In this document: in pieces, positions 1 to 64,000 of the stretch
Layout of the letters: each line of letters starts with the position of its first letter
How positions within the stretch are numbered: the stretch's first letter is position 1
Origin: Pseudochryseolinea flava
Lineage (GTDB): Bacteria > Bacteroidota > Bacteroidia > Cytophagales > Cyclobacteriaceae
Assembly (NCBI RefSeq): GCF_003286915.1
Contig: NZ_QMFY01000002.1
Location: forward strand, 1 to 64,000
Length of the DNA: 64,000 nt
Reading direction: 5' to 3'
Position numbers and translations under genes: made by a program
The notes under the pieces: model-generated
The model's database searches: none
What the model was told of the DNA's origin: nothing
Seen by the model: only the letters and a program-made list of their open reading frames with translations

Positions 1-110
1 TCGTTAAGAAAAAAATCATTAAAAAACTCTTCCGAAAAACACTAGCTTAGAACCATCAAATCCACGCAGCTAAAAGGTGGGTCAGATCATTACCGAAATA
101 GGTGGGTCAC
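1..110. repeat. Putative IS21-like element end with two terminal repeats
   Basis: The nonamer ggtgggtca occurs twice in the same orientation, at 76-84 and 101-109, 25 bases apart. Closely spaced direct copies of such a short box are typical of the multiple terminal repeats of IS21-family elements, and I recall similar boxes at Bacteroidetes IS21 ends. The transposase genes are not in the window and would have to lie to the left. The frame of the neighbouring minus-strand gene runs into the second box, so the element probably interrupted that gene. Family assignment is inference. Confidence 0.45.
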
Positions 111-473
111 ACTTAGCGAAATAGTCACATCAGGCTGAAACAGTTCAGTAGAACCGGCATTAAACGCAATTACATCACCCTTAATAGTAAGCAGTCCTAT
201 TTCTCTGAGAATTGTAACCGAATTCAAAGTCAATGGTAAATAGTCCTGGAATCTTGAATTAAAATTTAAGACACAGTCAATGTTTTTAATAATAAACTCT
301 TCAAGGCTTCTTTTATAAGATTGGCCTTTCAATCTTTTAACGGTGGGTTCATGCAAGACAAACGGAAGAACAAATAGCAATTTGGAAAACTCCATTTGAT
401 GCTGAAGGCTTAAGAAATGCCCAATGGCGACAGTAGCCAAAGCTTCGTTGTTATGTAAATAGGAACTCTGCAT
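90..473 (-). CDS. ABC-3C middle component-like protein, truncated
   Basis: A 127-residue protein that resembles the small middle component of ABC three-component (ABC-3C) conflict systems: an N-terminal NNEAL segment, a hydrophobic helix, and a leucine-rich LLFVLPFVLH segment near residues 33-42, followed by a helical R-rich part. It starts 7 bases after the stop of the upstream effector-like gene, so the two are co-transcribed. The last residues (VTHLFR) are encoded inside the IS21-like repeat, so the natural C-terminus is probably missing; family members are somewhat longer as I recall. The partner ABC ATPase is not in the window and may lie left of it. Function, known for the family: couples the ATPase to the effector in phage or plasmid defence. 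Confidence 0.6.
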   Translation of the reverse strand: MQSSYLHNNEALATVAIGHFLSLQHQMEFSKLLFVLPFVLHEPTVKRLKGQSYKRSLEEFIIKNIDCVLNFNSRFQDYLPLTLNSVTILREIGLLTIKGDVIAFNAGSTELFQPDVTISLSVTHLFR

Positions 474-480
474 TCAAATA

Positions 481-1701
481 TTAGTATCGTTTTTCCCAGT
501 CATAGTGCCAGCCTATACTTTTTTCCTCCGTTAGAAGATAGAAATGGCCATTACTCAAGTCGATGTCCAAGTCCGTGTCTTCAATCTTCAAAGTCTGTCT
601 ACGCATTTCATCTAGGCACTCCAACGCTTTCTGCTTAATCTCATCATCAATAGTCGAAACGTCTAAACCGGATTTTAGTCTTTGCATTACATCTCGATAC
701 ACGCTTCGAAAACAGTTCGTCCATAAACCGACTGAGTTGCGATCAAATCCTTTTTTAGTTGATGGCAACAATCCATCCGTCATCTCCCATTCCTTTAAGT
801 TGTTAAACAATTTCAGCAAATGAGTGGTCAACTCCGCAATTCTTGCTTTGTCGTCTGAATCCACATCGCCAATGTCAACAAGCTGCTTTATGAAAAGTTG
901 TTGAGAAGGATCATCGGGAATCTGAAATTGAATTTCTCTAATTGGAAGCTTGGTGCTTAATCCAAGTTTGAAACAACTTTTAAAATGCTTGTTGAAATCT
1001 TCAAAGGAATATTCTATTATTTCCTTCTCTTTAACTGTCAAATAGTTTTTATCCCTTAATGCAGAATGAAGAGACTGATAAACATCCTGCACTTTTTCCT
1101 CTAAGTGTATCTTCTCTAGAATTCTGTCTTTAATTTTTTGGATCAAATTGTCTTCACTGAGATCAAATTGGAAAGCAGAGAGAAATAAACTGAGATGAGT
1201 TTTTGCTAATGCCCTAACATTCTCCATATACTTCTTCACGTCTGCGTCTTGAGTTCCCGCGATCAAACCATCTAAGTATGTCTGAAAATCATCGATAGAT
1301 TTAACTTCAGCCTGCACACCCTGAATGTTTACCAAAACAGGATTCGCTGAATTACTCTTGTTTGTAATAAGTTGGAAAATACTGTTCTTTAAAAATGCTT
1401 TCTTATCACTTTGCGAATTGATGACATCCACCCACAGCGAAAGTGTCTTCCATAAGTCTTTATCGCGTTCGGTTAAATTAATTATTGATCCGTCTGCTTT
1501 TGTTTGAACTGAATGTTTGGTTTGAATGAAAATAGTTTTGCCGTTACTCAGATCGATGTGAATGTCGTCCTTTACCTCCAGTCCAATTTTTTCTCCTATC
1601 CTTAGATTTAACAATAGCAGAAAGAAGTAATAGAATTGGTAATCAAACCCAATTGATGTATCTGCTGCTGTTGTATCCGTAAATGGTTTGCTCGCATCCA
1701 T
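481..1701 (-). CDS. ABC-3C / Cap4-like nuclease effector protein
   Basis: A 406-residue soluble protein. The first 65 residues carry a restriction-like nuclease signature: GFDYQ (18-22), a hydrophobic helix, Glu42, Asp45-Asp46 and a QTKH core at 60-63, the E...D...QxK order seen in Cap4/DUF4297-type DNases. The remainder is alpha-helical and charged, matching the C-terminal region that links ABC-3C effectors to the middle component. It lies 27 bases after the PLD-like gene and 7 bases before the middle-component gene. Likely role: the toxic effector of a three-component defence system that cuts DNA when triggered. The nuclease fold and family are inferred from motifs only. Confidence 0.6.
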   Translation of the reverse strand: MDASKPFTDTTAADTSIGFDYQFYYFFLLLLNLRIGEKIGLEVKDDIHIDLSNGKTIFIQTKHSVQTKADGSIINLTERDKDLWKTLSLWVDVINSQSDKKAFLKNSIFQLITNKSNSANPVLVNIQGVQAEVKSIDDFQTYLDGLIAGTQDADVKKYMENVRALAKTHLSLFLSAFQFDLSEDNLIQKIKDRILEKIHLEEKVQDVYQSLHSALRDKNYLTVKEKEIIEYSFEDFNKHFKSCFKLGLSTKLPIREIQFQIPDDPSQQLFIKQLVDIGDVDSDDKARIAELTTHLLKLFNNLKEWEMTDGLLPSTKKGFDRNSVGLWTNCFRSVYRDVMQRLKSGLDVSTIDDEIKQKALECLDEMRRQTLKIEDTDLDIDLSNGHFYLLTEEKSIGWHYDWEKRY

Positions 1702-1728
1702 AATTTCCCGATTTGAGGACGGAGATGC

Positions 1729-2442
1729 TTATAGGTGATAGACCTCTTTCGCCTTTTTCCAATTTTTCTTCAATATCGGCTGCTTGACAGAAGTTTCTCC
1801 ATTAGAAGCTTCGCCAGAGAAATGGCAGTATTTTTCAGGATAGTTCTCATCACCGTACTCATTCCATTTTTTATAGGCTTCTTTACTTAAAGGTTTTTCT
1901 ATATCGAAGGGAATTGTCACTCCTGTTCTAATGCAGTATCCATTTCCTTCGTTAGACGATTCTTTTGCAGTTTTCTTTGAACCATTTTTAGCATCCATTT
2001 TCTGAACCGTTACTCGAATTTCTTCACTGATTGTCAACAGTCGTTGTACTTCATCGAAAGTGTCCTTATAGAGTTCTGGATCTGCTTCTTTCGTGATATA
2101 AATCCCCATTTCATTATTGTTTAGTTGTGAGAATTCGTAGAGATTCATTGAGGTAATAATTGCCTCGCTATCGTTTATATAGCACTTTGCGTGAAGTGTC
2201 TTGCAGATTGAGGTCCGCACTCCAATTTGATTGGCAAGCCAATTGTTTTCATCTGGATGGAGTTTGTTTTCACGGTAGACAATTCTGATGTCCTTTTTCT
2301 GGATGTTTAGATTCTGGATGTGCTCTTTGATTCTGTCATTAAACTGCAAATACGGACTGACAAGAATGAGTTTATCCTTTGTCCGCTTAATGAGTTCTTC
2401 TAAGTAGAAAGTCACTCCACTTGTATTCAGGAATTTCGCCAT
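1729..2442 (-). CDS. PLD-family (single HKD) protein
   Basis: A 237-residue phospholipase D-superfamily protein. It has one HKD-type motif, LHAKCYIN near residues 81-88 followed by a Ser-Asn stretch, so an active enzyme would have to dimerise. The N-terminal part (LILVSPYLQFND) is the usual first strand and loop of the fold. The C-terminal 80 residues contain conserved-looking GYCIRTG and KYCHFSG segments that could bind a metal. It is the first gene of the minus-strand unit leading into the ABC-3C-like genes. PLD proteins of this type are common nuclease cargo of Bacteroidetes mobile DNA; whether it belongs to the defence system or is independent is unclear. Confidence 0.7.
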   Translation of the reverse strand: MAKFLNTSGVTFYLEELIKRTKDKLILVSPYLQFNDRIKEHIQNLNIQKKDIRIVYRENKLHPDENNWLANQIGVRTSICKTLHAKCYINDSEAIITSMNLYEFSQLNNNEMGIYITKEADPELYKDTFDEVQRLLTISEEIRVTVQKMDAKNGSKKTAKESSNEGNGYCIRTGVTIPFDIEKPLSKEAYKKWNEYGDENYPEKYCHFSGEASNGETSVKQPILKKNWKKAKEVYHL

Positions 2443-2535
2443 AGGGTTGTATAAAATAATTAACAGCTATCTGTTAATGGATAGAGTTCCAAAGCCAATT
2501 GAGGATTCCAAGTGGGCTCGTGATCGCGCGGATCG

Positions 2536-2544
2536 GGTGGGTCA
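2536..2544. repeat. Third copy of the ggtgggtca box
   Basis: The same nonamer as in the left-end repeat, in the same orientation, upstream of the PLD-like gene. With the copies at 76 and 101 it brackets the ABC-3C-like genes. It could be a remnant of a second IS end. The surrounding stretch 2443-2623 otherwise holds nothing recognisable. Confidence 0.3.
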
Positions 2545-2623
2545 GGGAATCACCGACTACTAAAGTAAAGATTTAATCACAGCCGGTCAACAGTTTGCAT
2601 GGGTTGTGATTGGATTAAAAACA

Positions 2624-2649
2624 AAAAGGCAATCTTTCGACTGCCTTTT
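2624..2649 (-). terminator. Rho-independent terminator after the 55-residue gene
   Basis: The arms AAAAGGCA (2624-2631) and TGCCTTTT (2642-2649) pair around a 10-base loop. Read on the minus strand the hairpin is followed by a T-rich run, about 30 bases downstream of the stop of the small gene at 2679. Confidence 0.7.
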
Positions 2650-2678
2650 GATATAATTATGTTGTTAAAATCCTCTCA

Positions 2679-2846
2679 TCAGCTAGGACGCTTCTGAAAA
2701 GCCTTAGGAAATCCATGCTTTTCCAAGAACTGTTTAGAGTCATTGGCTTTCTTCACAAAGAATGCCTCATTGCCGTAATCCCTCACGGTGGAATTCACCA
2801 CTGCTTTTGAGCCTACTTTTTGAATGTGTTTCTTTTCGTTAGCCAT
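2679..2846 (-). CDS. Small 55-residue basic protein
   Basis: An ATG-started frame of 55 codons, rich in Lys (about nine), beginning MANEKKHIQKVGSKAVV and ending QKRPS. It starts 36 bases after the stop of the DUF6934-like gene and is followed by a good terminator, so it forms the end of that transcription unit. No domain is recognised. The protein-like composition, start context and terminator argue that it is real. A small basic partner directly after a conserved cytosolic protein could suggest a toxin-antitoxin-like pair, but nothing in the sequence proves it. Confidence 0.65.
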   Translation of the reverse strand: MANEKKHIQKVGSKAVVNSTVRDYGNEAFFVKKANDSKQFLEKHGFPKAFQKRPS

Positions 2847-2882
2847 TTTTGACCTCGTTTTCTACCCTACAAATTTAAGCAT

Positions 2883-3332
2883 TTATTTTCGCCTTGCCAT
2901 AAAGGCCTCGTAATTCGTGCCTATTTGGAAGGCCTCCCAGCCCACACCCTTTTTAAACGCATAAATCTCTAAAATTGGTTCAATTTGAGCCAAATTCGCG
3001 GAAATTCCCATTTGATACAGCCTTGTTCGGGCCGGGGTGCTACCTTCAGCATATACCAACATGTCTGGATAAGCGGCTGTAAAATCCAGAACCGTGGCGG
3101 CTACTGTCGCCAGCACTTTTTGTGTGTCCTGGTTATTGGTAGTCGAGACATCATCGATCCGAGCTTCCGCCTCATTCCAATCACCAAACCCTAAGTTGAA
3201 GTAAGTCATACCGTCAACGTTGCGCGGAGAGTACCGCACGACTTTCTTAATTGAACCCTTTGGACCGTTGCTCTCGAATTCAAAATCGAGATACGATTCA
3301 TTCGTCTGAAAACTGTATTGGGCCTGGTTCAC
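2883..3332 (-). CDS. DUF6934-like protein
   Basis: A 149-residue soluble protein with the start MNQAQYSFQTNESYLDFEFE followed by GPKGSIKKVVRYSP, a pattern I associate with DUF6934 proteins frequent in Bacteroidetes genomes. It combines an N-terminal beta-rich half (FEFESNGPKG to FNLGFGDWNE) with a helical centre (VLATVAATVLDFTAAYPD) and a C-terminal half ending in YEAFMARRK. Function is unknown. It lies between the RteC gene and a 55-residue gene in the same direction. Confidence 0.6.
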   Translation of the reverse strand: MNQAQYSFQTNESYLDFEFESNGPKGSIKKVVRYSPRNVDGMTYFNLGFGDWNEAEARIDDVSTTNNQDTQKVLATVAATVLDFTAAYPDMLVYAEGSTPARTRLYQMGISANLAQIEPILEIYAFKKGVGWEAFQIGTNYEAFMARRK

Positions 3333-3365
3333 TTTGCTCTAAATGGAATCGTAAAATACCAACTT

Positions 3366-4184
3366 TTACTCAACAAGCATTGGCTCGTCAAGCCTCTCAG
3401 CCAATTTGAATTTCAACTCGTCAAGGAAGACAGTCTTCGCTTTTTTTCTGGTTTGAATGTCCCGAAACGTTCTGTAATAATTTCCAAGATCAACATGGAA
3501 GATCTTTTCAAAGTAGGTCGCGATCATTTTCACATCAGTCACGGATTTATTGAAGACACCTGATACCTGAAGCGCGTACATCAATTCAATCAGCGATATC
3601 TTCGGGCCTGTCCATTGGAGTGGACTGTACTCGTCCACTGGCATTGTAAGCTTCTCGATAGCTTTAGTCAGATGCTCCTTCATCAACTCATAAGACTGAA
3701 GCAAACAGAATTTATGATCGAATGGCGTGCAGAAACGTGAATCGTAGATGACATCGTTGCCCGTCTCGTGATTCTTATCAGGCAAAAAGTATTTTGAATC
3801 CAGGTAAGTTGAACCTAAATGCAAGTACTTATAAAATTCCATGTGCGTATTAATAAACGCCTGACCTTTCTGCAATGCCTCGAGGTAGTGTTTAATAATA
3901 GAATCTTTTTCTAACGGCTTTGAGACTTCGATTTCGAATAGCTCGTTGTGAAACAGTAATAAACTCACAAACTTCGGCTTGATATTCTTGAAGAAATAAA
4001 TCTCTTCCTGTGGTGATGAGAACTCGTATTGATAGAGATAGTTCTTAAGACCATAGGTGTGCGATTTCACTATCTCTATATAATTACTCTCCTTGACAAT
4101 CGAGTCCTTTGCAGATAACTCCACTTCTGCAAACTTCTCTTGCATCGTCACATATAATTCCTCGGCAAATTCTTTCATATCCAT
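3366..4184 (-). CDS. rteC: RteC-family regulator of element excision
   Basis: A 272-residue protein matching RteC, which in Bacteroides conjugative elements activates excision genes. The diagnostic C-terminal part is present: LQWTGPKISLIELMYALQ, then a V-x-D-x-K-x-IATYFEKIF segment and GNYYRTFRDIQTRKK. The N-terminal half is helical. It starts 2 bases after the coupling-protein stop, so it is translated as part of the mobilization operon. In the classical system RteC acts below a two-component pair; here a hybrid kinase sits in the same gene run and could play that part. Confidence 0.88.
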   Translation of the reverse strand: MDMKEFAEELYVTMQEKFAEVELSAKDSIVKESNYIEIVKSHTYGLKNYLYQYEFSSPQEEIYFFKNIKPKFVSLLLFHNELFEIEVSKPLEKDSIIKHYLEALQKGQAFINTHMEFYKYLHLGSTYLDSKYFLPDKNHETGNDVIYDSRFCTPFDHKFCLLQSYELMKEHLTKAIEKLTMPVDEYSPLQWTGPKISLIELMYALQVSGVFNKSVTDVKMIATYFEKIFHVDLGNYYRTFRDIQTRKKAKTVFLDELKFKLAERLDEPMLVE

Positions 4185-4186
4185 AA

Positions 4187-6130
4187 TTAAGCTGCTTTTT
4201 TGGTTACTTGATCTACTATGTATTCAATCTCACGTTTTATCAGGAGGTAATTCTCCATGATCTCCTCTTGCGTCACATCCCGTACTTTTGGTATTGGGGC
4301 ATAGCCATCTTCTTCCCGTTTTATCGCTTCATGATCGTTTATGATTTCGTTGTGAAATATTTTCAAGCTGATTTTCTGATCTGGATCATCCGCAACCATT
4401 CCAACAAACTCACCTGATGACAGTGAAGCTATTTTTGAAGGTGGAATTGCGGAATCGAGTTGTGTAGATTTGCTAACTGATGTATCAGAACTGTTTATTG
4501 AAACGCTTTCACGCTCCTGGACAATCTTGCCAAACCTCTCAGACAACAACTTCGCGGTCTCTCCTACTACCTGCCCACTAATTACGTTTCCGACAATGTT
4601 CATTATTACTTCAGCCTGCTCCTTCCCATAGTCCTTCTTCAGCTGACTATAATCCTGAACGGCAAGTGTGGTGGCAACCTTGTTTGCCCTGGCTGTTGCC
4701 ATTAACGTATCGATGCCGTTAAAATAGATAGTCGGAAATTCATCAAAGATCAAACTGCTTTTCATCTGGTGCTTCTTGTTCACCAGCTTGATCACTCTCG
4801 TTATATAAAGTGAAAGTACTGCGCCATAGATCTGCTGCTTTTGCGGATTGTTTCCCATACAAACAATCTTGGGCCTATCAGGATTATTGATATCGAGCGT
4901 GAAATCATTGCCTGAGAGAACATAATAAAGTTGTGGTGATGAAAGTCGCGCCAATCCAATCTTAGCACTGGCGACTTGCCCTTCAAGTTGCTCCATCGCG
5001 GAATTTCTAAATGCTGATCGAAACGGGTTAATCAATACTTCAACTTCCCTCTCAGAACCAAGAATTTTAAACAACGTTGGATAATCCAATTGCATGAGTT
5101 CAATCACATGCGGAAGGGTACAAAAACAACCTCCTTCAAATTTCTTCAGAAACCAAATTATTGCAGTCACGAAATTTATTGGTGACTCAACAAAGAAGTC
5201 ACCTTGCTTCTTTATCCAGTCCCTATTCAATCCAAGCATTATCGTCCTTGACGACTCCGTTGCATCAGTAATATCAAACATGGTAGATGGATCGAGTGGA
5301 TTACATCTGTGATAGATGTGATCGAAATTGATCACATAGAATTCAGGCTGGATTTGATAAGCATTTCTATTTTGAATGAGAGCATTATAGGCAATGATCG
5401 ACAGGTCATCGAACTTGAAATCATAAACGAACATGGAAAAGCCCTTTCGTATGTGCTGCGTGATAACATGGCGGATCACAAAATAAGATTTACCTGCACC
5501 AGGTGTACCAATAACAAGAAGGGAGCGAAAAGGATTTATAAAATTAATCCAGCTGGATCTCTCCTTCCCTTTGATTACATACTTCGCTGGAAGATTGATA
5601 CTATATTGATTATCTAGCAGTCGCTCCTCTTGAGGAAACGATTCATTTCTAGAATTAAAAATGTCAGAAGTCAATTTCAGTTTCAAAAGTCTTGTTAGCC
5701 GGGCACCACCTGTCAATATTAAAATGTACCCCAACGCGATCAATGCAAAATAGATGTAGACCTGCCATTCAAACTCAATACCTATTTCGAAAACATAATG
5801 ACTAACAAAGAATATCGATGAACCGAACAAGACGAAACTTACTGCGGCAGTTGCGCTCGTCTTTTCTTCTTTTTTACCTTTCACCCCAACCAATGAAATA
5901 ACGAGTAGCAAAATCACCCCTATCTTGGAATAGTATATTGAGTTGAATAAACCTGTTGCTCCAAGCTTTATCAATACCTTGTCACTGAATTCGCTGCTGT
6001 AGCCCCAAGCTTTAAATGCTTCGTAACAGAAATAATAGCAATGGATGACGAGTAAGACCAGACTCCCCATTCGGGTAAAGTCAACAATCTTTCGTAGTGC
6101 TTGATCATTTTCACCTGTCTGATGCGCCAT
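4187..6130 (-). CDS. Type IV coupling protein (VirD4/TraG-like)
   Basis: A 647-residue conjugation ATPase that would deliver the relaxase-DNA complex to a mating channel. Several N-terminal membrane segments fall in the first 145 residues. The Walker A motif GTPGAGKS is at 208-215 and a Walker B-like SSLIFDEF at about residue 417-424. It begins 10 bases after the relaxase stop and ends 2 bases before rteC. In Bacteroides mobilizable elements this protein is often named MobC. No mating-channel genes are seen, so the element is probably mobilizable, needing a helper, rather than self-transmissible. Confidence 0.9.
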   Translation of the reverse strand: MAHQTGENDQALRKIVDFTRMGSLVLLVIHCYYFCYEAFKAWGYSSEFSDKVLIKLGATGLFNSIYYSKIGVILLLVISLVGVKGKKEEKTSATAAVSFVLFGSSIFFVSHYVFEIGIEFEWQVYIYFALIALGYILILTGGARLTRLLKLKLTSDIFNSRNESFPQEERLLDNQYSINLPAKYVIKGKERSSWINFINPFRSLLVIGTPGAGKSYFVIRHVITQHIRKGFSMFVYDFKFDDLSIIAYNALIQNRNAYQIQPEFYVINFDHIYHRCNPLDPSTMFDITDATESSRTIMLGLNRDWIKKQGDFFVESPINFVTAIIWFLKKFEGGCFCTLPHVIELMQLDYPTLFKILGSEREVEVLINPFRSAFRNSAMEQLEGQVASAKIGLARLSSPQLYYVLSGNDFTLDINNPDRPKIVCMGNNPQKQQIYGAVLSLYITRVIKLVNKKHQMKSSLIFDEFPTIYFNGIDTLMATARANKVATTLAVQDYSQLKKDYGKEQAEVIMNIVGNVISGQVVGETAKLLSERFGKIVQERESVSINSSDTSVSKSTQLDSAIPPSKIASLSSGEFVGMVADDPDQKISLKIFHNEIINDHEAIKREEDGYAPIPKVRDVTQEEIMENYLLIKREIEYIVDQVTKKAA

Positions 6131-6140
6131 GATAAACTTG

Positions 6141-7388
6141 TTAAATTGATCTTCCCTTCCGCTTCTTCTTCTTTTTCAAATCATAAGGCGTATTCGAGTG
6201 ATCGACATTTGCTTCCGTTAGCTGCCGCACGAGATCCAAATTTTCGAGTCTTGGATCTGCATCGCTGATCGAATAAGTTTGCTTCTCGTTGTACTCCTTC
6301 ACCGGCAGACGCGGCATTGTTGGATCTTTTTTATCAGGTTCTATTTTGAATCGCTCCTGAATTCCATTCGCGCTGTAGCTTTTGCCCAGTGCACTACCGT
6401 TGAATACACACTTCGTTGTATTGTCTATGAAGGTTAGTCCATATATTCTTCCGTCCTCGTTCTGCCTAACAACCGGATAGACATCATTGGCGACCATATG
6501 TTTGACGAAGTCCGAAAACTCCCTCCCCGGTTTCGCTTCAAATGCGTCAATGACGGTTCTCAATCTTTGCCCATGAGATTCACGTCTCATTTCGTTGAGT
6601 TCAAACTGACCGGAGAGAAATTTCAAGGTCGGGCTGCCATATATTGAGCTGGCTTTAATGGGTACTCCAATAGCCTGGCCTTTCTTATCTAACAAAGAGT
6701 ATCGCAAACCATTCTTTTCTCGAATCAGTGTTCCTTCTTTACCCTGATCTGCGATTATGTTGTATTGCTTCAAAACCGCATTCAGTTCATGGATGGATGT
6801 AAACTTGTATGATCTCACAACAGCATTTACAATATTTGAAATTGTCCGCTTGGTTTCAGACTTACCATATGCGGCTCTTGTGAGATCGGCAGGCTTTAGA
6901 ATCTCATTATCCTGCTTCCGGCCTTGGGCCTTGACAAGCTTAAAGTCGATTTCAATTTCTCTTCTTGCCGTTTCAGATCGATCACGGCCAATATTGTGCA
7001 GATCGATTCTGCTTCCATCAACTTTGACATTTGTCGTGACTAAATGAATATGAGGGTGCGCTGCATCAAAATGTTGATACACCAGGTATGGCTGGCTTCC
7101 GAAACCAATTTTGTCTAAATAGGTTTCGGCAATCTTTTCCAACATGTCCTTATCTAGTCGATCACTCTTGTCAAAATTTAACGAGATGTGAATCGCGTTG
7201 GTCTTCACTTTCGAATTCAATAACTGATAGTCAAGAAAGGTCTGCAACTTGTCATTAAAGCCTAACTCATCTGCCTTAACCGGAAACCCCTCTGCCCTAA
7301 TGCAAGCAGCAGTCCCCTCCTTAACCTTGTTCTCGTTGTAGCTGAGAACTCCTCGTATCGTCTTCCCACTAATCACCTTTGCAACCAT
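6141..7388 (-). CDS. Relaxase / mobilization nuclease (MobB-like)
   Basis: A 415-residue relaxase that nicks the transfer origin and pilots the strand. Catalytic Tyr17 lies in VLSYNENKV, and the metal-binding histidines are in HPHIHLV near residue 111-117, the HxH pattern of MOB relaxases. The C-terminus is highly basic (KKKKKRKGR). Its start overlaps the accessory protein gene by 16 bases, indicating coupled translation. The N-terminal MVAKVISGKTIRG is typical of Bacteroidetes relaxases. Confidence 0.92.
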   Translation of the reverse strand: MVAKVISGKTIRGVLSYNENKVKEGTAACIRAEGFPVKADELGFNDKLQTFLDYQLLNSKVKTNAIHISLNFDKSDRLDKDMLEKIAETYLDKIGFGSQPYLVYQHFDAAHPHIHLVTTNVKVDGSRIDLHNIGRDRSETARREIEIDFKLVKAQGRKQDNEILKPADLTRAAYGKSETKRTISNIVNAVVRSYKFTSIHELNAVLKQYNIIADQGKEGTLIREKNGLRYSLLDKKGQAIGVPIKASSIYGSPTLKFLSGQFELNEMRRESHGQRLRTVIDAFEAKPGREFSDFVKHMVANDVYPVVRQNEDGRIYGLTFIDNTTKCVFNGSALGKSYSANGIQERFKIEPDKKDPTMPRLPVKEYNEKQTYSISDADPRLENLDLVRQLTEANVDHSNTPYDLKKKKKRKGRSI

Positions 7389-7780
7389 TTTCGTCCAAGT
7401 GTATCTACCATTTCCATCAACACGCTGACCTTTTCACTAACCTTTGTGTATTCCTCGGCTACCTCCATCGCATAAAACATCTTCTTGCGTTCAGTATCTG
7501 CTGCATGGAAATGCCGAGTGATCTGATTGACGTTAGTGCCAATTGCTCGAAGCTCAGACCGGATGCCTGCCAGTTCTTGGATGTGAACTTGAAGGCTCAT
7601 GTCTCTTTTAATCATCACGATCTTTTCTTTCGAAAGAATTTTCCTTACCAGTTCGCCAATCGAATGACAGTTACTTTCGGAGAGACTAGATTCAAGACGG
7701 TTGAATACTGCATCATTCACCCGTGTTCGAATCGGATGATTAAGCAGCTCCTCTGGTCTTGATAATTTCTTTCTCGCCAT
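7373..7780 (-). CDS. Relaxosome accessory protein (MobA/MobC-like)
   Basis: A 135-residue DNA-binding accessory of the relaxase. I place the start at the ATG at 7780 (MARKKLSRPEEL); the open frame continues to 7876, but that part is unlike the family and a GAGAG stretch precedes 7780. The N-terminal half looks like a ribbon-helix-helix domain (RTRVNDAVFNRLESSLSES) and the rest is helical with the family pattern ELRAIGTNVNQITRH. Gene order, accessory protein, relaxase, coupling protein, is standard. Confidence 0.88.
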   Translation of the reverse strand: MARKKLSRPEELLNHPIRTRVNDAVFNRLESSLSESNCHSIGELVRKILSKEKIVMIKRDMSLQVHIQELAGIRSELRAIGTNVNQITRHFHAADTERKKMFYAMEVAEEYTKVSEKVSVLMEMVDTLGRKWLQR

Positions 7781-7836
7781 ATTTTTCTCTCGTGGGTGTA
7801 AAGAAAGGCGAGACCTATACTGGAAAACAGTTACAA

Positions 7837-7850
7837 GGGTACTAGTACCC
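7837..7850. promoter_or_regulatory. Perfect 14-base palindrome upstream of the mobilization operon
   Basis: GGGTACTAGTACCC is a perfect palindrome 57 bases upstream of the accessory-protein start. Its position suits an operator for the mobilization operon or part of the transfer origin, which in related elements lies next to the relaxosome genes. Confidence 0.5.
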
Positions 7851-7893
7851 CCGGTAATGCATTGATTGTGAGACAAAAAAAATTATGGGCGCT

Positions 7894-8178
7894 CTAAATC
7901 ATTTTAAAAAAAGTTCTTTTATGGTGTAGATCAGCGCGAAGAAAGCACTTAAAAAGAGAATGATTCTCTCTGATACAATCATCAGTTTCATAATCCTCTT
8001 TCTGGTTTTCTTCTTCACTTTTAGCCTTTACTATATATATATGCGTGCTATCCCCTTGCTTGAGCACCAGGCACAAAAGCGGTAAAAGCAGCTTAATAAG
8101 CCGGGTGATTCTCGATTTTTTGAAAGCTATTAAGAAGAGTTTTGAACTTTTAGGACGGGGTTTTCTGGCCGTTGTCAT
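7894..8178 (-). CDS. Doubtful basic 94-residue protein
   Basis: An ATG-started frame between the mobilization operon and the zinc-finger membrane protein gene. It is very basic at the start (MTTARKPRPKSSK), has one hydrophobic segment (LIKLLLPLLCLVL) and an acidic centre. No family is recognised. It could be a real small element gene, but the segment may instead be the non-coding transfer-origin region. Confidence 0.35.
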   Translation of the reverse strand: MTTARKPRPKSSKLFLIAFKKSRITRLIKLLLPLLCLVLKQGDSTHIYIVKAKSEEENQKEDYETDDCIRENHSLFKCFLRADLHHKRTFFKMI

Positions 8179-8190
8179 GCGTATTTTAGC

Positions 8191-8329
8191 CTGAAGGGCT
8201 TAAGACGCTTAGACCGGCTGAATTACTTTTGAGGGTTCTCAGGGTCGCCCAGATGCCGAGTTCCGAGGCATTTTCGTGGACAAAAATACATCTTGCTGAT
8301 GCTGGAGGACAAGCATCGAAGCCCTTCAG
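8191..8329. repeat. Long-range inverted repeat, candidate transfer origin
   Basis: CTGAAGGGCTT (8191-8201) and its exact complement AAGCCCTTCAG (8319-8329) flank about 117 bases that are more GC-rich than the neighbourhood. The block lies in a non-coding gap between the mobilization operon and the replication-type genes, where oriT of Bacteroides mobilizable elements usually sits. Confidence 0.4.
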
Positions 8330-8340
8330 ATGAGGCCATA

Positions 8341-8367
8341 AAAAAGCCCGGATTTTATCCAGGCTTC
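8341..8367 (-). terminator. Terminator after the zinc-finger membrane protein gene
   Basis: On the minus strand AAGCCTGGAT pairs with ATCCGGGCTT around a short loop (one mismatch) and is followed by six T. It lies 27 bases after the stop of the gene ending at 8394. Confidence 0.8.
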
Positions 8368-8393
8368 GCAGATTATTGTGGTTCTAGATTTCC

Positions 8394-9035
8394 TTATGCC
8401 GCCTTCTCTGAAGTCTTTTCAGAGAGTTGTATCTCGTCCTTTCTACGGTACTTATGCGCCTTTGAAATGTGGCCATCAAGCGCTCTTTTATTTGTGAATG
8501 GACCGGCATTACACTCTTCACAGAAGAGTTCGACTTTCTCCTCTCTTACTCTCCGGTAGAACAATTCACTCAATTGCCAGACCGACAATGAATGAGTAAG
8601 ACAAATGAATAAGCTGATAATGGTAGTTTTAATGTTGACGACAGTCGGATCTTGGACGGTGATAAACCAGTAATCATAATAGAAGGCGTTGAGGAAAAAA
8701 CTGACGACCGCGTAGAACTTGCCAGTGTTCTTGTAGCCATTAATCAGGAAGATCAGGATCAGGAACTCAATTACTGCCGCCAGCCCCACGCCATATATCC
8801 AGTTAAGGACGGAATAACCGGAAAAGGTCATGTCAAGGTGCTCTAATTGCATGAAAAGGTTACCTGCATGAGGCACGTAGAGTATCATAAGGATAAGCGC
8901 ACCATGGAAGATGGCTTGCTTACTTTCTAGATAGGTCACGATATGGTTCATAAAATTGTTGCTAAGGTTGAAATGAAAACTAAATTCTAATTGAGCGTTT
9001 TGTCGCTGGATTGAGTTGAGCGACCAGATAATCAT
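8394..9035 (-). CDS. Membrane protein with a C-terminal C2H2-like zinc finger
   Basis: A 213-residue protein with about four hydrophobic segments (HGALILMILYVP, a long stretch around IYGVGLAAVIEFLILIFLI, FYAVVSFFLNAFYYDYW, and TTIISLFICLTHSLSVW). It ends in a soluble tail carrying ELFCEECNAGPFT...HISKAH, a Cys-x2-Cys-x13-His-x4-His arrangement like a classical C2H2 finger. The start at 9035 overlaps the primase gene by 56 bases; a second ATG at 8951 is equally possible. Function unknown; its place beside the primase and mobilization genes suggests an element-maintenance role. Confidence 0.72.
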   Translation of the reverse strand: MIIWSLNSIQRQNAQLEFSFHFNLSNNFMNHIVTYLESKQAIFHGALILMILYVPHAGNLFMQLEHLDMTFSGYSVLNWIYGVGLAAVIEFLILIFLINGYKNTGKFYAVVSFFLNAFYYDYWFITVQDPTVVNIKTTIISLFICLTHSLSVWQLSELFYRRVREEKVELFCEECNAGPFTNKRALDGHISKAHKYRRKDEIQLSEKTSEKAA

Positions 9036-9870
9036 TCACGTCTTTATGAGACGCGTAGAACCCAGAACAGTCCATAAATGGAATATGCTCGCTGTGCAAA
9101 GACTTCTTTGCGGTGGCTCCTGCCTGATCGTTATCAAGAAATAAGAAAGATTCATGACTCTTCATCAAAGCCTGACTTCGCTGCATGAAGCTTAATGAAT
9201 TAAGAATCAGAAAATCCGCATCCGTTCCAAACGCTGGCGTTTTGCTTTTGAGCTGTTCAATGGACAGAAAATCCATGAACCCCTCCACCACATACAATTT
9301 GGCTGAATCATTGTCTATAAACGAAATGTCTTTGGGGCTTGATGATCCTTTGAACCAATTATTTCTGAGTTCATAGCCTCCAGACTTATTCTCAAATCCG
9401 ACAGCCAGGTAATTCTTCTGAGCGATCTGAAAGGAGACTTCCTTGCAGTAGCGAAACGCAACATCTTCATCAATGCCTCGAGTTCGCAAGTAATCAATCA
9501 ATTCATTGCTGCGAAGTTCCCCAACCGATTGAATGCTGAGTTTATTCTCGGGTTCCTTTGGGTTGTTTCGGTGAAGAGAAAATAAAGGAGTAATAGGACT
9601 GAACTCAGACAACTGATTTACAAACTCTGAAGGCGTGCATGTATTGATACGCGCACCCAGGTCAATGAGAGTTCCGCCTTCCCCCGAACCATGATCATAC
9701 CATAGATTTAATTTGTTATTGACTTTGAATGATGGGTCCTTCTCTCCTCTCAGTGGAGAGTTATACCAATAGTTATTCCCTCTGATTTTTGCGGGTTGAA
9801 TTCCGATTGAACTCAAATAGTCTATAATCGGAATCTTCTTTGCGTCTGAAAAAGTAAGAGCCATATCCAT
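8980..9870 (-). CDS. Primase-like protein with Toprim domain
   Basis: A 296-residue protein with an N-terminal CHC2-like primase region (NYWYNSPLRGEKDPSFKVN, then LWYDHGSGEGGTLIDL) and a Toprim domain: LYVVEGFMDFLSIEQL supplies the conserved Glu and FLFLDNDQAG the Asp-x-Asp. The usual zinc-ligand cysteines are not evident in the N-terminal region. Such proteins prime replication of the transferred single strand of mobilizable elements. It is transcribed with the membrane protein gene below it. Confidence 0.85.
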   Translation of the reverse strand: MDMALTFSDAKKIPIIDYLSSIGIQPAKIRGNNYWYNSPLRGEKDPSFKVNNKLNLWYDHGSGEGGTLIDLGARINTCTPSEFVNQLSEFSPITPLFSLHRNNPKEPENKLSIQSVGELRSNELIDYLRTRGIDEDVAFRYCKEVSFQIAQKNYLAVGFENKSGGYELRNNWFKGSSSPKDISFIDNDSAKLYVVEGFMDFLSIEQLKSKTPAFGTDADFLILNSLSFMQRSQALMKSHESFLFLDNDQAGATAKKSLHSEHIPFMDCSGFYASHKDVNDYLVAQLNPATKRSIRI

Positions 9871-9953
9871 TTTTATTTGGTTATGGCTCGAATGTCCTAA
9901 GAGATATTTATCACCGCCACCAAGGTGTTACCAACCTTGGAGAGAAATAGTTA

Positions 9954-10388
9954 TCAATTAATTTTCGCGTACGCAATTTCAGACTTACCACCGACTGACA
10001 ACTTATTGTCTTCGGATATGACGAGATCAGGCGCAGATCCTGAATTGAGTGTGCGAGAGCTTTCGTCATACTCTGCGGTAAATGCTGGTAATGGCCCGGA
10101 CTCAGCATGCTCCATATTTTTCCAACCCTCTTGATCGTAGTCGTTCATGCTCCATTTCGCATTTTCTACTTTGAACTTCTCTCCTGCCGTGCTGATATAG
10201 ATAGTATCTCGCACTGTTCGCATCCCCATCTTGTTTCCACTAAGCTGATTCAGAATCTCGCTTGAGTATTCTCGAACGTAAGTACCAGAGATAGATTCAT
10301 TGCTCGAACTTGCACTCTCAGAGTTTCCACATCCATAGCAGATCGAAACTCCAACTAAAAAACTAACAACACGCATTTTCATAATCAC
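9954..10388 (-). CDS. Small lipoprotein of the mobile element
   Basis: A 144-residue protein with a lipoprotein signal: a short hydrophobic stretch (VVSFLVGVSICYGC) with the lipid-accepting Cys near residue 20, followed by a Ser/Glu-rich linker. The rest is beta-rich and resembles a META- or lipocalin-like fold only loosely; no family is named. It starts 5 bases after the stop of the upstream 396-residue gene, so the two are one transcription unit. Lipoproteins at this position are common in Bacteroidetes mobilizable elements. Confidence 0.65.
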   Translation of the reverse strand: MIMKMRVVSFLVGVSICYGCGNSESASSSNESISGTYVREYSSEILNQLSGNKMGMRTVRDTIYISTAGEKFKVENAKWSMNDYDQEGWKNMEHAESGPLPAFTAEYDESSRTLNSGSAPDLVISEDNKLSVGGKSEIAYAKIN

Positions 10389-10393
10389 AAAGT

Positions 10394-11584
10394 TTAGTTT
10401 TTGTTGATAAAGTTTAACACTGACTGCAACATCTTTTTAACAGCATCTTTAGTGCCATTCTCCACGCTGTAGTACTTTATTCTGAAGCTTTCATATGAGA
10501 GCGATTCAGAGCGCTTTGTCTTTACGTATTTAGTGAGAAATCGAATTAACTCAGATGTATTTTTATTTTGAATAACGCCAGTTTCGGTGAACGCACGAAA
10601 TAGGTAAGCCAGTATAGAAACAGAGAGATCGAAGTTCAATTTAAACTCCGTTGAAATCGCATCTTCGGCATTTAATGTCATCGGTGATAACTGCTGCTTG
10701 TTTTTCAGGTATTGTACTTCCTGAGAAATCCAGTCAGCAATCTGAATGTTGACTGGGACACTGTTATGATTAAATGCAAAGCTGCCTACACTGGCTTCCT
10801 GATTAGCGAATTTCAAGTAGAACGCAAGCTCATCAAGCTTCTCGTTCACAGATGCAACTTTGTTTACAGCCCATTGTATATACCTTACGAAATATTGATA
10901 GAACGATTCTTGATTAAAGTTGCAGTGCATGAGTAAGCGAATCAGATCTAGTGTCTCAGTGGAATTATCAGCTTTGAGGTTCGACAAATGAATTCGTAAG
11001 AATTTGAAATAGTAAAACGTTCTGAAGCTCATGAGAGTCGGGTGAATAATGAATTGTTCTATAGTATTCTTTATCAACTGAATGAGACCGATGTCAACAT
11101 TTAGACTTTCAAACCTTTCCGCAATGGTTTCATTAAATGCGGATAATTCAACAACAATTACATTGCTCGCAGCAGTTGGCATTTTCATGTCCAGATCGAA
11201 ATACTCTGGAAAGTGGTCCTCAAGATATGTGAGCAAGTCCGACAGCTTCGTTACCACTGGATCAAATATCTGATCTCCGCTCCCGGCACGCGTGTTCGCC
11301 TGAATTGTGTTGATGAGATCAATCAAGGATTCCTGGTGAAAATGAAAATAGCGCTTCACCAGGTTCTCGTTCTCAAACGAAACAACCTGATGCCTGAACG
11401 CCTTCTTGATTTTCGCGCATTCCGAATCCAATTCCCTATGAAACTCAGGAACGTCAACCGTAATTGACTCCGAAGCGGCAAGCGAAATGTTCTCGTTTAT
11501 TTTCGACTCTATGGTTTCAAGTTCGTACGCCAATTCCCAAAGTTTAGACCCACACTCCGTAACAGCTACTTGGCTACGATACAA
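10394..11584 (-). CDS. Uncharacterised element protein, RteC-like C-terminus
   Basis: A 396-residue soluble, helix-rich protein. The C-terminal 75 residues (from FDLSVSILAYLFRAFTETG to SVLNFINKN) resemble the C-terminal region of RteC-like proteins found in conjugative and mobilizable elements. It sits between the hybrid kinase and the lipoprotein, all in one direction. Possibly a regulatory protein of the element; the resemblance is weak and by eye only. Confidence 0.5.
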   Translation of the reverse strand: MYRSQVAVTECGSKLWELAYELETIESKINENISLAASESITVDVPEFHRELDSECAKIKKAFRHQVVSFENENLVKRYFHFHQESLIDLINTIQANTRAGSGDQIFDPVVTKLSDLLTYLEDHFPEYFDLDMKMPTAASNVIVVELSAFNETIAERFESLNVDIGLIQLIKNTIEQFIIHPTLMSFRTFYYFKFLRIHLSNLKADNSTETLDLIRLLMHCNFNQESFYQYFVRYIQWAVNKVASVNEKLDELAFYLKFANQEASVGSFAFNHNSVPVNIQIADWISQEVQYLKNKQQLSPMTLNAEDAISTEFKLNFDLSVSILAYLFRAFTETGVIQNKNTSELIRFLTKYVKTKRSESLSYESFRIKYYSVENGTKDAVKKMLQSVLNFINKN

Positions 11585-11636
11585 ACTTGGATCTAATGGA
11601 GCACGATGACAATACTATTTTACCAGTAATTTCATA

Positions 11637-13904
11637 CTACTTTTCCTGTACAGATCGTCCTTTGACTGCTGAATTTGAGTCAGTTATCAATTCCTGAGCT
11701 TCCAACCGGCTAATCAGCTCTATTTTGTTATTCACTCCAACCTTTGAGAATATATTTGAAATGTGCTTGCTCACGGTCTTTTCCGAGATCGACAAATCCC
11801 CACTGATCACCTTGTAAGGATTACCTTTGATCAGCAGCTTTATGATTTCTATTTCCCGTGAAGTCAAGTGATACTTCTTACAATTGTCGGTGAAGGCACA
11901 ACGCTTACTTGACACTGTCTGAGGTGGTTGGTGTCGATCCTTCATTACGGACTGATAGGCCTTGCTGACAAACGCCTCCCGGTGCCGCTTGAGGTTGGCC
12001 AGTATGGACTCGACCCGCGCAAGCAGTTCTTCTATCTTAAAAGGCTTTGGGATATAGGCGACAGCGCCTATGTTTAACCCGGTAATTCGGTCTTCACTTG
12101 TGCCTTTAGCCGTAAGAAAAATAAATGGTATGTGAGCGTAGCGGTCCATGCTGCTCACCTCTCTACAGAATTCATATCCATCCATTTCGTTCATCATGAC
12201 ATCCGAGATAATTAAGTCAACAGATGACAACGAGTTCAATCTATCAATTGCCTCCTTGCCGTTCCTAGCTACGGCAACATTGTATTTTTCTTTCAATTTG
12301 CTCCGAAGAAAGTTTAGCATCTCAATGTTGTCCTCGACCAAAAGAACAAACGGCTTATCGCCATCGAGACTTTCTTCCAACAGAATTTGGTTGTAAGCAA
12401 AATCGATGTCCTCTGTGCTAATCCCTTCTTGAACAACTTCATTTACGTTGGTAGCAATAGGTAACGAAACTTCGATGAGCGTTCCCTTACCAACCTCGCT
12501 TGACAATTCGATCGTTCCCTCAATATCGGAAACTATTTTCTTGACGATTGATAACCCCATTCCCATTCCTTCCGAGTTTCGACCAGGCACAGATAGTTTG
12601 TAGTATGGTTCAAATATTTTCTCTTTTTGATCGTGCGGAATTCCGTGCCCAGAATCTCTCACAGTGAAGATAACCCGATCGTCTTTCGATGTTAATCGCG
12701 TCTCGATTGTAGCACCCTCGTCCGAATACTTGATAGCATTTTCTAAAAGGTTGTTCACAATCCGATCTACAGCACCGGGATGAGCCTTGACATGCAGGCC
12801 AGTATCAACCTTCGAAATGAAATTGATTCTTTTCTTTTCCGCAGCGGATTTGAATAATAATACCTTATCATTCAACAAAGAAGTGAAATTGGAAACCCTG
12901 TCATGATTGTACATACTGAATCCCCTTTCATAAGATTCAACGTCAAAAAAATTGACAATGTCGTTGGTCAGGCGCTTAACATTGCTCTTAATGACTTTGA
13001 TCTCATCAGTTTCACCGTGGTTTTCGATGTATTCATTTAGATAATTGTTAATCAACGTCAATGGAGTCTTCGTTTCATGCGCCAGGTTTATAAATGTTGT
13101 TTTTTTGGCTTCCATTACGCTCTCCAACTTTTTGGTTCGTTTCTTTACCTTCTTTCGCAAAGTCTTTGTCATATTTTGTAGACTCTTTTCCGACTCAATC
13201 AGTTTTTCGTACTCGCGTCTGGACTGATTAATCGTAGACTTGACGTAAATGATTGTCATCATCAAGAATCCCGCATTGGTAACTGAATGTTCCAGGACTT
13301 GAAAATCTCCAAGAAAAACAATCACGGGAAGTGCAGCCCAGCAGACCATAGAAATATAGGCAACAATAGCATGTTCATACAGCGGTTCATCGATGAGTTT
13401 ACCTTCGGCTCTTGCCGTTTTGAACTTCAAGATTAAAGCGCGAGCAGTGCTGTAAATAAATCCCAGTCCATAACAGAAAGGAACAATCACCGTAAGCTTC
13501 GCGCTCATTCGACTGTCACCTGTCAACAAATACGGAACAACAAAGAGGAATACAAAGGGCAGAAACAGGAAGAAGAGCAATCCATAAGTGGCAAAGAACT
13601 TTAAGTGTTTCAAATCAAACACCTTATAGAAGTAGTATACAACATACATCGACATTGCAAAGCCAACGAAATAGGCAGTGATCGTTTGTACAGCAACTGG
13701 TATTGGCAGGGCATTATCGGGAAACAGTCCGCTACACAGGTTATAGGCAATTAAGCAAACCAGTAGCAATAGAAACTGAAGCCTACTTTTTTCAGCTGGC
13801 CGTTGCAGGAAATAGATACCCTGGAAAACCAACATTACCAGTTCGAACATAGTGATCATAAAAGTCACCATGTGCATTTGTGTATGCATGAAGTACATAG
13901 TCAA
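11637..13904 (-). CDS. Hybrid histidine kinase with receiver and LuxR output
   Basis: A 755-residue one-protein signalling chain. Residues 1-225 contain about seven hydrophobic segments; a basic coiled coil follows (LRKKVKKRTKKLESV). The H-box FINLAHETKTPLTL is near 275, an ATPase domain has N-box LLENAIKYS and G-boxes DSGHGIP and GMGMGLSI, a receiver domain has LLVEDN, ISDVMM and PKPF, and a C-terminal LuxR helix-turn-helix includes LTSREIEIIKLLIKG. It thus senses at the membrane and can act on DNA directly. In the element it may replace the RteA/RteB pair that controls RteC and excision. Confidence 0.9.
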   Translation of the reverse strand: MTMYFMHTQMHMVTFMITMFELVMLVFQGIYFLQRPAEKSRLQFLLLLVCLIAYNLCSGLFPDNALPIPVAVQTITAYFVGFAMSMYVVYYFYKVFDLKHLKFFATYGLLFFLFLPFVFLFVVPYLLTGDSRMSAKLTVIVPFCYGLGFIYSTARALILKFKTARAEGKLIDEPLYEHAIVAYISMVCWAALPVIVFLGDFQVLEHSVTNAGFLMMTIIYVKSTINQSRREYEKLIESEKSLQNMTKTLRKKVKKRTKKLESVMEAKKTTFINLAHETKTPLTLINNYLNEYIENHGETDEIKVIKSNVKRLTNDIVNFFDVESYERGFSMYNHDRVSNFTSLLNDKVLLFKSAAEKKRINFISKVDTGLHVKAHPGAVDRIVNNLLENAIKYSDEGATIETRLTSKDDRVIFTVRDSGHGIPHDQKEKIFEPYYKLSVPGRNSEGMGMGLSIVKKIVSDIEGTIELSSEVGKGTLIEVSLPIATNVNEVVQEGISTEDIDFAYNQILLEESLDGDKPFVLLVEDNIEMLNFLRSKLKEKYNVAVARNGKEAIDRLNSLSSVDLIISDVMMNEMDGYEFCREVSSMDRYAHIPFIFLTAKGTSEDRITGLNIGAVAYIPKPFKIEELLARVESILANLKRHREAFVSKAYQSVMKDRHQPPQTVSSKRCAFTDNCKKYHLTSREIEIIKLLIKGNPYKVISGDLSISEKTVSKHISNIFSKVGVNNKIELISRLEAQELITDSNSAVKGRSVQEK

Positions 13905-13973
13905 ATAGTTTAAATAAAGTACCGATCAGTTTAACAAACCGACTCGAGTACAACTCACATTAAAAAGTAAAAT

Positions 13974-14564
13974 CTAAACCCTGCGTAATTGATAAAGTGT
14001 GTATGTGAGCTGGAGCGATTGGAAAATCTCAAATCCGAATTTTTTATAAAACGGGAGATTTTTCTCCATAGAGGTTTCGAGATATATGGGTCTTTTTTTC
14101 CTTTCGCATTCATTAATCACTTCCTGAATAAAAGCACTACCGATGCCTTTTCCATGAAGCTTTGGGTTCACTCCGATAAACCATAAATATGCTATCGGTT
14201 CTTTGGGATGGTTTGACTTGATCATCGCCTCACGCTTCAACACTGCATTGACGCGATCAAGACCAATTACGGATAACGCTAGTTTTAAATCCCAAAGTAA
14301 AGTGCGGAATGAAGAACGTTTCCTATCGGGGAAGAGAATGAGAGCGCAGGCTTGCTGATCATCAGAAATCCATACCTCACCGAATTCAGTGCACACGTTG
14401 AACGAATAATCCATGAGATTTCTAATTCGATCAACCCTATTCTGATCTTGCTTAACTACATAGTTGACGCTTTTGTTGTCATCAAAAGATCTGGTGAGAA
14501 TATCCAGAATGATGGGCTTGTCAGAAGTTTCAGCTTTCCTCATGCACAACAAACCTAAATACAA
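13974..14564 (-). CDS. GNAT-family N-acetyltransferase
   Basis: A 196-residue GCN5-related acetyltransferase. The acetyl-CoA motif is LWFIGVNPKLHGKGIGSAFIQEV, with the Q/R-x-x-G-x-G/A pattern in the form HGKGIG, followed by YLETSMEKNLPFYKKFGF, the usual end of the fold. The substrate cannot be told. It starts 8 bases after the XRE regulator stop and is probably co-transcribed with it. Confidence 0.85.
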   Translation of the reverse strand: MYLGLLCMRKAETSDKPIILDILTRSFDDNKSVNYVVKQDQNRVDRIRNLMDYSFNVCTEFGEVWISDDQQACALILFPDRKRSSFRTLLWDLKLALSVIGLDRVNAVLKREAMIKSNHPKEPIAYLWFIGVNPKLHGKGIGSAFIQEVINECERKKRPIYLETSMEKNLPFYKKFGFEIFQSLQLTYTLYQLRRV

Positions 14565-14572
14565 ATTCCCGA

Positions 14573-14821
14573 TTACAAATCTCTCTTCACCTTGTACTTA
14601 AATTCCAGGAGCTTTGATGGCTCCTCGCCTAACCCTTCAGCCAATATCCTTATAGTATTGAGTGTCGGACTCCGTTCGCCTCTCTCAAATCTTCCGATCT
14701 GACTCGTTGGGATCACGCACTTATATGACAACTCCTCCTGGGAAAGGCTTTTCGCCAATCTCAGCCTTTTCAGATGCTTGCCAAATGCTTTGACATAACC
14801 TAAATCGCGGTTGTGACCCAT
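14573..14821 (-). CDS. XRE-family helix-turn-helix regulator
   Basis: An 82-residue Cro/C1-type DNA-binding protein. The helix-turn-helix covers LKRLRLAKSLSQEELSYKC and the recognition region IGRFERGERSPTLNTI, ending in GLGEEPSKLLEFKYK. It is transcribed away from the LexA-like gene; the shared 180-base promoter region contains a 16-base palindrome. It may control itself, the acetyltransferase and the defence operon. Confidence 0.88.
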   Translation of the reverse strand: MGHNRDLGYVKAFGKHLKRLRLAKSLSQEELSYKCVIPTSQIGRFERGERSPTLNTIRILAEGLGEEPSKLLEFKYKVKRDL

Positions 14822-14858
14822 TTCTGAGCGAATCTGCTCAAAGAGGTCACGTTATGTT

Positions 14859-14874
14859 AGAGCCAATTGGCTCT
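14859..14874. promoter_or_regulatory. 16-base palindromic operator candidate
   Basis: AGAGCCAATTGGCTCT is a perfect palindrome, followed on the plus strand by five T. It lies 37 bases upstream of the XRE start and 126 bases upstream of the LexA-like start, between divergent promoters. It fits an operator for the XRE dimer; the T run could also make it a weak terminator. Confidence 0.55.
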
Positions 14875-15000
14875 TTTTCAGATAAATTTTCAATTTAATT
14901 AGTTGAATTACAGCTTTTTAGACATGAAATGGCGCAAAAATACCCGCATGGGAACTTACGTCATCCGCTTGCCGTTATACACTATTAAACACATCGTATA

Positions 15001-15627
15001 ATGAGCGAAAATCAGCTGTCCGGTAAAGCAAGAGAGGCACTTCGGCATATAAGAAACTCCGTCATGCACACGGGTAAGGTGTTGTCTGTCCGCGATTTGA
15101 TGGGACTGATGGAATATAAATCACCGCGTTCTGCCCTCCTGTTGATGCAGGAACTTGAACAAGGCGGCTTTTTACGAAAGCGGCTAGACGGGAGCTATTC
15201 AATGTTAAAAGACATAAGAAATAGTGAGGATAGTGTACAGACGATTAACGTGCCATTGGTAGGCACCGTCACATGTGGCGCACCTATTCTAGCTCAAGAA
15301 AATATTGAAGCCATGATTCCAGTTTCTACAGCGTTGGCGAAACCAGGCAGCAAATACTTCATGCTTCGTGCAAAGGGTGATTCGATGAATGAAGCTGGAA
15401 TCAATGATCGCGATTTGATTTTGGTACGCCAGCAGAACACCGCAGAAAATGGACAAACGGTAGTTGCGCTTATCGATGATGAGGCAACTGTAAAAGAGTT
15501 CAACCGAAACGGCAACTTCGTAACGCTTACACCACGATCAAGTAATAAAAAGCATCAACCAATTATCGTCACTGACGAGTTGAAGGTTCAAGGATTAGTC
15601 ATTGCAACCATCCCCATACCGGAATAA
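15001..15627 (+). CDS. LexA-like S24 self-cleaving repressor
   Basis: A 208-residue protein with LexA layout. Residues 1-70 form a winged helix-turn-helix (KAREALRHIRNSV, SPRSALLLMQELEQGGFLRK). A cleavage site with Cys92-Gly93 in VGTVTCGAP follows, and the S24 domain has nucleophile Ser128 (KGDSMNEAGI) and Lys165 (ATVKEF). Known family behaviour: dimer repressor that cuts itself when RecA filaments form on damaged DNA. It is the first gene of the CD-NTase operon, 26 bases upstream of the cyclase, so it most likely represses this operon and releases it on DNA damage or phage attack. It could instead be a host LexA paralogue, but the position argues for local control. Confidence 0.88.
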   Translation: MSENQLSGKAREALRHIRNSVMHTGKVLSVRDLMGLMEYKSPRSALLLMQELEQGGFLRKRLDGSYSMLKDIRNSEDSVQTINVPLVGTVTCGAPILAQENIEAMIPVSTALAKPGSKYFMLRAKGDSMNEAGINDRDLILVRQQNTAENGQTVVALIDDEATVKEFNRNGNFVTLTPRSSNKKHQPIIVTDELKVQGLVIATIPIPE

Positions 15628-15653
15628 TCAAGAAACCACTATCATTATATTAT

Positions 15654-16628
15654 ATGACACTTTTACAATCAATTGACGAGTTCCTTGGGAACATTACAGT
15701 CACTGACAGACAAGAGGAAAGTATTAAATCCTCTTTGTCAAATTTGGATGGTCATTTACTTGACGAAGAAAATGACTTGCACATTCTCCGGACGTTTACG
15801 AATGGGTCTTACGAAAGAGACACCAACATCAGGCCATTGAAAGACATTGATGTGTTTGCCGTTCTCGATTTCGAAAAATGGAAAGACGGTAATGGTAATT
15901 TACCAACGCCTCAGTCGGTACTAACTAAACTAAAAAATTATCTAAATGGATTAGATGACTACAAAGATAAAGTAAAGCAAGATAGGCCCTGCGTAACAAT
16001 CGAATTGAGTGATAAGGATTTCGATGTGTTGCCAAGTTTTCCGCAGACGGCCGGAGGTTATCTAATTCCAAATCCCGATTTGTCTGGATGGACTTATTCT
16101 TATCCCGAGGACTTAACAAAGAATCTGAACAGCATTAACAAGACAAGGAACTACAAAGTAAAGCCGACTATCAAAGCCGTAAAAAGCTGGAACAAAGAAA
16201 ATTCAAAATACATCCCGTCTTACCATATCGAAGAAGTTGCGATTAATATTTTTCAGGTGAATAGCTTCACGAACTATGAAGAAGCTATTAGGATTTGGTA
16301 TACTAATGCTGAATATCACCTTGACTCAGGAAAATTTGATTCTTACAACGACTATGAGACTGCCATCAAGAAAGTCAAAAAGGCAAAAGATAAGCTGAAA
16401 GAAGCTAAAGAGTATCTTGATGATGATAAAGAGACGAAAGCCAAACAAATTTGGAAAGATATTTTCGGAAGAGAATTTCCTGCGGTTGAAGAAGACGAAG
16501 AGGAAGCTAAAGCGTTTTCAAAATCGCTCTCATCTGGTACTCTAAAAATCGCAAGTACTGGGGCTCTTTCAACAGCAGGTGGTTATTCAGTTACTCCGTC
16601 AAAAGGTTACTTCGGTGGCGAAGAATAA
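15654..16628 (+). CDS. CD-NTase (cyclic oligonucleotide synthase) 1
   Basis: A 324-residue cGAS/DncV-like nucleotidyltransferase. The core motif GSYER is at 51-55, with metal-binding Asp64 and Asp66 (LKDIDVFAV) and Asp124 (KDFDVLPSF), so the catalytic triad is complete. The C-terminal half is helical and ends near IWKDIFGREFP, as in SMODS/AGS-C proteins. The last 40 residues look unstructured and end GYFGGEE. It would make a cyclic nucleotide alarm signal upon infection. The E2-like gene begins inside its last codons, placing both in a CBASS operon. The nucleotide product cannot be told from sequence. Confidence 0.93.
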   Translation: MTLLQSIDEFLGNITVTDRQEESIKSSLSNLDGHLLDEENDLHILRTFTNGSYERDTNIRPLKDIDVFAVLDFEKWKDGNGNLPTPQSVLTKLKNYLNGLDDYKDKVKQDRPCVTIELSDKDFDVLPSFPQTAGGYLIPNPDLSGWTYSYPEDLTKNLNSINKTRNYKVKPTIKAVKSWNKENSKYIPSYHIEEVAINIFQVNSFTNYEEAIRIWYTNAEYHLDSGKFDSYNDYETAIKKVKKAKDKLKEAKEYLDDDKETKAKQIWKDIFGREFPAVEEDEEEAKAFSKSLSSGTLKIASTGALSTAGGYSVTPSKGYFGGEE

Positions 16629-17031
16629 GCTTTTAGATCCATATGCACAGATAGCGGCAATGCGCCTACGCTTCCCTCAATTCAAGGTGAAGCAGACTTC
16701 AATTCTTGATGTCGAATTTATTGGCACGTTGCAGGTTAGATGGGACTTTCCGATTTACAAGGTCTTGGTTCACTACCGAGGCGATGTGCGTCCTATCGTG
16801 AAGATTTTATCTCCTGAAATTTCGAAAAGTCGTCCACATTGGCATTCGGATGTTGACGAGCCTTGCTTGTATAAAAATACAGACTATTCCTGGAACAAGC
16901 GGAGGCTAATCGCCAACGACATCATTCCATGGCTCGCGGGTTGGATTTACTTTTACGAAATGTGGTTAAGAACCGGAAAGTGGCTTGGGCCAGAAGCCGA
17001 ACATGATAAACCTGTAAATAATGCAGCATGA
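16615..17031 (+). CDS. Prokaryotic E2-like (Cap2-type) conjugating protein
   Basis: An E2/UBC-fold protein. From the GTG at 16615 it is 138 residues (MAKNKLLDPYAQ); another GTG at 16579 would add 12 residues. The active-site segment is PHWHSDVDEPCLY, with Cys84 as likely thioester cysteine after the His-x-His. The C-terminal helix IIPWLAGWIYFYEMWLRTGKW is typical of bacterial E2-like proteins. In type II-short CBASS, an E2 without an E1 partner attaches the CD-NTase C-terminus to targets and primes signalling. No E1 or JAB gene is present. Overlaps the cyclase by 14 bases and the next gene by 4. Confidence 0.85.
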   Translation: MAKNKLLDPYAQIAAMRLRFPQFKVKQTSILDVEFIGTLQVRWDFPIYKVLVHYRGDVRPIVKILSPEISKSRPHWHSDVDEPCLYKNTDYSWNKRRLIANDIIPWLAGWIYFYEMWLRTGKWLGPEAEHDKPVNNAA

Positions 17032-17807
17032 CCCAAAAAATCGTACCTCATCAAAAAGCCTTTAGCCGCGTTAAAAAGTTTGGCGACTGGGGCAATGCGA
17101 TACTTGCAGTCACGACTATTGTAGCTGTCTCCTCCATAGTTTTTGATGATCAACTAAAAGGCTATGGCCTAACGGACAAAGTGAATGCATTGAATTCACT
17201 TCTAATCTTGGCGTACTTAGTATTGGATTTGACGACTTCATACGTTCTGCAAAAGGCTGAAATGCTCAGACGCCTAGTTTTCATTGACAATTCATTCGGT
17301 GTCAACCTAACTGGCAAAAAGTCCGCGGGTTATTTTACAAATGAATCGTTGACGCCAGGAGTTTATAAAATGGCTGTCAATTGTTTTGAGAATAGTTTTT
17401 TCAGCCATTTTATTAGCTCTAGGATGTTTATCAGGCTTGCAATAAAAAATATCCCTATAGCTGCCATTTTCATAGGCGCGGCCTCCATGGGCGAGGCGAA
17501 AATTGTAAACTTGATTTTCCAATTATCTCTGCCAGTGGTACTGGTCCAGCAACTTGTAAAACTTGGATTTTACGTCTCCACCACGGAAACTGTACTGGAT
17601 AACTTTAAAACATTGTTCAGCGATTTACGCGGAAATCCTCCCACCGATCAGCGAACTCCAGAGATTTTGAGAAATGTAATTCAGTATGAAACCAATATTA
17701 GTTGGGGATCAATACCATTATCATCATCGTTATTTGAAAAATTTAATGACGAACTGTCTAAAGAATGGGAGCGCATGAAAAATGAATACCAAATTCCGAA
17801 TCAATGA
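17028..17807 (+). CDS. S-4TM family membrane effector
   Basis: A 259-residue protein with four predicted membrane segments (about 23-41, 55-75, 137-157 and 162-185) and a soluble C-terminal tail. The central part AEMLRRLVFIDNSFGVNLTG then GYFTNES and NCFENSFFSHFISSRMF fits the S-4TM domain, described as a membrane effector linked to SMODS nucleotidyltransferases. Activated by the cyclic nucleotide, it would damage the inner membrane and stop infected cells. Its ATG overlaps the stop of the E2-like gene (ATGA), so translation is coupled. Confidence 0.82.
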   Translation: MTQKIVPHQKAFSRVKKFGDWGNAILAVTTIVAVSSIVFDDQLKGYGLTDKVNALNSLLILAYLVLDLTTSYVLQKAEMLRRLVFIDNSFGVNLTGKKSAGYFTNESLTPGVYKMAVNCFENSFFSHFISSRMFIRLAIKNIPIAAIFIGAASMGEAKIVNLIFQLSLPVVLVQQLVKLGFYVSTTETVLDNFKTLFSDLRGNPPTDQRTPEILRNVIQYETNISWGSIPLSSSLFEKFNDELSKEWERMKNEYQIPNQ

Positions 17808-17816
17808 CAAAATGGT

Positions 17817-18620
17817 ATGGAAATAGGTATAAACAATTTCCTAAAGCGAGTTTCATCCGAATTGCTGATTAAAAGTAACAGCATCACCGGTATCAATATC
17901 TCAAGATCTCTGCAAATACTTGACAAGAATTTGAAAGAGCATTTTACTAATGACCTTCAGTTCCTCAACGTGTTCGGGTCGTATACGCGCGGAACGATCT
18001 TGCCTAGGCAATTCGATAAGAACTCTGATATTGATATTTTAATCGGATTCCACACTGGCAAATCGAAACTAAGGCCAGAATCTTATAGAGACAGGTTATT
18101 GAAGTTTGCCTTTAAGTATTACCCTACAGCAAAAGTAATGAAGGATCATCCTTCCATAGTAATTGAACTTAATCATATAAATTTTGATTTAGTCCCTGGG
18201 ATTTTCGACACGGGCATTTTCTATAATAGCTTTGAGATTCCTGACAAGGATGGTGGATGGATGGAAACTGAACCTGAAAAATTTAACAAGAAATTAACTG
18301 ACGCCAACACATCACATAATTCAATCGTAAAACCTATTATTCGGTTTTTGAAGGCATGGAACGCACATGAGAGTTACCCCTACTACTCATACGATCTTGA
18401 ATCCGCTATTGTAGAAATGAACTTCAGTGGCGACACGTTCGCGAGTGGATTCTTGTACGCAATTGAAAATCTCCCCACATATGAGCTACCAAATGTATCA
18501 TCTAAAAAAGTTGATGTATTACGCAACAACGCAAAATGGATTCGAGAATACGTAGAACGGGAAGATTTGGCAAAAGCTAAGGATGTTGTCAGGAGAATCA
18601 TTCCGGTGGGTATCGACTAA
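17817..18620 (+). CDS. CD-NTase-like nucleotidyltransferase 2
   Basis: A 267-residue nucleotidyltransferase of the same superfamily as the first cyclase but strongly diverged. GSYTRGT is at 54-60, Asp71 and Asp73 lie in NSDIDILIGF and the third acid, Asp124, in INFDLVPG, so the active site is intact. It is shorter than typical CD-NTases and has no tail. It follows the S-4TM gene by 9 bases. It could make a second signal for the same effector, belong to a separate S-4TM/nucleotidyltransferase pair joined to the E2-type operon, or modify another target. Confidence 0.87.
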   Translation: MEIGINNFLKRVSSELLIKSNSITGINISRSLQILDKNLKEHFTNDLQFLNVFGSYTRGTILPRQFDKNSDIDILIGFHTGKSKLRPESYRDRLLKFAFKYYPTAKVMKDHPSIVIELNHINFDLVPGIFDTGIFYNSFEIPDKDGGWMETEPEKFNKKLTDANTSHNSIVKPIIRFLKAWNAHESYPYYSYDLESAIVEMNFSGDTFASGFLYAIENLPTYELPNVSSKKVDVLRNNAKWIREYVEREDLAKAKDVVRRIIPVGID

Positions 18621-18642
18621 AAAAAGTTAAATAATTATGTAG

Positions 18643-18765
18643 ACCATTATAACTACCCCCGAGAATGTCGGATTCAAGGACGGGAAACACGTGGCTTATC
18701 TACCAAATGACTTCTTACCAGTGACATTCTTTGCCACAGACAATCTTTTACTTTTATCACTATGA
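18643..18765 (+). pseudogene. Short protein-like relic before the protease gene
   Basis: After an ATG directly followed by TAG (18637-18642) the frame stays open and reads like a protein: ENVGFKDGKHVAYLPNDF and onward to a stop at 18763. It overlaps the protease start in another frame. It may be the remains of a further operon gene or a tiny protein with an alternative start. No family recognised. Confidence 0.3.
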
Positions 18766-19687
18766 AAAGATAGTTTTGAATAACGTGATAACCTGGCAAC
18801 AATATCTTAGTGAATTTAATCGTGCAGTGGGTTGGAGAATCTACCAGATGTCACCATCCCTGTTCACAAGCCATCATGTGAAGAACGGCAGACGAGTAAC
18901 CTCTCGACCTACACCAATTGGTTGTTCTGTCCTCCTTCGTTTTGAACAGAGACATTTTCTTGTAACGGCTGCTCACATTTTTAAACGATTTCATTACGAT
19001 GCCATCGGACTATTCTACGAAACCAAGATGCACTACTTGGAAGGCAGATTTCAGCTTTCTAATTCCACTTTAGACGAAGCTGATAAGGTAGACATAGCAA
19101 TCATTGAGCTCACCGACATGTTCGTAAAAAAGCTTCCGGATTTTTTTCAATTTTTCGACTTGAACACATTTAATCTTGACCATAGCGATCAAGTTGGAAT
19201 GACATATCTTCTTGTCGGAAGTCCTCTGTCGCGTTACAAATTGAAACTCGACATTCAGAAAGTAGTTAATGAACCATTCATTTTTCGTACGTCAAGAGTC
19301 GATCATCCATCAACGTTCCCGAAACTTGGTGTACAAAAAAGCACTCACCTGTTAGTCGAGTACACTAGAAAAAGGGTGCGAAAGTCTAACGATGGAACAT
19401 ATATAACCGGTCCTGCTCTTAATGGAATGAGCGGGAGTGGAATTTGGATCACACCTAGCTTCGTTTCACAAAACAATTTCTCCGACATCAAATTCTACCC
19501 TACGGGTATACTGATTGAATATCATTCAGAGCATTGTTGTGTTGTATCTACGCGCCTACGAGTAGTCACCGAAATACTAAAACAATGCTTTAACGTACCT
19601 ATATCAAAGTCAAAATTGTTAGATCTTAATTTCATTACCAATCAGATACCATCATCCAGTCTGCCTCTACGTTCTTCGCAACTATAA
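18731..19687 (+). CDS. Trypsin-like serine protease
   Basis: A 318-residue protein (TTG start at 18731; first ATG at codon 40, start uncertain). The chymotrypsin-fold triad is visible: His82 in HFLVTAAHIF, Asp121 in DKVDIAIIEL and Ser234 in LNGMSGSGIW. There is no signal peptide, so it acts in the cytoplasm. It follows the second nucleotidyltransferase by 110 bases in the same direction. Trypsin-like domains occur as effectors or processing enzymes in bacterial conflict systems. Here it may be a further effector or a protease acting on the E2 target, but it could also be an independent cargo gene. Confidence 0.78.
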   Translation: MPQTIFYFYHYEKIVLNNVITWQQYLSEFNRAVGWRIYQMSPSLFTSHHVKNGRRVTSRPTPIGCSVLLRFEQRHFLVTAAHIFKRFHYDAIGLFYETKMHYLEGRFQLSNSTLDEADKVDIAIIELTDMFVKKLPDFFQFFDLNTFNLDHSDQVGMTYLLVGSPLSRYKLKLDIQKVVNEPFIFRTSRVDHPSTFPKLGVQKSTHLLVEYTRKRVRKSNDGTYITGPALNGMSGSGIWITPSFVSQNNFSDIKFYPTGILIEYHSEHCCVVSTRLRVVTEILKQCFNVPISKSKLLDLNFITNQIPSSSLPLRSSQL

Positions 19688-20065
19688 ATATGGTTCCAAC
19701 AAGGTCATGCTATGCATCCAAACCATATTTTCATTCTCGATGGAAAAATGTTTGGTATCAGGCTTTTCAATATTCTTTTGATAGCCATAGAATTGACCTG
19801 TCGTGTCTTTAACTTCTGGTGATGTTGCTAAATAGATGCTGGTTTGTGCACCATCCTCTGGCTTTGGCATAAACCGGAGAGCGATCTTGAATATTAAGTC
19901 GATTGTACTAAAACACAAAGTTACCGAATTCAAGTTAGACCTCGCTTCAGTCAAACCCTTCACCAGGTTTGTCATATCCGATTGTGGAAGTGAATTTTCG
20001 AAGTCGTTGAAAATCAAATCGATACAAAATCTGAGATGAAAAGTTGCTGTTGCCATTACTCGCAT
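19682..20065 (-). pseudogene. Degraded SDR C-terminal fragment
   Basis: The last 65 residues of this frame (FMPKPEDGAQTSIYLATSPEV and onward) match the C-terminal end of retinol-dehydrogenase-like short-chain dehydrogenases, which have a P-E-E-G-A-Q-T-S-x-Y-L-A pattern. The N-terminal 60 residues do not fit that family, and no cofactor or active-site motif exists. A part of the DNA (19986-20047) resembles sequence at 29352-29411. It looks like a chimera of a truncated host gene and element-end sequence. Confidence 0.55.
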
Positions 20066-20124
20066 GAGTATTAGACACTTAGCTGTTCATCTTGCTCAAA
20101 ACATAGTCAGTACAGGAGGTCAAC

Positions 20125-20161
20125 TTGTTACTCGATTGTTACTCTGGCGCTCGAGTAACAA
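20125..20161. repeat. Inverted repeat upstream of the integrase
   Basis: TTGTTACTCGA (20125-20135) and its exact complement TCGAGTAACAA (20151-20161) face each other 60 bases before the integrase ATG. Integrase arm sites or an operator controlling integrase are both plausible. The 12-mer TTGTTACTCGAG recurs at 49004-49015. Confidence 0.5.
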
Positions 20162-20220
20162 AAAGTACCGGTAACAAACCGGGTAAAAAAGACGTCTTCA
20201 CTAACCTTTTTTGTATCGAT

Positions 20221-21357
20221 ATGTCACGGAAAAGAAACGCAGATCTTAATCGCAAAGAGCCCGTTCGTCTTCGCCAGAGACGAATCAAAAATGGTGGGTA
20301 CTCCCTCTATCTCGACACCTACTGGAACGGTAAACGTTCTTACGACTTCCTGAAGTTGTACCTCAATCCACCAACCGATGATCTCGCGATAATTGAAAAC
20401 AAAACAACACTTGAGCTCGCCAAGCAAATCAAGTACAAAAGGATTCTTGAATTGCAAACTGGTCTTCATGGTTCCGCTGTTGTAAAGCCTCGTCCGAAAT
20501 TCAGAGACTTCTTCGCAGAACTCGCGAGTGAAAAAATCCGATTTGACAACAATGCTGGCAACTGGGCATCGGCCTTCAAACACGTTTTAGTCTTTCTTGG
20601 TGATGAAAATCCAACGATTCAGGAGATTGATGACATCTGGCTCGAAGAGTTCAGAGCTTACTTGCTTGAAGTTGATAAGCGAAGCGATAAACCGAGGCTC
20701 AGCTCAAGTACTGCACTCTCCTATTTCAACAGAGTTCGAACAGCTTTAACAACTGCATACGAACGGAGAATCATCGAACGCAACCCAGCTAATTTGGCAA
20801 GGCCTATTCGTGCTGAAAACGCGATGCGCGAATTTCTCACACTGAATGAAGTGAAACGACTCGTTGAGACAAAATGCGATCAACCTGTTTTGAAAGATGC
20901 ATTCCTATTCTGTGTGCTTACCGGACTAAGATGGTCTGACATCGCCCATCTAACCTGGGAGGAAGTAAAAGGTAACACTGTCGATGGTTGGTATCTTCAT
21001 TTCAAACAACGCAAGACAAAACTCTTTCATATTCTTCCCATCACGCAACAAGCCAAAGAAATACTCGGGGAGCGCTTACAATCAGATCTGCCGATTTTCA
21101 GTGGACTGAAATACAGCTCCAAAACTAGTATCGAACTTTGTCGATGGGCGATCGCAGCTGGTGTCGCGAAGAGGATCACATTTCATTCTGCAAGGCACAC
21201 GCATGCGACACTCCTTCTCTCCCACGGAGTTGACATCTATACGGTTTCAAAACTATTGGGTCACAAACATGTGGTATCAACGGAGCGATATGCTCATATG
21301 ACTGACAAGCTCAAAATCAAGGCGATTAGGACGCTAACTTCGCTAAAGGTTAAATAA
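20221..21357 (+). CDS. int: Tyrosine recombinase (integrase)
   Basis: A 378-residue phage-type integrase from the ATG at 20221 (MSRKRNADL); the open frame reaches back to 20125 but that part contains the inverted repeat. An N-terminal Arm-type region is followed by a SAM-like domain (FRDFFAELAS) and the catalytic domain: Arg in TGLRWSDIAHL, His-x-x-Arg in HSARHTHATLLL, and the Tyr nucleophile in ERYAHM after LLGHKHVVST. It would insert and excise the element, with RteC and the hybrid kinase as likely controllers. The next gene points the other way, so an element boundary may lie near 21.36 kb, though no direct repeat was found. Confidence 0.95.
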   Translation: MSRKRNADLNRKEPVRLRQRRIKNGGYSLYLDTYWNGKRSYDFLKLYLNPPTDDLAIIENKTTLELAKQIKYKRILELQTGLHGSAVVKPRPKFRDFFAELASEKIRFDNNAGNWASAFKHVLVFLGDENPTIQEIDDIWLEEFRAYLLEVDKRSDKPRLSSSTALSYFNRVRTALTTAYERRIIERNPANLARPIRAENAMREFLTLNEVKRLVETKCDQPVLKDAFLFCVLTGLRWSDIAHLTWEEVKGNTVDGWYLHFKQRKTKLFHILPITQQAKEILGERLQSDLPIFSGLKYSSKTSIELCRWAIAAGVAKRITFHSARHTHATLLLSHGVDIYTVSKLLGHKHVVSTERYAHMTDKLKIKAIRTLTSLKVK

Positions 21358-21360
21358 TCG

Positions 21361-21921
21361 TTATTCTATAGCTTTGATAAATTTTGCCGGGATTCCCCCG
21401 ACAATGCTATTGTCTGGAACATCTTTATTTACTACTGCACCTGCTGCAACAATTGAATTTTCTCCGATCGTAACGCCAGGCAGAATTGTCGCACCAGCTC
21501 CTATCCAAGCGTTACGTTTTATGTGTATGGATTTTAGATCAAGATATTTTCTCTTTGTACGGTCAACAGGATGATTCTCTGTGGTCAAGTTTACTCTGGG
21601 GCCAATCAACACGTCATCTTCGATTGTGATGCCGCCAAGGTCGAGAAACGAACATGCATGATTGATGAACACATTTTTGCCGAGCTTAATATGCTTTCCA
21701 AAGTTTGTATAGAATGGAACAAATACCGTTGTACTCTTATCAATCTTGCTGTCAATAATCTCGCTTAACCGCTCCCTCATTTCATCGATCGTTGTTGAAG
21801 CATTCAATGCGGGGGATAATCGCTGGGCGCGGAAAACAGTTTCCCAAGCATCCTCCATTTCATCATTACGAATGATACCTCCGGCCAGCATTCGTTGAAA
21901 AATATCAATCTTCTGAGACAT
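21361..21921 (-). CDS. Hexapeptide-repeat acetyltransferase (Maa/NodL-like)
   Basis: A 186-residue left-handed beta-helix acyltransferase. The hexapeptide repeats run from about VFVPFYTNFGKHIKLG through GGITIEDDVLIGPRVNL to GENSIVAAGAVVNKDVPDNSIVGGIPAKFIK. The catalytic His lies in TENHPV. Family members acetylate sugars such as maltose or Nod-factor glucosamine. It ends 3 bases past the integrase stop on the other strand. Confidence 0.85.
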   Translation of the reverse strand: MSQKIDIFQRMLAGGIIRNDEMEDAWETVFRAQRLSPALNASTTIDEMRERLSEIIDSKIDKSTTVFVPFYTNFGKHIKLGKNVFINHACSFLDLGGITIEDDVLIGPRVNLTTENHPVDRTKRKYLDLKSIHIKRNAWIGAGATILPGVTIGENSIVAAGAVVNKDVPDNSIVGGIPAKFIKAIE

Positions 21922-21944
21922 TAACTAAAGGCGTTTTGTTTTGA

Positions 21945-22801
21945 TCAAACTTCAGCAGGTCGTAATGACATCGGGTTGGTTCCCGTTATTCGCTTGAAGA
22001 AGTTGTTGAAGTATGTAGGATACTCGAATCCCAAAGCATAAGCAATGTCAGCAACGTTCCAATCAGTATGCAGGAGCAATGCCTTCGCTTCACTTGCAAT
22101 ACGCTCACTAATATGCGTGGTTGTCGACTTTCCAGTCGTTTCTTTCACTGCTCTAAATTGGTTGCGTAGTCCTGAGCGGTACGGAGCTGAAGTGGTCGAT
22201 CCGAGCCTTCAACCGGAAACTGTCTTTCAAGTAACTCAAGAAAAACATTTGTGATCCTGTGTGCTGCGTTTTTAACCTGATCAAACTCGTCAGCTGGCTG
22301 GAGCTTGAGGGCTTCGTGAATGATAAGATTGATATAATTTCTTATCAAATCATCTTTGAACGCATAGCTAGTACTTTGCTCAGCAATCATGTTTCGAAAG
22401 ATGCCGTTGAGAAATTCGCGTTTCTCTTCTGAAATATGGAAGATCGGAGTTCCTCCTACTTTAAATAATGGCGAATGCTGCAGGCTTTCAGTCCGATCCG
22501 AAGGCTTATAAAAATCTTCGGAGAATAGACAAGTGTAACCAACGTAGGTGCGCGAGATTGTCTCCCATGAATACGCAACATTAGGATTGGCGAAGAACAA
22601 AATAGTGCCCTTCATGTCATAGCTACGTTCTGCATAGTTGATAATGCTTTCCCCTGTGGTTAGGCAAATCTTATAAAAGTCTTTCCGACTGTAGGAACGC
22701 ACACCATTTGAATCGTCCTCAATCTGGAAAGCATTAAAGCCTTTAAGCTTAAGCTCGTTGTTAAATGCGGAAACTGATCGTTCACTACCCTTCTTTTGCA
22801 T
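21945..22801 (-). pseudogene. AraC-family regulator broken by a frameshift
   Basis: Two overlapping frames together make one AraC-type regulator. Frame one (22145-22801) holds the sensor half and the first DNA-binding helix up to TAQDYATNLEQ-stop. Frame two (21945-22148) resumes with NQFRAVKETTGK and carries the second helix-turn-helix (VADIAYALGFEYPTYFNNFFKRITG). About seven residues between DYA and NQFRAVKE, present in family members, are missing, so a deletion not divisible by three removed part of the first helix-turn-helix. The regulator should be inactive. It is followed by the hydrolase/SDR cluster transcribed away from it. Confidence 0.85.
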
Positions 22802-22975
22802 TTTTGCTTTGGTGTTAAAGTTTTAACATTCCTATTGAAATCTTTAAGCGCGCAGGTCAGGAAATGATTCCTGTTTGCTAAGCCATCGAAATACTTCCTG
22901 AATAACCAACACTATTTTTTTCATCAGGCAAAGCTCTACAAGTTAACACGATTAGGCATTAAGAAATTCAAACCT

Positions 22976-23219
22976 ATGATTAAGAATATCAAACTGCTTG
23001 CCTAATCACTCATTCTCTTGGCTCTATTAGCATCCATGCGGTCATTGCACAGTCAAACAGCTATTAAAGCCCAAAATACCGTAAAAAACGAATATTGACA
23101 TGGTCTAGCGCTAATTTACTCTACAGAAAGGTTTGAATATCTTAAGGATCGGTTTGATTTTCATTATCTAAGGCGGTGCCGAAAAGCCCACCTTTGTGTA
23201 AGTAATTCAAATTAATACA
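22976..23219 (+). pseudogene. Relic of an exported protein gene
   Basis: In one frame from the ATG at 22976, a signal peptide (MIKNIKLLA-stop-SLILLALLASMRSLHSQ) is followed by TAIKAQNTVKNEY-stop-HGLALIYSTERFEYLKDRF. Only TAA and TGA interrupt it. The whole gap 22802-23220 is otherwise without a gene. A decayed exported protein is the best reading. Confidence 0.45.
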
Positions 23220-23220
23220 T

Positions 23221-24321
23221 ATGAAAACAATAGCAACATTAGCGGCTGTGTCATTCATGATAGTCGGACAAGCGTTTTCGCAAAGCGAACGCACTTCAAC
23301 ACAACAAAAGAAAATACTTATGGATACCAACCCGCAGTATACATTCGAGTTGAGCGACAAAGTCACACGAAAAAAAGTAACGTTCAAAAACCGGTATGGA
23401 ATCACGCTGGCGGCTGACTTATATCTTCCAAAAAATCCTAAGAACAAACCATTGGCCGCACTTGCAATCAGCGGTCCCTTTGGTGCAGTAAAAGAACAAT
23501 CGTCTGGGCTGTATGCGCAGAATATGGCAGAGCGAGGTTTTGCTGCACTTGCGTTTGATCCTTCCTACACAGGCGAAAGCGGTGGTGAGCCACGAAATGT
23601 CGCATCACCTGATATCAACACGGAAGATTTCAGTGCAGCGGTTGATTTTCTTGGACTGCAAAAGGATATTGACAGAAACAGAATTGGCATAATTGGTATC
23701 TGCGGATTTGCTGGAATGGGGTTGAACGCTGCCGCAGTAGACAAGCGGGTAAAAGCAGTAGCCGTCACCAGTATGTACAATATGAGTCGCGTAATGGCGA
23801 ACGGATACTACGATGCGCTTACACCAGCGCAACGTACCCAAACTCTTGAGCAGCTTGGCGAACAACGTTGGAAAGATGCAGAGAACGGATCGTATGCCGC
23901 CAGCTCTAGCAATCTGCCGGAGAAGCTAACTGGTAATGAGTCACAATTTGTAGTCGACTATTTTAACTATTACAAAACACCGCGTGGGTTTCATCCCCGC
24001 TCTATCAATTCAAATAGTTCTTGGACTGCAACCAATCCGTGGTCGTTCATGAATATGCCACTACTCACGTATATTAAAGAAATCTCTCCACGCCCCGTCT
24101 TAATCATCGCTGGTGAAAATGCTCACTCGCGCTATTTCAGCGAAGATGCTTACAATGCAGCTGCGGAGCCAAAAGAGTTGGTTATCATTCCTAAAGCAGT
24201 TCATGTTGATCTGTATGACAAAATAGATATCATCCCTTTCAAAAAGCTCGAGGAATTCTTCAGGGCTAACTTAAATGTTGTGTCGGCTGAAAAGACTGCG
24301 GCAGTCGACGAAGGTCGATAG
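23221..24321 (+). CDS. Exported alpha/beta hydrolase (dienelactone hydrolase-like)
   Basis: A 366-residue hydrolase with a signal peptide (MKTIATLAAVSFMIVGQAFSQ). The strand-order motifs fit: ITLAADLYLP, then ALAISGPFG, and a nucleophile elbow region GIIGICGFAGMG in which the nucleophile is Cys, as in dienelactone hydrolases; His is in KAVHVDLYD near the end. Homologues in Bacteroidetes are often annotated as xylan esterase-like or dienelactone hydrolase-like proteins. It heads a run of redox and hydrolase genes. Confidence 0.82.
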   Translation: MKTIATLAAVSFMIVGQAFSQSERTSTQQKKILMDTNPQYTFELSDKVTRKKVTFKNRYGITLAADLYLPKNPKNKPLAALAISGPFGAVKEQSSGLYAQNMAERGFAALAFDPSYTGESGGEPRNVASPDINTEDFSAAVDFLGLQKDIDRNRIGIIGICGFAGMGLNAAAVDKRVKAVAVTSMYNMSRVMANGYYDALTPAQRTQTLEQLGEQRWKDAENGSYAASSSNLPEKLTGNESQFVVDYFNYYKTPRGFHPRSINSNSSWTATNPWSFMNMPLLTYIKEISPRPVLIIAGENAHSRYFSEDAYNAAAEPKELVIIPKAVHVDLYDKIDIIPFKKLEEFFRANLNVVSAEKTAAVDEGR

Positions 24322-24357
24322 TGTTTTGAGCATAAAAAAAAATTAATAAAATCAGAA

Positions 24358-25104
24358 ATGGAAAATAATATAAAAGATAAAGTAATTGCAATTACAGGCG
24401 CTAGTAGCGGTATGGGCGAAGCTGCGGCAAAACATTTGTCACAGCTTGGTGCAACAGTAGTACTGGGCGCAAGAAGATCTGACAGAACTGAAAAGCTTGC
24501 AAAGGAGATTCGTGGGAATGGCGGGAAAGCGCTCGCCATCGCTGCGGATGTCACGAAACGGGATCAGGTAAAGAATCTTGTCGATTCAGCTGTTAAAGAA
24601 TTTGGACGCATTGACGTGATCCTCAACAATGCTGGAATAATGCCATTGTCACCAATGGAGCGCCTGAATGTTAATGAGTGGGACAAGATGATCGATGTTA
24701 ATATCAAAGGAGTACTCAATGGAATTGCCGCAGCCCTGCCTTACATGAAAGAGCAGAAATCGGGTCAGATAATCAATACCTCTTCTGTCGCGGGTCATAA
24801 AATATTTAACGGCTCTGCGGTTTACTCTGCCACAAAGTTTGCCGTGCGTGCATTGACAGAAGGATTGCGTATGGAAGTGAAGCCTTATAATATTCGAACC
24901 ACAATAGTTTGTCCCGGGGCGGTGAAGACAGAATTGTTGGAACATATTACTGAGGCAGATATCCAGCAAGCTAACAAAGACTACGTGGGAGCTGTCGGAA
25001 TCAGTCCAGAGAGTTTCGCGCGTGTTGTCGCGTTCGCCATCAGTCAGCCTGACGATGTCGATATCAATGAAGTCATCTTCCGCCCGACATCGCAGGAACT
25101 TTAG
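24358..25104 (+). CDS. SDR-family oxidoreductase
   Basis: A 248-residue classical short-chain dehydrogenase. The NAD(P)-binding TGASSGMG is at 14-21, NNAG near 90, and the catalytic Ser, Tyr and Lys lie in NTSSVAGHK and VYSATKFA. An Arg in GARRSDR after the second strand favours NADP. It begins 36 bases after the hydrolase stop and is probably co-transcribed. The C-terminus ([17 protein letters not shown]) is that of the YdfG/YMR226C-like group acting on small hydroxy acids or aldehydes. Confidence 0.93.
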
Positions 25105-25151
25105 ACAAGAAAGTACGGGTTCAATTCATCAACAACTCAAATGAAGAGATC

Positions 25152-25631
25152 ATGAAGTTATATGCAAGTATTATTATATTCATTCTGCCTTTGATGGTTT
25201 CGGCCAGTTGCACTTCTGAAGAAACCGTTTTGACTCCTAACACGGACTCACCGTCCGTCACTGAAAATTCAGAATCCATGAAAGATACCGTCCTGATAAC
25301 TATCGGCAGCAATCAGTTTACTGCTACGCTTGAATCAAATGCTGCGGCAACAGAATTCAAAAAAATGCTTCCGCTGACGATTAACATGAAGGATCTCAAC
25401 AGCAATGAGAAGTTCTTTGATCTAGCTAGTAATCTCACGACTAATGCTGCGAACCCACGAACGATCAATTCTGGAGACTTGATGCTTTGGGGATCTAACA
25501 CGCTGGTATTGTTTTATAAAAGCTTTAACACGTCATATAGCTACACAAGGCTTGGAAAAATTGAAAACCCAAGTGGACTTTCACAGGCACTAGGTTCGGG
25601 AAATGTGACGGTCACTTTTGAACTTCAATGA
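25152..25631 (+). CDS. Lipoprotein with a cyclophilin-like domain
   Basis: A 159-residue protein with a lipoprotein signal ending in SASC and a linker rich in Thr, Ser and Pro. From about residue 50 the pattern ITIGSNQFTATLESNAAATEFKKMLPLTINM, and later GDLMLWGSNTLVLFYKSF and YTRLGKIENPSGL, matches the bacterial cyclophilin-like fold family, which lacks known isomerase residues. It overlaps the upstream frame of the cupin gene and probably belongs to one transcription unit with it. Confidence 0.82.
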   Translation: MKLYASIIIFILPLMVSASCTSEETVLTPNTDSPSVTENSESMKDTVLITIGSNQFTATLESNAAATEFKKMLPLTINMKDLNSNEKFFDLASNLTTNAANPRTINSGDLMLWGSNTLVLFYKSFNTSYSYTRLGKIENPSGLSQALGSGNVTVTFELQ

Positions 25632-25650
25632 TAAAATGAGTACTCGAACT

Positions 25651-26145
25651 ATGAAACACAAACTAATTAATTTCATAAGCCCATTGTTATTTCTGGCCAC
25701 ACTAATTAGCTGTAATGACAAAGGAGAAAGTCAGCAATCAGAATTGGGGTCTTCTGATGAAACAATTTTTCCGAAGGGCGAACTCGGACCAGCAACAAAT
25801 TTCACCGGCAATGCCTATAATTTTGGTTTAGTATCCAATGATACTGTCTATAATACATTAGTCGGCAATGTTTATTTTGAAAAGGGAGCGAGATCGAACT
25901 GGCACGTCCATCCGAGCGGGCAAATTCTCATCGTACTTGATGGCGAGGGCTATCATCAACTCGAAGGACAGCCCAAGCAAACGATGAAAAAAGGTGATGT
26001 GATCAAGTGTCCACCGAAAATAAAGCACTGGCATGGGGCAACTGAAAAAAACAACCTTACACAAATGTATATTTTACCAAAGACACAAAATGGAATTGTG
26101 ACCTGGTTAGAGGTTGTTACTGATGAGCAGTATCTCTCCAACTAA
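25651..26145 (+). CDS. Cupin-domain lipoprotein
   Basis: A 164-residue protein with start at 25651 (MKHKLINFISPLLFLATLISC); lipid signal LISC. The single cupin domain has motif one HVHPSGQILIVLDGEG and motif two GDVIKCPPKIKHWHGA, so the metal-binding His residues are present. Similar proteins stand beside carboxymuconolactone decarboxylases and aldo/keto reductases in Proteobacteria and Bacteroidetes. Possible isomerase or quinone-related enzyme; the substrate is unknown. Confidence 0.85.
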   Translation: MKHKLINFISPLLFLATLISCNDKGESQQSELGSSDETIFPKGELGPATNFTGNAYNFGLVSNDTVYNTLVGNVYFEKGARSNWHVHPSGQILIVLDGEGYHQLEGQPKQTMKKGDVIKCPPKIKHWHGATEKNNLTQMYILPKTQNGIVTWLEVVTDEQYLSN

Positions 26146-26224
26146 TTCATGAATGTTTTCCTTTTATAAACGAATTCATATTTATTTCTGATGACCAAAA
26201 TGATTTAAAGATATGTTAATAAAA

Positions 26225-27208
26225 ATGAACAAAATGAGTAGAGCAACGGCAACAATTTGTTTTGCTCTTATGTCAGTGCTTTCGTCAGCACAAAATGACA
26301 AAACAAGTGATGCAAAAAACGAAGAATTTATCGATGGGCTAGCAGAGCTAATGGCACATTCTCTCCGTTCGCCAATTTTGCGCACGCCAGATCAATACGG
26401 AATGCAATACGAAGACATATTTTTTTCTGCAATAGATGGTGTGCCTTTGGAAGGCTGGTTTATCCCTGCAAAAGGTTCAAAAAAACTAATTATCTGCAAT
26501 CATCCAATGCCCGCCAACCGTTATGGCTTTCCAGGTCATTTGGACCCTTGGAAAATGTTTGGAGGTTTCGAAGTTAATTTTCTACCGGAATATAAAATTC
26601 TGCACGATGCCGGTTACAATATTATTGCTTACGATTTTCGGAATCACGGACGCAGTGGTCAAGGCAATGGTGGTATCGTAGCGCATGGTATCGTGGAATA
26701 TCGTGACGTAATTGGCTCATTGCGATATGCCAGATCGAGGCCAGATACAAAAGATATGCAAATAGCATTGTACAGCCGATGTGTGGGTGCGAATTCTACA
26801 TTTGTTGCAATGGATAAACATCCCGAAGAATTTAAAAACATTACCTCAATGTTTGCCTTGCAACCTTCGCCTCCACGTGCCTTTGTAAAAACGGCAATGG
26901 ACAATGCCAATATACCTAACGGATATGAATTGTTCGATGAGGCCTTTAAGAAGAAAACAGGATACGTACTGGATGATTTTAGGCCAATTGAAAACTCTAA
27001 AGCTTCCACCATCCCTACGTTAGTTGCTCAGGTAAAAGATGATTCCTCAATGCCGTTTCATTATGTGGAAGAAATCTACAACAACATATCTGCAAAAGAT
27101 AAAAAGCTCTTTTGGATTGAAGGAACAGACCAGCGTTTTCAAGGCTACAATTACTTCGGGAAAAATCCAAAAGTGATGCTGGATTGGTTCGATAAGCATT
27201 TTAAATAA
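26225..27208 (+). CDS. Exported alpha/beta hydrolase
   Basis: A 327-residue protein with signal peptide (ATATICFALMSVLSSAQ). It has the hydrolase-fold marks GVPLEGWFIPAKGSKKLIICNHPMP, a long cap-like insertion, YDFRNHGRSG and a nucleophile region ALYSRCVGANSTF in which Cys appears to replace the usual G-x-S-x-G Ser. The start at 26225 is chosen because an upstream ATG adds only four residues. Activity is not assured with the odd nucleophile. Confidence 0.75.
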   Translation: MNKMSRATATICFALMSVLSSAQNDKTSDAKNEEFIDGLAELMAHSLRSPILRTPDQYGMQYEDIFFSAIDGVPLEGWFIPAKGSKKLIICNHPMPANRYGFPGHLDPWKMFGGFEVNFLPEYKILHDAGYNIIAYDFRNHGRSGQGNGGIVAHGIVEYRDVIGSLRYARSRPDTKDMQIALYSRCVGANSTFVAMDKHPEEFKNITSMFALQPSPPRAFVKTAMDNANIPNGYELFDEAFKKKTGYVLDDFRPIENSKASTIPTLVAQVKDDSSMPFHYVEEIYNNISAKDKKLFWIEGTDQRFQGYNYFGKNPKVMLDWFDKHFK

Positions 27209-27316
27209 AAGCGATCGCCAGCCAACGACTTGAATTTTAAAAACCAATAAGGAAAATGCGTTGTCGGAAATTGTAACATATCAGGAACGCGTAACCGATA
27301 AGCAGTGTAACACTAA

Positions 27317-28318
<1,002 letters not shown>

Positions 28319-28347
28319 GATTTAAACTACTTCCTTACCTAACAAAT

Positions 28348-29244
28348 ATGCGACATCAAATTATCCTCACTCTTCTCTCCCTGATATTGATCTCTACGTT
28401 TGGGTTTTCTCAGAACAACCCTGTCATGGATATATTTCCAAAGGGCACCACTTTACATGGAAACGTAGCGTATAACAATGATACACTAAGTAAACACTTG
28501 CTCGACATTTACCTGCCACCAAACGCGAAGGGCAAATTGCCGCTGGTTATCTTCATTCATGGAGGTGGTTGGCTGGGTAATGATAAGTATGCAGATATTG
28601 GCTACATGAAAAAAACAGTGGCGGAAATAGTAAGTAGTGGTTTTGCACTCGCATCTATTGATTACCGGTTTGCAACACAAGCTGTTTTTCCTGCACAGAT
28701 ACAAGACTGCAATCGCGCAATTTCTTTTCTGATTGACAATGCGGATAAATACGGCTTGGATAAAAAACGAATTGCTATTATGGGCTTCTCAGCTGGTGGG
28801 CACTTAGCCTCGTTAACGGGTTTGTCAAAGAATAATAACGTAGAAAACTTTTTCATGCCAGGAACCAATAAATCATTCACGTTCAAAGCTGTAATTGATT
28901 TCTATGGTCCCGCAGAGTTAATATTATTTCCTGGGGCAAACGATCCTAAGTCTCCCGAAAGTCTTCTGATTGGTGCAACTCCACTCTCGCGCCCAGATCT
29001 TGCAAAAGCAGCAAGCCCAGTTACTTTTGTCGACAAAAACGATCCGCCATTTCTGATTATCCATGGCGAAAAAGACGATATCGTTTCCAACAAACACTCG
29101 CACCTGCTGAGTTCATGGTTAAAAGTTGCCGGGGTGCAGAATGAGTTAGTAATCGTCAAAGATGCGCCTCACTTTGGTGTGATGTTCGATGCGGATGATG
29201 TGAGGAGTAAAGTTATTGCATTCCTAAAGAAGCAAATGAATTAA
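28348..29244 (+). CDS. Exported esterase of the BD-FAE / alpha-beta hydrolase type
   Basis: A 298-residue hydrolase with signal peptide (LISTFGFSQ). Oxyanion HGGGW follows FIHG, the nucleophile is in MGFSAGGHLAS, Asp in IIHGEKDDIVS and His in DAPHFGV. This is the layout of bifunctional feruloyl/acetyl esterases and related lipases. It starts 29 bases after the aldo/keto reductase. Confidence 0.9.
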   Translation: MRHQIILTLLSLILISTFGFSQNNPVMDIFPKGTTLHGNVAYNNDTLSKHLLDIYLPPNAKGKLPLVIFIHGGGWLGNDKYADIGYMKKTVAEIVSSGFALASIDYRFATQAVFPAQIQDCNRAISFLIDNADKYGLDKKRIAIMGFSAGGHLASLTGLSKNNNVENFFMPGTNKSFTFKAVIDFYGPAELILFPGANDPKSPESLLIGATPLSRPDLAKAASPVTFVDKNDPPFLIIHGEKDDIVSNKHSHLLSSWLKVAGVQNELVIVKDAPHFGVMFDADDVRSKVIAFLKKQMN

Positions 29245-29351
29245 GAAGCTGCTCATCCAGAACGTCAATAGCATGGCAGATCGGAACCACACTCTTTTGC
29301 GAGTACAGAATGTCAATCAGCAACCATGATCACTACGTGACAACGAAGCGT

Positions 29352-29530
29352 GGAAATAAATTTTGAAAGTTATTCAGAATCAAGTCGATACAAAAATACA
29401 TGAAAGGTAGCTTCTGTTAAACTAATTGTTGGTCTACCACTTCGCTTATCAACTTCAAGCAAGTAAGCACGAAATTCTTCCAGCCGGATGTCGTCATTCT
29501 GGCACCCTCCTACCTCAACAGAGTTCGAAC
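29352..29530. pseudogene. Rearranged fragment of a sibling integrase
   Basis: The gap 29245-29741 holds scraps of a tyrosine integrase related to the one at 20.2 kb. On the minus strand (about 29425-29500) the frame reads EEFRAYLLEVDKRS, with 29 bases (29440-29468) identical to 20656-20684. On the plus strand 29507-29530 matches 20718-20741 at 22 of 24 bases (SYLNRVR). The two blocks, consecutive in the intact gene, now face opposite ways. Next to them 29352-29411 resembles 19986-20047. This is a scar of a sibling element, scrambled by an inversion. Confidence 0.75.
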
Positions 29531-29741
29531 CCCAGAATCCTAAGAGGTTGACCTTGGACTACCACTTTTATAAGTGTTGGATGATCACTGCAATCTTTTA
29601 AAAAAGTTACTTTGACCTGTCAAAAAGCCTTATGCTGCAAAGGAAAGGGTGAACGAATCATTGTCATTGAGTTCAACTGTGTTTGTTGCGGACTTGAGGT
29701 TGATGAAATATCCAATAACATTTAAATATTGAATTCTACTT

Positions 29742-30485
29742 ATGAAAATTTTAGTAATTGGAGGAACCGGCCTAATCGGCAGTGAAGTCAGTAAAAAACT
29801 AATTACCGAGGGCCACGAGGTTATCATTGGCGCACCGTCTAAAGGTGTCGATGTCATATCAGGCAAAGGACTTGCCGAAGCATTGAAAGGAACTGAAGTC
29901 GTAATTGACCTTTCAAATTCTTCATCACCTGATGACGAGACAGCCTTAAACTTCTTTCGTTCAGCTGGAAAAAATTTAGTGGGTTATGAAAAGGAAGCGG
30001 GAGTGAAACATCATTTAGTGTTATCGATAGTTGGAACAGATCGCGCTCAGTATATAGGATATCTAAAAGCGAAGACGGAGCAAGAAGAAAATATCAAACG
30101 TTCAGGTATCCCGTATACCATTATTCGGTCTACCCAATTTCATGAGCATGTCACCACAATTATTACTGTGCAAGGTGTCGATAATGAAGTTCATGTGTCA
30201 ACAGTCGATTATCAGCCAATAGCAGCTGCGGATGTTGTGAAGTACGTATCTGAGTTTGCCCTGAAAGAGCCAAGAAATGAGACCGTGGAGATTGCAGGCC
30301 CCGACCGAGATTTGATGACGCACTTTGTACAAAAATATCTCGATTATAAGCGAGATAGCAAAGTTGTGATTGGTAATAATCACAGTAGATACATGCATCT
30401 TGATATTCCTAAAGATCTTTTAGTCCCACTTGGAGACTGTCATAAGGGCAATATCACTTTCGAGGAATGGTTGAAGGTCCACTAG
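29742..30485 (+). CDS. NmrA-like NAD(P)-binding SDR protein
   Basis: A 247-residue atypical SDR. The dinucleotide-binding motif GGTGLIGSEV starts at residue 7, and there is no Tyr-x-x-x-Lys catalytic pair in the usual place; YLKAKTEQE and YTIIRSTQFHEH are typical of the NmrA/SDR5-7 groups that act as redox sensors or reductases. Stand-alone unit, with the motif TTATAAGTGTT about 165 bases upstream. Confidence 0.88.
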   Translation: MKILVIGGTGLIGSEVSKKLITEGHEVIIGAPSKGVDVISGKGLAEALKGTEVVIDLSNSSSPDDETALNFFRSAGKNLVGYEKEAGVKHHLVLSIVGTDRAQYIGYLKAKTEQEENIKRSGIPYTIIRSTQFHEHVTTIITVQGVDNEVHVSTVDYQPIAAADVVKYVSEFALKEPRNETVEIAGPDRDLMTHFVQKYLDYKRDSKVVIGNNHSRYMHLDIPKDLLVPLGDCHKGNITFEEWLKVH

Positions 30486-30549
30486 CAAATTAATTGCTTC
30501 CAGGAGCGGTGGTGGTCTTGAACGACTGTCACACCACTCTCCTTCATTT

Positions 30550-32028
30550 TCAACATTTTACTTCTGCCAATGCGCTCACAAATTTTGACATCTCATCTTG
30601 ATTAAGAGATGCAAATCCTAGCCTGATTCCATTAATTCTTGTAGAATATCTATACACACTCCCGTCATTCATGTGAATACCCTTCGAGGCGAGACGTTTG
30701 ACCAACTCGGGGATTGAATAGTCGTTATCGAATGTACCCCACACTGCCATCCCTCCGAGTGGAGTTTTGAATTGCAAAACATCCTTCATGGAAGTCTCCA
30801 GCATACTGCAGAATTGATCACGTCTTTCATGATACAATTTGACGGATCTCCTGATGTGACGTTGCATATCTCCCTTGTTGAAGAGTTGAGCTACCGATTC
30901 TTCAAACAATACATCACCCCGAATCTCTATCAATTGTTTTAACTTCGAAGCCTCCAAGATAAAGTCAGCACTTGCTACTAAATAGCCTAGCCTGATAGTG
31001 GGTGCCAACGTTTTTGAGATTGAACCAATATAAAGTACATAACCGGAATGGTCAGCGCTGGCCAATGGCAAGATTGGACTATTTTCATAGTGGAAGTCGT
31101 AGTCGTAATCGTCCTCGATCACTGGAAATTTATAACGCTTAACCAACTCTAATAACTTCTGCCTTCTGTCCGCACTTAACGTTACTGTTGTTGGATGATG
31201 ATGATGCGGAATAACATATAATAAATCAGGGGGAGAATTTTTACAGATCGTTTCAATCGCATCGACATCGATACCGTTCTCGTCAACTTCCACCTTGATC
31301 AACTTTGCGCCCAATTGTTCAAAAAGCTTATCTGCGAGAACGTAGTTCAAATCACCAACAACGACAGTGCTACCTGGTTTCAATACCATGCTTGCAGCAA
31401 TGAAAATGGCTAACTGCGCGCCATGCGTCACCAGAACGTTTTCAGTTTCAATGTTTAGCGCTCTGGTTGCAGACAGGAATATCGATAGCTCGCGCCTTAA
31501 CGCTTGGTTTCCCGAAGAGCTTTCCTTCATAAGCTTACCGTGGAAAGATGGTTTGTTTAGCAAAGCTTTATAACGATCAAGAATTAGAGTGATAGGTGCT
31601 ATGCGCTGATCTGGATAGCCATCATTAATAATTAATTGATATGGTTTTAGTTCGCGCGAGGGTGGGCGGCTAAAGGTTACCTTATTGTAAAAAGTTGGCA
31701 AACTGACATCTCCATCACCCTTCATCAAATCGATTCCGAAAGATTTCGGTTTAATTATCGGCAATCGCTTGGAAATAAATATTCCCTTTTTGCCAAGTAC
31801 CTCCGCCCAACCTTCTGCACACATTTCGTCATAAGCGGCAACTATTGTCGTTCGATTAAGCTTCATTATAGTCGACATATCCCGGCTCGCGGGTAGCCGA
31901 TACCCCGGCCTGATCTTTCCGCTTTCAATTAGCTGTATGATCCCATTCGCAACCTGCTTGAAAATTGGTGTCGAAGAGTTCCTATCGATGTCGATGAGGC
32001 TACGGAATGGTAATTTTTGTAATGCCAT
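30550..32028 (-). CDS. MocR-type GntR/aminotransferase regulator
   Basis: A 492-residue fusion from the ATG at 32028 (MALQKLPF); 20 upstream codons are judged not translated. The N-terminal 75 residues are a GntR winged helix (IFKQVANGIIQLIESGKIRPG, PASRDMSTIMKLNRTTI). The rest is a fold-type I aminotransferase domain with PLP Lys in GSISKTLAPTIRLGYL and VIEDDYDYDFHY. MocR regulators such as PdxR sense PLP or amino compounds. It is transcribed toward the NmrA-like gene and may control its neighbours. Confidence 0.93.
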   Translation of the reverse strand: MALQKLPFRSLIDIDRNSSTPIFKQVANGIIQLIESGKIRPGYRLPASRDMSTIMKLNRTTIVAAYDEMCAEGWAEVLGKKGIFISKRLPIIKPKSFGIDLMKGDGDVSLPTFYNKVTFSRPPSRELKPYQLIINDGYPDQRIAPITLILDRYKALLNKPSFHGKLMKESSSGNQALRRELSIFLSATRALNIETENVLVTHGAQLAIFIAASMVLKPGSTVVVGDLNYVLADKLFEQLGAKLIKVEVDENGIDVDAIETICKNSPPDLLYVIPHHHHPTTVTLSADRRQKLLELVKRYKFPVIEDDYDYDFHYENSPILPLASADHSGYVLYIGSISKTLAPTIRLGYLVASADFILEASKLKQLIEIRGDVLFEESVAQLFNKGDMQRHIRRSVKLYHERRDQFCSMLETSMKDVLQFKTPLGGMAVWGTFDNDYSIPELVKRLASKGIHMNDGSVYRYSTRINGIRLGFASLNQDEMSKFVSALAEVKC

Positions 32029-32267
32029 GGTAGTCGATCCTGATCGAATCAGGACGGCCTGAACTGGCCATAGATCGAACAGGAGCACAAATATAGTTTG
32101 AGGATGTGTTGAACTGAAGAGATTGTGCAGTCAACGCCTACGCGCATGAATAAAGTCAGCGGCTTAACAAAGTTCTTGATGACATGCGTGACATTAGCTA
32201 CCTTTGTCAGAGCGCCAAACACCTAAAAATCTAATTCGGCATAGTTAGGTTTTGTTACTGATACTTA

Positions 32268-32564
32268 GGCATTTTTTGATGGTAGTTTGTTGCGTGACCC
32301 ACCTAATGCATTGACATTCTGTATTGAGCACATTTTGTATCGGGAAATGATGTTCCTAAACATCCCGAATAAAGTCGAAATAACTGTCAACACATTAATA
32401 AATAATAAGAAGAAGGATTTCTTTGGTGATCCCTCGAGTTATTTTCGGCCTTTTTTGTTGCTAGTTTGTTGCTTGATTTCCTGAGCACTACGCGCAACAC
32501 CTGAAAATCCCTTTCTGGATGTTTAGTTTTTTCTAGCGATGATTAGATGAATTTTGTTGCTAGT
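32268..32564. repeat. Three degenerate direct repeats in a gene-free stretch
   Basis: A 30-base unit with core TAGTTTGTTGC occurs at 32268-32297 and 32447-32476 (26 of 30 bases equal), and a shorter copy, TTTTGTTGCTAGT, at 32552-32564. The spacing between the first two is 179 bases, and text next to them (ACACCT-AAAATC) also recurs. A complementary copy of the ggtgggtca box overlaps 32293-32303. The gap 32029-32571 has no gene. Possible scars of repeated insertions. Confidence 0.5.
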
Positions 32565-32571
32565 GATGCAT

Positions 32572-32949
32572 TTACTTTCGATCAATAAGATCAATGAAGT
32601 TCACGTCGCAATTATCTTTTGATCGACCATATTTTGAAGAAACACAAATTGACACCATGCGCTCTCCTCGATTGATTCGTTGCAGAATCGCGTCAGGATT
32701 GACCGTAGCTTGTCCGTGAAGAATATCATCAGCAAGTTCCTCTCCAGCGAGATCTCTCAAGACGATCATCACAGCATCTTCCACCGAAGCATACACGGAG
32801 AGATTTTCCCATTCAACTGAACTAATACCGTTCGACCTGAATAACTGATATGGATGCAGTTCAACGGCACTCCTAACGATCCGATAAACGTTCAATGAAG
32901 ATTTACCTGGAAAGAAATAGCAGGTGATATATACAGGAAAATTAATCAT
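32572..32949 (-). CDS. Uncharacterised 125-residue protein
   Basis: Begins with a beta-like segment (MINFPVYITCYFF) and contains AVELHPYQLFRSNG and EWENLSVYASVEDAVMIVLRDLAGEELADDIL, then ILQRINRGERMVSICVSSKYG. No known domain is recognised. Composition and length are gene-like and no other frame competes. It belongs to the small-gene island that follows. Confidence 0.5.
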   Translation of the reverse strand: MINFPVYITCYFFPGKSSLNVYRIVRSAVELHPYQLFRSNGISSVEWENLSVYASVEDAVMIVLRDLAGEELADDILHGQATVNPDAILQRINRGERMVSICVSSKYGRSKDNCDVNFIDLIDRK

Positions 32950-33157
32950 GATGTTAGATTACTTAGGTTGGATACTTAATCTATTAACAACATGGAGATA
33001 ATTTTCGTGCTCGGCTCACACGATCTTCAAAACAATTAGAGAATCCAACCAACTTCTTGACGTCACCATAAAAAAGTGCTCGCTACAGTGCAAACGACGT
33101 CCAACATGCGAAATTGAACTGATCAAACATCTACGCAGGCAACCGATTGGTTCGCAT

Positions 33158-33174
33158 TGGTATTAAAATCGTAT
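33158..33174 (+). promoter_or_regulatory. 17-base upstream element shared with 59867
   Basis: TGGTATTAAAATCGTAT ends 52 bases before the ATG of the small YYC protein gene. The identical 17 bases end 58 bases before the paralogous gene at 59942. Conservation in the promoter region of two copies 27 kb apart argues for a promoter or operator. Confidence 0.6.
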
Positions 33175-33226
33175 GCAGTACCAACGATCCTCCTGCGCAC
33201 TTCAGATCTAATTAACGTCACTAAAT

Positions 33227-33439
33227 ATGAAAAACTTACAGATTACTGAAACCGCGTCTCCACTTTACTCCCCGGGGACGGTTGTGTATGCAAAGGATAA
33301 TCCAGCGATAGAGCTCGCAATCCTGCATTATGTAGGGGGAATCTATTACTGTGCTGTCGTCGGCGACGCCAAGTACAATAATTTACCGTTCCTCGAATGT
33401 CAACTCGGGCAACGGAGTGAAATGGATCGCAAACTTTGA
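33227..33439 (+). CDS. Small YYC-family protein, copy 1
   Basis: A 70-residue protein from a family with four members in this window (also 45201, 53584 and 59942). The shared core is Y-x-P-G-T-V-V-Y-A, a spacer, then IYYCAVVGDAKYNNLPFLECQL. It is close to the copy at 59942 (about 70 percent of residues equal by eye) and weaker to the other two. No known function; the beta-strand pattern suggests a compact SH3-like fold. It lies near exported and CsbD-like genes, so a stress role is inferred from context. Confidence 0.75.
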   Translation: MKNLQITETASPLYSPGTVVYAKDNPAIELAILHYVGGIYYCAVVGDAKYNNLPFLECQLGQRSEMDRKL

Positions 33440-33626
33440 CAGGTTGTGCATCTATATACACAGTGCTGTTGTTTTACAAACAAAAAGGAGAATGTTACAT
33501 ACATCCCACTTCGTTGCAAACACATTTAATTCACGATAGGCGTGCTTTAAATCTTCATTAATTGCAACGTTAATCATCAACTTGATGTTACTTGTATGTC
33601 ACTGCTCTGTTGCAATGACATGATCT

Positions 33627-33932
33627 ATGAAAATAAAAATTGCTATTTTTTTTGTGGCTGCCGCAACGATTTTAATTGCTTGCTACGGCGCTATCGCACA
33701 GGAGGCACCGAAGATGAATAAGGAAGAGAATGCCCGGATCGACAGCCTTGCGATCGCGTACAAGCTCAACGACAAGCGCGAGAAACTGAACATTGAAAAG
33801 AAGCGACTGATAACTAAACAAAAAGAAAAAGCTGACTCAAAGTTAAAAGCCAAAGATGCAAACCGTCTTTCTAGTGCTGAAAGAAAAGGGCGAAAAGTAA
33901 GAGTTAATGCAATTGCCGAAAAACCAAAGTGA
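33627..33932 (+). CDS. Small exported Lys-rich protein
   Basis: A 101-residue protein with a signal peptide (MKIKIAIFFVAAATILIACYGAIAQ) followed by a charged helical region, MNKEENARIDSLAIAYKLNDKREKLNIEKKRL and onward, rich in Lys. A paralogue is at 58624 with the same ENxRIDSL motif. Located between the YYC and CsbD-like genes, as in the other set. Possibly a periplasmic stress protein; unknown otherwise. Confidence 0.7.
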   Translation: MKIKIAIFFVAAATILIACYGAIAQEAPKMNKEENARIDSLAIAYKLNDKREKLNIEKKRLITKQKEKADSKLKAKDANRLSSAERKGRKVRVNAIAEKPK

Positions 33933-34027
33933 TGGCGTGCACTCGGCTAGCGCGATTTATATCCGCTTCTTGAACCTTCCGACACCACAACTTAGAATAC
34001 CAAACAAAATAAAACAAAACAAATCTT

Positions 34028-34225
34028 ATGACACAAAATCCGTCACCAGTCGAAATCTGGGAAATCCAAAAGATAAAATTAAAATCGATGTTCAAAAATG
34101 TTCACGACGACGATTTCAAATTTGATTATGGCAAAAAAGAGGTCATGATGAGCAACTTGCAGGTAAAGCTCGGTAAAACGCGGGAAGAATTGAACAAGCT
34201 ACTGGAAGGTCTTGGCCGGTTTTGA
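34028..34225 (+). CDS. CsbD-like small stress protein
   Basis: A 65-residue protein with the CsbD pattern: VEIWEIQKIKLKSMF, then DDFKFDYGKKEVMMSNLQVKLGKTREELNKLL. In Bacillus, CsbD is a general stress protein under sigma-B. Two relatives lie at 58330 and 59189. It follows the exported Lys-rich gene. Confidence 0.8.
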   Translation: MTQNPSPVEIWEIQKIKLKSMFKNVHDDDFKFDYGKKEVMMSNLQVKLGKTREELNKLLEGLGRF

Positions 34226-34253
34226 TTCTCATCCTTCGAGAACACGTAAAGTA

Positions 34254-34490
34254 TTATCTATAGTCAAGAGAGTTTAGTATTTCATGTATGGACAACTCTG
34301 CGCCGCAAATCACCTCCTTGCTTGCTCCATAGTATAAACGAAGCTTGTCACCTAATACCAAATGCCGATTCGTAACAATCACGTTGTCAAAAAATCCCTT
34401 CAACTCGTACCTTCTGTTGGCTCCATGATTGGCGATCCTCTTCTTCCCAGAACGACCCTAGGTCATGAATACTTCCTTTTCCAGGTATGA
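34254..34490 (-). pseudogene. C-terminal relic of a GH130 glycoside enzyme
   Basis: On the minus strand a frame ending at 34254 reads YELKGFFDNVIVTNRHLVLG and then DKLRLYYGASKEVICGAELS, the C-terminal end of GH130 mannoside phosphorylases or hydrolases. Further upstream the matching reading changes frame near SFWEEEDRQSW (34443 onward). No start or complete domain exists. The gap 34226-34656 contains nothing else. An apparently intact GH130 gene is at the right end of the window. Confidence 0.6.
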
Positions 34491-34656
34491 CACCAGAAAT
34501 CAGTGAATAATGTAAACTGTTTCCGTTGGACTACAACATACAAGCATCAGGTAACGCTACATTTGCGAATGAATCGGAACGACAAATCGGAATCAAATAT
34601 AAGCCGGCGCTAGTCTGCTATTATTAGCCGATTGAATACCATATGACCACCTACCA

Positions 34657-35094
34657 ATGAACGTTATGAATCTATGTCAGACCATTCTACTTGTAGAAGA
34701 CGATGGGGATGATCAGGAGTTTTTTATCACTGCGTTGTCCGGAATAACCGACCCTCCCCTAGTCCTAGTAGCAGCTAACGGAAAAGAAGCAATTGATATA
34801 CTCGAAAGATCTATCGTGCTGCCCTCGATGATTTTTATGGATATCAACATGCCGATCATGGATGGCATCGAATGTCTTCGATACATTATGAATGAGCCTC
34901 TAATGAAAGGGATACCAGTGATCGTCTTGTCGTCTGAATCCTACTACGAAGAAAAAGCACGAAATCTCGGCGCGGTTGGATTTATTAAGAAACAATTCTC
35001 TATCTCCGATTTGCGTAATAATATCGAGCGCGAACTTTATACTCCACGTCAGACCGAAAAGTACTATGAAAAGAAAAATCAAAACAACAACTAA
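34657..35094 (+). CDS. Stand-alone CheY-like response regulator
   Basis: A 145-residue single receiver domain. The acidic pocket is in LLVEDDGDDQEFF, the phospho-Asp in MIFMDINMPIMDG, switch Ser in IVLSSES and Lys in GFIKKQF. There is no output domain, so it signals through protein contacts. Alternative start at 34666. One of four lone receivers in this island. Confidence 0.92.
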   Translation: MNVMNLCQTILLVEDDGDDQEFFITALSGITDPPLVLVAANGKEAIDILERSIVLPSMIFMDINMPIMDGIECLRYIMNEPLMKGIPVIVLSSESYYEEKARNLGAVGFIKKQFSISDLRNNIERELYTPRQTEKYYEKKNQNNN

Positions 35095-35218
35095 GTTTAC
35101 CAGATTCATCCCCCTCCCTGAGCAAAAAAACAAAGAGGACGTGATCCAGGAGGAAAATGAAAGAAAGCATCGTGAGTCCGTAATGCATGGCGAAATTTTC
35201 AACCGTCCAACAGCGTTA

Positions 35219-35512
35219 CTAGTCAAAACGACGAAGGCCATTTTTTAGATCAGTGCCTAATAGCATCTCGGCCCCTTGTGCGTGTTTCTTTTTATAATTC
35301 CCTATTACTTCAGCGTCTCCAAACAAGAACAACAGCGCCTCTTTCATCGACTGTGCACGAACAACATCCTTGAATATGACGATCGGTTCATGAAAGTTGA
35401 TATACACAATAACATCAGGAGACTCACGCATAAATTGCTCAACCTCAACAAACGAAAATCTTCTAGCTCCAAATAGGTCATCCACAATATCACCCTTCTG
35501 CGCGAATAGCAA
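35219..35512 (-). CDS. Uncharacterised 97-residue protein
   Basis: Contains FSFVEVEQFMRESPDVIVYINFHEPIVIF and a helical MKEALLFLFGDAEVIGNYKKKHAQG. No family recognised. It is opposite to the response regulator and upstream of nothing obvious; the frame has normal amino acid composition. Confidence 0.5.
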   Translation of the reverse strand: MLFAQKGDIVDDLFGARRFSFVEVEQFMRESPDVIVYINFHEPIVIFKDVVRAQSMKEALLFLFGDAEVIGNYKKKHAQGAEMLLGTDLKNGLRRFD

Positions 35513-35554
35513 AAAAACACATCAATCAACCATGATCGTAAATAAATCTTCTGA

Positions 35555-35905
35555 TCATACTACCACATCTTCGTAACCACTTTTGATTATGGTTGAGACC
35601 ATCTTGAATCGTACGTTCGCCATGATTGAATTTCTGGCGTGCCCTGGTATAATGATGGCCTGGCCGACCTCCAGGTTCGTCGTCACATCATTAATAACGA
35701 CCTCAGCTTTCCCATCGATTATGTGAATGAAGGTGTCAAACGGCGATGCCTTTTCCGTCAGAACCTCACCGCTATCGATTGAAACCACGCTTACATTCCC
35801 GGTGATTCTTTTTATAACTGTTTTTATAACCACGGATTTCGGCACATATTCAATGATGTCAACGATAGTAAATGGCTTGCCTCTTTCTTGTTCAGTATTT
35901 TTCAC
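35555..35905 (-). CDS. Cupin-domain protein
   Basis: A 116-residue cytosolic cupin. It shows IDSGEVLTEKASPFDTFIHIIDGKAEVVIND and GQAIIIPGHARNSIMA. Motif one lacks the usual two His (it reads SPFDTFIHI), while one His remains in each motif, so metal binding may be altered. Small cupins of this sort are common in Bacteroidetes and other anaerobes; function unknown. Confidence 0.8.
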   Translation of the reverse strand: MKNTEQERGKPFTIVDIIEYVPKSVVIKTVIKRITGNVSVVSIDSGEVLTEKASPFDTFIHIIDGKAEVVINDVTTNLEVGQAIIIPGHARNSIMANVRFKMVSTIIKSGYEDVVV

Positions 35906-36268
35906 AGGAGTATATGTTTAAAGAAAAGACATTCGTATTTATGTAAAGGTCGATATTACGCACGCGAACACTTTACATTCCAAACAGGTATTGTTACATC
36001 GATCACTCAGTCAGGACTAAACGTAAGTTGACAATGTCCTCTCAGGGTAAAAGGTGTTACCATCCCACATTTCATCCTCCCGCAAAGATTAATGGGTAGG
36101 CGACATTTGCTTTGCGACGACCTGACAGCGATTTGCTACAATCCTCAATACCGGAGCGTGGCTCGCCTTTTCATTACAAAAAAAATAACCGGACTTAGAT
36201 CTTCGTTTAAGACTACGAAAAACGCTGGGAATATTACCTGGCACCCCGACCTGCTAATTATTCGCCAA
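35906..36268. other. Gap without a recognised gene
   Basis: About 360 bases between divergent small genes. A plus-strand frame at 36092-36343 overlaps the receiver gene and looks non-biological. No hairpin or repeat stands out. Confidence 0.5.
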
Positions 36269-36694
36269 TCAGGATGTAACCTGGGTAGCCCCCATAGACC
36301 TCATGAGTCTGGCTTCGGGTCGAATGATCTCATCCAAACATGAACAGAACATTAAAAAATCGGAATGCTTGATCAAGCTTAACGACGCACCATGCCGAAG
36401 CATAAATTCGATATCGTCAGCTTGCCCGGATGGAGCGCATACAATAACGGGAGTTCCTACAAACTCAAGAGAGCACCTGATCATTTTTAAGCAGCTATAA
36501 CCGTCCATGAGGAGCAGCATATCTATATCAAGAAATATATAGTCCGGTTTGGGAATGGCCTTTTTGCTGTACCTGGAGAATGCATCATCACAACAAAACT
36601 CCCTGCGATAAGTGGCATCTATCCTTAAGTGTTGCAATGCAGCCGAAAATACGTCGGGCTCGTCGCTGCGTGATTTGATAAGTAGTATGTTCAT
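36269..36694 (-). CDS. Degenerate receiver-domain protein
   Basis: A 141-residue receiver-like protein. The phospho-Asp position is kept (DYIFLDIDMLLLMDGYS) and Lys (LSLIKHS), but the N-terminal acidic pair is replaced by KSRSDEPD and the switch Ser/Thr appears to be Ala (VIVCAPS). It may be a pseudo-receiver acting without phosphorylation. Confidence 0.75.
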   Translation of the reverse strand: MNILLIKSRSDEPDVFSAALQHLRIDATYRREFCCDDAFSRYSKKAIPKPDYIFLDIDMLLLMDGYSCLKMIRCSLEFVGTPVIVCAPSGQADDIEFMLRHGASLSLIKHSDFLMFCSCLDEIIRPEARLMRSMGATQVTS

Positions 36695-36827
36695 ATGTAT
36701 GTTCTTAAAATGTTGTCAACCGTCGTCCGATCACACGAATGCCTGGTATGAACTTGTATAAGAAAGTATGCTAGACACGAAGTTAGCATTTGATAAAAAA
36801 GACATTTTACACATGGGCGTTTTGATC

Positions 36828-36840
36828 TTATAAGTGTTAC
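36828..36840 (+). promoter_or_regulatory. TTATAAGTGTT motif upstream of the PRC-barrel gene
   Basis: The 11-mer TTATAAGTGTT occurs here, at 37350-37360 before the desaturase gene and at 29568-29578 before the NmrA-like gene, always about 100-165 bases before a start and on the coding strand. It could be a shared regulator or sigma-factor site. Confidence 0.4.
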
Positions 36841-36950
36841 ATATTTAGGCATAACACTCATTATCGCAACCACAATCTGCATGATAATTCAAGTTTATCT
36901 GTTCTGATAATGTCAAACCTAAACCGGCTAAAGTCATTGTTATCCGCCTT

Positions 36951-37250
36951 ATGAAAAAAACAACTGAGATCTTTTCGCAGGACATTCGTGTATTAAGCCC
37001 ACGAAAAACGTTACTATCAAATTTATCACGTTACAGTGACCAGGTATGGGACCTACAAGGCGAACATCTCGGCAAGATAAAACGGCTCATCCTAGATCCG
37101 CTGGATGGTAGCTGCAAGCGAGTAGTAATCGCTTACGGCGGCACCATCGGTGTCGGCGCGAAATGCTTCTCCGTGCCGCTTCACGATCTCACCGTTTCAA
37201 AAAGTGGGGTATCCATCCTTAATCCCGGTAATTTGCGCCCTGGCCAATGA
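36951..37250 (+). CDS. PRC-barrel domain protein
   Basis: A 99-residue protein with one PRC-barrel: YSDQVWDLQGEHLGKIKRLILDPLDGSCKRVVIAYGGTIGVGAKCFSVPLHDL. PRC-barrel proteins act as protein-interaction or RNA-associated modules and are frequently stress-linked. Two longer relatives are at 45538 and 54024. Confidence 0.88.
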   Translation: MKKTTEIFSQDIRVLSPRKTLLSNLSRYSDQVWDLQGEHLGKIKRLILDPLDGSCKRVVIAYGGTIGVGAKCFSVPLHDLTVSKSGVSILNPGNLRPGQ

Positions 37251-37457
37251 GACGTGGAAGAACCGAAAAAGAACTTGCAGTACCTCCAATCTATAGACCA
37301 GCACCGTTCACCCGTTTCACTTCTCCAACACACGCCCGTAATGTGTGATATTTATAAGTGTTGTAGAACTTCATAGAACAATACTATATTATACGCATGG
37401 TACCTTTACATCGTTAGATGCATATCTCGTGCATTGATTGCAAATTAAAGTCTGATC

Positions 37458-38555
37458 ATGAGTCGAAGCGTTATCACCTTTTCAAAAGACAACCTTGATT
37501 TCAGTTCAACTCTAAATCAAAGAGTCAACGAGTATTTCAGAACACGAAAGATCAGCAAGCACGGAAACCGGGAGATGTTTATTAAAACAATTTTCATGTT
37601 CCTGCTTTATTTTGTTCCATACCTGGCTATACTCACTGAGACTGTGACACATCCAGTACTGCAAATCATCAGCGTAGTTATCATGAGCATCGGTCTTTCG
37701 GGCATTGGCCTGTCCGTAATTCATGACGCAAATCACGGCGCCTATTCCAAACAAAAATGGGCCAATACGTTAATCGGCTACTCACTAAACATGGTCGGTG
37801 CAAATGCCTTTAATTGGAAAATCCAACATAATGTCTTGCACCACACCTACACGAATGTCCACGATGAAGATGAAGACATCAGCCCTCGGGGCGTGCTCAG
37901 AATGACACCTCACTCAGCGTGGAAACCCATCCACCGTTACCAATACATTTACGCATGGTTTCTCTACGGTCTGATGACGATCGTATGGATGGTGGTAAAG
38001 GATTTCGCTCGTTTGATCAAGTATCAGAAGAATGGACTCCTTAAAAAGCATAGTGGAAATGCAACAAAAGAGTGGATCATCCTGATCGCAACAAAAATAA
38101 TTTATATTTCCTACATCTTTATTCTACCGGTGCTGCTCACGGACCTTTCCTGGTGGCAGGTACTTATAGGGATAACGATACTACATTACCTGGCAGGCTT
38201 CATGTTAGCAATCATCTTTCAACCAGCCCACGTTATAGACGGAACGGCGTATCCCCTACCCAATGAGGATAATATGCTGGAAAACAATTGGGCAATTCAT
38301 CAACTGCATACCACCACAAACTTCGGCAACGATAGCAGATGGTTCTCATGGTACGTTGGCGGATTGAATTTCCAGATCGAACATCACCTGTTCCCAAATA
38401 TTTGTCACGTTCACTACCGGAATATTGCCGCCATTGTCAGGAAGACCACTATTGATTTCGGTTTGCCTTACAAATCCTGCAGAACATTTCTTGATGCATT
38501 GAACGGACATGCGAAACTGTTACGAAGCCTTGGCAGGAGGCCAACTACCGTTTGA
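37458..38555 (+). CDS. Membrane fatty acid desaturase
   Basis: A 365-residue acyl-lipid desaturase. The three His boxes are present: HDANH at 89-93, HNVLHH at 124-129, and QIEHH near residue 310, the Gln type found in front-end (delta-5/6) desaturases. Several hydrophobic segments lie around 45-85 and 215-255. There is no cytochrome b5 domain, so a separate electron donor is used. It would adjust membrane fluidity, fitting the stress setting. Confidence 0.94.
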   Translation: MSRSVITFSKDNLDFSSTLNQRVNEYFRTRKISKHGNREMFIKTIFMFLLYFVPYLAILTETVTHPVLQIISVVIMSIGLSGIGLSVIHDANHGAYSKQKWANTLIGYSLNMVGANAFNWKIQHNVLHHTYTNVHDEDEDISPRGVLRMTPHSAWKPIHRYQYIYAWFLYGLMTIVWMVVKDFARLIKYQKNGLLKKHSGNATKEWIILIATKIIYISYIFILPVLLTDLSWWQVLIGITILHYLAGFMLAIIFQPAHVIDGTAYPLPNEDNMLENNWAIHQLHTTTNFGNDSRWFSWYVGGLNFQIEHHLFPNICHVHYRNIAAIVRKTTIDFGLPYKSCRTFLDALNGHAKLLRSLGRRPTTV

Positions 38556-38613
38556 CGGACACAGTTACTGGCGTGATCATACGACCGTATCATTATTAAC
38601 AATCACTAGTACC

Positions 38614-39501
38614 ATGACAGAAAAAACAAATGACGCTGCTACTATAAAAGAATATCCGAAGCCACCGTTCGAGAATCAAAAGCAGCCTATCCCAGGTTAC
38701 GAAAAATCTTTGCGTCCAAAGGCAGATCATGGTGAAACATCTTATAAAGGGTCAGGCAAATTATCCGGCAAGGTTGCCATCATCACGGGCGGAGACTCCG
38801 GAATAGGTCGCGCTGTGGCGATCGCTTACGCGCGTGAAGGAGCCGACGTTGTGATCTCCTATTTAAATGAACATGAGGATGCGGAACAAACAGCGGCCAT
38901 TATTGAGCAAGCAGGAAGAAAATCCCTTTTGATTCCGGGAGATATCAGCGTCGAAAGCCACTGCATCCGTATTATCGAATCGTGTGTTAAGGAGTTTGGG
39001 TCGATCGATATCCTCGTGAACAACGCCGCATTTCAGATGGAACGTCACTCGCTGCAAGACATCTCCTCAGAGGAATGGGATAGAACATTTAAGGTTAACA
39101 TTTATCCCTTGTTCTATTTCTGTAAAGCAGCCGAAAAGTATCTTAAACCTGGAAGTACCGTTATCAATACCACGTCAGTGAATGCTTATAAGGCACCTGC
39201 CAAATTGATTCCGTACTCAGCAACCAAATCTGCGATCCAAAATTTCACGGCAAGCCTGGCACAAATGTGGGCTGAGAAAGGTATACGTGTAAACTGCGTA
39301 GCACCAGGTCCAATTTGGACGCCGCTTATTACCTCAACCATGAGCAAGGAACACATTGAAACATTCGGCGAAAGTGTATTTATGAAACGGCCTGGGCAAC
39401 CCGCCGAGCTTGCTCCGGCTTTTGTAATGCTCGCGAGTGAAGACTCAAGTTATATGACCGCATCTACGATACAAGTTACAGGGGGATATCCGACAATATA
39501 G
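38614..39501 (+). CDS. SDR oxidoreductase of the YghA/YhdF type
   Basis: A 295-residue SDR; start at 38614 (MTEKTNDAATIKEYPKPPF) instead of the earlier in-frame codon that overlaps the desaturase end. The long N-terminal extension with QKQPIPGYEKSLRPKADHG is typical of YghA-like proteins. TGGDSGIG binds the cofactor; NNAAFQ and YSATKSAI supply the active-site region. Members are linked to general stress and quinone or alcohol oxidation. Confidence 0.92.
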   Translation: MTEKTNDAATIKEYPKPPFENQKQPIPGYEKSLRPKADHGETSYKGSGKLSGKVAIITGGDSGIGRAVAIAYAREGADVVISYLNEHEDAEQTAAIIEQAGRKSLLIPGDISVESHCIRIIESCVKEFGSIDILVNNAAFQMERHSLQDISSEEWDRTFKVNIYPLFYFCKAAEKYLKPGSTVINTTSVNAYKAPAKLIPYSATKSAIQNFTASLAQMWAEKGIRVNCVAPGPIWTPLITSTMSKEHIETFGESVFMKRPGQPAELAPAFVMLASEDSSYMTASTIQVTGGYPTI

Positions 39502-39592
39502 TACATTGATCGAAATGATTTTTGACACCACACAAACGAAGCTAAGTCTTATCCGATCATAGCACAACAGTAGAATGCACTAATCAGCACGA

Positions 39593-39625
39593 AAGCGGCC
39601 AAGAGTTAAATCCCTTTGGCCGCTT
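39593..39625. terminator. Bidirectional terminator hairpin
   Basis: AAGCGGCCAA (39593-39602) and TTGGCCGCTT (39616-39625) pair perfectly around 13 bases, between the converging SDR gene and the small membrane protein gene. Only short T runs follow, so termination may be modest. Confidence 0.65.
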
Positions 39626-39641
39626 CACTGTTAAATTCGCT

Positions 39642-39896
39642 TTACTCGCTGATCTTATCGTGACCATTTTGCTTCACCATCTTATTATAGATGCCTAGCA
39701 TAAGAAATGGCGCCGTCCACTGTCCGATGAACAATGCTGCATCGTCCTTCTTCAATAATTTCATCGTTAGTGATAGTGCGATGGCCGCTACAGATGCCCA
39801 TAGAAATACATCCGAGGGCAGCTTCGCCGTCTGATCTTCTATGGTCTTCGCCAGCGTACCTTCTTCATGCTCGGTGTTTGTCATTACATTTTCCAT
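39642..39896 (-). CDS. Small membrane protein with two hydrophobic segments
   Basis: An 84-residue protein: an acidic N-terminus, then VFLWASVAAIALSLTMKLL and AALFIGQWTAPFLMLGIY as two membrane helices. Very similar small proteins occur widely in Bacteroidetes (by recollection). Function unknown. Confidence 0.75.
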   Translation of the reverse strand: MENVMTNTEHEEGTLAKTIEDQTAKLPSDVFLWASVAAIALSLTMKLLKKDDAALFIGQWTAPFLMLGIYNKMVKQNGHDKISE

Positions 39897-40254
39897 AATT
39901 TAGTTTGGTTTAATTCCAGTATCTCAAATACACATGCCTGCGCCCGTCGGCGTCTAACAATACCTGAACTCCTATCGCAGAATGTTCATAAAGTAATACG
40001 TTCGTATTGTAGAATCCGCCAGAGCAATACTCGTTTCATTCGGATATCACACAAGAATTTATTCATGAAACTTTATATAAATCACGCGTAAACTGCATAC
40101 GATTAACGGGATCAAACTTGCTCAACAGGGAAATCATATCCCCCGTATTTAATGAAAGCGATAAACGGGATCATCATAATGACGTTGCATGATGTATTGA
40201 TTAAGGCATTACTATTTCAACTGAGATAAATGACAAACTTATAACGTACAACAT
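39897..40254. other. Promoter region of the OmpA-like gene, no gene
   Basis: About 360 bases. AACGGGATCA occurs twice, near 40107 and 40152. No small frame or clear hairpin was found. Confidence 0.4.
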
Positions 40255-41754
40255 ATGATTAAGAAAATTACTTTATCCTTCATGAGCTTATCACTGCTCT
40301 TGATTAACGTGGTGTTAGCGCAAAGTGGCGCGCTAGGCTTTCACGTAACGATGTCCGAATATGATGGAGACCTGAATGGAAATAAGCATCATTTCTACAG
40401 CTTTCCATCAAAGCAAGTTGGTGGTGCAGTATCCTTACAACAATATCTCAATCCATCGTTCAACCTTGTAGAGAAAATCTCATTCAATCAAGTCCGCTAT
40501 CAAAACGACGCTGGCACGGAAGGGTTTGACGCTGACTTTTACGTGCTTAATCTCAAATTTAAGTATAAGTTCAATAATGGCTACATCTTCAAAGAGGATG
40601 CTGCGATCGCTCCTTTTCTTGTTGCCGGTGCAGGAGGATCTTACATTGACTCCAAGCAATATAGCGAGCTTGCATCAGAACCAATCACCGACGGAGAGAT
40701 CAAAGCGAACCTTGCTGCCGGCGTGGGTATTCTGTTTCAATTCAACGATCGCTTTGGGCTCGAGGTAGCCAACACTATCAATGCGCCACTATTTGACTCA
40801 TGGGATGGCGTTAAGAGCGGCGGCAATGACTTATACCTCCAACATAGCGCAGGATTGGTTTTCAACTTGAGAAAACCAGTAGATACAGACGCGGACGGGG
40901 TAGCTGATAAAAGAGACAAGTGTGCCGATACACCGAATACGGCAAAAGTAGACTCAAAAGGATGTCCTGTTGATGCCGACACTGATGGCGTGGCCGACTA
41001 TCTTGATAAATGTCCTGCTGTAGCAGGTTCGACTGCATTGGCGGGTTGCCCAGACAAAGATCAAGACAATGTTGCAGACGTCGATGACAAATGTCCCGAC
41101 GTGCCTGGCGTACAACGTTTCGGTGGGTGTCCGGACAGTGATGGAGATGGAATTGAAGACGCTAAAGACAAGTGTCCGAATTTAGCAGGACTTGATATTT
41201 TTGAAGGCTGTGCTGATGGTGACAATGATGGGGTCCAGGATTCAGCTGACAAATGTCCTGACACTGAAAAAGGAATCAAGGTGGACTCCGTCGGATGTCC
41301 CACAGATAGTGACGGAGATGGCGTTACAGACGCAATTGACAAATGCCCTACCTCAGCTGGCGATGTTGCGAACAACGGGTGCCCGGTTGTAAAAGAAGAG
41401 GTTAAAAAACGCCTGAATTTTGCTACGCGTGGGATAACTTTCGAAACCGGCAAAGCAATCCTAAAAGTAAGCTCCAACCCGATGCTTGATGAAGTTGTAA
41501 GCATTCTGGAAGAATATGACGACTACACGTTGAAAATGGGAGGACATACAGACTCGCAAGGATCCGCCGAAGCGAATCTCAAGCTTTCGCAAGCCAGAGC
41601 CGATGCCGTTAAAGCCTATCTCATCAACAAAGGTGTCTCTGAAAATAGAATCGAAGCCACTGGTTTCGGCGAAGAACAGCCAATCACAAACAACTCAACG
41701 GCGGCAGGGCGAGCGCAGAACCGCCGTGTTGCACTGGAACTTATTCTGAAATGA
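40255..41754 (+). CDS. OmpA-family outer membrane protein with TSP3 repeats
   Basis: A 499-residue protein. Signal peptide 1-22 (LLINVVLAQ) precedes a beta-barrel up to about 200 (LGFHVTMSEYDGDLNG to LVFNLRK). Thrombospondin type 3 repeats follow, Asp-rich DADGVADKRDKCAD units with Cys, about seven to about 375. The C-terminal OmpA peptidoglycan-binding domain has MGGHTDSQG and NRRVALELIL. Calcium-binding linker plus wall anchor is the usual arrangement in Bacteroidetes OmpA proteins. Confidence 0.95.
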   Translation: MIKKITLSFMSLSLLLINVVLAQSGALGFHVTMSEYDGDLNGNKHHFYSFPSKQVGGAVSLQQYLNPSFNLVEKISFNQVRYQNDAGTEGFDADFYVLNLKFKYKFNNGYIFKEDAAIAPFLVAGAGGSYIDSKQYSELASEPITDGEIKANLAAGVGILFQFNDRFGLEVANTINAPLFDSWDGVKSGGNDLYLQHSAGLVFNLRKPVDTDADGVADKRDKCADTPNTAKVDSKGCPVDADTDGVADYLDKCPAVAGSTALAGCPDKDQDNVADVDDKCPDVPGVQRFGGCPDSDGDGIEDAKDKCPNLAGLDIFEGCADGDNDGVQDSADKCPDTEKGIKVDSVGCPTDSDGDGVTDAIDKCPTSAGDVANNGCPVVKEEVKKRLNFATRGITFETGKAILKVSSNPMLDEVVSILEEYDDYTLKMGGHTDSQGSAEANLKLSQARADAVKAYLINKGVSENRIEATGFGEEQPITNNSTAAGRAQNRRVALELILK

Positions 41755-41771
41755 TTTACAGCGTTTCATGG

Positions 41772-41807
41772 AAAAAAATACTGATCGGAAGGTTAGTATT
41801 TTTTTTT
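41772..41807. terminator. A/T-stem terminator after the OmpA-like gene
   Basis: AAAAAAATACT and AGTATTTTTTT pair around 12 bases with a T run on the plus strand, 17 bases downstream of the stop. The symmetrical A and T runs could let it act in both directions. Confidence 0.65.
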
Positions 41808-41912
41808 GCCTGCCTGTTGTTGCTGACCAACAACTCCGGAGCCAATTCAGGGAGTCGCAAGCGCGCGTTCAATGTGTAACCGCAGCAATTCCATTGTTTT
41901 TATACTTAATCT

Positions 41913-43291
41913 TCAAAACTTCAGTTTAAAACCTTTTATTTTAGCGAACGCTTCCAGTCTCATGGCCAAACTTTTAACATCAATATTGAGAACCTTCGCA
42001 GCGTTTCTTTTATTAAAACCATTTTGCTGCAGCACCGATACAATACTACGATACACCTGTTCGGCCTGCACAACTACCTCCTGCACCGCTATAGTTTTTC
42101 CCTCCATAGGAAGCACCAATGGCAAATGTTGGCCGGGCAACGATAAATCTGATATCACATCGTCTTCCGACATGAGCACGGCACGCCTGATCACGTTCCG
42201 AAGTTCACGCAAGTTGCCAGGCCAATGATAACTTAACATATCAAGCACTACTGCTGGTGAAAAATGACTGACATTCTTGTGAAGCTCTTCATTCGTTTTA
42301 GCAAGGAAGTGTTCAGCATAAAATAGTATGTCGTCTTTGCGCTCTCTGATCGGCAAAATATTCAACGCAAATTCGTTGAACCGATGAAACAAGTCCGTCC
42401 TGAATGTGTGCGTCTTCACAGCATCAATCAGACGAATGTTGCTGGCCACCACTATGCGGACGTCAATCGGAATTTCTTCATTTCCGCCAATACGCCTGAC
42501 TTTCTTTTCCTGGATCACACGAAGAAGAGATGCCTGCACGTCTAGCCCGAGATTGGTAATCTCATCAAGGAAAAGTGTACCGTTTGAAGCTATTTCAAAT
42601 GCTCCTTTTTGTTGTTTCGCTGCGCCCGTAAACGCGCCTTGCTCATAACCAAAAAGAACGCTGCGCGCAAGTTCTGAAGACAATGTTCCACAATCAATAG
42701 CGTGAAAAGCATGCGAAGCCCGACGACTTCGGCGGTGAATTTCACGGGCAAATGCTTCCTTCCCACTTCCACTCTCTCCATATAGCACTACCGAATAATT
42801 TGTCGGCGCAACCAGATCAATGGTTTTTAAAACTTGCAGAAAGAAAAGACTTGAACTCAAAACATAGCCCTCGGGCACGGTTGCTATACTTTCAGCTTTG
42901 TTCTTTTTCGCCGGCAATGCTAACTTCGGTTCATTGTCACGCAGCAATTCCATGACAACTTCCACCAGTTGACCTGAAGCAACAGTCTTGACAATATAAT
43001 TCGATGCTCCACGACGGAGCGCGTCTACAGCATTTCGCACATTATAATGCTCTGACTGCATCACAACGGGCATGGCAGGATACAACCGATTTATTTTGAC
43101 AACGTTTCCAAGCCATCAGCGCGTCCCAATACAGCATTGCAAATAACAAGATCAATTGTAAATGTCTCAAGAATCCCGAAGGTGTCATCTCCGTTCTTCG
43201 CTTCATGCCAGGTCAAATCATGTCCGTTGAAACTTTTCCGTACGGCGATCCTGCTTGTTCGACTATAATCGATGATTAAAATTGATTTCAT
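41913..43291 (-). pseudogene. Sigma-54 activator (NtrC-like) split by a -1 frameshift
   Basis: Frame one (43091-43291) encodes the start of a receiver domain, ending ADGLETLSK-stop; frame two (41913 up to 43085) continues exactly with INRLYPAMPVVMQ. A single-base change around CAAAAT near 43094 accounts for it, with no residues lost. The receiver is degenerate: its phospho-Asp site reads DLVICNAVL (Asn) and the acidic pair reads IDY. The AAA domain keeps Walker A GESGSGKE, GAFTGA for sigma-54 contact and FLDEI, and a Fis-type helix is at the end. It could be a sequence error or a real break. Confidence 0.8.
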
Positions 43292-43695
43292 AGTTGCTTG
43301 TTTAAGCGAAATGATCGCCCGTGATGACTTGGGGATCGCGCTAGTAATGGCTTTTGTGAAAGCTACATCTATAGTACATCAAATACTATGGAACTAATCT
43401 ATGGATTCACTAACGTTGTGATGCCGACACGCTTACTACGCCTATTATTTAAGCGCTTCATACTCGAGCTATACTTCACTGCACTTCCCTTCAGCGCGCG
43501 CAAAAACCGTAGAGACGCTGCGCGCAGTTTACACACCTAGCTAACAAAAGCTAAATCTCTATTACGGGTAACGTACACCATCAAAACGACTATTTATCTA
43601 CGGCACAATTATTTCAGTAACTCACCGAATCCGATCTCTCGAACTAACGCAGAGCCCTTTCGATATACTTAACTTCATTTCAAGAACAGTACAAG
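43292..43695. other. Gap without a gene
   Basis: About 400 bases between the sigma-54 activator start and the response regulator. GCGCGC-rich text near 43494-43530 could form a hairpin; otherwise nothing is recognisable. Confidence 0.4.
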
Positions 43696-44094
43696 ATGAT
43701 CATCATGATGATAGACGACGACCCGGACGACAGACTACTATTTTGTGATGCCGTCGCTGAACTTTTTCCCGAAGCAACTTGTGTGACTCCTCATACATAC
43801 TCCGATATTAGGAGAAATCTCGCACAAACTACCCCCGACATAATCTTCCTCGACGGCCACATCCTTCCTGTTAGCTGCAAAGAATGCCTGGATTTAATAA
43901 AGAAACTAACCGACCGGACACAAACCAAGCTCGTTATTCATTCCGGGAGCCTTAGTCCGAACGAACTAAAGGAATTTGATCGTCTTGGAGTCGACCGGAT
44001 TGTTATCAAGGCTTCTTCGTACAGGGAGCTGAAGGAAAACATTTGCAATGTTATCGAGGAGTACATCGATCTAAAACATCATCAAACACCGTAA
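43696..44094 (+). CDS. Stand-alone response regulator
   Basis: A 132-residue receiver: IDDDPDDRLLF pocket, phospho-Asp in IIFLDGHILP, Ser in LVIHSGS and Lys in RIVIKAS, all intact. No output domain. It is oriented away from the sigma-54 activator. Confidence 0.9.
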   Translation: MIIMMIDDDPDDRLLFCDAVAELFPEATCVTPHTYSDIRRNLAQTTPDIIFLDGHILPVSCKECLDLIKKLTDRTQTKLVIHSGSLSPNELKEFDRLGVDRIVIKASSYRELKENICNVIEEYIDLKHHQTP

Positions 44095-44101
44095 TCCCAC
44101 C

Positions 44102-44398
44102 TTACTGAACTGCATAAGCAAGATTCGGCAGATAACTATCAAACTGTTCATCAATAATAAATTGAACTATGCCATTAGTCAAAGAGATTGATAATATCTT
44201 ATTATTTTCTTCGTCGCTAAGAATCATCCCTTTGTCGGTAACCATCACAACGTTGAAGAAGTTTATTGTCCACGATCCTCCGTCTGGCAAATACTTGATC
44301 CGGATTTTAGCATGATGATCAACGATCGACTTCATCAGCAACTTGAATTCCAATACCGAAATCACGTCCTCTACTCTCGGTTGATCTTTTATTTCCAT
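44102..44398 (-). CDS. Small uncharacterised protein (Bacteroidetes type)
   Basis: 98 residues from the ATG at 44398 (MEIKDQPRVEDV). The pattern IRIKYLPDGGSWTINFFNVVMVTDKGMILSDEENN then ISLTNGIVQFIIDEQFDSYLP appears in many Bacteroidetes proteins as far as I recall. Beta-rich, soluble. It converges with the response regulator. Confidence 0.7.
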   Translation of the reverse strand: MEIKDQPRVEDVISVLEFKLLMKSIVDHHAKIRIKYLPDGGSWTINFFNVVMVTDKGMILSDEENNKILSISLTNGIVQFIIDEQFDSYLPNLAYAVQ

Positions 44399-44740
44399 AA
44401 GAAGCTTTAAATAACGAATAATGAAAAAGTGATTTGGCACGTCCCGAACTGCTTATCGGAAGTACACTACAAACCTCCAACCATTCAAGAGAGGGCCTTC
44501 GTGTCTTTTACATATTTAACGACTGCACAAAAGAAAGCATTTCATGACGAAACGGGTTATGCTGCGTCTCAAGTCTTTTACATATGCTACTGGTCAAAAC
44601 GCATAAATGACTGTCGTCTGTCCCCAGACATATATTGAGTAAGGAAAAGTTTATGGAGCCGTAAAGAATATAACGATTGACGGCAATAGTGTAACCGGCT
44701 GAAAGTACGATGGGCTAACTTCGCAATACAGTTTGGCAAA

Positions 44741-45172
44741 ATGAAAAATTTGAAAATTCTGCTCATCATCGTTTGTATCGCGTTCATTGACGTGGAAGCC
44801 AAGCCTTCCGTCGCGCCAATTTCTTTTACAATTACCAGGAAGGGATTCAGTAGTTCATACATCTTGCGCTGCACGGGAGCAAAAACCGGAATTGTCTTTG
44901 TAACGGTTCACAACGATGAAGGATACTTAATGATTCAAAAGAAAGCTCGTCAGCCGGAATTGCCTTCATTTCTCGTTGACTTTACGGCGTTTCCCGACGG
45001 TAGGTATAAAGTAAGGATCACCGATGGTTTAAAGTCGTGTACTTTAATAGTGCACCACTCAGCAAACATGTCACCAAACTACACGAACACAGTGTGTCCG
45101 AAGTCCGAAGCGCAATGTTACTCAGCAATTTTAACGCTACATTGCTTCGATGACGTCAGGGCATTAGCGTAG
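44741..45172 (+). CDS. Exported uncharacterised protein
   Basis: A 143-residue protein with signal peptide (MKNLKILLIIVCIAFIDVEA). The mature part looks like an immunoglobulin-like fold: ITRKGFSSSYILRCTG, TVHNDEGYLMIQ, DFTAFPDGRYKVRITDGLKS. Four Cys (CTG, CTL, CPK, CYS) could form disulfides. No family recognised. Confidence 0.6.
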   Translation: MKNLKILLIIVCIAFIDVEAKPSVAPISFTITRKGFSSSYILRCTGAKTGIVFVTVHNDEGYLMIQKKARQPELPSFLVDFTAFPDGRYKVRITDGLKSCTLIVHHSANMSPNYTNTVCPKSEAQCYSAILTLHCFDDVRALA

Positions 45173-45200
45173 TCATGCAAAGTAATCAGCAGTGAAGGAC

Positions 45201-45404
45201 CTATTTTTGATCAGTCGAAACCGTAGCAGGCGGAATGAGTTCCCGTTCAAAGTAAGCGAGGTGGCTATGAGACTCATCTCCCACAATTTCACAATAATAA
45301 ATGCGCTGATAATATTTGCGAATAATCAGTGGCAACCCGGGATTTACTCTTGCTGAAATACGTGTACCTTCTGGATAGATGTTATCGTTACTTAATGTTT
45401 TCAT
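45201..45404 (-). CDS. Small YYC-family protein, copy 2
   Basis: 67 residues from the ATG at 45404 (MKTLSNDNIYPEGTRISARVN); a longer frame to 45758 overlaps a conserved gene and is not used. Core: IYYCEIVGDESHSHLAYFEREL. Nearest to the copy at 53584 (NDNIYPxGxxxxAR start and FxREL end). It follows the PRC-barrel gene in the same direction, and at 53.6-54.4 kb the same two families are adjacent again, though divergent. Confidence 0.75.
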   Translation of the reverse strand: MKTLSNDNIYPEGTRISARVNPGLPLIIRKYYQRIYYCEIVGDESHSHLAYFERELIPPATVSTDQK

Positions 45405-45537
45405 TTTTAAGGTTTGTTTATACTGGTTACGATGTAATACCACAACACCGAGCGCGCAGAACTGCCCGATGAAAACTCTGATCCAGCATACACCGGGGCA
45501 ATCAATCAACATACCGCGCAAGGTCGGGAGGGAATGC

Positions 45538-45966
45538 CTAATGATCAGAACCGGTATTAGCGCCCATAAAACCACCATAATTGCCTGAGAATTCGGAATG
45601 AAAGTTTGCATCTGGCCAATGCTTTTTATCAAAGCCCGGATTGTTTTCAAAGGCTGATCGGCTCTGCTCGAAAATGAACGTGCGATTCTCTGTATCGAGC
45701 GTAAGTGCCTCAAAAGGAACGGCGAAATATTTCTGATTAACTCCGGCAAATCCACCAAAAGCGATTATTATGTATTCAATTTTCCCGATGTCGATATTGA
45801 GCATAATATCTTCTATTTTCCCAAGATCTTCCCCGGAATCATTGAACACTTTATCACCAATGATTGACTTCGCCGTAAGTATCCGTACCGGATCGTTTGC
45901 ATTCCTTCCAGAATGATTCTTTCCGGTGATATTATCAGGATTGTTCAGATTTTTTAACTCTTCCAT
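45538..45966 (-). CDS. PRC-barrel protein
   Basis: 142 residues from the ATG at 45966 (MEELKNLNNPDN), chosen because it aligns with the start of the paralogue at 54024. Domain: VRILTAKSIIGDKVFNDSGEDLGKIEDIMLNID and IEYIIIAFGGFAGVNQKYFAVPFEAL. The tail ends GGFMGANTGSDH in both copies. Likely adaptor or stress protein. Confidence 0.88.
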   Translation of the reverse strand: MEELKNLNNPDNITGKNHSGRNANDPVRILTAKSIIGDKVFNDSGEDLGKIEDIMLNIDIGKIEYIIIAFGGFAGVNQKYFAVPFEALTLDTENRTFIFEQSRSAFENNPGFDKKHWPDANFHSEFSGNYGGFMGANTGSDH

Positions 45967-46209
45967 AAAATTCATTTGTAAATTGTTCTCACCAATTGAA
46001 CGCGTCTGCATTTGTTGCAGCGTGTCAACCGCGTAAAGCTAGCAACATCAGCTCACAGATGTGTTATACGAAGATTTTGCAACGTTGCATATTTCCCACT
46101 TTACCAACGAAACAATGTGTGAATCCTATAACGATCCACAATCCCTTTACAACACATTGAGCAACAGAAATGACTACATTGCTTAAACCCCTTTCCGGGC
46201 GATCTTACT

Positions 46210-46605
46210 ATGAACGCACTATCCAGATATTTCGAAGACAACAAACCCAGCGACTTTCATCCAGCCGATTTTCCGGAAGTGGTCGCCGAGGTCGCCGATC
46301 TAAGAGCACGACTCGAAAACATTCTGCAACCAGACAATGACATTGTCATCATTTCGTATGTTAGACACCACGCGATCGGGTGTGACTTGGCTAAATCACA
46401 TGCAGCGCTGATTAAAATTCTTAACACAAAAGGAAGTTGTGCCCATTTGGAGAACGTCTTCGTCGCCTGCGGCACTAACACGCAATTCAGGAACTCGCTT
46501 GAAAACTATGTTAAAAGCGAAATCAATGTTTACTATAAATATTCGCCACCATCGCGATATCCCAACGGCGACTTGCGTATCGACGATAGCATCAGTGCAC
46601 CCTGA
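46210..46605 (+). CDS. Uncharacterised 131-residue protein
   Basis: Contains NDIVIISYVRHHAIGCDLAKSHAALIKIL and LENVFVACGTNTQFRNSLENYVKSEI. The composition and start look genuine. No family is recognised. Confidence 0.5.
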   Translation: MNALSRYFEDNKPSDFHPADFPEVVAEVADLRARLENILQPDNDIVIISYVRHHAIGCDLAKSHAALIKILNTKGSCAHLENVFVACGTNTQFRNSLENYVKSEINVYYKYSPPSRYPNGDLRIDDSISAP

Positions 46606-47119
46606 TTCGGGAGACATTCGCCGCTAAAAAACTCATCAAGCAAACAAACATCTTATGAAGCATCTAAGAAGCATTATCATTATTCCCTTGTATCAGATCA
46701 TCGACAACATCTACAAACTCCTCTCTCACGCACCAGCATTCCAGAGATACAGTAATGTGCTTTGTAGAAATCAAAAATCGGCGCAAAGAAGCCTCCTTGA
46801 ACCGCCGTACGTCCCTTAGCCCACCACGACCTTGAATCCTGTTTTCTCCTACGCCGTGAAGATATTTTATTCTACTTTTGCGCTAATCATCAAGACAATC
46901 TGTACCATGAACCTTTATAAGCGAGATTTAACCGCTTTGCTAAACGTTGATCTTTTTGAACGTTGAGTTACCAACCATAACGCCTATCTTTAATGCACTC
47001 CTGCTAATCGTCGAAACCACAGAATCCGCCGCCGTTGATATTAAGTCTAGATCGTGTCAAGGACGACAAAACGAAGTATAGACACCGTCGGTCGATCGAC
47101 TTGAGTACGGACAACCGAT
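46606..47119. other. Gap with one doubtful small frame
   Basis: A 54-codon frame (46655-46819, MKHLRSIIIIPLYQII...) has an ATG and no family and is kept here only as a possibility. The rest shows no hairpin or repeat beyond a 10-base palindrome GTCGATCGAC near 47090. Confidence 0.35.
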
Positions 47120-47131
47120 GTGCATGCAACT

Positions 47132-47692
47132 ATGAAGATCTACGTCAAATATATGGTGAGCCTCAGGTGTAAGATGATCGTGAAAGAGGAATTAGAAAAA
47201 CAAGGATTGACAGTGTCCTCGGTTGAACTTGGTGTTGTCGAAACTCCCAACGATGTGACAGAACAGCAGCTTGCTGCGTTAAGGGACAACCTTTTTCGAA
47301 GTGGGCTGATCGTGCTCGATGACAAAAAAAGCATTTTGATCGAAAAGATAAAAGCGGTGATTATCGAGATGATTCATTATGAAGACGAGTTGCCGAAGAT
47401 AAACTACTCGAATTATATAAGCGACAAGCTATCCTATGATTACACGTACTTATCCAATATCTTTTCTGAAGTAAAGGGCATCACGATTCAACAATACATC
47501 ATCCAACACAAGATCGAGAAAGTAAAAGAGCTGTTGTTGTATGCCGAATTAAATCTAACCGAGATCGCTTACAAAATGCACTACAGCAGCGTGGGGCATC
47601 TATCGGCGCAGTTCAAAAAAATCACAGGACTAACGCCATCATTCTACAAAAAGCTAAAAGAAAAGCGAAACAGTAATCTCGAAGATCTATAA
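47132..47692 (+). CDS. AraC-family regulator with N-terminal HMA-like domain
   Basis: 186 residues from the ATG at 47132 (MKIYVKYMVSLRC). The first 75 residues look like a heavy-metal-associated-like ferredoxin fold (YMVSLRCKMIVKEELEKQGL, single Cys). The C-terminal AraC domain has two helix-turn-helices: NYISDKLSYDYTYLSNIFSEVKGITIQQYI and LTEIAYKMHYSSVGHLSAQFKKITG. The combination is found in Bacteroidetes; ligand unknown. Confidence 0.88.
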   Translation: MKIYVKYMVSLRCKMIVKEELEKQGLTVSSVELGVVETPNDVTEQQLAALRDNLFRSGLIVLDDKKSILIEKIKAVIIEMIHYEDELPKINYSNYISDKLSYDYTYLSNIFSEVKGITIQQYIIQHKIEKVKELLLYAELNLTEIAYKMHYSSVGHLSAQFKKITGLTPSFYKKLKEKRNSNLEDL

Positions 47693-48030
47693 CCAATCGC
47701 ATCGCGATGTGGCCGACAAGCCTGGGCATCGCTTCTCCGGCCGTGAAATTGAATCCAAGCTGACGTTAACAGCATCAAAACAGATTTCACTGCATCTCAA
47801 ATCCAGAATTTCTCCAGATTTACACCACACCCACAAATTCCACCTGACGAAAATTCCAGCTCCAGAATTTCCACAAAATCTCGCGGCTACTTGCATGCAT
47901 GATGCTTTCCATGCTAACCCCTATGACGCACCGAATCAAACTCTGGGTGCTGCTAATCATACTTGTAATTGCAATCGTTTTTAATACGGATTTCGCTCAT
48001 GATCAAGTCTCTTGAATTTGTCGATGTACA

Positions 48031-48382
48031 GTGAGTAACATCGTTGGAATGTTCCTTTTAGGTTTACTATTTGACATGGTTAATGCGATCTACCTCAGCA
48101 TTCCGCTCGTGTTCTACCTATGGCTATCGCCCGACAAGTTAGTCAATGGGCGGTGGCACAGATACTTCACACATTTTTTTGTTTTTTGTTTTTCATTTCT
48201 CTGTCGCGCTACTATTCAACGCAGTAGCTGAGTTTCTGTTCTGGGACGAATTCAGCGTACGGTTCAATTTCATCGCTATAGATTATCTGATCTATACAAA
48301 CGAAGTAGTTGGCAATATCAATGAGTCCTATCCAATGCCGATTTTAATTTTTGGAATAACAATTGGCGCAATGCTTAGTTAG
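48031..48382 (+). pseudogene. N-terminal part of an LTA-synthase-like sulfatase
   Basis: Two frames join here: GLLFDMVNAIYLSIPLVFYLWLSPDKLV, then after a frameshift near 48165 the frame FNAVAEFLFWDEFSVRFNFI followed by DYLIYTNEVVGNINESYPMP, which is the membrane part of Bacteroidetes LTA synthase-like phosphoglycerol transferases or sulfatases. It stops after about 110 residues. The catalytic domain is missing in this orientation; a piece of it lies on the other strand next door. Confidence 0.7.
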
Positions 48383-48530
48383 CGAAGAAATAGTTCATGT
48401 TGTCAAAATAGCCGTACCCTCCGTAGATGTATTCGCATGTGTATCCTTTGTCATGAAAAACTTTTCCAAGTGAAAAATAGGTGTTCAATATTTGGACTGT
48501 AGGTGCTAACGGGAAAGCGTCATTAAGTAC
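48375..48530 (-). pseudogene. Inverted sulfatase-domain fragment
   Basis: On the minus strand the frame reads FPLAPTVQILNTYFSLGKVF then HDKGYTCEYIYGGYGYFDNM and NYFFAN-stop. This matches the extracellular catalytic domain of LTA synthase-like proteins (the KGY...YGGYGYFDNMN region). It begins within 10 bases of the end of the N-terminal fragment but in the opposite direction, so an inversion split the gene. Further decayed coding-like text extends to about 48800 without a clear family, and 48800-49232 shows nothing. Confidence 0.7.
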
Positions 48531-49232
48531 GATTATCTTCCGACCCTAATACGCGTTCTACCCAAGGTGACGCAACAAATAAAAAATTGACACTAAACAA
48601 CTCTTTGTAGCACAACACCGATACGAGATGACGTTTTAAAATAAAATTGCACATCAAGTGACGTATCAGCCTTTTCAACTCCTTCGACGTCTATGATTTT
48701 AACCAGTCATTCGGCGTCAACATTGACACTTCTTTCTCTGGAGCCGTTTAGAACATCACCAACAATCGAATGATCTTTTATCTCATTAAGTTTGCTACCA
48801 AAATTGGTCCTGCGAAGGTGAAAGAAAACAATCTAAAAATTGCTACTGCATTTTGGGTTACATAAATGATACGAATAACTCATCGCTAACCGCTATGTAT
48901 CCCTCGTAATTTCCATAAATTTATTCAACTAACAGACACTCAAAGATGCATTTAGGTTTCTTTGGAGTTGTTGAGCGATAAACCGGTGAATTTCGTTACG
49001 ATTTTGTTACTCGAGTCAGTTAACACACTGAGAAGTAATGGAGTTCAAATATTGTATCGGTAAGTAGACTTGAGTTCACCTTTTTTTTAACCAACTATTC
49101 TTTGTCCCAAGATTTGACTTTAATACAAAGTTACGGGGCAGAAGTATTGTAATCCAACTTGTTTTGCGTACTTCCTAAGCAACCCTAAGAAAATAGATAG
49201 CTTATGTCCGAAAGCTTTTGGCAGGATTAGCA

Positions 49233-49885
49233 TTAAGACGTCACATACCTGAGCACATGCCGACTTAAATGATTCACAACATCTTCGGCAATACTTCCAA
49301 CAAGAAACTGAGCAAATCCTGTTCTACCAAGTGTGGCCATGGCGATTAAATCGGCATTGATGCTAGACGCGAAATGTTGAATACCTTCCTCTTCACTCCT
49401 ATCGTTGTAAATATTCATTGTGAAGTCTTTCAATCCGAGCTTTCTAGCAAACTCTTGCATTATACGCCTTACATCATGATCGGGTTGAAAGTTCATTGGC
49501 GTGTTAATCCTTACAAGGTGAACTTTTGAATTGTACATCGCCTGGGTGTTCTTTACCGCTTGGGCAAATGCTCTTTCGTTCTGGTTTAAGCAACTCGCAT
49601 AAACGATGTTCGTATAGTCTCTTCCGGAGTTTTTTTGATGACCTGCAAGCACTGGACACGGACCACCTTCTCGGTGTTTGATCCTACAAGCATCTCTTCA
49701 AACCTGGAATGACCGGAAGTGTCCATAACCACGAGATCTACATTATGATCGGTAATGACAGTACGCATGCAATGGAAAGGATCCTTTTCCAACACTGCCT
49801 TGGATTCAAGTTGCTCGAGTTTGCCGATAGTAGTTTCAGTCGATGAATCTTGAGCATGCGCGACATAGGAAATGCTGATATGCAA
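49233..49885 (-). pseudogene. Tandem universal stress protein, frameshifted
   Basis: Frame one (49586-49885) has the last part of a first UspA domain (VDLVVMDTSGHSRFEEMLVGSNTEKVVR) and frame two (49233-49652) the second (NADLIAMATLGRTGFAQFLVGSIAEDV). A few bases are missing between EKVVR and CPVLAG near 49650, breaking the frame, and the first domain lacks its N-terminal 60 or so residues. Probably inactive, though the second half could be made alone from a GTG at 49652. Confidence 0.7.
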
Positions 49886-50012
49886 TAAAATCCTCTGCGC
49901 GTTTTTTCATTTTAAGCGGGGTAAGTTGGGAATGGTATACATAAAAGCAAAGAAGCTAAATGCCGGTAACGTTAGCTAGCGATACACTCGTCCTCACTCG
50001 TTGTAGTTCTCT

Positions 50013-53000
50013 TTAAGTCATTGGTAGGAACACATAAAACGTAGCGCCTTTATTTTCTTTTCCTTCGGCGTAGATACGCCCACCGTGGTCTTCCACGACT
50101 TTCTTCGCGATTGGTAGTCCCATGCCGGTACCTTCGATGCCTTTTTTGTCGTGAAGTCTCTGGAAAATAGAAAATATTTTCGCAATGTATTTTTGATTGA
50201 AGCCTATTCCATTGTCACTAACCTTGATACAAACGTAAACCTTCTCTTTGTTCAGCGCATGTGTCTCGATTTGTTCGGGAGTAATTGGCTCCGAGGTAAC
50301 GGTTACTACAGGCTTACCTACATTAAATTTAAGTGCGTTACTAATCAGATTCCCAAATAGCATCTCCATTTGACTGGCGTCGGCTAATATCGTCGGCAGC
50401 GTTCCTACGTTTATTACTGCCTCACACTCTTGGATCATCGTGTCGTATTGAATCAATACATCCTTCAGTACGGTGTTAAGGTCTGTTTGTCTTGGATGTG
50501 TCTTGTGATTTTGAAGCAACGATGAATAGCTCAAGAGGTCGCGCAGGAGATTTGACATTTTCGAAGCTGTGTCACCAATTTTGCCTACATATTCTTTTAT
50601 GTAGTCGTCGGTATTTTCATACTCCGTGAGATAATTCGAAAATGTCTGAATCTTACGCAGTGGCTCTTGCAGGTCGTGACCGGATATAAATATGAATTGC
50701 TCAAGTTGTTCATTCGCACTTTTAAGCTTGTAGTTTGACAAGAGGAGTTCACCGATGTTGTTGAAGGCAAGCAATATGAGCGTCTCTTTGCTTTTATCTT
50801 CTGTGAGCCGGTAAGCATTTACAAGAAATGCCATATCGCCCAGTTTCGAAAAAAAGTGTGCCAGCCGGAACTCTTTATAGTGTGTTTTTTTTCCGAGCAG
50901 ATCATTTAAATGTTCCCGGAGCGATTGGATATCCCATGAATGATGATCGAGCTCGTATATAAAGCATCCAATGGTATTTTCAGCGTTAAGTTTAAATGTT
51001 TCGTAGAAAGATTTGTTAGCGGTGCGTACCTGCAGATTTGCTGTGAGTACAAGAAAGGGACTGTTCACCGTATCGACGATTGCGTTAGCGTAGTTCTGTG
51101 ACTGCTTTAACTCTAGATTTCGTTTCTGTAATTCTTCGTTGATGGTGGTGAGCTCCTCATTGGCCGATTGCAGTTCTTCTTTCGAAGTCTCCATTTCCTC
51201 ATTAATACTTTGCAGCTCTTCGTTCGAAGACAGGATCTGTTCATTGTTTGCCTGAAGTTCTTCGTATGTAGTTTCGTATTCTTCGTTGGTGCTTTTTATT
51301 AATTCCCGAGACCGGCGAAGTTCTTCTTCAAGGCCAACAATGGTTTGCTCCCTTACAACAGAGGTCTTGGGCTTGCTTTTGAGCGCTACCTTTTTTGTTT
51401 TACTTTCCGGAATCTCCCGGAATATGACCAGGTAAAATGATTCATGTTGCATTTTTCGGGGTGCAACTTCGAGCACTAGCTCTTGTGGACGTTTATTATT
51501 GTGAATAACGATTCCTTCCTTCGAGACAGTACGCCCTGTTTTTTTTGCTTGCTGAATGAGCATACGAAGATCGAACAGGAGATCCTCGCGGATCATTTTA
51601 AGAATGTTAAAACTTGCCTTCCCGACTACTGGTAAAAGATAGTGTGAAGTGATTCCGAAGAATTGCACAATGTGAAGGTTTTCATTCAATACCAAACACG
51701 GCATCACATAATTGCTTAAGATCACTTTGCCGATCTCTCGCTCAAGGTCATACGGTGGCTGCGATAAAAGGCGAGGAGATTTCAGGATGACCTTTTCCGT
51801 TGAGTCAGCGGGTAAACGAACCACCTCGCTCGGAGCTTGCTTTCGACCATACATCCGGATTTTCTTATCAAGCGAATCGAAAAGCTCACTCGCAATTCCA
51901 ATCGATTCCGATTTTCCTAAAAATAGAAACCCATTGGGTTTAAGCGCGTAGTGAAATGTTCGAAGAATTTTTTCCTGTGGTTCATTCTTGAGATAGATCA
52001 ATACATTTTGACAACTGATCAGGTCCATCCTGGAGAACGGTGGATCCGACAGCAAATTTTGCTGAGAGAATATGCAGACTTCACGGATAGATTTTTCTAT
52101 CTGATAATGACCGTCAATTTTTCTGAAGAACTTTTTCAAACGCTCTGATGAGATCTTCTGCATAGCGCTGATCGAATACGTACCGACTCTCGCCTTTTCG
52201 ATAGCACCGGCGTCGAGATCGGAAGCAAATACCTGGTAAGGAATTGTTAGTTTCTTCTTCTCCATATATTCCGCAAGCGTGATCGCGATCGAATAAGCTT
52301 CCTCGCCAGTTGCACACCCAGCAATCCAGATACGAAGTGTTTCTGTTGCTTTTTGTCCCTTAATCAATCGTGGGATTGCGACGCTCGTAAGTGCTTTATA
52401 AAAATCGACATCCCTGAAAAAACTGGTTACGTTGATCAGGAAATCGTTAAAAAGCTCGTCGACTTCTCTGTGACTTTTCCTGAGCAGTGCGTAATAATCA
52501 TCCAGCGAGGACAGTTTATTAAGCGCAACTCTTCGGAGAACCCGTCTGTAGATACTAGGTTGTTTATAGTGCAAGAAGAAATCTACCCCTCTCCTCGACT
52601 TTACTATTGTCAAAATTCTTTTTAGTGCTTCACGGTCGGTGTCGATCTCTACGTCGTTGTCCTGCTCCGCTCCTTCTCTGGCAACAATGCCATTGCTTGT
52701 CTTCGCCCAGGTACCTAACTCTTTGGCAATGGCCTCGGGTGGTAGACAAAAATCAGCATAGCCTGCTTCACGTGCATTCTTCGGCATGCTGTGAAATTGT
52801 GCGGAGTGGTCTTGCGTAAACGTAATTCCGCCTGCGGCTTTTATTGCTTTTAGCCCCAGAGTACCATCTGTTGCAGTACCCGACAAGATCACGCCGACGG
52901 AATTGCTCTTGTAAACCGACGCAAGCGCAGTGAGGAAATAGTCAATTGCAAAGTTTCCATTCGCCGTTACAACCCTTGGTGCGAGCTTAAGATGTCCATC

Positions 53001-53372
53001 TACAATGCTCATGGACGCGTTTGGTGGGATTACATAGACGTTGTTCATTTTGACCTCCATGCCATTCCTAACCGTATGGACCTTCATCTCGGTTTTTAGC
53101 TGGAGAATTTCAGCAAGCGCGCTCTTGTGATTGGGTGACAGGTGCATTACGAGCACATACGCCATGTCGATGTTAGCGCTAAGGTTGCTAAGTACTGTTG
53201 AAAATGCCTCAAGCCCTCCTGCGGAAGCTCCAAAGCCCACGATAGGAAATGGTTTGGGTGGCGGGGACTTCGAATCAACTGTCGAGGTTGTCACCTTTCT
53301 GTTGTTCGGCTGGCGTATGATCTTTTTCAACTGGACATACCGGATGGCGTGTTTACAGCAATAAGTTAGCAA
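50013..53372 (-). CDS. CheB-CheR-PAS-histidine kinase fusion
   Basis: A 1119-residue multidomain signalling protein without membrane segments. CheB methylesterase: GFGASAGG nucleophile region near residue 47-54. CheR methyltransferase: SAM site RIWIAGCATGEEAYSIAI around 345-362. A long Glu-rich coiled coil (repeats of NEELQSxNEE) leads to a PAS-like region and then a HisKA H-box ISGHDLQEPLRKIQTF and an ATPase domain with DNGIGF and GTGMGLPIAKK. No ATG is available at the N-terminus; TTG at 53372 or later TTG/GTG codons are options. It would act with the lone response regulators nearby. Confidence 0.93.
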   Translation of the reverse strand: MLTYCCKHAIRYVQLKKIIRQPNNRKVTTSTVDSKSPPPKPFPIVGFGASAGGLEAFSTVLSNLSANIDMAYVLVMHLSPNHKSALAEILQLKTEMKVHTVRNGMEVKMNNVYVIPPNASMSIVDGHLKLAPRVVTANGNFAIDYFLTALASVYKSNSVGVILSGTATDGTLGLKAIKAAGGITFTQDHSAQFHSMPKNAREAGYADFCLPPEAIAKELGTWAKTSNGIVAREGAEQDNDVEIDTDREALKRILTIVKSRRGVDFFLHYKQPSIYRRVLRRVALNKLSSLDDYYALLRKSHREVDELFNDFLINVTSFFRDVDFYKALTSVAIPRLIKGQKATETLRIWIAGCATGEEAYSIAITLAEYMEKKKLTIPYQVFASDLDAGAIEKARVGTYSISAMQKISSERLKKFFRKIDGHYQIEKSIREVCIFSQQNLLSDPPFSRMDLISCQNVLIYLKNEPQEKILRTFHYALKPNGFLFLGKSESIGIASELFDSLDKKIRMYGRKQAPSEVVRLPADSTEKVILKSPRLLSQPPYDLEREIGKVILSNYVMPCLVLNENLHIVQFFGITSHYLLPVVGKASFNILKMIREDLLFDLRMLIQQAKKTGRTVSKEGIVIHNNKRPQELVLEVAPRKMQHESFYLVIFREIPESKTKKVALKSKPKTSVVREQTIVGLEEELRRSRELIKSTNEEYETTYEELQANNEQILSSNEELQSINEEMETSKEELQSANEELTTINEELQKRNLELKQSQNYANAIVDTVNSPFLVLTANLQVRTANKSFYETFKLNAENTIGCFIYELDHHSWDIQSLREHLNDLLGKKTHYKEFRLAHFFSKLGDMAFLVNAYRLTEDKSKETLILLAFNNIGELLLSNYKLKSANEQLEQFIFISGHDLQEPLRKIQTFSNYLTEYENTDDYIKEYVGKIGDTASKMSNLLRDLLSYSSLLQNHKTHPRQTDLNTVLKDVLIQYDTMIQECEAVINVGTLPTILADASQMEMLFGNLISNALKFNVGKPVVTVTSEPITPEQIETHALNKEKVYVCIKVSDNGIGFNQKYIAKIFSIFQRLHDKKGIEGTGMGLPIAKKVVEDHGGRIYAEGKENKGATFYVFLPMT

Positions 53373-53583
53373 ATAAAACGGACCGTTTGTGAGAAAGTAT
53401 AATTTGATATAGATCAGCGACGACTAATGCGTATATAAGTGACGCGTGACGGACCTACGTTTCTGTTAATTGGAGAAACGAGCAGACTGGAGCACCGTAA
53501 GGTTGAAGATATACCATGCGAGAGTAACTTGTAAATATTATTCACAATATCGTAGAATGATACAACAATGATTTCTTGATAAT

Positions 53584-53790
53584 TCATTTAAGTTTGGTTA
53601 CTGAGTTTTTTTTCGATGAAAGAATGAGTTCACGCTCATAATAAGCAAGATGCTTCATTTCTGGGTGCTCTGCGAAGGCGCAGTAGTAGGTGCGTTGATA
53701 GTATTGATCGATAATCAACGGTCCTGGGGCCAGTCTGGCCACTACGCTGCTGCCGACGGGATAAATATTGTCGTTGCTTAAGGTGTGCAT
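53584..53790 (-). CDS. Small YYC-family protein, copy 3
   Basis: 68 residues, MHTLSNDNIYPVGSSVVARLAPG, core TYYCAFAEHPEMKHLAYYEREL. Closest to copy 2. It is divergent from the PRC-barrel gene at 54024, repeating the pairing of the two families seen at 45.2-46.0 kb. Confidence 0.75.
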   Translation of the reverse strand: MHTLSNDNIYPVGSSVVARLAPGPLIIDQYYQRTYYCAFAEHPEMKHLAYYERELILSSKKNSVTKLK

Positions 53791-53971
53791 AATGATGTGT
53801 TTAGTATTGGCGGGAACTTGCGATCAACTTGATAGGCTGTCACCTGACCGGTACGGTGCTAATTAGTTAAAGGTGAGATTAATTAAGTTAACAACCGTTA
53901 CATCCCACCTTTATTAAGTTGCATTATTCCAACATATAATGACCCAGCATAGTGTGATATCTGCAACAACT

Positions 53972-53988
53972 GTTATACAGAGTATAAC
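53972..53988. promoter_or_regulatory. Inverted repeat before the PRC-barrel gene
   Basis: GTTATAC and GTATAAC pair around AGA, 35 bases before the ATG at 54024. A dimeric regulator could bind here. Confidence 0.4.
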
Positions 53989-54023
53989 ATGATGTCGGGC
54001 AGATCACATTAACTTTACCCCCA

Positions 54024-54452
54024 ATGGAACAAATAAATAATCAAAATGCCCTTGATAACACAACCGGCAAGAATCACACAGGCAAGGAAGCTAACAAGCC
54101 TGTACGTATTTTAACAGCAAAATCAATCATTGGCGATAAAATTTCAAACTGTGCTGATGAAGACCTTGGATCTATCGAAGATATTATGCTTAATATAGAC
54201 GAAGGCAGGATCGAGTATGTGATCATTGCGTTCGGTGGATTTATAGGGATGAATAAAAAATATTTTGCCGTGCCTTTTGCTGCACTGACGATTGACACTA
54301 AGAATCATGCATTCGTTTTTGACCAAAGTCGTTCTGTATTTGAGAATGATCCGGGATTCGACAAAAAACACTGGCCCGACGCAAATTTTCATACGACACG
54401 ATCCAGAAATTATGGCGGTTTTATGGGAGCGAACACTGGCTCGGACCATTAA
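54024..54452 (+). CDS. PRC-barrel protein, paralogue of 45538
   Basis: 142 residues, near-identical in plan to the copy at 45538: TGKNHTGKEANKPVRILTAKSIIGDK, a PRC-barrel with IEYVIIAFGGFIGMNKKYFAVPF and the same GGFMGANTGSDH tail. A recent duplication is likely because even the tails match. Confidence 0.9.
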   Translation: MEQINNQNALDNTTGKNHTGKEANKPVRILTAKSIIGDKISNCADEDLGSIEDIMLNIDEGRIEYVIIAFGGFIGMNKKYFAVPFAALTIDTKNHAFVFDQSRSVFENDPGFDKKHWPDANFHTTRSRNYGGFMGANTGSDH

Positions 54453-54649
54453 TTCATTGTGAAAGAGATTACCGAATTTTCTTAAACCTCGCCTCCGCGT
54501 AACAGGTTCTTACAACCAGAGACAGCAACGCAATGTTATCTTGCATGATCAGCCACGCCAATAGCAGCATCCTCTTTCGTGTACATCTAACCGAAGTGAA
54601 TAATTACCGAATATGTGTAAACTGGTGAAATACCCCCAATCCCAAACAC

Positions 54650-55051
54650 ATGAATATACGCATAGTAAACGTGGACGATGATCAAGATGACAGAGACCTT
54701 TTTTGTCATGTCATTCAAAAAATTGATCCGGAAATTCAGTGCATCCAGATCGATAGCGGAGAAGAGGCTGTTGAGATGCTTTCCAGGAACGAAATTATAC
54801 CTGATTACATTTTTATGGATATTAATATGCCTCGGATGAATGGGTATGAATGTGTTAAAGAAATTCATCACTATTCATCTCTCAGGAATACAACCATTGT
54901 TATGTACAGCTCTACCTTCAATCCACGCGACCAGGTCGATTTTGCGTTGCTTGGCCTTAAATATCTGTTGAAAACTAGTGACCTGAACTCCCTGATAAAG
55001 TCGATCAGTGATTTGATTGGCTCTAAATCTAAAACACAGAGTGTTATATAA
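54650..55051 (+). CDS. Stand-alone response regulator
   Basis: A 133-residue receiver with VDDDQDDRDLF, phospho-Asp in YIFMDINMPRMNG, Ser in IVMYSST and Lys in KYLLKTS, all intact. No output domain. Likely works with the CheB-CheR kinase or another orphan kinase. Confidence 0.92.
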   Translation: MNIRIVNVDDDQDDRDLFCHVIQKIDPEIQCIQIDSGEEAVEMLSRNEIIPDYIFMDINMPRMNGYECVKEIHHYSSLRNTTIVMYSSTFNPRDQVDFALLGLKYLLKTSDLNSLIKSISDLIGSKSKTQSVI

Positions 55052-55246
55052 TAAATCCGTTCATCTACCCAGATGAGAATGGCAAACATAGGCATGGTTA
55101 TTTAGCAATTTGTAATTTGTAATAACCTTATGCTTTGAACTTCTAGCGTCATCGTAAATACACTTCGGACACAGGAAAAAGAGTACGACTTAACACTACT
55201 TATCTCATACTGCGCTCGTTTTGGGGTTTTGTCAAAAGCAGCAGAT

Positions 55247-55543
55247 ATGAGATACGGACAGTTGCAATATTATAACGACGAACTTAATCAATGGTTTAGA
55301 ATAGTCACGTTTCAAAAGAATGTGATGGATGAATCGATAAGACAATTGAATGTGATTCTCACCTTCCCAATAGTTTCGATACCGACTTACAAAATTGGAA
55401 ATTCTTTAGTTGACCGACTTAATTCCGAAAAAAAGAACGTAGATTTTTTTCACAAGATCTCAGCAATCAGACAAAGCGTCTTCGGAAAGCAATTTCCATT
55501 GGCGACCACGAAGCATTCATCTGTGACCAACAAAAGAATCTGA
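55247..55543 (+). CDS. Uncharacterised 98-residue protein
   Basis: From the ATG at 55247 (MRYGQLQYYNDELNQWF). Helical pattern with an EKKNVDFFHKISAIRQSVF end segment. The frame opens at 55229 without a better start. No family recognised; an antisense frame at 55450-55710 competes for its 3-prime part. Confidence 0.45.
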   Translation: MRYGQLQYYNDELNQWFRIVTFQKNVMDESIRQLNVILTFPIVSIPTYKIGNSLVDRLNSEKKNVDFFHKISAIRQSVFGKQFPLATTKHSSVTNKRI

Positions 55544-55743
55544 GGATGAAAATGAAGAGGCACAAACTTAAATTTATAAGGATCACAGACGATTGCTCGG
55601 TATTTGTTTCCTCCTTCTTTGAATTCGTAGAGGAGCAGATATCTGCATGATCTGTTCTGTGAAGAGATTTGAGCTAACGGTTGGACACCATTGTCATTCT
55701 GAAGAGTCAAAAATAATTTTTATAATTTTCTAATGCAAAAAAG

Positions 55744-56133
55744 ATGCGACCTACTCCGCCACCATTATCAGGTACTCATATATGGCACAAATATCGTCCT
55801 GTTATCTTGCGTTTGATGATCGACGCAGACGGTGCTGTGCAACATTACTCGTTTTCGAGCCACGAATTCACAAGAGAATATCCAAAACGAAAAACAGATC
55901 TCGCATTTCTATTGTACCTCCACAGCTCCAAAGCACTTAACAATATTAAGTCTTCCGAATTAGCGCAGTCGCTACTGTTAACACTACAAGAATCCAAAAC
56001 CGTTACGGCGCTCACGTCGGAATCAACCTACGAGTTTTTGTTTGACGAACACTTTGTCCTGCACGTAAGAAAGGCTGGTGTTAAAGGAAACAAGATGAAC
56101 GAGAAGTCAAACATGGTAGCTAACCGCACATGA
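55744..56133 (+). CDS. Uncharacterised 129-residue protein
   Basis: The pattern IWHKYRPVILRLMIDADGAVQHYSFSSHEFTREYPKRKTDLAFLLYLHSSKALNNIKSSELAQSLLLTLQESK resembles conserved proteins of Bacteroidetes that I cannot name. Soluble, mixed alpha/beta. A four-base overlap links it to an acyltransferase scrap downstream. Confidence 0.65.
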   Translation: MRPTPPPLSGTHIWHKYRPVILRLMIDADGAVQHYSFSSHEFTREYPKRKTDLAFLLYLHSSKALNNIKSSELAQSLLLTLQESKTVTALTSESTYEFLFDEHFVLHVRKAGVKGNKMNEKSNMVANRT

Positions 56134-56255
56134 GTGGTCGCGGAGCTATCTTCCTTACTGCACACCTCGGACCTTTTGAATTTGTAGCACAGGAATTAGC
56201 ACTTAGAGGCTATAATCCTTTTATAGTGGGTACACCCCCACACATCGCGCGTTAA
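56130..56255 (+). pseudogene. Scrap of a lipid A acyltransferase-like gene
   Basis: A 41-codon frame from ATG at 56130 reads RGAIFLTAHLGPFEFVAQEL followed by ALRGYNPFIVG, like the middle of LpxL/HtrB acyltransferases with HxxxxE in HLGPFE. The gene lacks everything before and after. The gap 56134-56366 holds nothing else. Confidence 0.5.
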
Positions 56256-56372
56256 AAATCGTTCGTCGACTGCTACACAAACGTTACCCAAACTACGAAT
56301 CGATTTAGCCTTATAGTTTTAATTTGAAGAACACTGAAAACAATACTAAAGCGATGCCCAAGTTGTTTGCAT

Positions 56373-58178
56373 GTGAGCCTACTCCTCATCATGACGCTTG
56401 CGTTTGTATGTCATTTTAAGCTGGTTGCCCAGGATAAGGATTCAACCTTTATACAACAGGTTAAAGAAAGCCGGCCAGTAAAAAAATTATTGGGACTTAT
56501 TACCCGCGAATCCCAAGCCAACACTATTGAAACAAAAAGTGAAAAGGCTTTTCTAAAATACGAAGGCAAAATCATAAGACGTATCGAGTTAAAACGTCTT
56601 GGTTTTGAGCAGTCTGTGGTAGACACCGCTCAGGTGTTAAAAACATTCGTATCACGTTTGGCCAATAAGATTCACTACGATACACGCGCATTCGTAATCA
56701 GGAATCATCTTTTTGTCAAAGAGGGGAAACCATTGAACCCTTACCGTGTAGCAGATAATGAGCGCGTGATACGTAACCTGGATTTTATACTTGATGCGCG
56801 GATCCTGGTAAAGCCGATTTCCCAAAAGTCAGACTCGGTAGACTTACTCGTTATTACCCGCGATATCTTTAGTTTAGGTGGCTCTGTCAGTGGGCGACTT
56901 CCTAACCAGTTCAATATTGGCGTGAAGAGTATTAACTTCTTTGGTCAGGGCCAGCGGATTGAGTACCGACAAATTTATAACACCACGCGAACTCCCCGGC
57001 TCGGATATGAATTTATCAATCAACTTACTAATGTGGGAGGAACATTTATCGATGTTACCACGGGCTATACACAGTTAAACAGGGGGCCAAGCATTGGAAA
57101 TGAAAATGAACGCTCATTCTATGTTAAGATAAGCCGCGGCCTCTTTCAGCCTTTCACACGAGTTGCTGGGGCGATTGAATTCAGCGATAACATTTCGAGG
57201 AATGTTTTCCGATCGGCCGAAGACAGTACATTTATACAGTACCATTACGTGATCCAGGATTATTGGGTCGGTTATAGTTTTGGGTACAAGACATTACCTG
57301 ACGACCTGAGAGAGAACCGGAACAGAAAGTTCATCGCATTGCGGGTCGTCGAACAACGTTTTCGGGATGCCGGGAGAATCAGCTTTTCAGAGCGAGACTT
57401 TTTCGCCTACCGCGACAGAGTAACTGTACTCGCCCAGACTTCTTTTTTTCGACAGGATTTTTATGAAACACGTTACGTGGTTGGCTTTGGACGCACTGAG
57501 GACATTCCTTATGGATATCGTATCTCGATCACGGGTGGTATTGAGAATGAACTTGGAAATAGACGAGCTTACTTTGGAAGTGAGGTGTACTACGATAAGA
57601 TCCTGGATCAAGGCACACTACTTACCTACACTGTGAAGAGCGGAAATTATTGGAATCGTCGCGGAATTGAAGATGGTCTGTTTCAATTTAAACTCAGACG
57701 CTATAGTAAAGCAAGACAGAAGGGACGGATCGTTTTTAGGAATCAATTTGAAGCGGGGTACTCTATTCTCTTCAACCAAAATTTAAAGCGGGGAGTAAGC
57801 ATTCGTGATGTCGATGGCATCATCGGATTCAGGCCCGATAGCCTTGTTGGTCGACAGCGCATTACATTAAGCCAAGAGACAACGGGCTACCTGCCGTGGA
57901 AAGTCATCGGATTCAGGGTCGCTCCTATTGCGAGGGTCGACATTGCTATAATCAGAATCAGTAAGGGGTTATTTCGATCCAGAAATTTCTTCTCAGGCCT
58001 GTCGGTGGGTCTGCGGGCAAGGAATGAGAATTTGATTTTTAATACAATCGAAGCACGTATGTTTTACTATCCGGTGGTTGTTGAACGGGTCAATCATTTT
58101 CATTTTACGTTGACTTCTAATTTCAGAATCAAGTATCCGAGTAGTTTTGTTAGCAAGCCGGCTACAATATTTCCCTGA
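56373..58178 (+). CDS. BamA/TamA-like outer membrane protein
   Basis: 601 residues from the GTG at 56373 (an upstream TTG exists); a signal-like MSLLLIMTLAFVCHFKLVAQ starts it. One or two POTRA-like domains (EGKIIRRIELKRLGF, NERVIRNLDFILDARILVKP) are followed by a beta-barrel from about 170 (FSLGGSVSGRLPNQFNIGVKSINFFGQG). Probably inserts or transports outer membrane components; the exact member (BamA, TamA or patatin-associated type) cannot be fixed. Confidence 0.85.
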   Translation: MSLLLIMTLAFVCHFKLVAQDKDSTFIQQVKESRPVKKLLGLITRESQANTIETKSEKAFLKYEGKIIRRIELKRLGFEQSVVDTAQVLKTFVSRLANKIHYDTRAFVIRNHLFVKEGKPLNPYRVADNERVIRNLDFILDARILVKPISQKSDSVDLLVITRDIFSLGGSVSGRLPNQFNIGVKSINFFGQGQRIEYRQIYNTTRTPRLGYEFINQLTNVGGTFIDVTTGYTQLNRGPSIGNENERSFYVKISRGLFQPFTRVAGAIEFSDNISRNVFRSAEDSTFIQYHYVIQDYWVGYSFGYKTLPDDLRENRNRKFIALRVVEQRFRDAGRISFSERDFFAYRDRVTVLAQTSFFRQDFYETRYVVGFGRTEDIPYGYRISITGGIENELGNRRAYFGSEVYYDKILDQGTLLTYTVKSGNYWNRRGIEDGLFQFKLRRYSKARQKGRIVFRNQFEAGYSILFNQNLKRGVSIRDVDGIIGFRPDSLVGRQRITLSQETTGYLPWKVIGFRVAPIARVDIAIIRISKGLFRSRNFFSGLSVGLRARNENLIFNTIEARMFYYPVVVERVNHFHFTLTSNFRIKYPSSFVSKPATIFP

Positions 58179-58329
58179 AGCGGAACTCATTCAGCATGTC
58201 GCGACGTTCTACCACGGTATGGCTATTGACCATTAAAATATACTATAATCTCAACCCGACGAACGTGGAGTCAATAATCCCTAATTAGGAAAATGTAAAG
58301 TAAAACTAATAACAATTAAAATCACTTAA

Positions 58330-58515
58330 ATGAACATCAAGAATCCTGAACAGCTTTGGAGTATGCAAAAAGCGAAACTCAAACTTATTTTTCCTCACCT
58401 TGTAGATTCGGACTTTCAATACGATTATGGTAAGAAGGATGTTATGCTTGAACTACTCCAGGCGAAGCTTGGAAAATCTCGCGAGGATATTAATCTTTTA
58501 TTGTTTGGTCTTTGA
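58330..58515 (+). CDS. CsbD-like small stress protein
   Basis: 61 residues: LWSMQKAKLKLIFPHLVDSDFQYDYGKKDVMLELLQAKLGKSREDINLL. Close to the copy at 34028 (FxYDYGKKxVM, QxKLGKxRE). It precedes the exported Lys-rich gene, in an order reversed relative to the first set. Confidence 0.82.
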   Translation: MNIKNPEQLWSMQKAKLKLIFPHLVDSDFQYDYGKKDVMLELLQAKLGKSREDINLLLFGL

Positions 58516-58623
58516 CCTGGCAGATGTGTATATATTATCAGATAAATTGAATGTAGGTGTAATGATATTCATTCTTATTTTGTTGTATAGTTGGTGATTG
58601 CTCTTATGTAGCACTAAAACACA

Positions 58624-58998
58624 ATGAAGAAACAAAATTTGATTTTTGCCCTGCTGTTGTCCGTGTCTTGCCTGGTCTCAGCCCAAGTTGTTGCCCAGAG
58701 ACCTTTAACCAAGAAAGAGAACAGTAGGATCGATAGTCTTAACGCATCGTACAATGTTGAAACTAACCGATTGAAAACTGTTGAAAACAGAGAAAATCTC
58801 TCGGATCTGAAGTCACAGAAAGCCGACACTAAAAAACAGGCTAAGGAAGCCCGACGAATTGAGCGAGATGCCAATGAAGCCGCGCGGGAATCCCGCATAG
58901 CTTACAGAAACGAAAAGCAGGCGCAGAAGGCCCGCAAACAAGCCGATAAACAAGCAAGGAAAGCTGCAAGGGCTAGAGACATTTCGAACGAAAATTGA
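58624..58998 (+). CDS. Small exported Lys/Arg-rich protein
   Basis: 124 residues with signal peptide (LIFALLLSVSCLVSAQ). The mature part shares ENSRIDSLNASYN with the 33627 copy and ends in a long Lys/Arg/Ala-rich helix (KQAKEARRIERDANEAARESR and more). It could bind envelope or nucleic acid nonspecifically; function unknown. Confidence 0.7.
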   Translation: MKKQNLIFALLLSVSCLVSAQVVAQRPLTKKENSRIDSLNASYNVETNRLKTVENRENLSDLKSQKADTKKQAKEARRIERDANEAARESRIAYRNEKQAQKARKQADKQARKAARARDISNEN

Positions 58999-59188
58999 TC
59001 ACGCATAGAGTTAATGTATCGGCAAGTAGTTCAATGAACACTCATGTAATTTTTCGTTAAATCTCATTGAGCATTTGCTTAGACTAGTTATTCAATTGAA
59101 CGAACGCTTTTATAAGAGCTCCCATCAACCCGGATTGTTAACGTTATTAACAACGATTAACAGGAATTACCTTTAAACGTAGGATTAT

Positions 59189-59374
59189 ATGCGCTATCAG
59201 CAACATATACAAAGAAACTGGTTGGATGTTAAAGATCGACTTAGACATAGATACCCGACATTAACAGAGGCCGACCTCGATATCGATTCGAAGGATCGCG
59301 ATTCGATCACCACGCTGGCCAGCAAAATCCAACTAACTAGTCAACAGCTGATTCGTGTGTTAAATGCGTTATAA
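59189..59374 (+). CDS. CsbD-like small protein
   Basis: 61 residues: RNWLDVKDRLRHRYPTLTEADLDIDSKDRDSITTLASKIQLTSQQL. More diverged than the other CsbD-like proteins but with the same WxxxKxRLxxxxPxLxxxDL start. Confidence 0.72.
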   Translation: MRYQQHIQRNWLDVKDRLRHRYPTLTEADLDIDSKDRDSITTLASKIQLTSQQLIRVLNAL

Positions 59375-59379
59375 TAAAT

Positions 59380-59510
59380 GACAGCGTTGATCTCCACTCA
59401 TAGTGTGTAAAGACTAGTCTGGAAAAGGACTTCAAACAAGGCCGGGCGTTGAACCCGGCTTCTTTTGCTATTTCTTCGATTGCTTTGAGATTTTTGCTTT
59501 GACCTCCGTG
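59380..59510 (-). pseudogene. AraC helix-turn-helix relic
   Basis: On the minus strand the frame reads LKAIEEIAKEAGFNARPCLK and then SFSRLVFTHYEWRSTLSF, like the second helix-turn-helix of AraC proteins (IExIAxEAGF...F). The gap 59375-59941 has only this relic, a GCCGGG/CCCGGC hairpin at 59441-59459 within it and a doubtful minus-strand frame at 59627-59824. Confidence 0.5.
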
Positions 59511-59866
59511 TAGGCATCTGCTAACTGATTTGAATTTTATCATAACCAAACAAGCTAGAATAAAACCTCTAAAAATCGTGGTTACGCAGACTCCCACGGT
59601 TTACTCATCAGCATTACATTGAGAATTTAAAATGTTGCAAATATCTCACGTGGTATAATTATTCCCATTTGAACAGAGTATGGAAAAATTTTATCATGAC
59701 ATTTCCTCGTCAGATCTGGAGGTAATATCAGGTCCTTAAAGCTATATAGTTGATTGTGAATCATAACGTGGCTTGATGTTGCCTTTTCACCGTTCGATCG
59801 AAAAAATCCCACCCCAAAAGCCAAGTGAATTAATGTCAGTTTGTTGTCGTCAACTTTGAAAAAGAG

Positions 59867-59883
59867 TGGTATTAAAATCGTAT
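59867..59883 (+). promoter_or_regulatory. 17-base upstream element, second copy
   Basis: TGGTATTAAAATCGTAT, identical to 33158-33174, ends 58 bases before the YYC gene at 59942. Confidence 0.6.
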
Positions 59884-59941
59884 CAAACTATACAAGCGAA
59901 CTTATCAGTTCATCATTATCAACTTAAAAAAGCCAATCATT

Positions 59942-60139
59942 ATGAAGCGTCTAGAGGTCGCTGAAACAATTCCTCCGCTTTATAGGCCGGGGACTGTAGT
60001 TTATGCAAAGGAAAATCATGCTATAGAGCTTGTAGTAATACATTACGCCAAAGGAATTTATTATTGTGCTGTAGTCGGCGACGCGCAATACAATAATCTC
60101 CCCTTCCTGGAATGCCAGCTTGTGCAAGGTATTAAGTAG
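59942..60139 (+). CDS. Small YYC-family protein, copy 4
   Basis: 65 residues, MKRLEVAETIPPLYRPGTVVYAKENHAIELVVIHYAKGIYYCAVVGDAQYNNLPFLECQL. Near-duplicate of copy 1 with shared upstream element, so coding and control regions duplicated together. Confidence 0.8.
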   Translation: MKRLEVAETIPPLYRPGTVVYAKENHAIELVVIHYAKGIYYCAVVGDAQYNNLPFLECQLVQGIK

Positions 60140-60379
60140 ATGGAGTTAATGAAGCGTTGCAGATACACAAGAGGACTTTACAGACTAAATTCATAATGTT
60201 ACATGAATCACACTTGTCCTATGAACAGGGCACGGCAAACTACTAACTTGACAGTTCATATGCGTCACTGCCGCAAGCATGAAAAGATTTATCAGAAATA
60301 GGAGCTGTTACTTTCTTACGGCATGATGAGTTTTACTAATAGAACATTGTTAATTAATCGGTATACGTAAACCACAATA

Positions 60380-62599
60380 ATGAAAATAGCTTATATAAGT
60401 ACCTACGCTCCTCGTGAATGTGGCATTGGAACATTTACAGGGAATCTTATTCGTGCGATGATGAAATCGGATAACGATACAGTAGAGGGTTATGTTGTGG
60501 CGATGAATGACTACGAGCAGGTTTATCAGTACGCCGAAGAGGTTAAGCTCGTCATTCATCAAGAGCAGCAAGCTGATTACCTAGAAGCTGCAAACTTCAT
60601 AAACCTAAGCGGTGCAGATCTTTGTTTTTTGCAACATGAGTTTGGGATCTATGGAGGGCAGAATGGAGTTTACATACTTCCGCTACTCCACCGTCTTGAG
60701 ATTCCGATCGTCGTAACATTACACACGGTTCTTAACGCGCCCTCCTATAATGAGCGTGCTGTGTTGACAGAAATCTGCAAGATGGCAAATAGGGTTATCG
60801 TTATGAATCGTAAGGCCGTAGGTTTTTTAGTAGACATTTATGGCGTGCCGGAAGGCAAAATATCGTTTATCGAACATGGAGTGCCAGACATTCATTTTGA
60901 TACAATCCAATCAAAAAAGGAATTCAAGATCGAAGACAATAAAGTGTTGCTTACGTTTGGATTCATTGGTCGCAACAAAGGAATTGAAACAGTAATAAGG
61001 GCACTTCCAAAGATTGTCGACAAATACCCGGATGTAATTTATATGGTGCTTGGCAAAACCCATCCGAATGTTTTGCGGCACTCTGGAGAAGAGTACAGAA
61101 ATTTTCTTCAGCGTCTTGTTAAGACACTGCACCTGGAAGATCATGTAATTCTTTTAAACGAATTTTTTAGTCAAAAAGAATTATTCAAATACCTGGCCGC
61201 GTGCGACATCTATATCACTCCTTATGTAAACGAAGCTCAGATTACGAGTGGTACGCTATCTTACGCACTAGGGGCCGGGTGTGCTGTCGTTTCAACACCC
61301 TATTGGCATGCTACTGAATTACTCGCCGATCGACGGGGCAAGTTATTCAATTTCAATCAGCACGAGGAACTTGCTGTCATTCTTGACAAGTTGCTGGATA
61401 GCCCTTCGGAGTTAAAAAGTCTTCAAGCAAACGCTGCGGCGTACGGTAAAAACATCACGTGGCCAAAGATTGGGCAGAAATACTTTAAACTTGCCGCCGA
61501 TCTTTTATCGACTCCCCAGGAAGAAGTATTAAAGAAAAGGACCATTGTAGATCCTTTGCTACTTCCTCCTTTTTCATTAGCGCACATCAAGCGCCTCACT
61601 GACGACACAGGAATTATACAACATGCAAAGTTTGGTATACCGAATCTGAAGGAAGGGTATTGCCTCGATGATAATGCAAGGGCCTTGCTCATGGTGTTAA
61701 TTGTCCACCGCCAGCGTAAAGACCCGGTCGCACTTGAGCTCGCTCCGATCTACATGAGTTACATACACTACATGCAGAATGAGAACGGCTCTTTTAGGAA
61801 TTTTTTGAGCTTCAACAGGAACTTCCTTGACAATGTAGGTTCAGAAGATTCTTTTGGAAGGACGATCTGGGCACTTGGCTACCTTCTTGCAAATGCTCCG
61901 AATGATGCGTATTACCAAATGAGCAAGCTCGTGTTTTTTGAAGCTGCTCCAAATTTCGAGAAGCTTCAATCCATACGCAGTATTGCAAATACGATGATTG
62001 GCATTTGTTATTATCTGCGAAGCAATCCGTCCGATGATGGGATGACAGAACGGCTTAGGCATTTCGCAACAGTGCTTATGAAGCATTTTGATGAGAATAG
62101 TGCCGCTGACTGGCAATGGTTTGAGCCCCTGCTCGCTTATGACAACGGAATTTTGCCACTGGCGCTGCTACACTCTGCGGAAATGTTGAATGACGACAAG
62201 GTAACGCAGACAGCATTAGCGAGCATGAAGTTTCTTACAACCGTTACACTCAACGGAGGATACCTGTCGATTATCGGAAATAAGGACTGGTACAAAAGAG
62301 ATGGCGAGCGCTCCATGTTTGCACAGCAGCCAATCGATGCAATGGCGATGGTGCTGATGTATCATCAGGCATTTCACCTTACGAAAGATAAAGAATACCT
62401 AAACCTTCTTTATACCTCGTTCATGTGGTTCCTGGGAGAAAATGATCTTAGAATGAGTTTATATGATTTTGAAACCAAGGGCTGTTGTGACGGTTTCGAG
62501 AACAACGGCGTGAACAGAAATCAAGGCGCAGAAAGCTCTCTTGCCTATTTGATTTCGCATCTTACAGTTCTCAAGGCTTACGAAGAATTTTATTCGTAA
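60380..62599 (+). CDS. GT4 glycosyltransferase with helical C-terminal domain
   Basis: 739 residues. Residues 1-400 form a GT-B glycosyltransferase of family 4: ECGIGTF near the start, LTFGFIGRNKGIETVIRALP and the nucleotide-sugar site EAQITSGTLSYALGAGC (E..x7..E-type position not fully clear). Residues 410-739 are an all-helical part (IPNLKEGYCLDDNARALLMVL, AMAMVLMYHQAFHLT), like an (alpha/alpha) toroid. It converges with a GH130 gene, so the pair probably handles a mannose- or glucose-containing oligosaccharide. Confidence 0.88.
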   Translation: MKIAYISTYAPRECGIGTFTGNLIRAMMKSDNDTVEGYVVAMNDYEQVYQYAEEVKLVIHQEQQADYLEAANFINLSGADLCFLQHEFGIYGGQNGVYILPLLHRLEIPIVVTLHTVLNAPSYNERAVLTEICKMANRVIVMNRKAVGFLVDIYGVPEGKISFIEHGVPDIHFDTIQSKKEFKIEDNKVLLTFGFIGRNKGIETVIRALPKIVDKYPDVIYMVLGKTHPNVLRHSGEEYRNFLQRLVKTLHLEDHVILLNEFFSQKELFKYLAACDIYITPYVNEAQITSGTLSYALGAGCAVVSTPYWHATELLADRRGKLFNFNQHEELAVILDKLLDSPSELKSLQANAAAYGKNITWPKIGQKYFKLAADLLSTPQEEVLKKRTIVDPLLLPPFSLAHIKRLTDDTGIIQHAKFGIPNLKEGYCLDDNARALLMVLIVHRQRKDPVALELAPIYMSYIHYMQNENGSFRNFLSFNRNFLDNVGSEDSFGRTIWALGYLLANAPNDAYYQMSKLVFFEAAPNFEKLQSIRSIANTMIGICYYLRSNPSDDGMTERLRHFATVLMKHFDENSAADWQWFEPLLAYDNGILPLALLHSAEMLNDDKVTQTALASMKFLTTVTLNGGYLSIIGNKDWYKRDGERSMFAQQPIDAMAMVLMYHQAFHLTKDKEYLNLLYTSFMWFLGENDLRMSLYDFETKGCCDGFENNGVNRNQGAESSLAYLISHLTVLKAYEEFYS

Positions 62600-62601
62600 C
62601 T

Positions 62602-64000
62602 TCAGGATCGCAATGCTTCAAGGAGTTCTTTTAATTCGACTACACCATACGTTGATGAATGGTCGGATACCGCATAAGGTAGAATCAGGCTTTGATTATG
62701 GATGATTGATCCACACGAGTATACAACATTCGGGACATACCCTTCTCTTTCATTTTCACGTGGAGACAGCAAAGGTTCTTCTAATCGTCCGATCTCTTTA
62801 GTAGGATCATCGAGATCAAAAAGTGATGCTCCGATACAATATCTTCGCATTGGACCAACGCCATGAGAGATCACGAGCCAGCCTTCTTCAGTCCATAAGG
62901 GTGAACCACAGTTTCCGATTTGCGTAAATTCCCAAGGGAAGCGTGGCTCCTGTATTTGGATTGGCTTATTCCAGATCGTTGGCCTGTCGGAATACATGAG
63001 GTAATTGTTTACTCCGTCAATACGTGCAAGCATAGCGTACTTGCCTTTGATCTTCTTAGGGAACATGGCTAGGTTTTTATTCTGGGCCCCCACGCCATGA
63101 AGCGGCATAATACGGAATGTGTAAAAATCTTCAGTCGATACTAACTTAGGAAGAATCGTGTGGCCATTGTAGGCTGTGTATGTTGCATATATCTTTTCGC
63201 TTCCGTCATCATCCATAAACCTGACGAATCGGGCATCTTCGATACCGCGGCTTTCTGAGTCAGAGATCGGAAAGATCACGCGTTCAGAAATATCAGAGTC
63301 ATGCTTAAATTGAACATCGTAAAAGGAATCGGCCAACCAGGTAACTTCTTCAAGTGCCAGTCTTCGTTCGATACTGATTACATCGTCGTTCAATACTTTA
63401 TTCACAGCATTCTTCAGGATATAGTATTCGAACTTTTCAGGGAGGTCTTGCATGATACTCGTAGAATACTTTTCCGGTATCTTCATCTCTATAAGTTTTT
63501 TAACAAACCTATTTTTATTATACATCTTTTTATGCGTGATCTCTGGTTGATCAATATGGTCGCCAATTTTTGCAACGTGCATATCATTGTTTTTATCGAT
63601 CGTGGCCCGTCGAAAAACGATCGATGAAATATGTCCTTCGCCCGTAGCCCGAAATGAAAGTATGATCCGTCTCTCCCCTTTTTCAAGATAGAGTTGATCG
63701 AAATCTTCAATCATCGAAGGGTTGAAAAATGCTGCCGATTCAATGGAGTATTCGCTGGTGAAATACGACCCAATCAGCATTTTTTGTTCATCTGACAACT
63801 TTGAATAGTCGATGTTCATTCCCTCAATTATGCGTTGATTCCTAAGGCAATGTTTAGAAAATATTCTAGAAATATTTCTATGTCGACTTGCGAATTCACG
63901 AAGGGTATGTTCGAGGGCGGAAGCGACTTGTTTATCATTCAAGGTCATCAATCTACCAATCATTTTCTCGGTACGGTCGTGCCCGTGTTCGAAATAGCGG
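62602..64000 (-). CDS. GH130-family glycoside phosphorylase/hydrolase, partial
   Basis: At least 453 residues; the frame stays open to the window edge and the upstream codons read like protein (RYFEHGHDRTEK before MIGRLM), so the true start probably lies outside. GH130 features: SRGIEDARFVRF, HGVGAQNKNLAMFPKKI, and SHGVGPMRRYCIGA, with Asp and His/Lys residues that position phosphate or water. Such enzymes cleave beta-mannosidic bonds. The stop is 2 bases from the glycosyltransferase stop. Confidence 0.9.
   Translation of the reverse strand, partial: RYFEHGHDRTEKMIGRLMTLNDKQVASALEHTLREFASRHRNISRIFSKHCLRNQRIIEGMNIDYSKLSDEQKMLIGSYFTSEYSIESAAFFNPSMIEDFDQLYLEKGERRIILSFRATGEGHISSIVFRRATIDKNNDMHVAKIGDHIDQPEITHKKMYNKNRFVKKLIEMKIPEKYSTSIMQDLPEKFEYYILKNAVNKVLNDDVISIERRLALEEVTWLADSFYDVQFKHDSDISERVIFPISDSESRGIEDARFVRFMDDDGSEKIYATYTAYNGHTILPKLVSTEDFYTFRIMPLHGVGAQNKNLAMFPKKIKGKYAMLARIDGVNNYLMYSDRPTIWNKPIQIQEPRFPWEFTQIGNCGSPLWTEEGWLVISHGVGPMRRYCIGASLFDLDDPTKEIGRLEEPLLSPRENEREGYVPNVVYSCGSIIHNQSLILPYAVSDHSSTYGVVELKELLEALRS

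Follow-up and report, generated by a model that had tools for sequence, protein, structure and literature searches.

Four short open reading frames lie scattered across the first 64,000 nucleotides of a Pseudochryseolinea flava contig (NZ_QMFY01000002.1, positions 1 to 64,000; hereafter the window, or C22:1-64000 in contig coordinates). Their products share a tyrosine-tyrosine-cysteine (YYC) motif, and two of them are preceded by the same 17 nucleotides. This arrangement raises the question of whether the YYC proteins form one family, what kind of protein they are, and whether the upstream sequence and the neighbouring genes indicate what they do.

Alignments and thresholds

Relatives of the window copies were kept if they scored at least 28 bits over at least 30 residues; alignment A3 contains 42 of the resulting 45 distinct sequences. 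The narrow alignment A2 has 11 members; the wider alignment A6 has 43 sequences, 42 of them from 57 distinct sequences and one from A3. Alignments A8 and A9 hold 8 and 5, respectively, of the 12 proteins listed for each. Frame matches within loci were dropped if shorter than 25 residues.

The YYC proteins are homologous and fall into three lineages

The four frames in the window (copies A to D; Table 1) are homologous and represent a genuine protein family without a name in the libraries searched. End-to-end alignment of the window copies gave values of 71% for A and B, 35% for A and C, and 31% for A and D. A search of the 6.54 Mb genome recovered a fifth copy, E, on the minus strand at C22:98869-99078, 35 kb past the window; the next two matches had E-values of 0.1 and 1.6 and were not trusted. 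All five genome copies match one family profile with E-values of 5e-31 to 5e-26, the profile having been built from the copies and their relatives, with the copies themselves among its rows. In a FastTree phylogeny of 57 sequences, A and B form a clade with support of 1.0, C and D group with a Parachryseolinea copy and one more sequence (support 0.87), and E groups with a same-genus copy (support 0.90); deeper nodes are weak because the sequences are short. A sequence-only reading of the window had described a four-member family. The homology of the four frames stands, but since at least five copies fall into three lineages (A+B, C/D and E), they are not the product of one simple four-member expansion.

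Copies A and B differ at 57 nucleotides, distributed as 15, 9 and 33 over codon positions 1, 2 and 3, with dN of 0.20 and dS of about 2. We therefore conclude that both proteins have been under purifying selection. The listed reading frame of copy C extends to position 45758 through a TTG start codon and is too long because that TTG lies upstream; homology places the start at 45404. Across 42 members of the family, the invariant or near-invariant residues are G, P, L, Y, YYC and E. The pattern proposed at the outset, P-G-x-x-V-x-A followed by YYC and L-x-(F/Y)-E, needs revision at both ends: its beginning is literal in A and B, but reads EGxxIxA in C and VGxxVxA in D, and the actual end is L-x-(F/Y)-x-E.

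Direct searches placed these proteins in no named family. The four window copies had zero matches in Pfam, NCBIfam and PHROGs at E ≤ 10, and a PDB sequence search with A3 likewise gave nothing at E ≤ 10. Scanning the 42 members against Pfam at E ≤ 1 yielded nine families with one member each, none of them credible. The best of these matches, to a eukaryotic family at E = 0.0043, was taken as chance, as were four weak matches in three proteins (best E = 0.016) when 10 divergent members were scanned.

Table 1. Positions in the window of the YYC copies, their upstream elements and neighbouring genes.
Feature	Position	Strand	Description and evidence
Copy A	33227..33439	+	70 aa, predicted SH3-like barrel protein; ORF and profile match
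Copy B	59942..60139	+	65 aa, closest paralogue of copy A
Copy C	45201..45404	-	67 aa; ORF, alignment and profile match
Copy D	53584..53790	-	68 aa; ORF, alignment and profile match
17-mer before copy A	33158..33174	+	Core ends 53 nt before ATG; putative promoter/operator
17-mer before copy B	59867..59883	+	Core ends 59 nt before ATG; putative promoter/operator
Variant element before copy C	45428..45441	-	Ends 23 nt before ATG; suggestive
CsbD-like gene near A	34028..34225	+	Cluster profile E 9e-27; no Pfam match
CsbD-like gene near B	58330..58515	+	Cluster profile E 8e-26; no Pfam match
Divergent CsbD-like frame, 568 bp upstream of B	59183..59374	+	Cluster profile E 1.2e-9
PRC-barrel gene, divergent from D	54024..54452	+	Pfam PF05239 E 4e-15
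PRC-barrel frame (stop to stop), upstream of C on the same strand	45538..46038	-	phmmer E 2e-72 to the protein at 54024
Cupin gene	35555..35905	-	Cupin_2 E 7e-5, 22.8 bits against a cut-off of 27.2; cluster profile
AraC-type regulator gene	47120..47692	+	HTH_18 E 4e-18; cluster profile
Fatty acid desaturase gene	37458..38555	+	Pfam PF00487 E 4e-33

YYC proteins are predicted SH3-like barrels distantly related to DUF2158/YodC

AlphaFold modelled copy A with a pLDDT of 82.8 (91-94 in the core blocks) and copy C with a pLDDT of 76 and an SH3-like strand order. The model of A has four strands, a three-residue helical turn and a two-residue last strand, and the arrangement characteristic of SH3-like small barrels (four longer strands, a turn and a short last strand) is seen in the models of both A and C. 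The YYC proteins are thus modelled as, and likely are, SH3-like barrels, a fold name that comes from our own reading of the models plus Foldseek matches. Foldseek ranked PWWP, tudor, KOW and NusG-CTD barrels first, with E-values of 0.02 and weaker and no structural match at E ≤ 0.001, and VIA-align Z scores were at most 7.3, a range that the tool grades as possibly only a common arrangement. Given the weak E-values and low Z scores, the fold class is likely, and no specific relative is implied.

Profile-profile comparison gave a more specific answer. We compared the family with seven DUF2158 proteins, taken from nine PF09926 loci of which two (L070 and L136) gave no usable frame. The hhalign probability was 94.7% with 57 members and 95.1% with A6. 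Two control sets of KOW proteins, which were split by ORF length and which we take to be L24-type (22 sequences) and NusG-type (6 sequences), gave 0.1% and 2.2-3.2%, respectively; CSP, CsbD-like, cupin and AraC controls gave at most 0.3%, and 60 column-shuffled profiles at most 0.5%. We call the DUF2158 link distant because the probability falls to 62.8% with the narrow alignment A2 (11 sequences).

On the evidence of these profiles, the YYC family is a distant relative of DUF2158/YodC and not a member of it. The alignment is collinear over 55 columns; the G-(D)-x-V start is aligned, as is a cysteine after the third strand that is present in six of the seven DUF2158 proteins, and one lysine is also common to both families. 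By contrast, none of the YYC members scanned (the four window copies, the 42 members and the 10 divergent ones) scores against PF09926, and one genome with five YYC copies (G000) has no PF09926 match. The prolines of the two families are offset by one alignment column, and the YYC family has the YYC hairpin and a FEREL-type tail instead of SGGP and C-x-W. Counted by eye, the DUF2158 motifs K-S-G-G-P and C-x-W occur in four and five of the seven proteins, and the SGGP and the tryptophan are absent from the YYC side of the alignment. The earlier view that the proteins belong to no known family therefore holds for direct profile searches, but not for profile-profile comparison.

The family is centred on the host family

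YYC genes are concentrated in the family to which P. flava belongs, with scattered outliers elsewhere. Within the host family, 44 of 196 genomes (29 of 84 genera), the window genome included, carry a YYC gene by profile A2 at E ≤ 0.01, one positive genome (G096) reaching only 0.001. A class-wide draw gave 12 positive genomes out of 395, three of them in the host family; of the nine hits outside it, four are strong (E ≤ 1.3e-13) and five, at E = 7e-4 or worse, were not trusted. The wider profile A6 (E ≤ 1e-4), applied to a draw across the phylum, found three positive genomes among 395, all from the host family. Relatives in named genomes come from Parachryseolinea, Chryseosolibacter, two Cyclobacteriaceae metagenome-assembled genomes (MAGs), a Flammeovirgaceae MAG and a MAG labelled Chitinophaga. 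A single consensus-like query, suited to near relatives, found none in the phage and plasmid collections searched, and profile A2 found no near relative in the collection of viral contigs. Seven loci (L090, L104, L099, L103, L095, L078 and L081) have two YYC genes within 16 kb, often one typical and one divergent.

AraC-type regulator, cupin and CsbD-like genes recur around YYC genes

Each window copy had been noted to lie within 1 kb of a CsbD-like or PRC-barrel gene, and we confirmed this: a CsbD-like gene lies 576 bp from A, a weak CsbD-like frame (E = 1e-9) 568 bp from B, a PRC-barrel frame about 134 bp from C and a PRC-barrel gene about 234 bp from D. The two CsbD-like proteins scanned have no Pfam match; their label follows the sequence-only reading. 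A further PRC match, at 36951, is below the Pfam cut-off. The window contig has cupin genes at 35555 and 68782, AraC-type genes at 47120, 69692 and 104554, CsbD-like genes and two desaturase genes, and the window copies are not in a tight cupin-YYC operon order.

Several other features of this region were seen along the way. A cupin gene and its adjoining gene occur twice in the same order (window 35219-35905 and C22:67798-69132), with the neighbour shorter at 35219, and desaturase, PRC-barrel and AraC-type genes are likewise repeated over about 70 kb. The AraC-type regulators at C22:104554-105177 (plus strand) and at 47120-47692 in the window (plus strand) have a common N-terminus that, in our estimation, resembles a metal-binding HMA domain. 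The copy at C22:104554-105177, near copper-efflux-like genes, reads MVCNRC, with C-x-x-C; in the other 11 of the 12 listed AraC-type proteins this stretch is MVSLRC or MVSIRC, and one of the cysteines is missing. By eye, similar-looking small proteins of secreted type are encoded next to the CsbD-like genes of the A and B regions (33627-33932 and 58624-58998, both plus strand), and the gene orders there differ. A large CheB-CheR-histidine kinase fusion with a weak PAS match (50013-53372, minus strand) adjoins copy D, and a short frame at C22:98161-98289 (minus strand), by copy E and a cold-shock gene, corresponds to the start of an RpoD-type cluster profile. At 6141-9870 (minus strand), genes that by eye resemble the relaxase and primase of an integrative element are found. 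A response regulator of sigma-54 activator type (41913-43291, minus strand) is split into a receiver frame (43094-43291) and an AAA frame (41916-43085), and may be a pseudogene or an assembly error.

The recurrence of putative stress-type neighbours was borne out across genomes. In 45 loci from other genomes (L012 was omitted because it duplicates L074), an AraC-type regulator gene was found 28 times, a cupin gene 25 times, a CsbD-like gene 26 times and a desaturase gene 12 times, whereas each was found in 0 of 19 control regions picked by offset along the same contigs; this comparison treats related loci as independent and counts matches at any position within loci that mostly span about 16 kb. 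CsbD-type general stress proteins are thus recurring neighbours of YYC proteins but not their homologues (hhalign 0.2%), and the label "stress" is that of the neighbours' annotation. The sequence-only reading had picked out the CsbD-like genes, which do recur, but had not named the AraC-type regulator and the cupin, which are recurrent partners as well. No partner is universal: the cupin is missing from 20 of the loci, the AraC-type regulator from 17 and the CsbD-like gene from 19. There was no significant enrichment of response-regulator genes (20/45 vs 4/19), a second glycosyltransferase type (8/45 vs 1/19) or RpoD-type genes (6/45 vs 0/19), the last of which also lie near some YYC copies in other loci.

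Gene order is conserved in a subset of loci. Among 58 YYC copies, which include the five on the window contig and count one locus (L012 and L074) twice, 14 are preceded by a co-directional cupin gene no more than 300 nt away, and eight are followed by a co-directional CsbD-like gene no more than 150 nt away. The order AraC, cupin, YYC, CsbD-like, on one strand and within 4 kb, occurs at L087, L089, L091, L103, L108 and L109. At the genome level, a cupin match at E ≤ 1e-15 is found in 32 of the 44 genomes with a YYC gene and in 35 of the 152 without one, and at E < 1e-45 in 27 of 44 and 2 of 152. The stricter count is inflated, since YYC neighbourhoods supplied the sequences for the cupin profile and the genomes are related. 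Since the AraC-type regulator is present in 163 of 196 genomes, its co-occurrence with YYC genes in all 44 positive ones says little.

A 17-mer precedes copies A and B

The identical 17-base element noted upstream of two copies is real. The sequence, TGGTATTAAAATCGTAT, has two exact matches in the window, at 33158 upstream of A and 59867 upstream of B, both in the sense orientation; the sole further match in the window has three mismatches, with 0.29 matches expected at up to three mismatches. In the 6.54 Mb genome the 17-mer again occurs exactly only twice, with one more match at two mismatches. When the A and B regions were anchored on the 17-mer without gaps, the flanks were identical at 10 of 60 and 12 of 60 positions, as expected by chance. 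A sharply bounded 17-mer between chance flanks, next to genes with near-saturated synonymous sites, is most simply explained as a bound site.

The element is probably a promoter or operator site for two, perhaps three, of the five copies. Upstream of copy C is a variant, TGGTATTACATCGTA, one base shorter and with one substitution in the core; in a comparison that covered three copies (C, D and E), 15 of 3304 background windows scored as high, four of the 15 being exact sites. Nothing comparable was found upstream of D and E. Genome-wide, the pattern GGTATTA-N0-3-ATCGTA matches four sites, and three of these precede YYC genes, a tally that is partly circular because the C variant was seen by eye before the pattern was written; the fourth match, on contig C5, is within a coding sequence read by eye as SusC-like. 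No YYC copy from another genome exceeds 10/17 against the 17-mer, which is therefore not a family-wide motif. The shared upstream element is thus upheld for A and B, and a shorter form of it precedes C, but D and E show none; because the element is limited in this way, regulation common to the whole family is not shown.

What kind of site might the 17-mer be? The promoter consensus of Bacteroidota is TTTG / TAnnTTTG, and by eye no such element was found around the 17-mer. Sigma-54 promoters follow the consensus TGGCAC-N5-TTGC with fixed spacing, and the sites at A and B fit a relaxed form only. Nonetheless, the 17-mer has GG-N10-GT spacing, the relaxed pattern matches just these two sites in the window, and a Sigma54_activat domain is encoded at 41916-43085, such that a -24/-12 promoter driven by the sigma-54 activator of this island could be envisaged for A and B. 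The pattern was, however, loosened to fit the 17-mer, and 21 of 100 shuffles give at least two matches; moreover, the missing base in the C variant would break the spacing, and the activator is split over two frames. We regard a sigma-54 promoter as improbable. Alternatively, since A and B are sister paralogues, the 17-mer could be a functionless remnant of the duplication that gave rise to them, but with dS of about 2 and flanks at chance level, a neutral block of 17 bases would hardly have stayed perfect. We consider a remnant slightly less probable still. A bound promoter or operator site is the explanation that we prefer.

Discussion

The strongest new facts are the recurring neighbourhood and the DUF2158 link. 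We propose, with reasonable though far from complete confidence, that the YYC proteins, as small SH3-like barrels on a remote branch of the DUF2158/YodC superfamily, are non-catalytic binders that work in a stress module with the AraC-type regulator, the cupin and the CsbD-like protein. The YYC proteins would be cytoplasmic, and the conserved tyrosine/cysteine hairpin would be the part of the barrel that binds its partner, a protein or a nucleic acid. That the module would serve in stress is suggested by the annotation type of the neighbours, and the 17-mer would act as the promoter or operator site for the copies that it precedes.

Two other readings of the proteins deserve consideration. Given that the predicted structure is an SH3-like barrel resembling NusG-CTD and KOW domains, such as that of ribosomal protein L24, and that many members have a basic RRY hairpin, YYC proteins could be KOW-like binders of nucleic acid, the ribosome or RNA polymerase that tune transcription or translation in stress. 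There is, however, no profile relation to either KOW type (0.1-3.2%), acidic and basic residues are about equal in number in the five copies, and most of the basic residues that the family consensus carries on the tyrosine/cysteine hairpin are missing from A and B. We think such a KOW-like role unlikely, and the lack of these hairpin residues in A and B leads us to lean towards a protein rather than a nucleic acid as the partner of the barrel. A further alternative is that YYC genes are not stress genes, but are carried by a mobile island as selfish or defence-related cargo, as the genes resembling mobilisation genes, read by eye at the left end of the window, might hint. The phage, plasmid and viral-contig collections searched gave no near relative, and a similar neighbourhood recurs across many genera; we consider mobile cargo the most improbable of the explanations weighed here. 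The non-catalytic binder within a stress module is the reading that we carry forward.

There is a possible parallel in enterobacteria. As far as the relevant excerpts of the two sources go, YodC (DUF2158) and YjbJ (CsbD) homologues are among the sigma-S dependent small ORFs of Salmonella (PMC5437024), an E. coli sigma-S ChIP-seq table includes yodC (PMC4447067), and the YodC of enterobacteria is both small and sigma-S dependent. In the library searched we found no paper joining CsbD to PRC-barrel/Bacteroidetes, to cupin/Bacteroid or to Cyclobacteriaceae; for a family as nameless as the YYC proteins, searches of this kind cannot prove that it is missing from the literature. A tentative extension of our proposal, which we hold to be possible but doubtful, is that the neighbourhood is a so far unnamed stress module of Cyclobacteriaceae-type bacteria, whose AraC-type regulator, metal-binding-like but degenerate at its N-terminus, would control the cupin, the DUF2158-like barrel and the CsbD-like protein, with the barrel as a new stress adaptor and its paralogues split between circuits by their promoter elements.

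A nameless protein now has a profile of its own, a predicted fold and a distant link to a superfamily, and the YYC family is tied to a neighbourhood of four genes that recurs and is testable as a unit. Should the proposed role in stress be correct, DUF2158-type and CsbD-type proteins would go together in the stress responses of two distant phyla, and YodC-like function would become testable from two sides.
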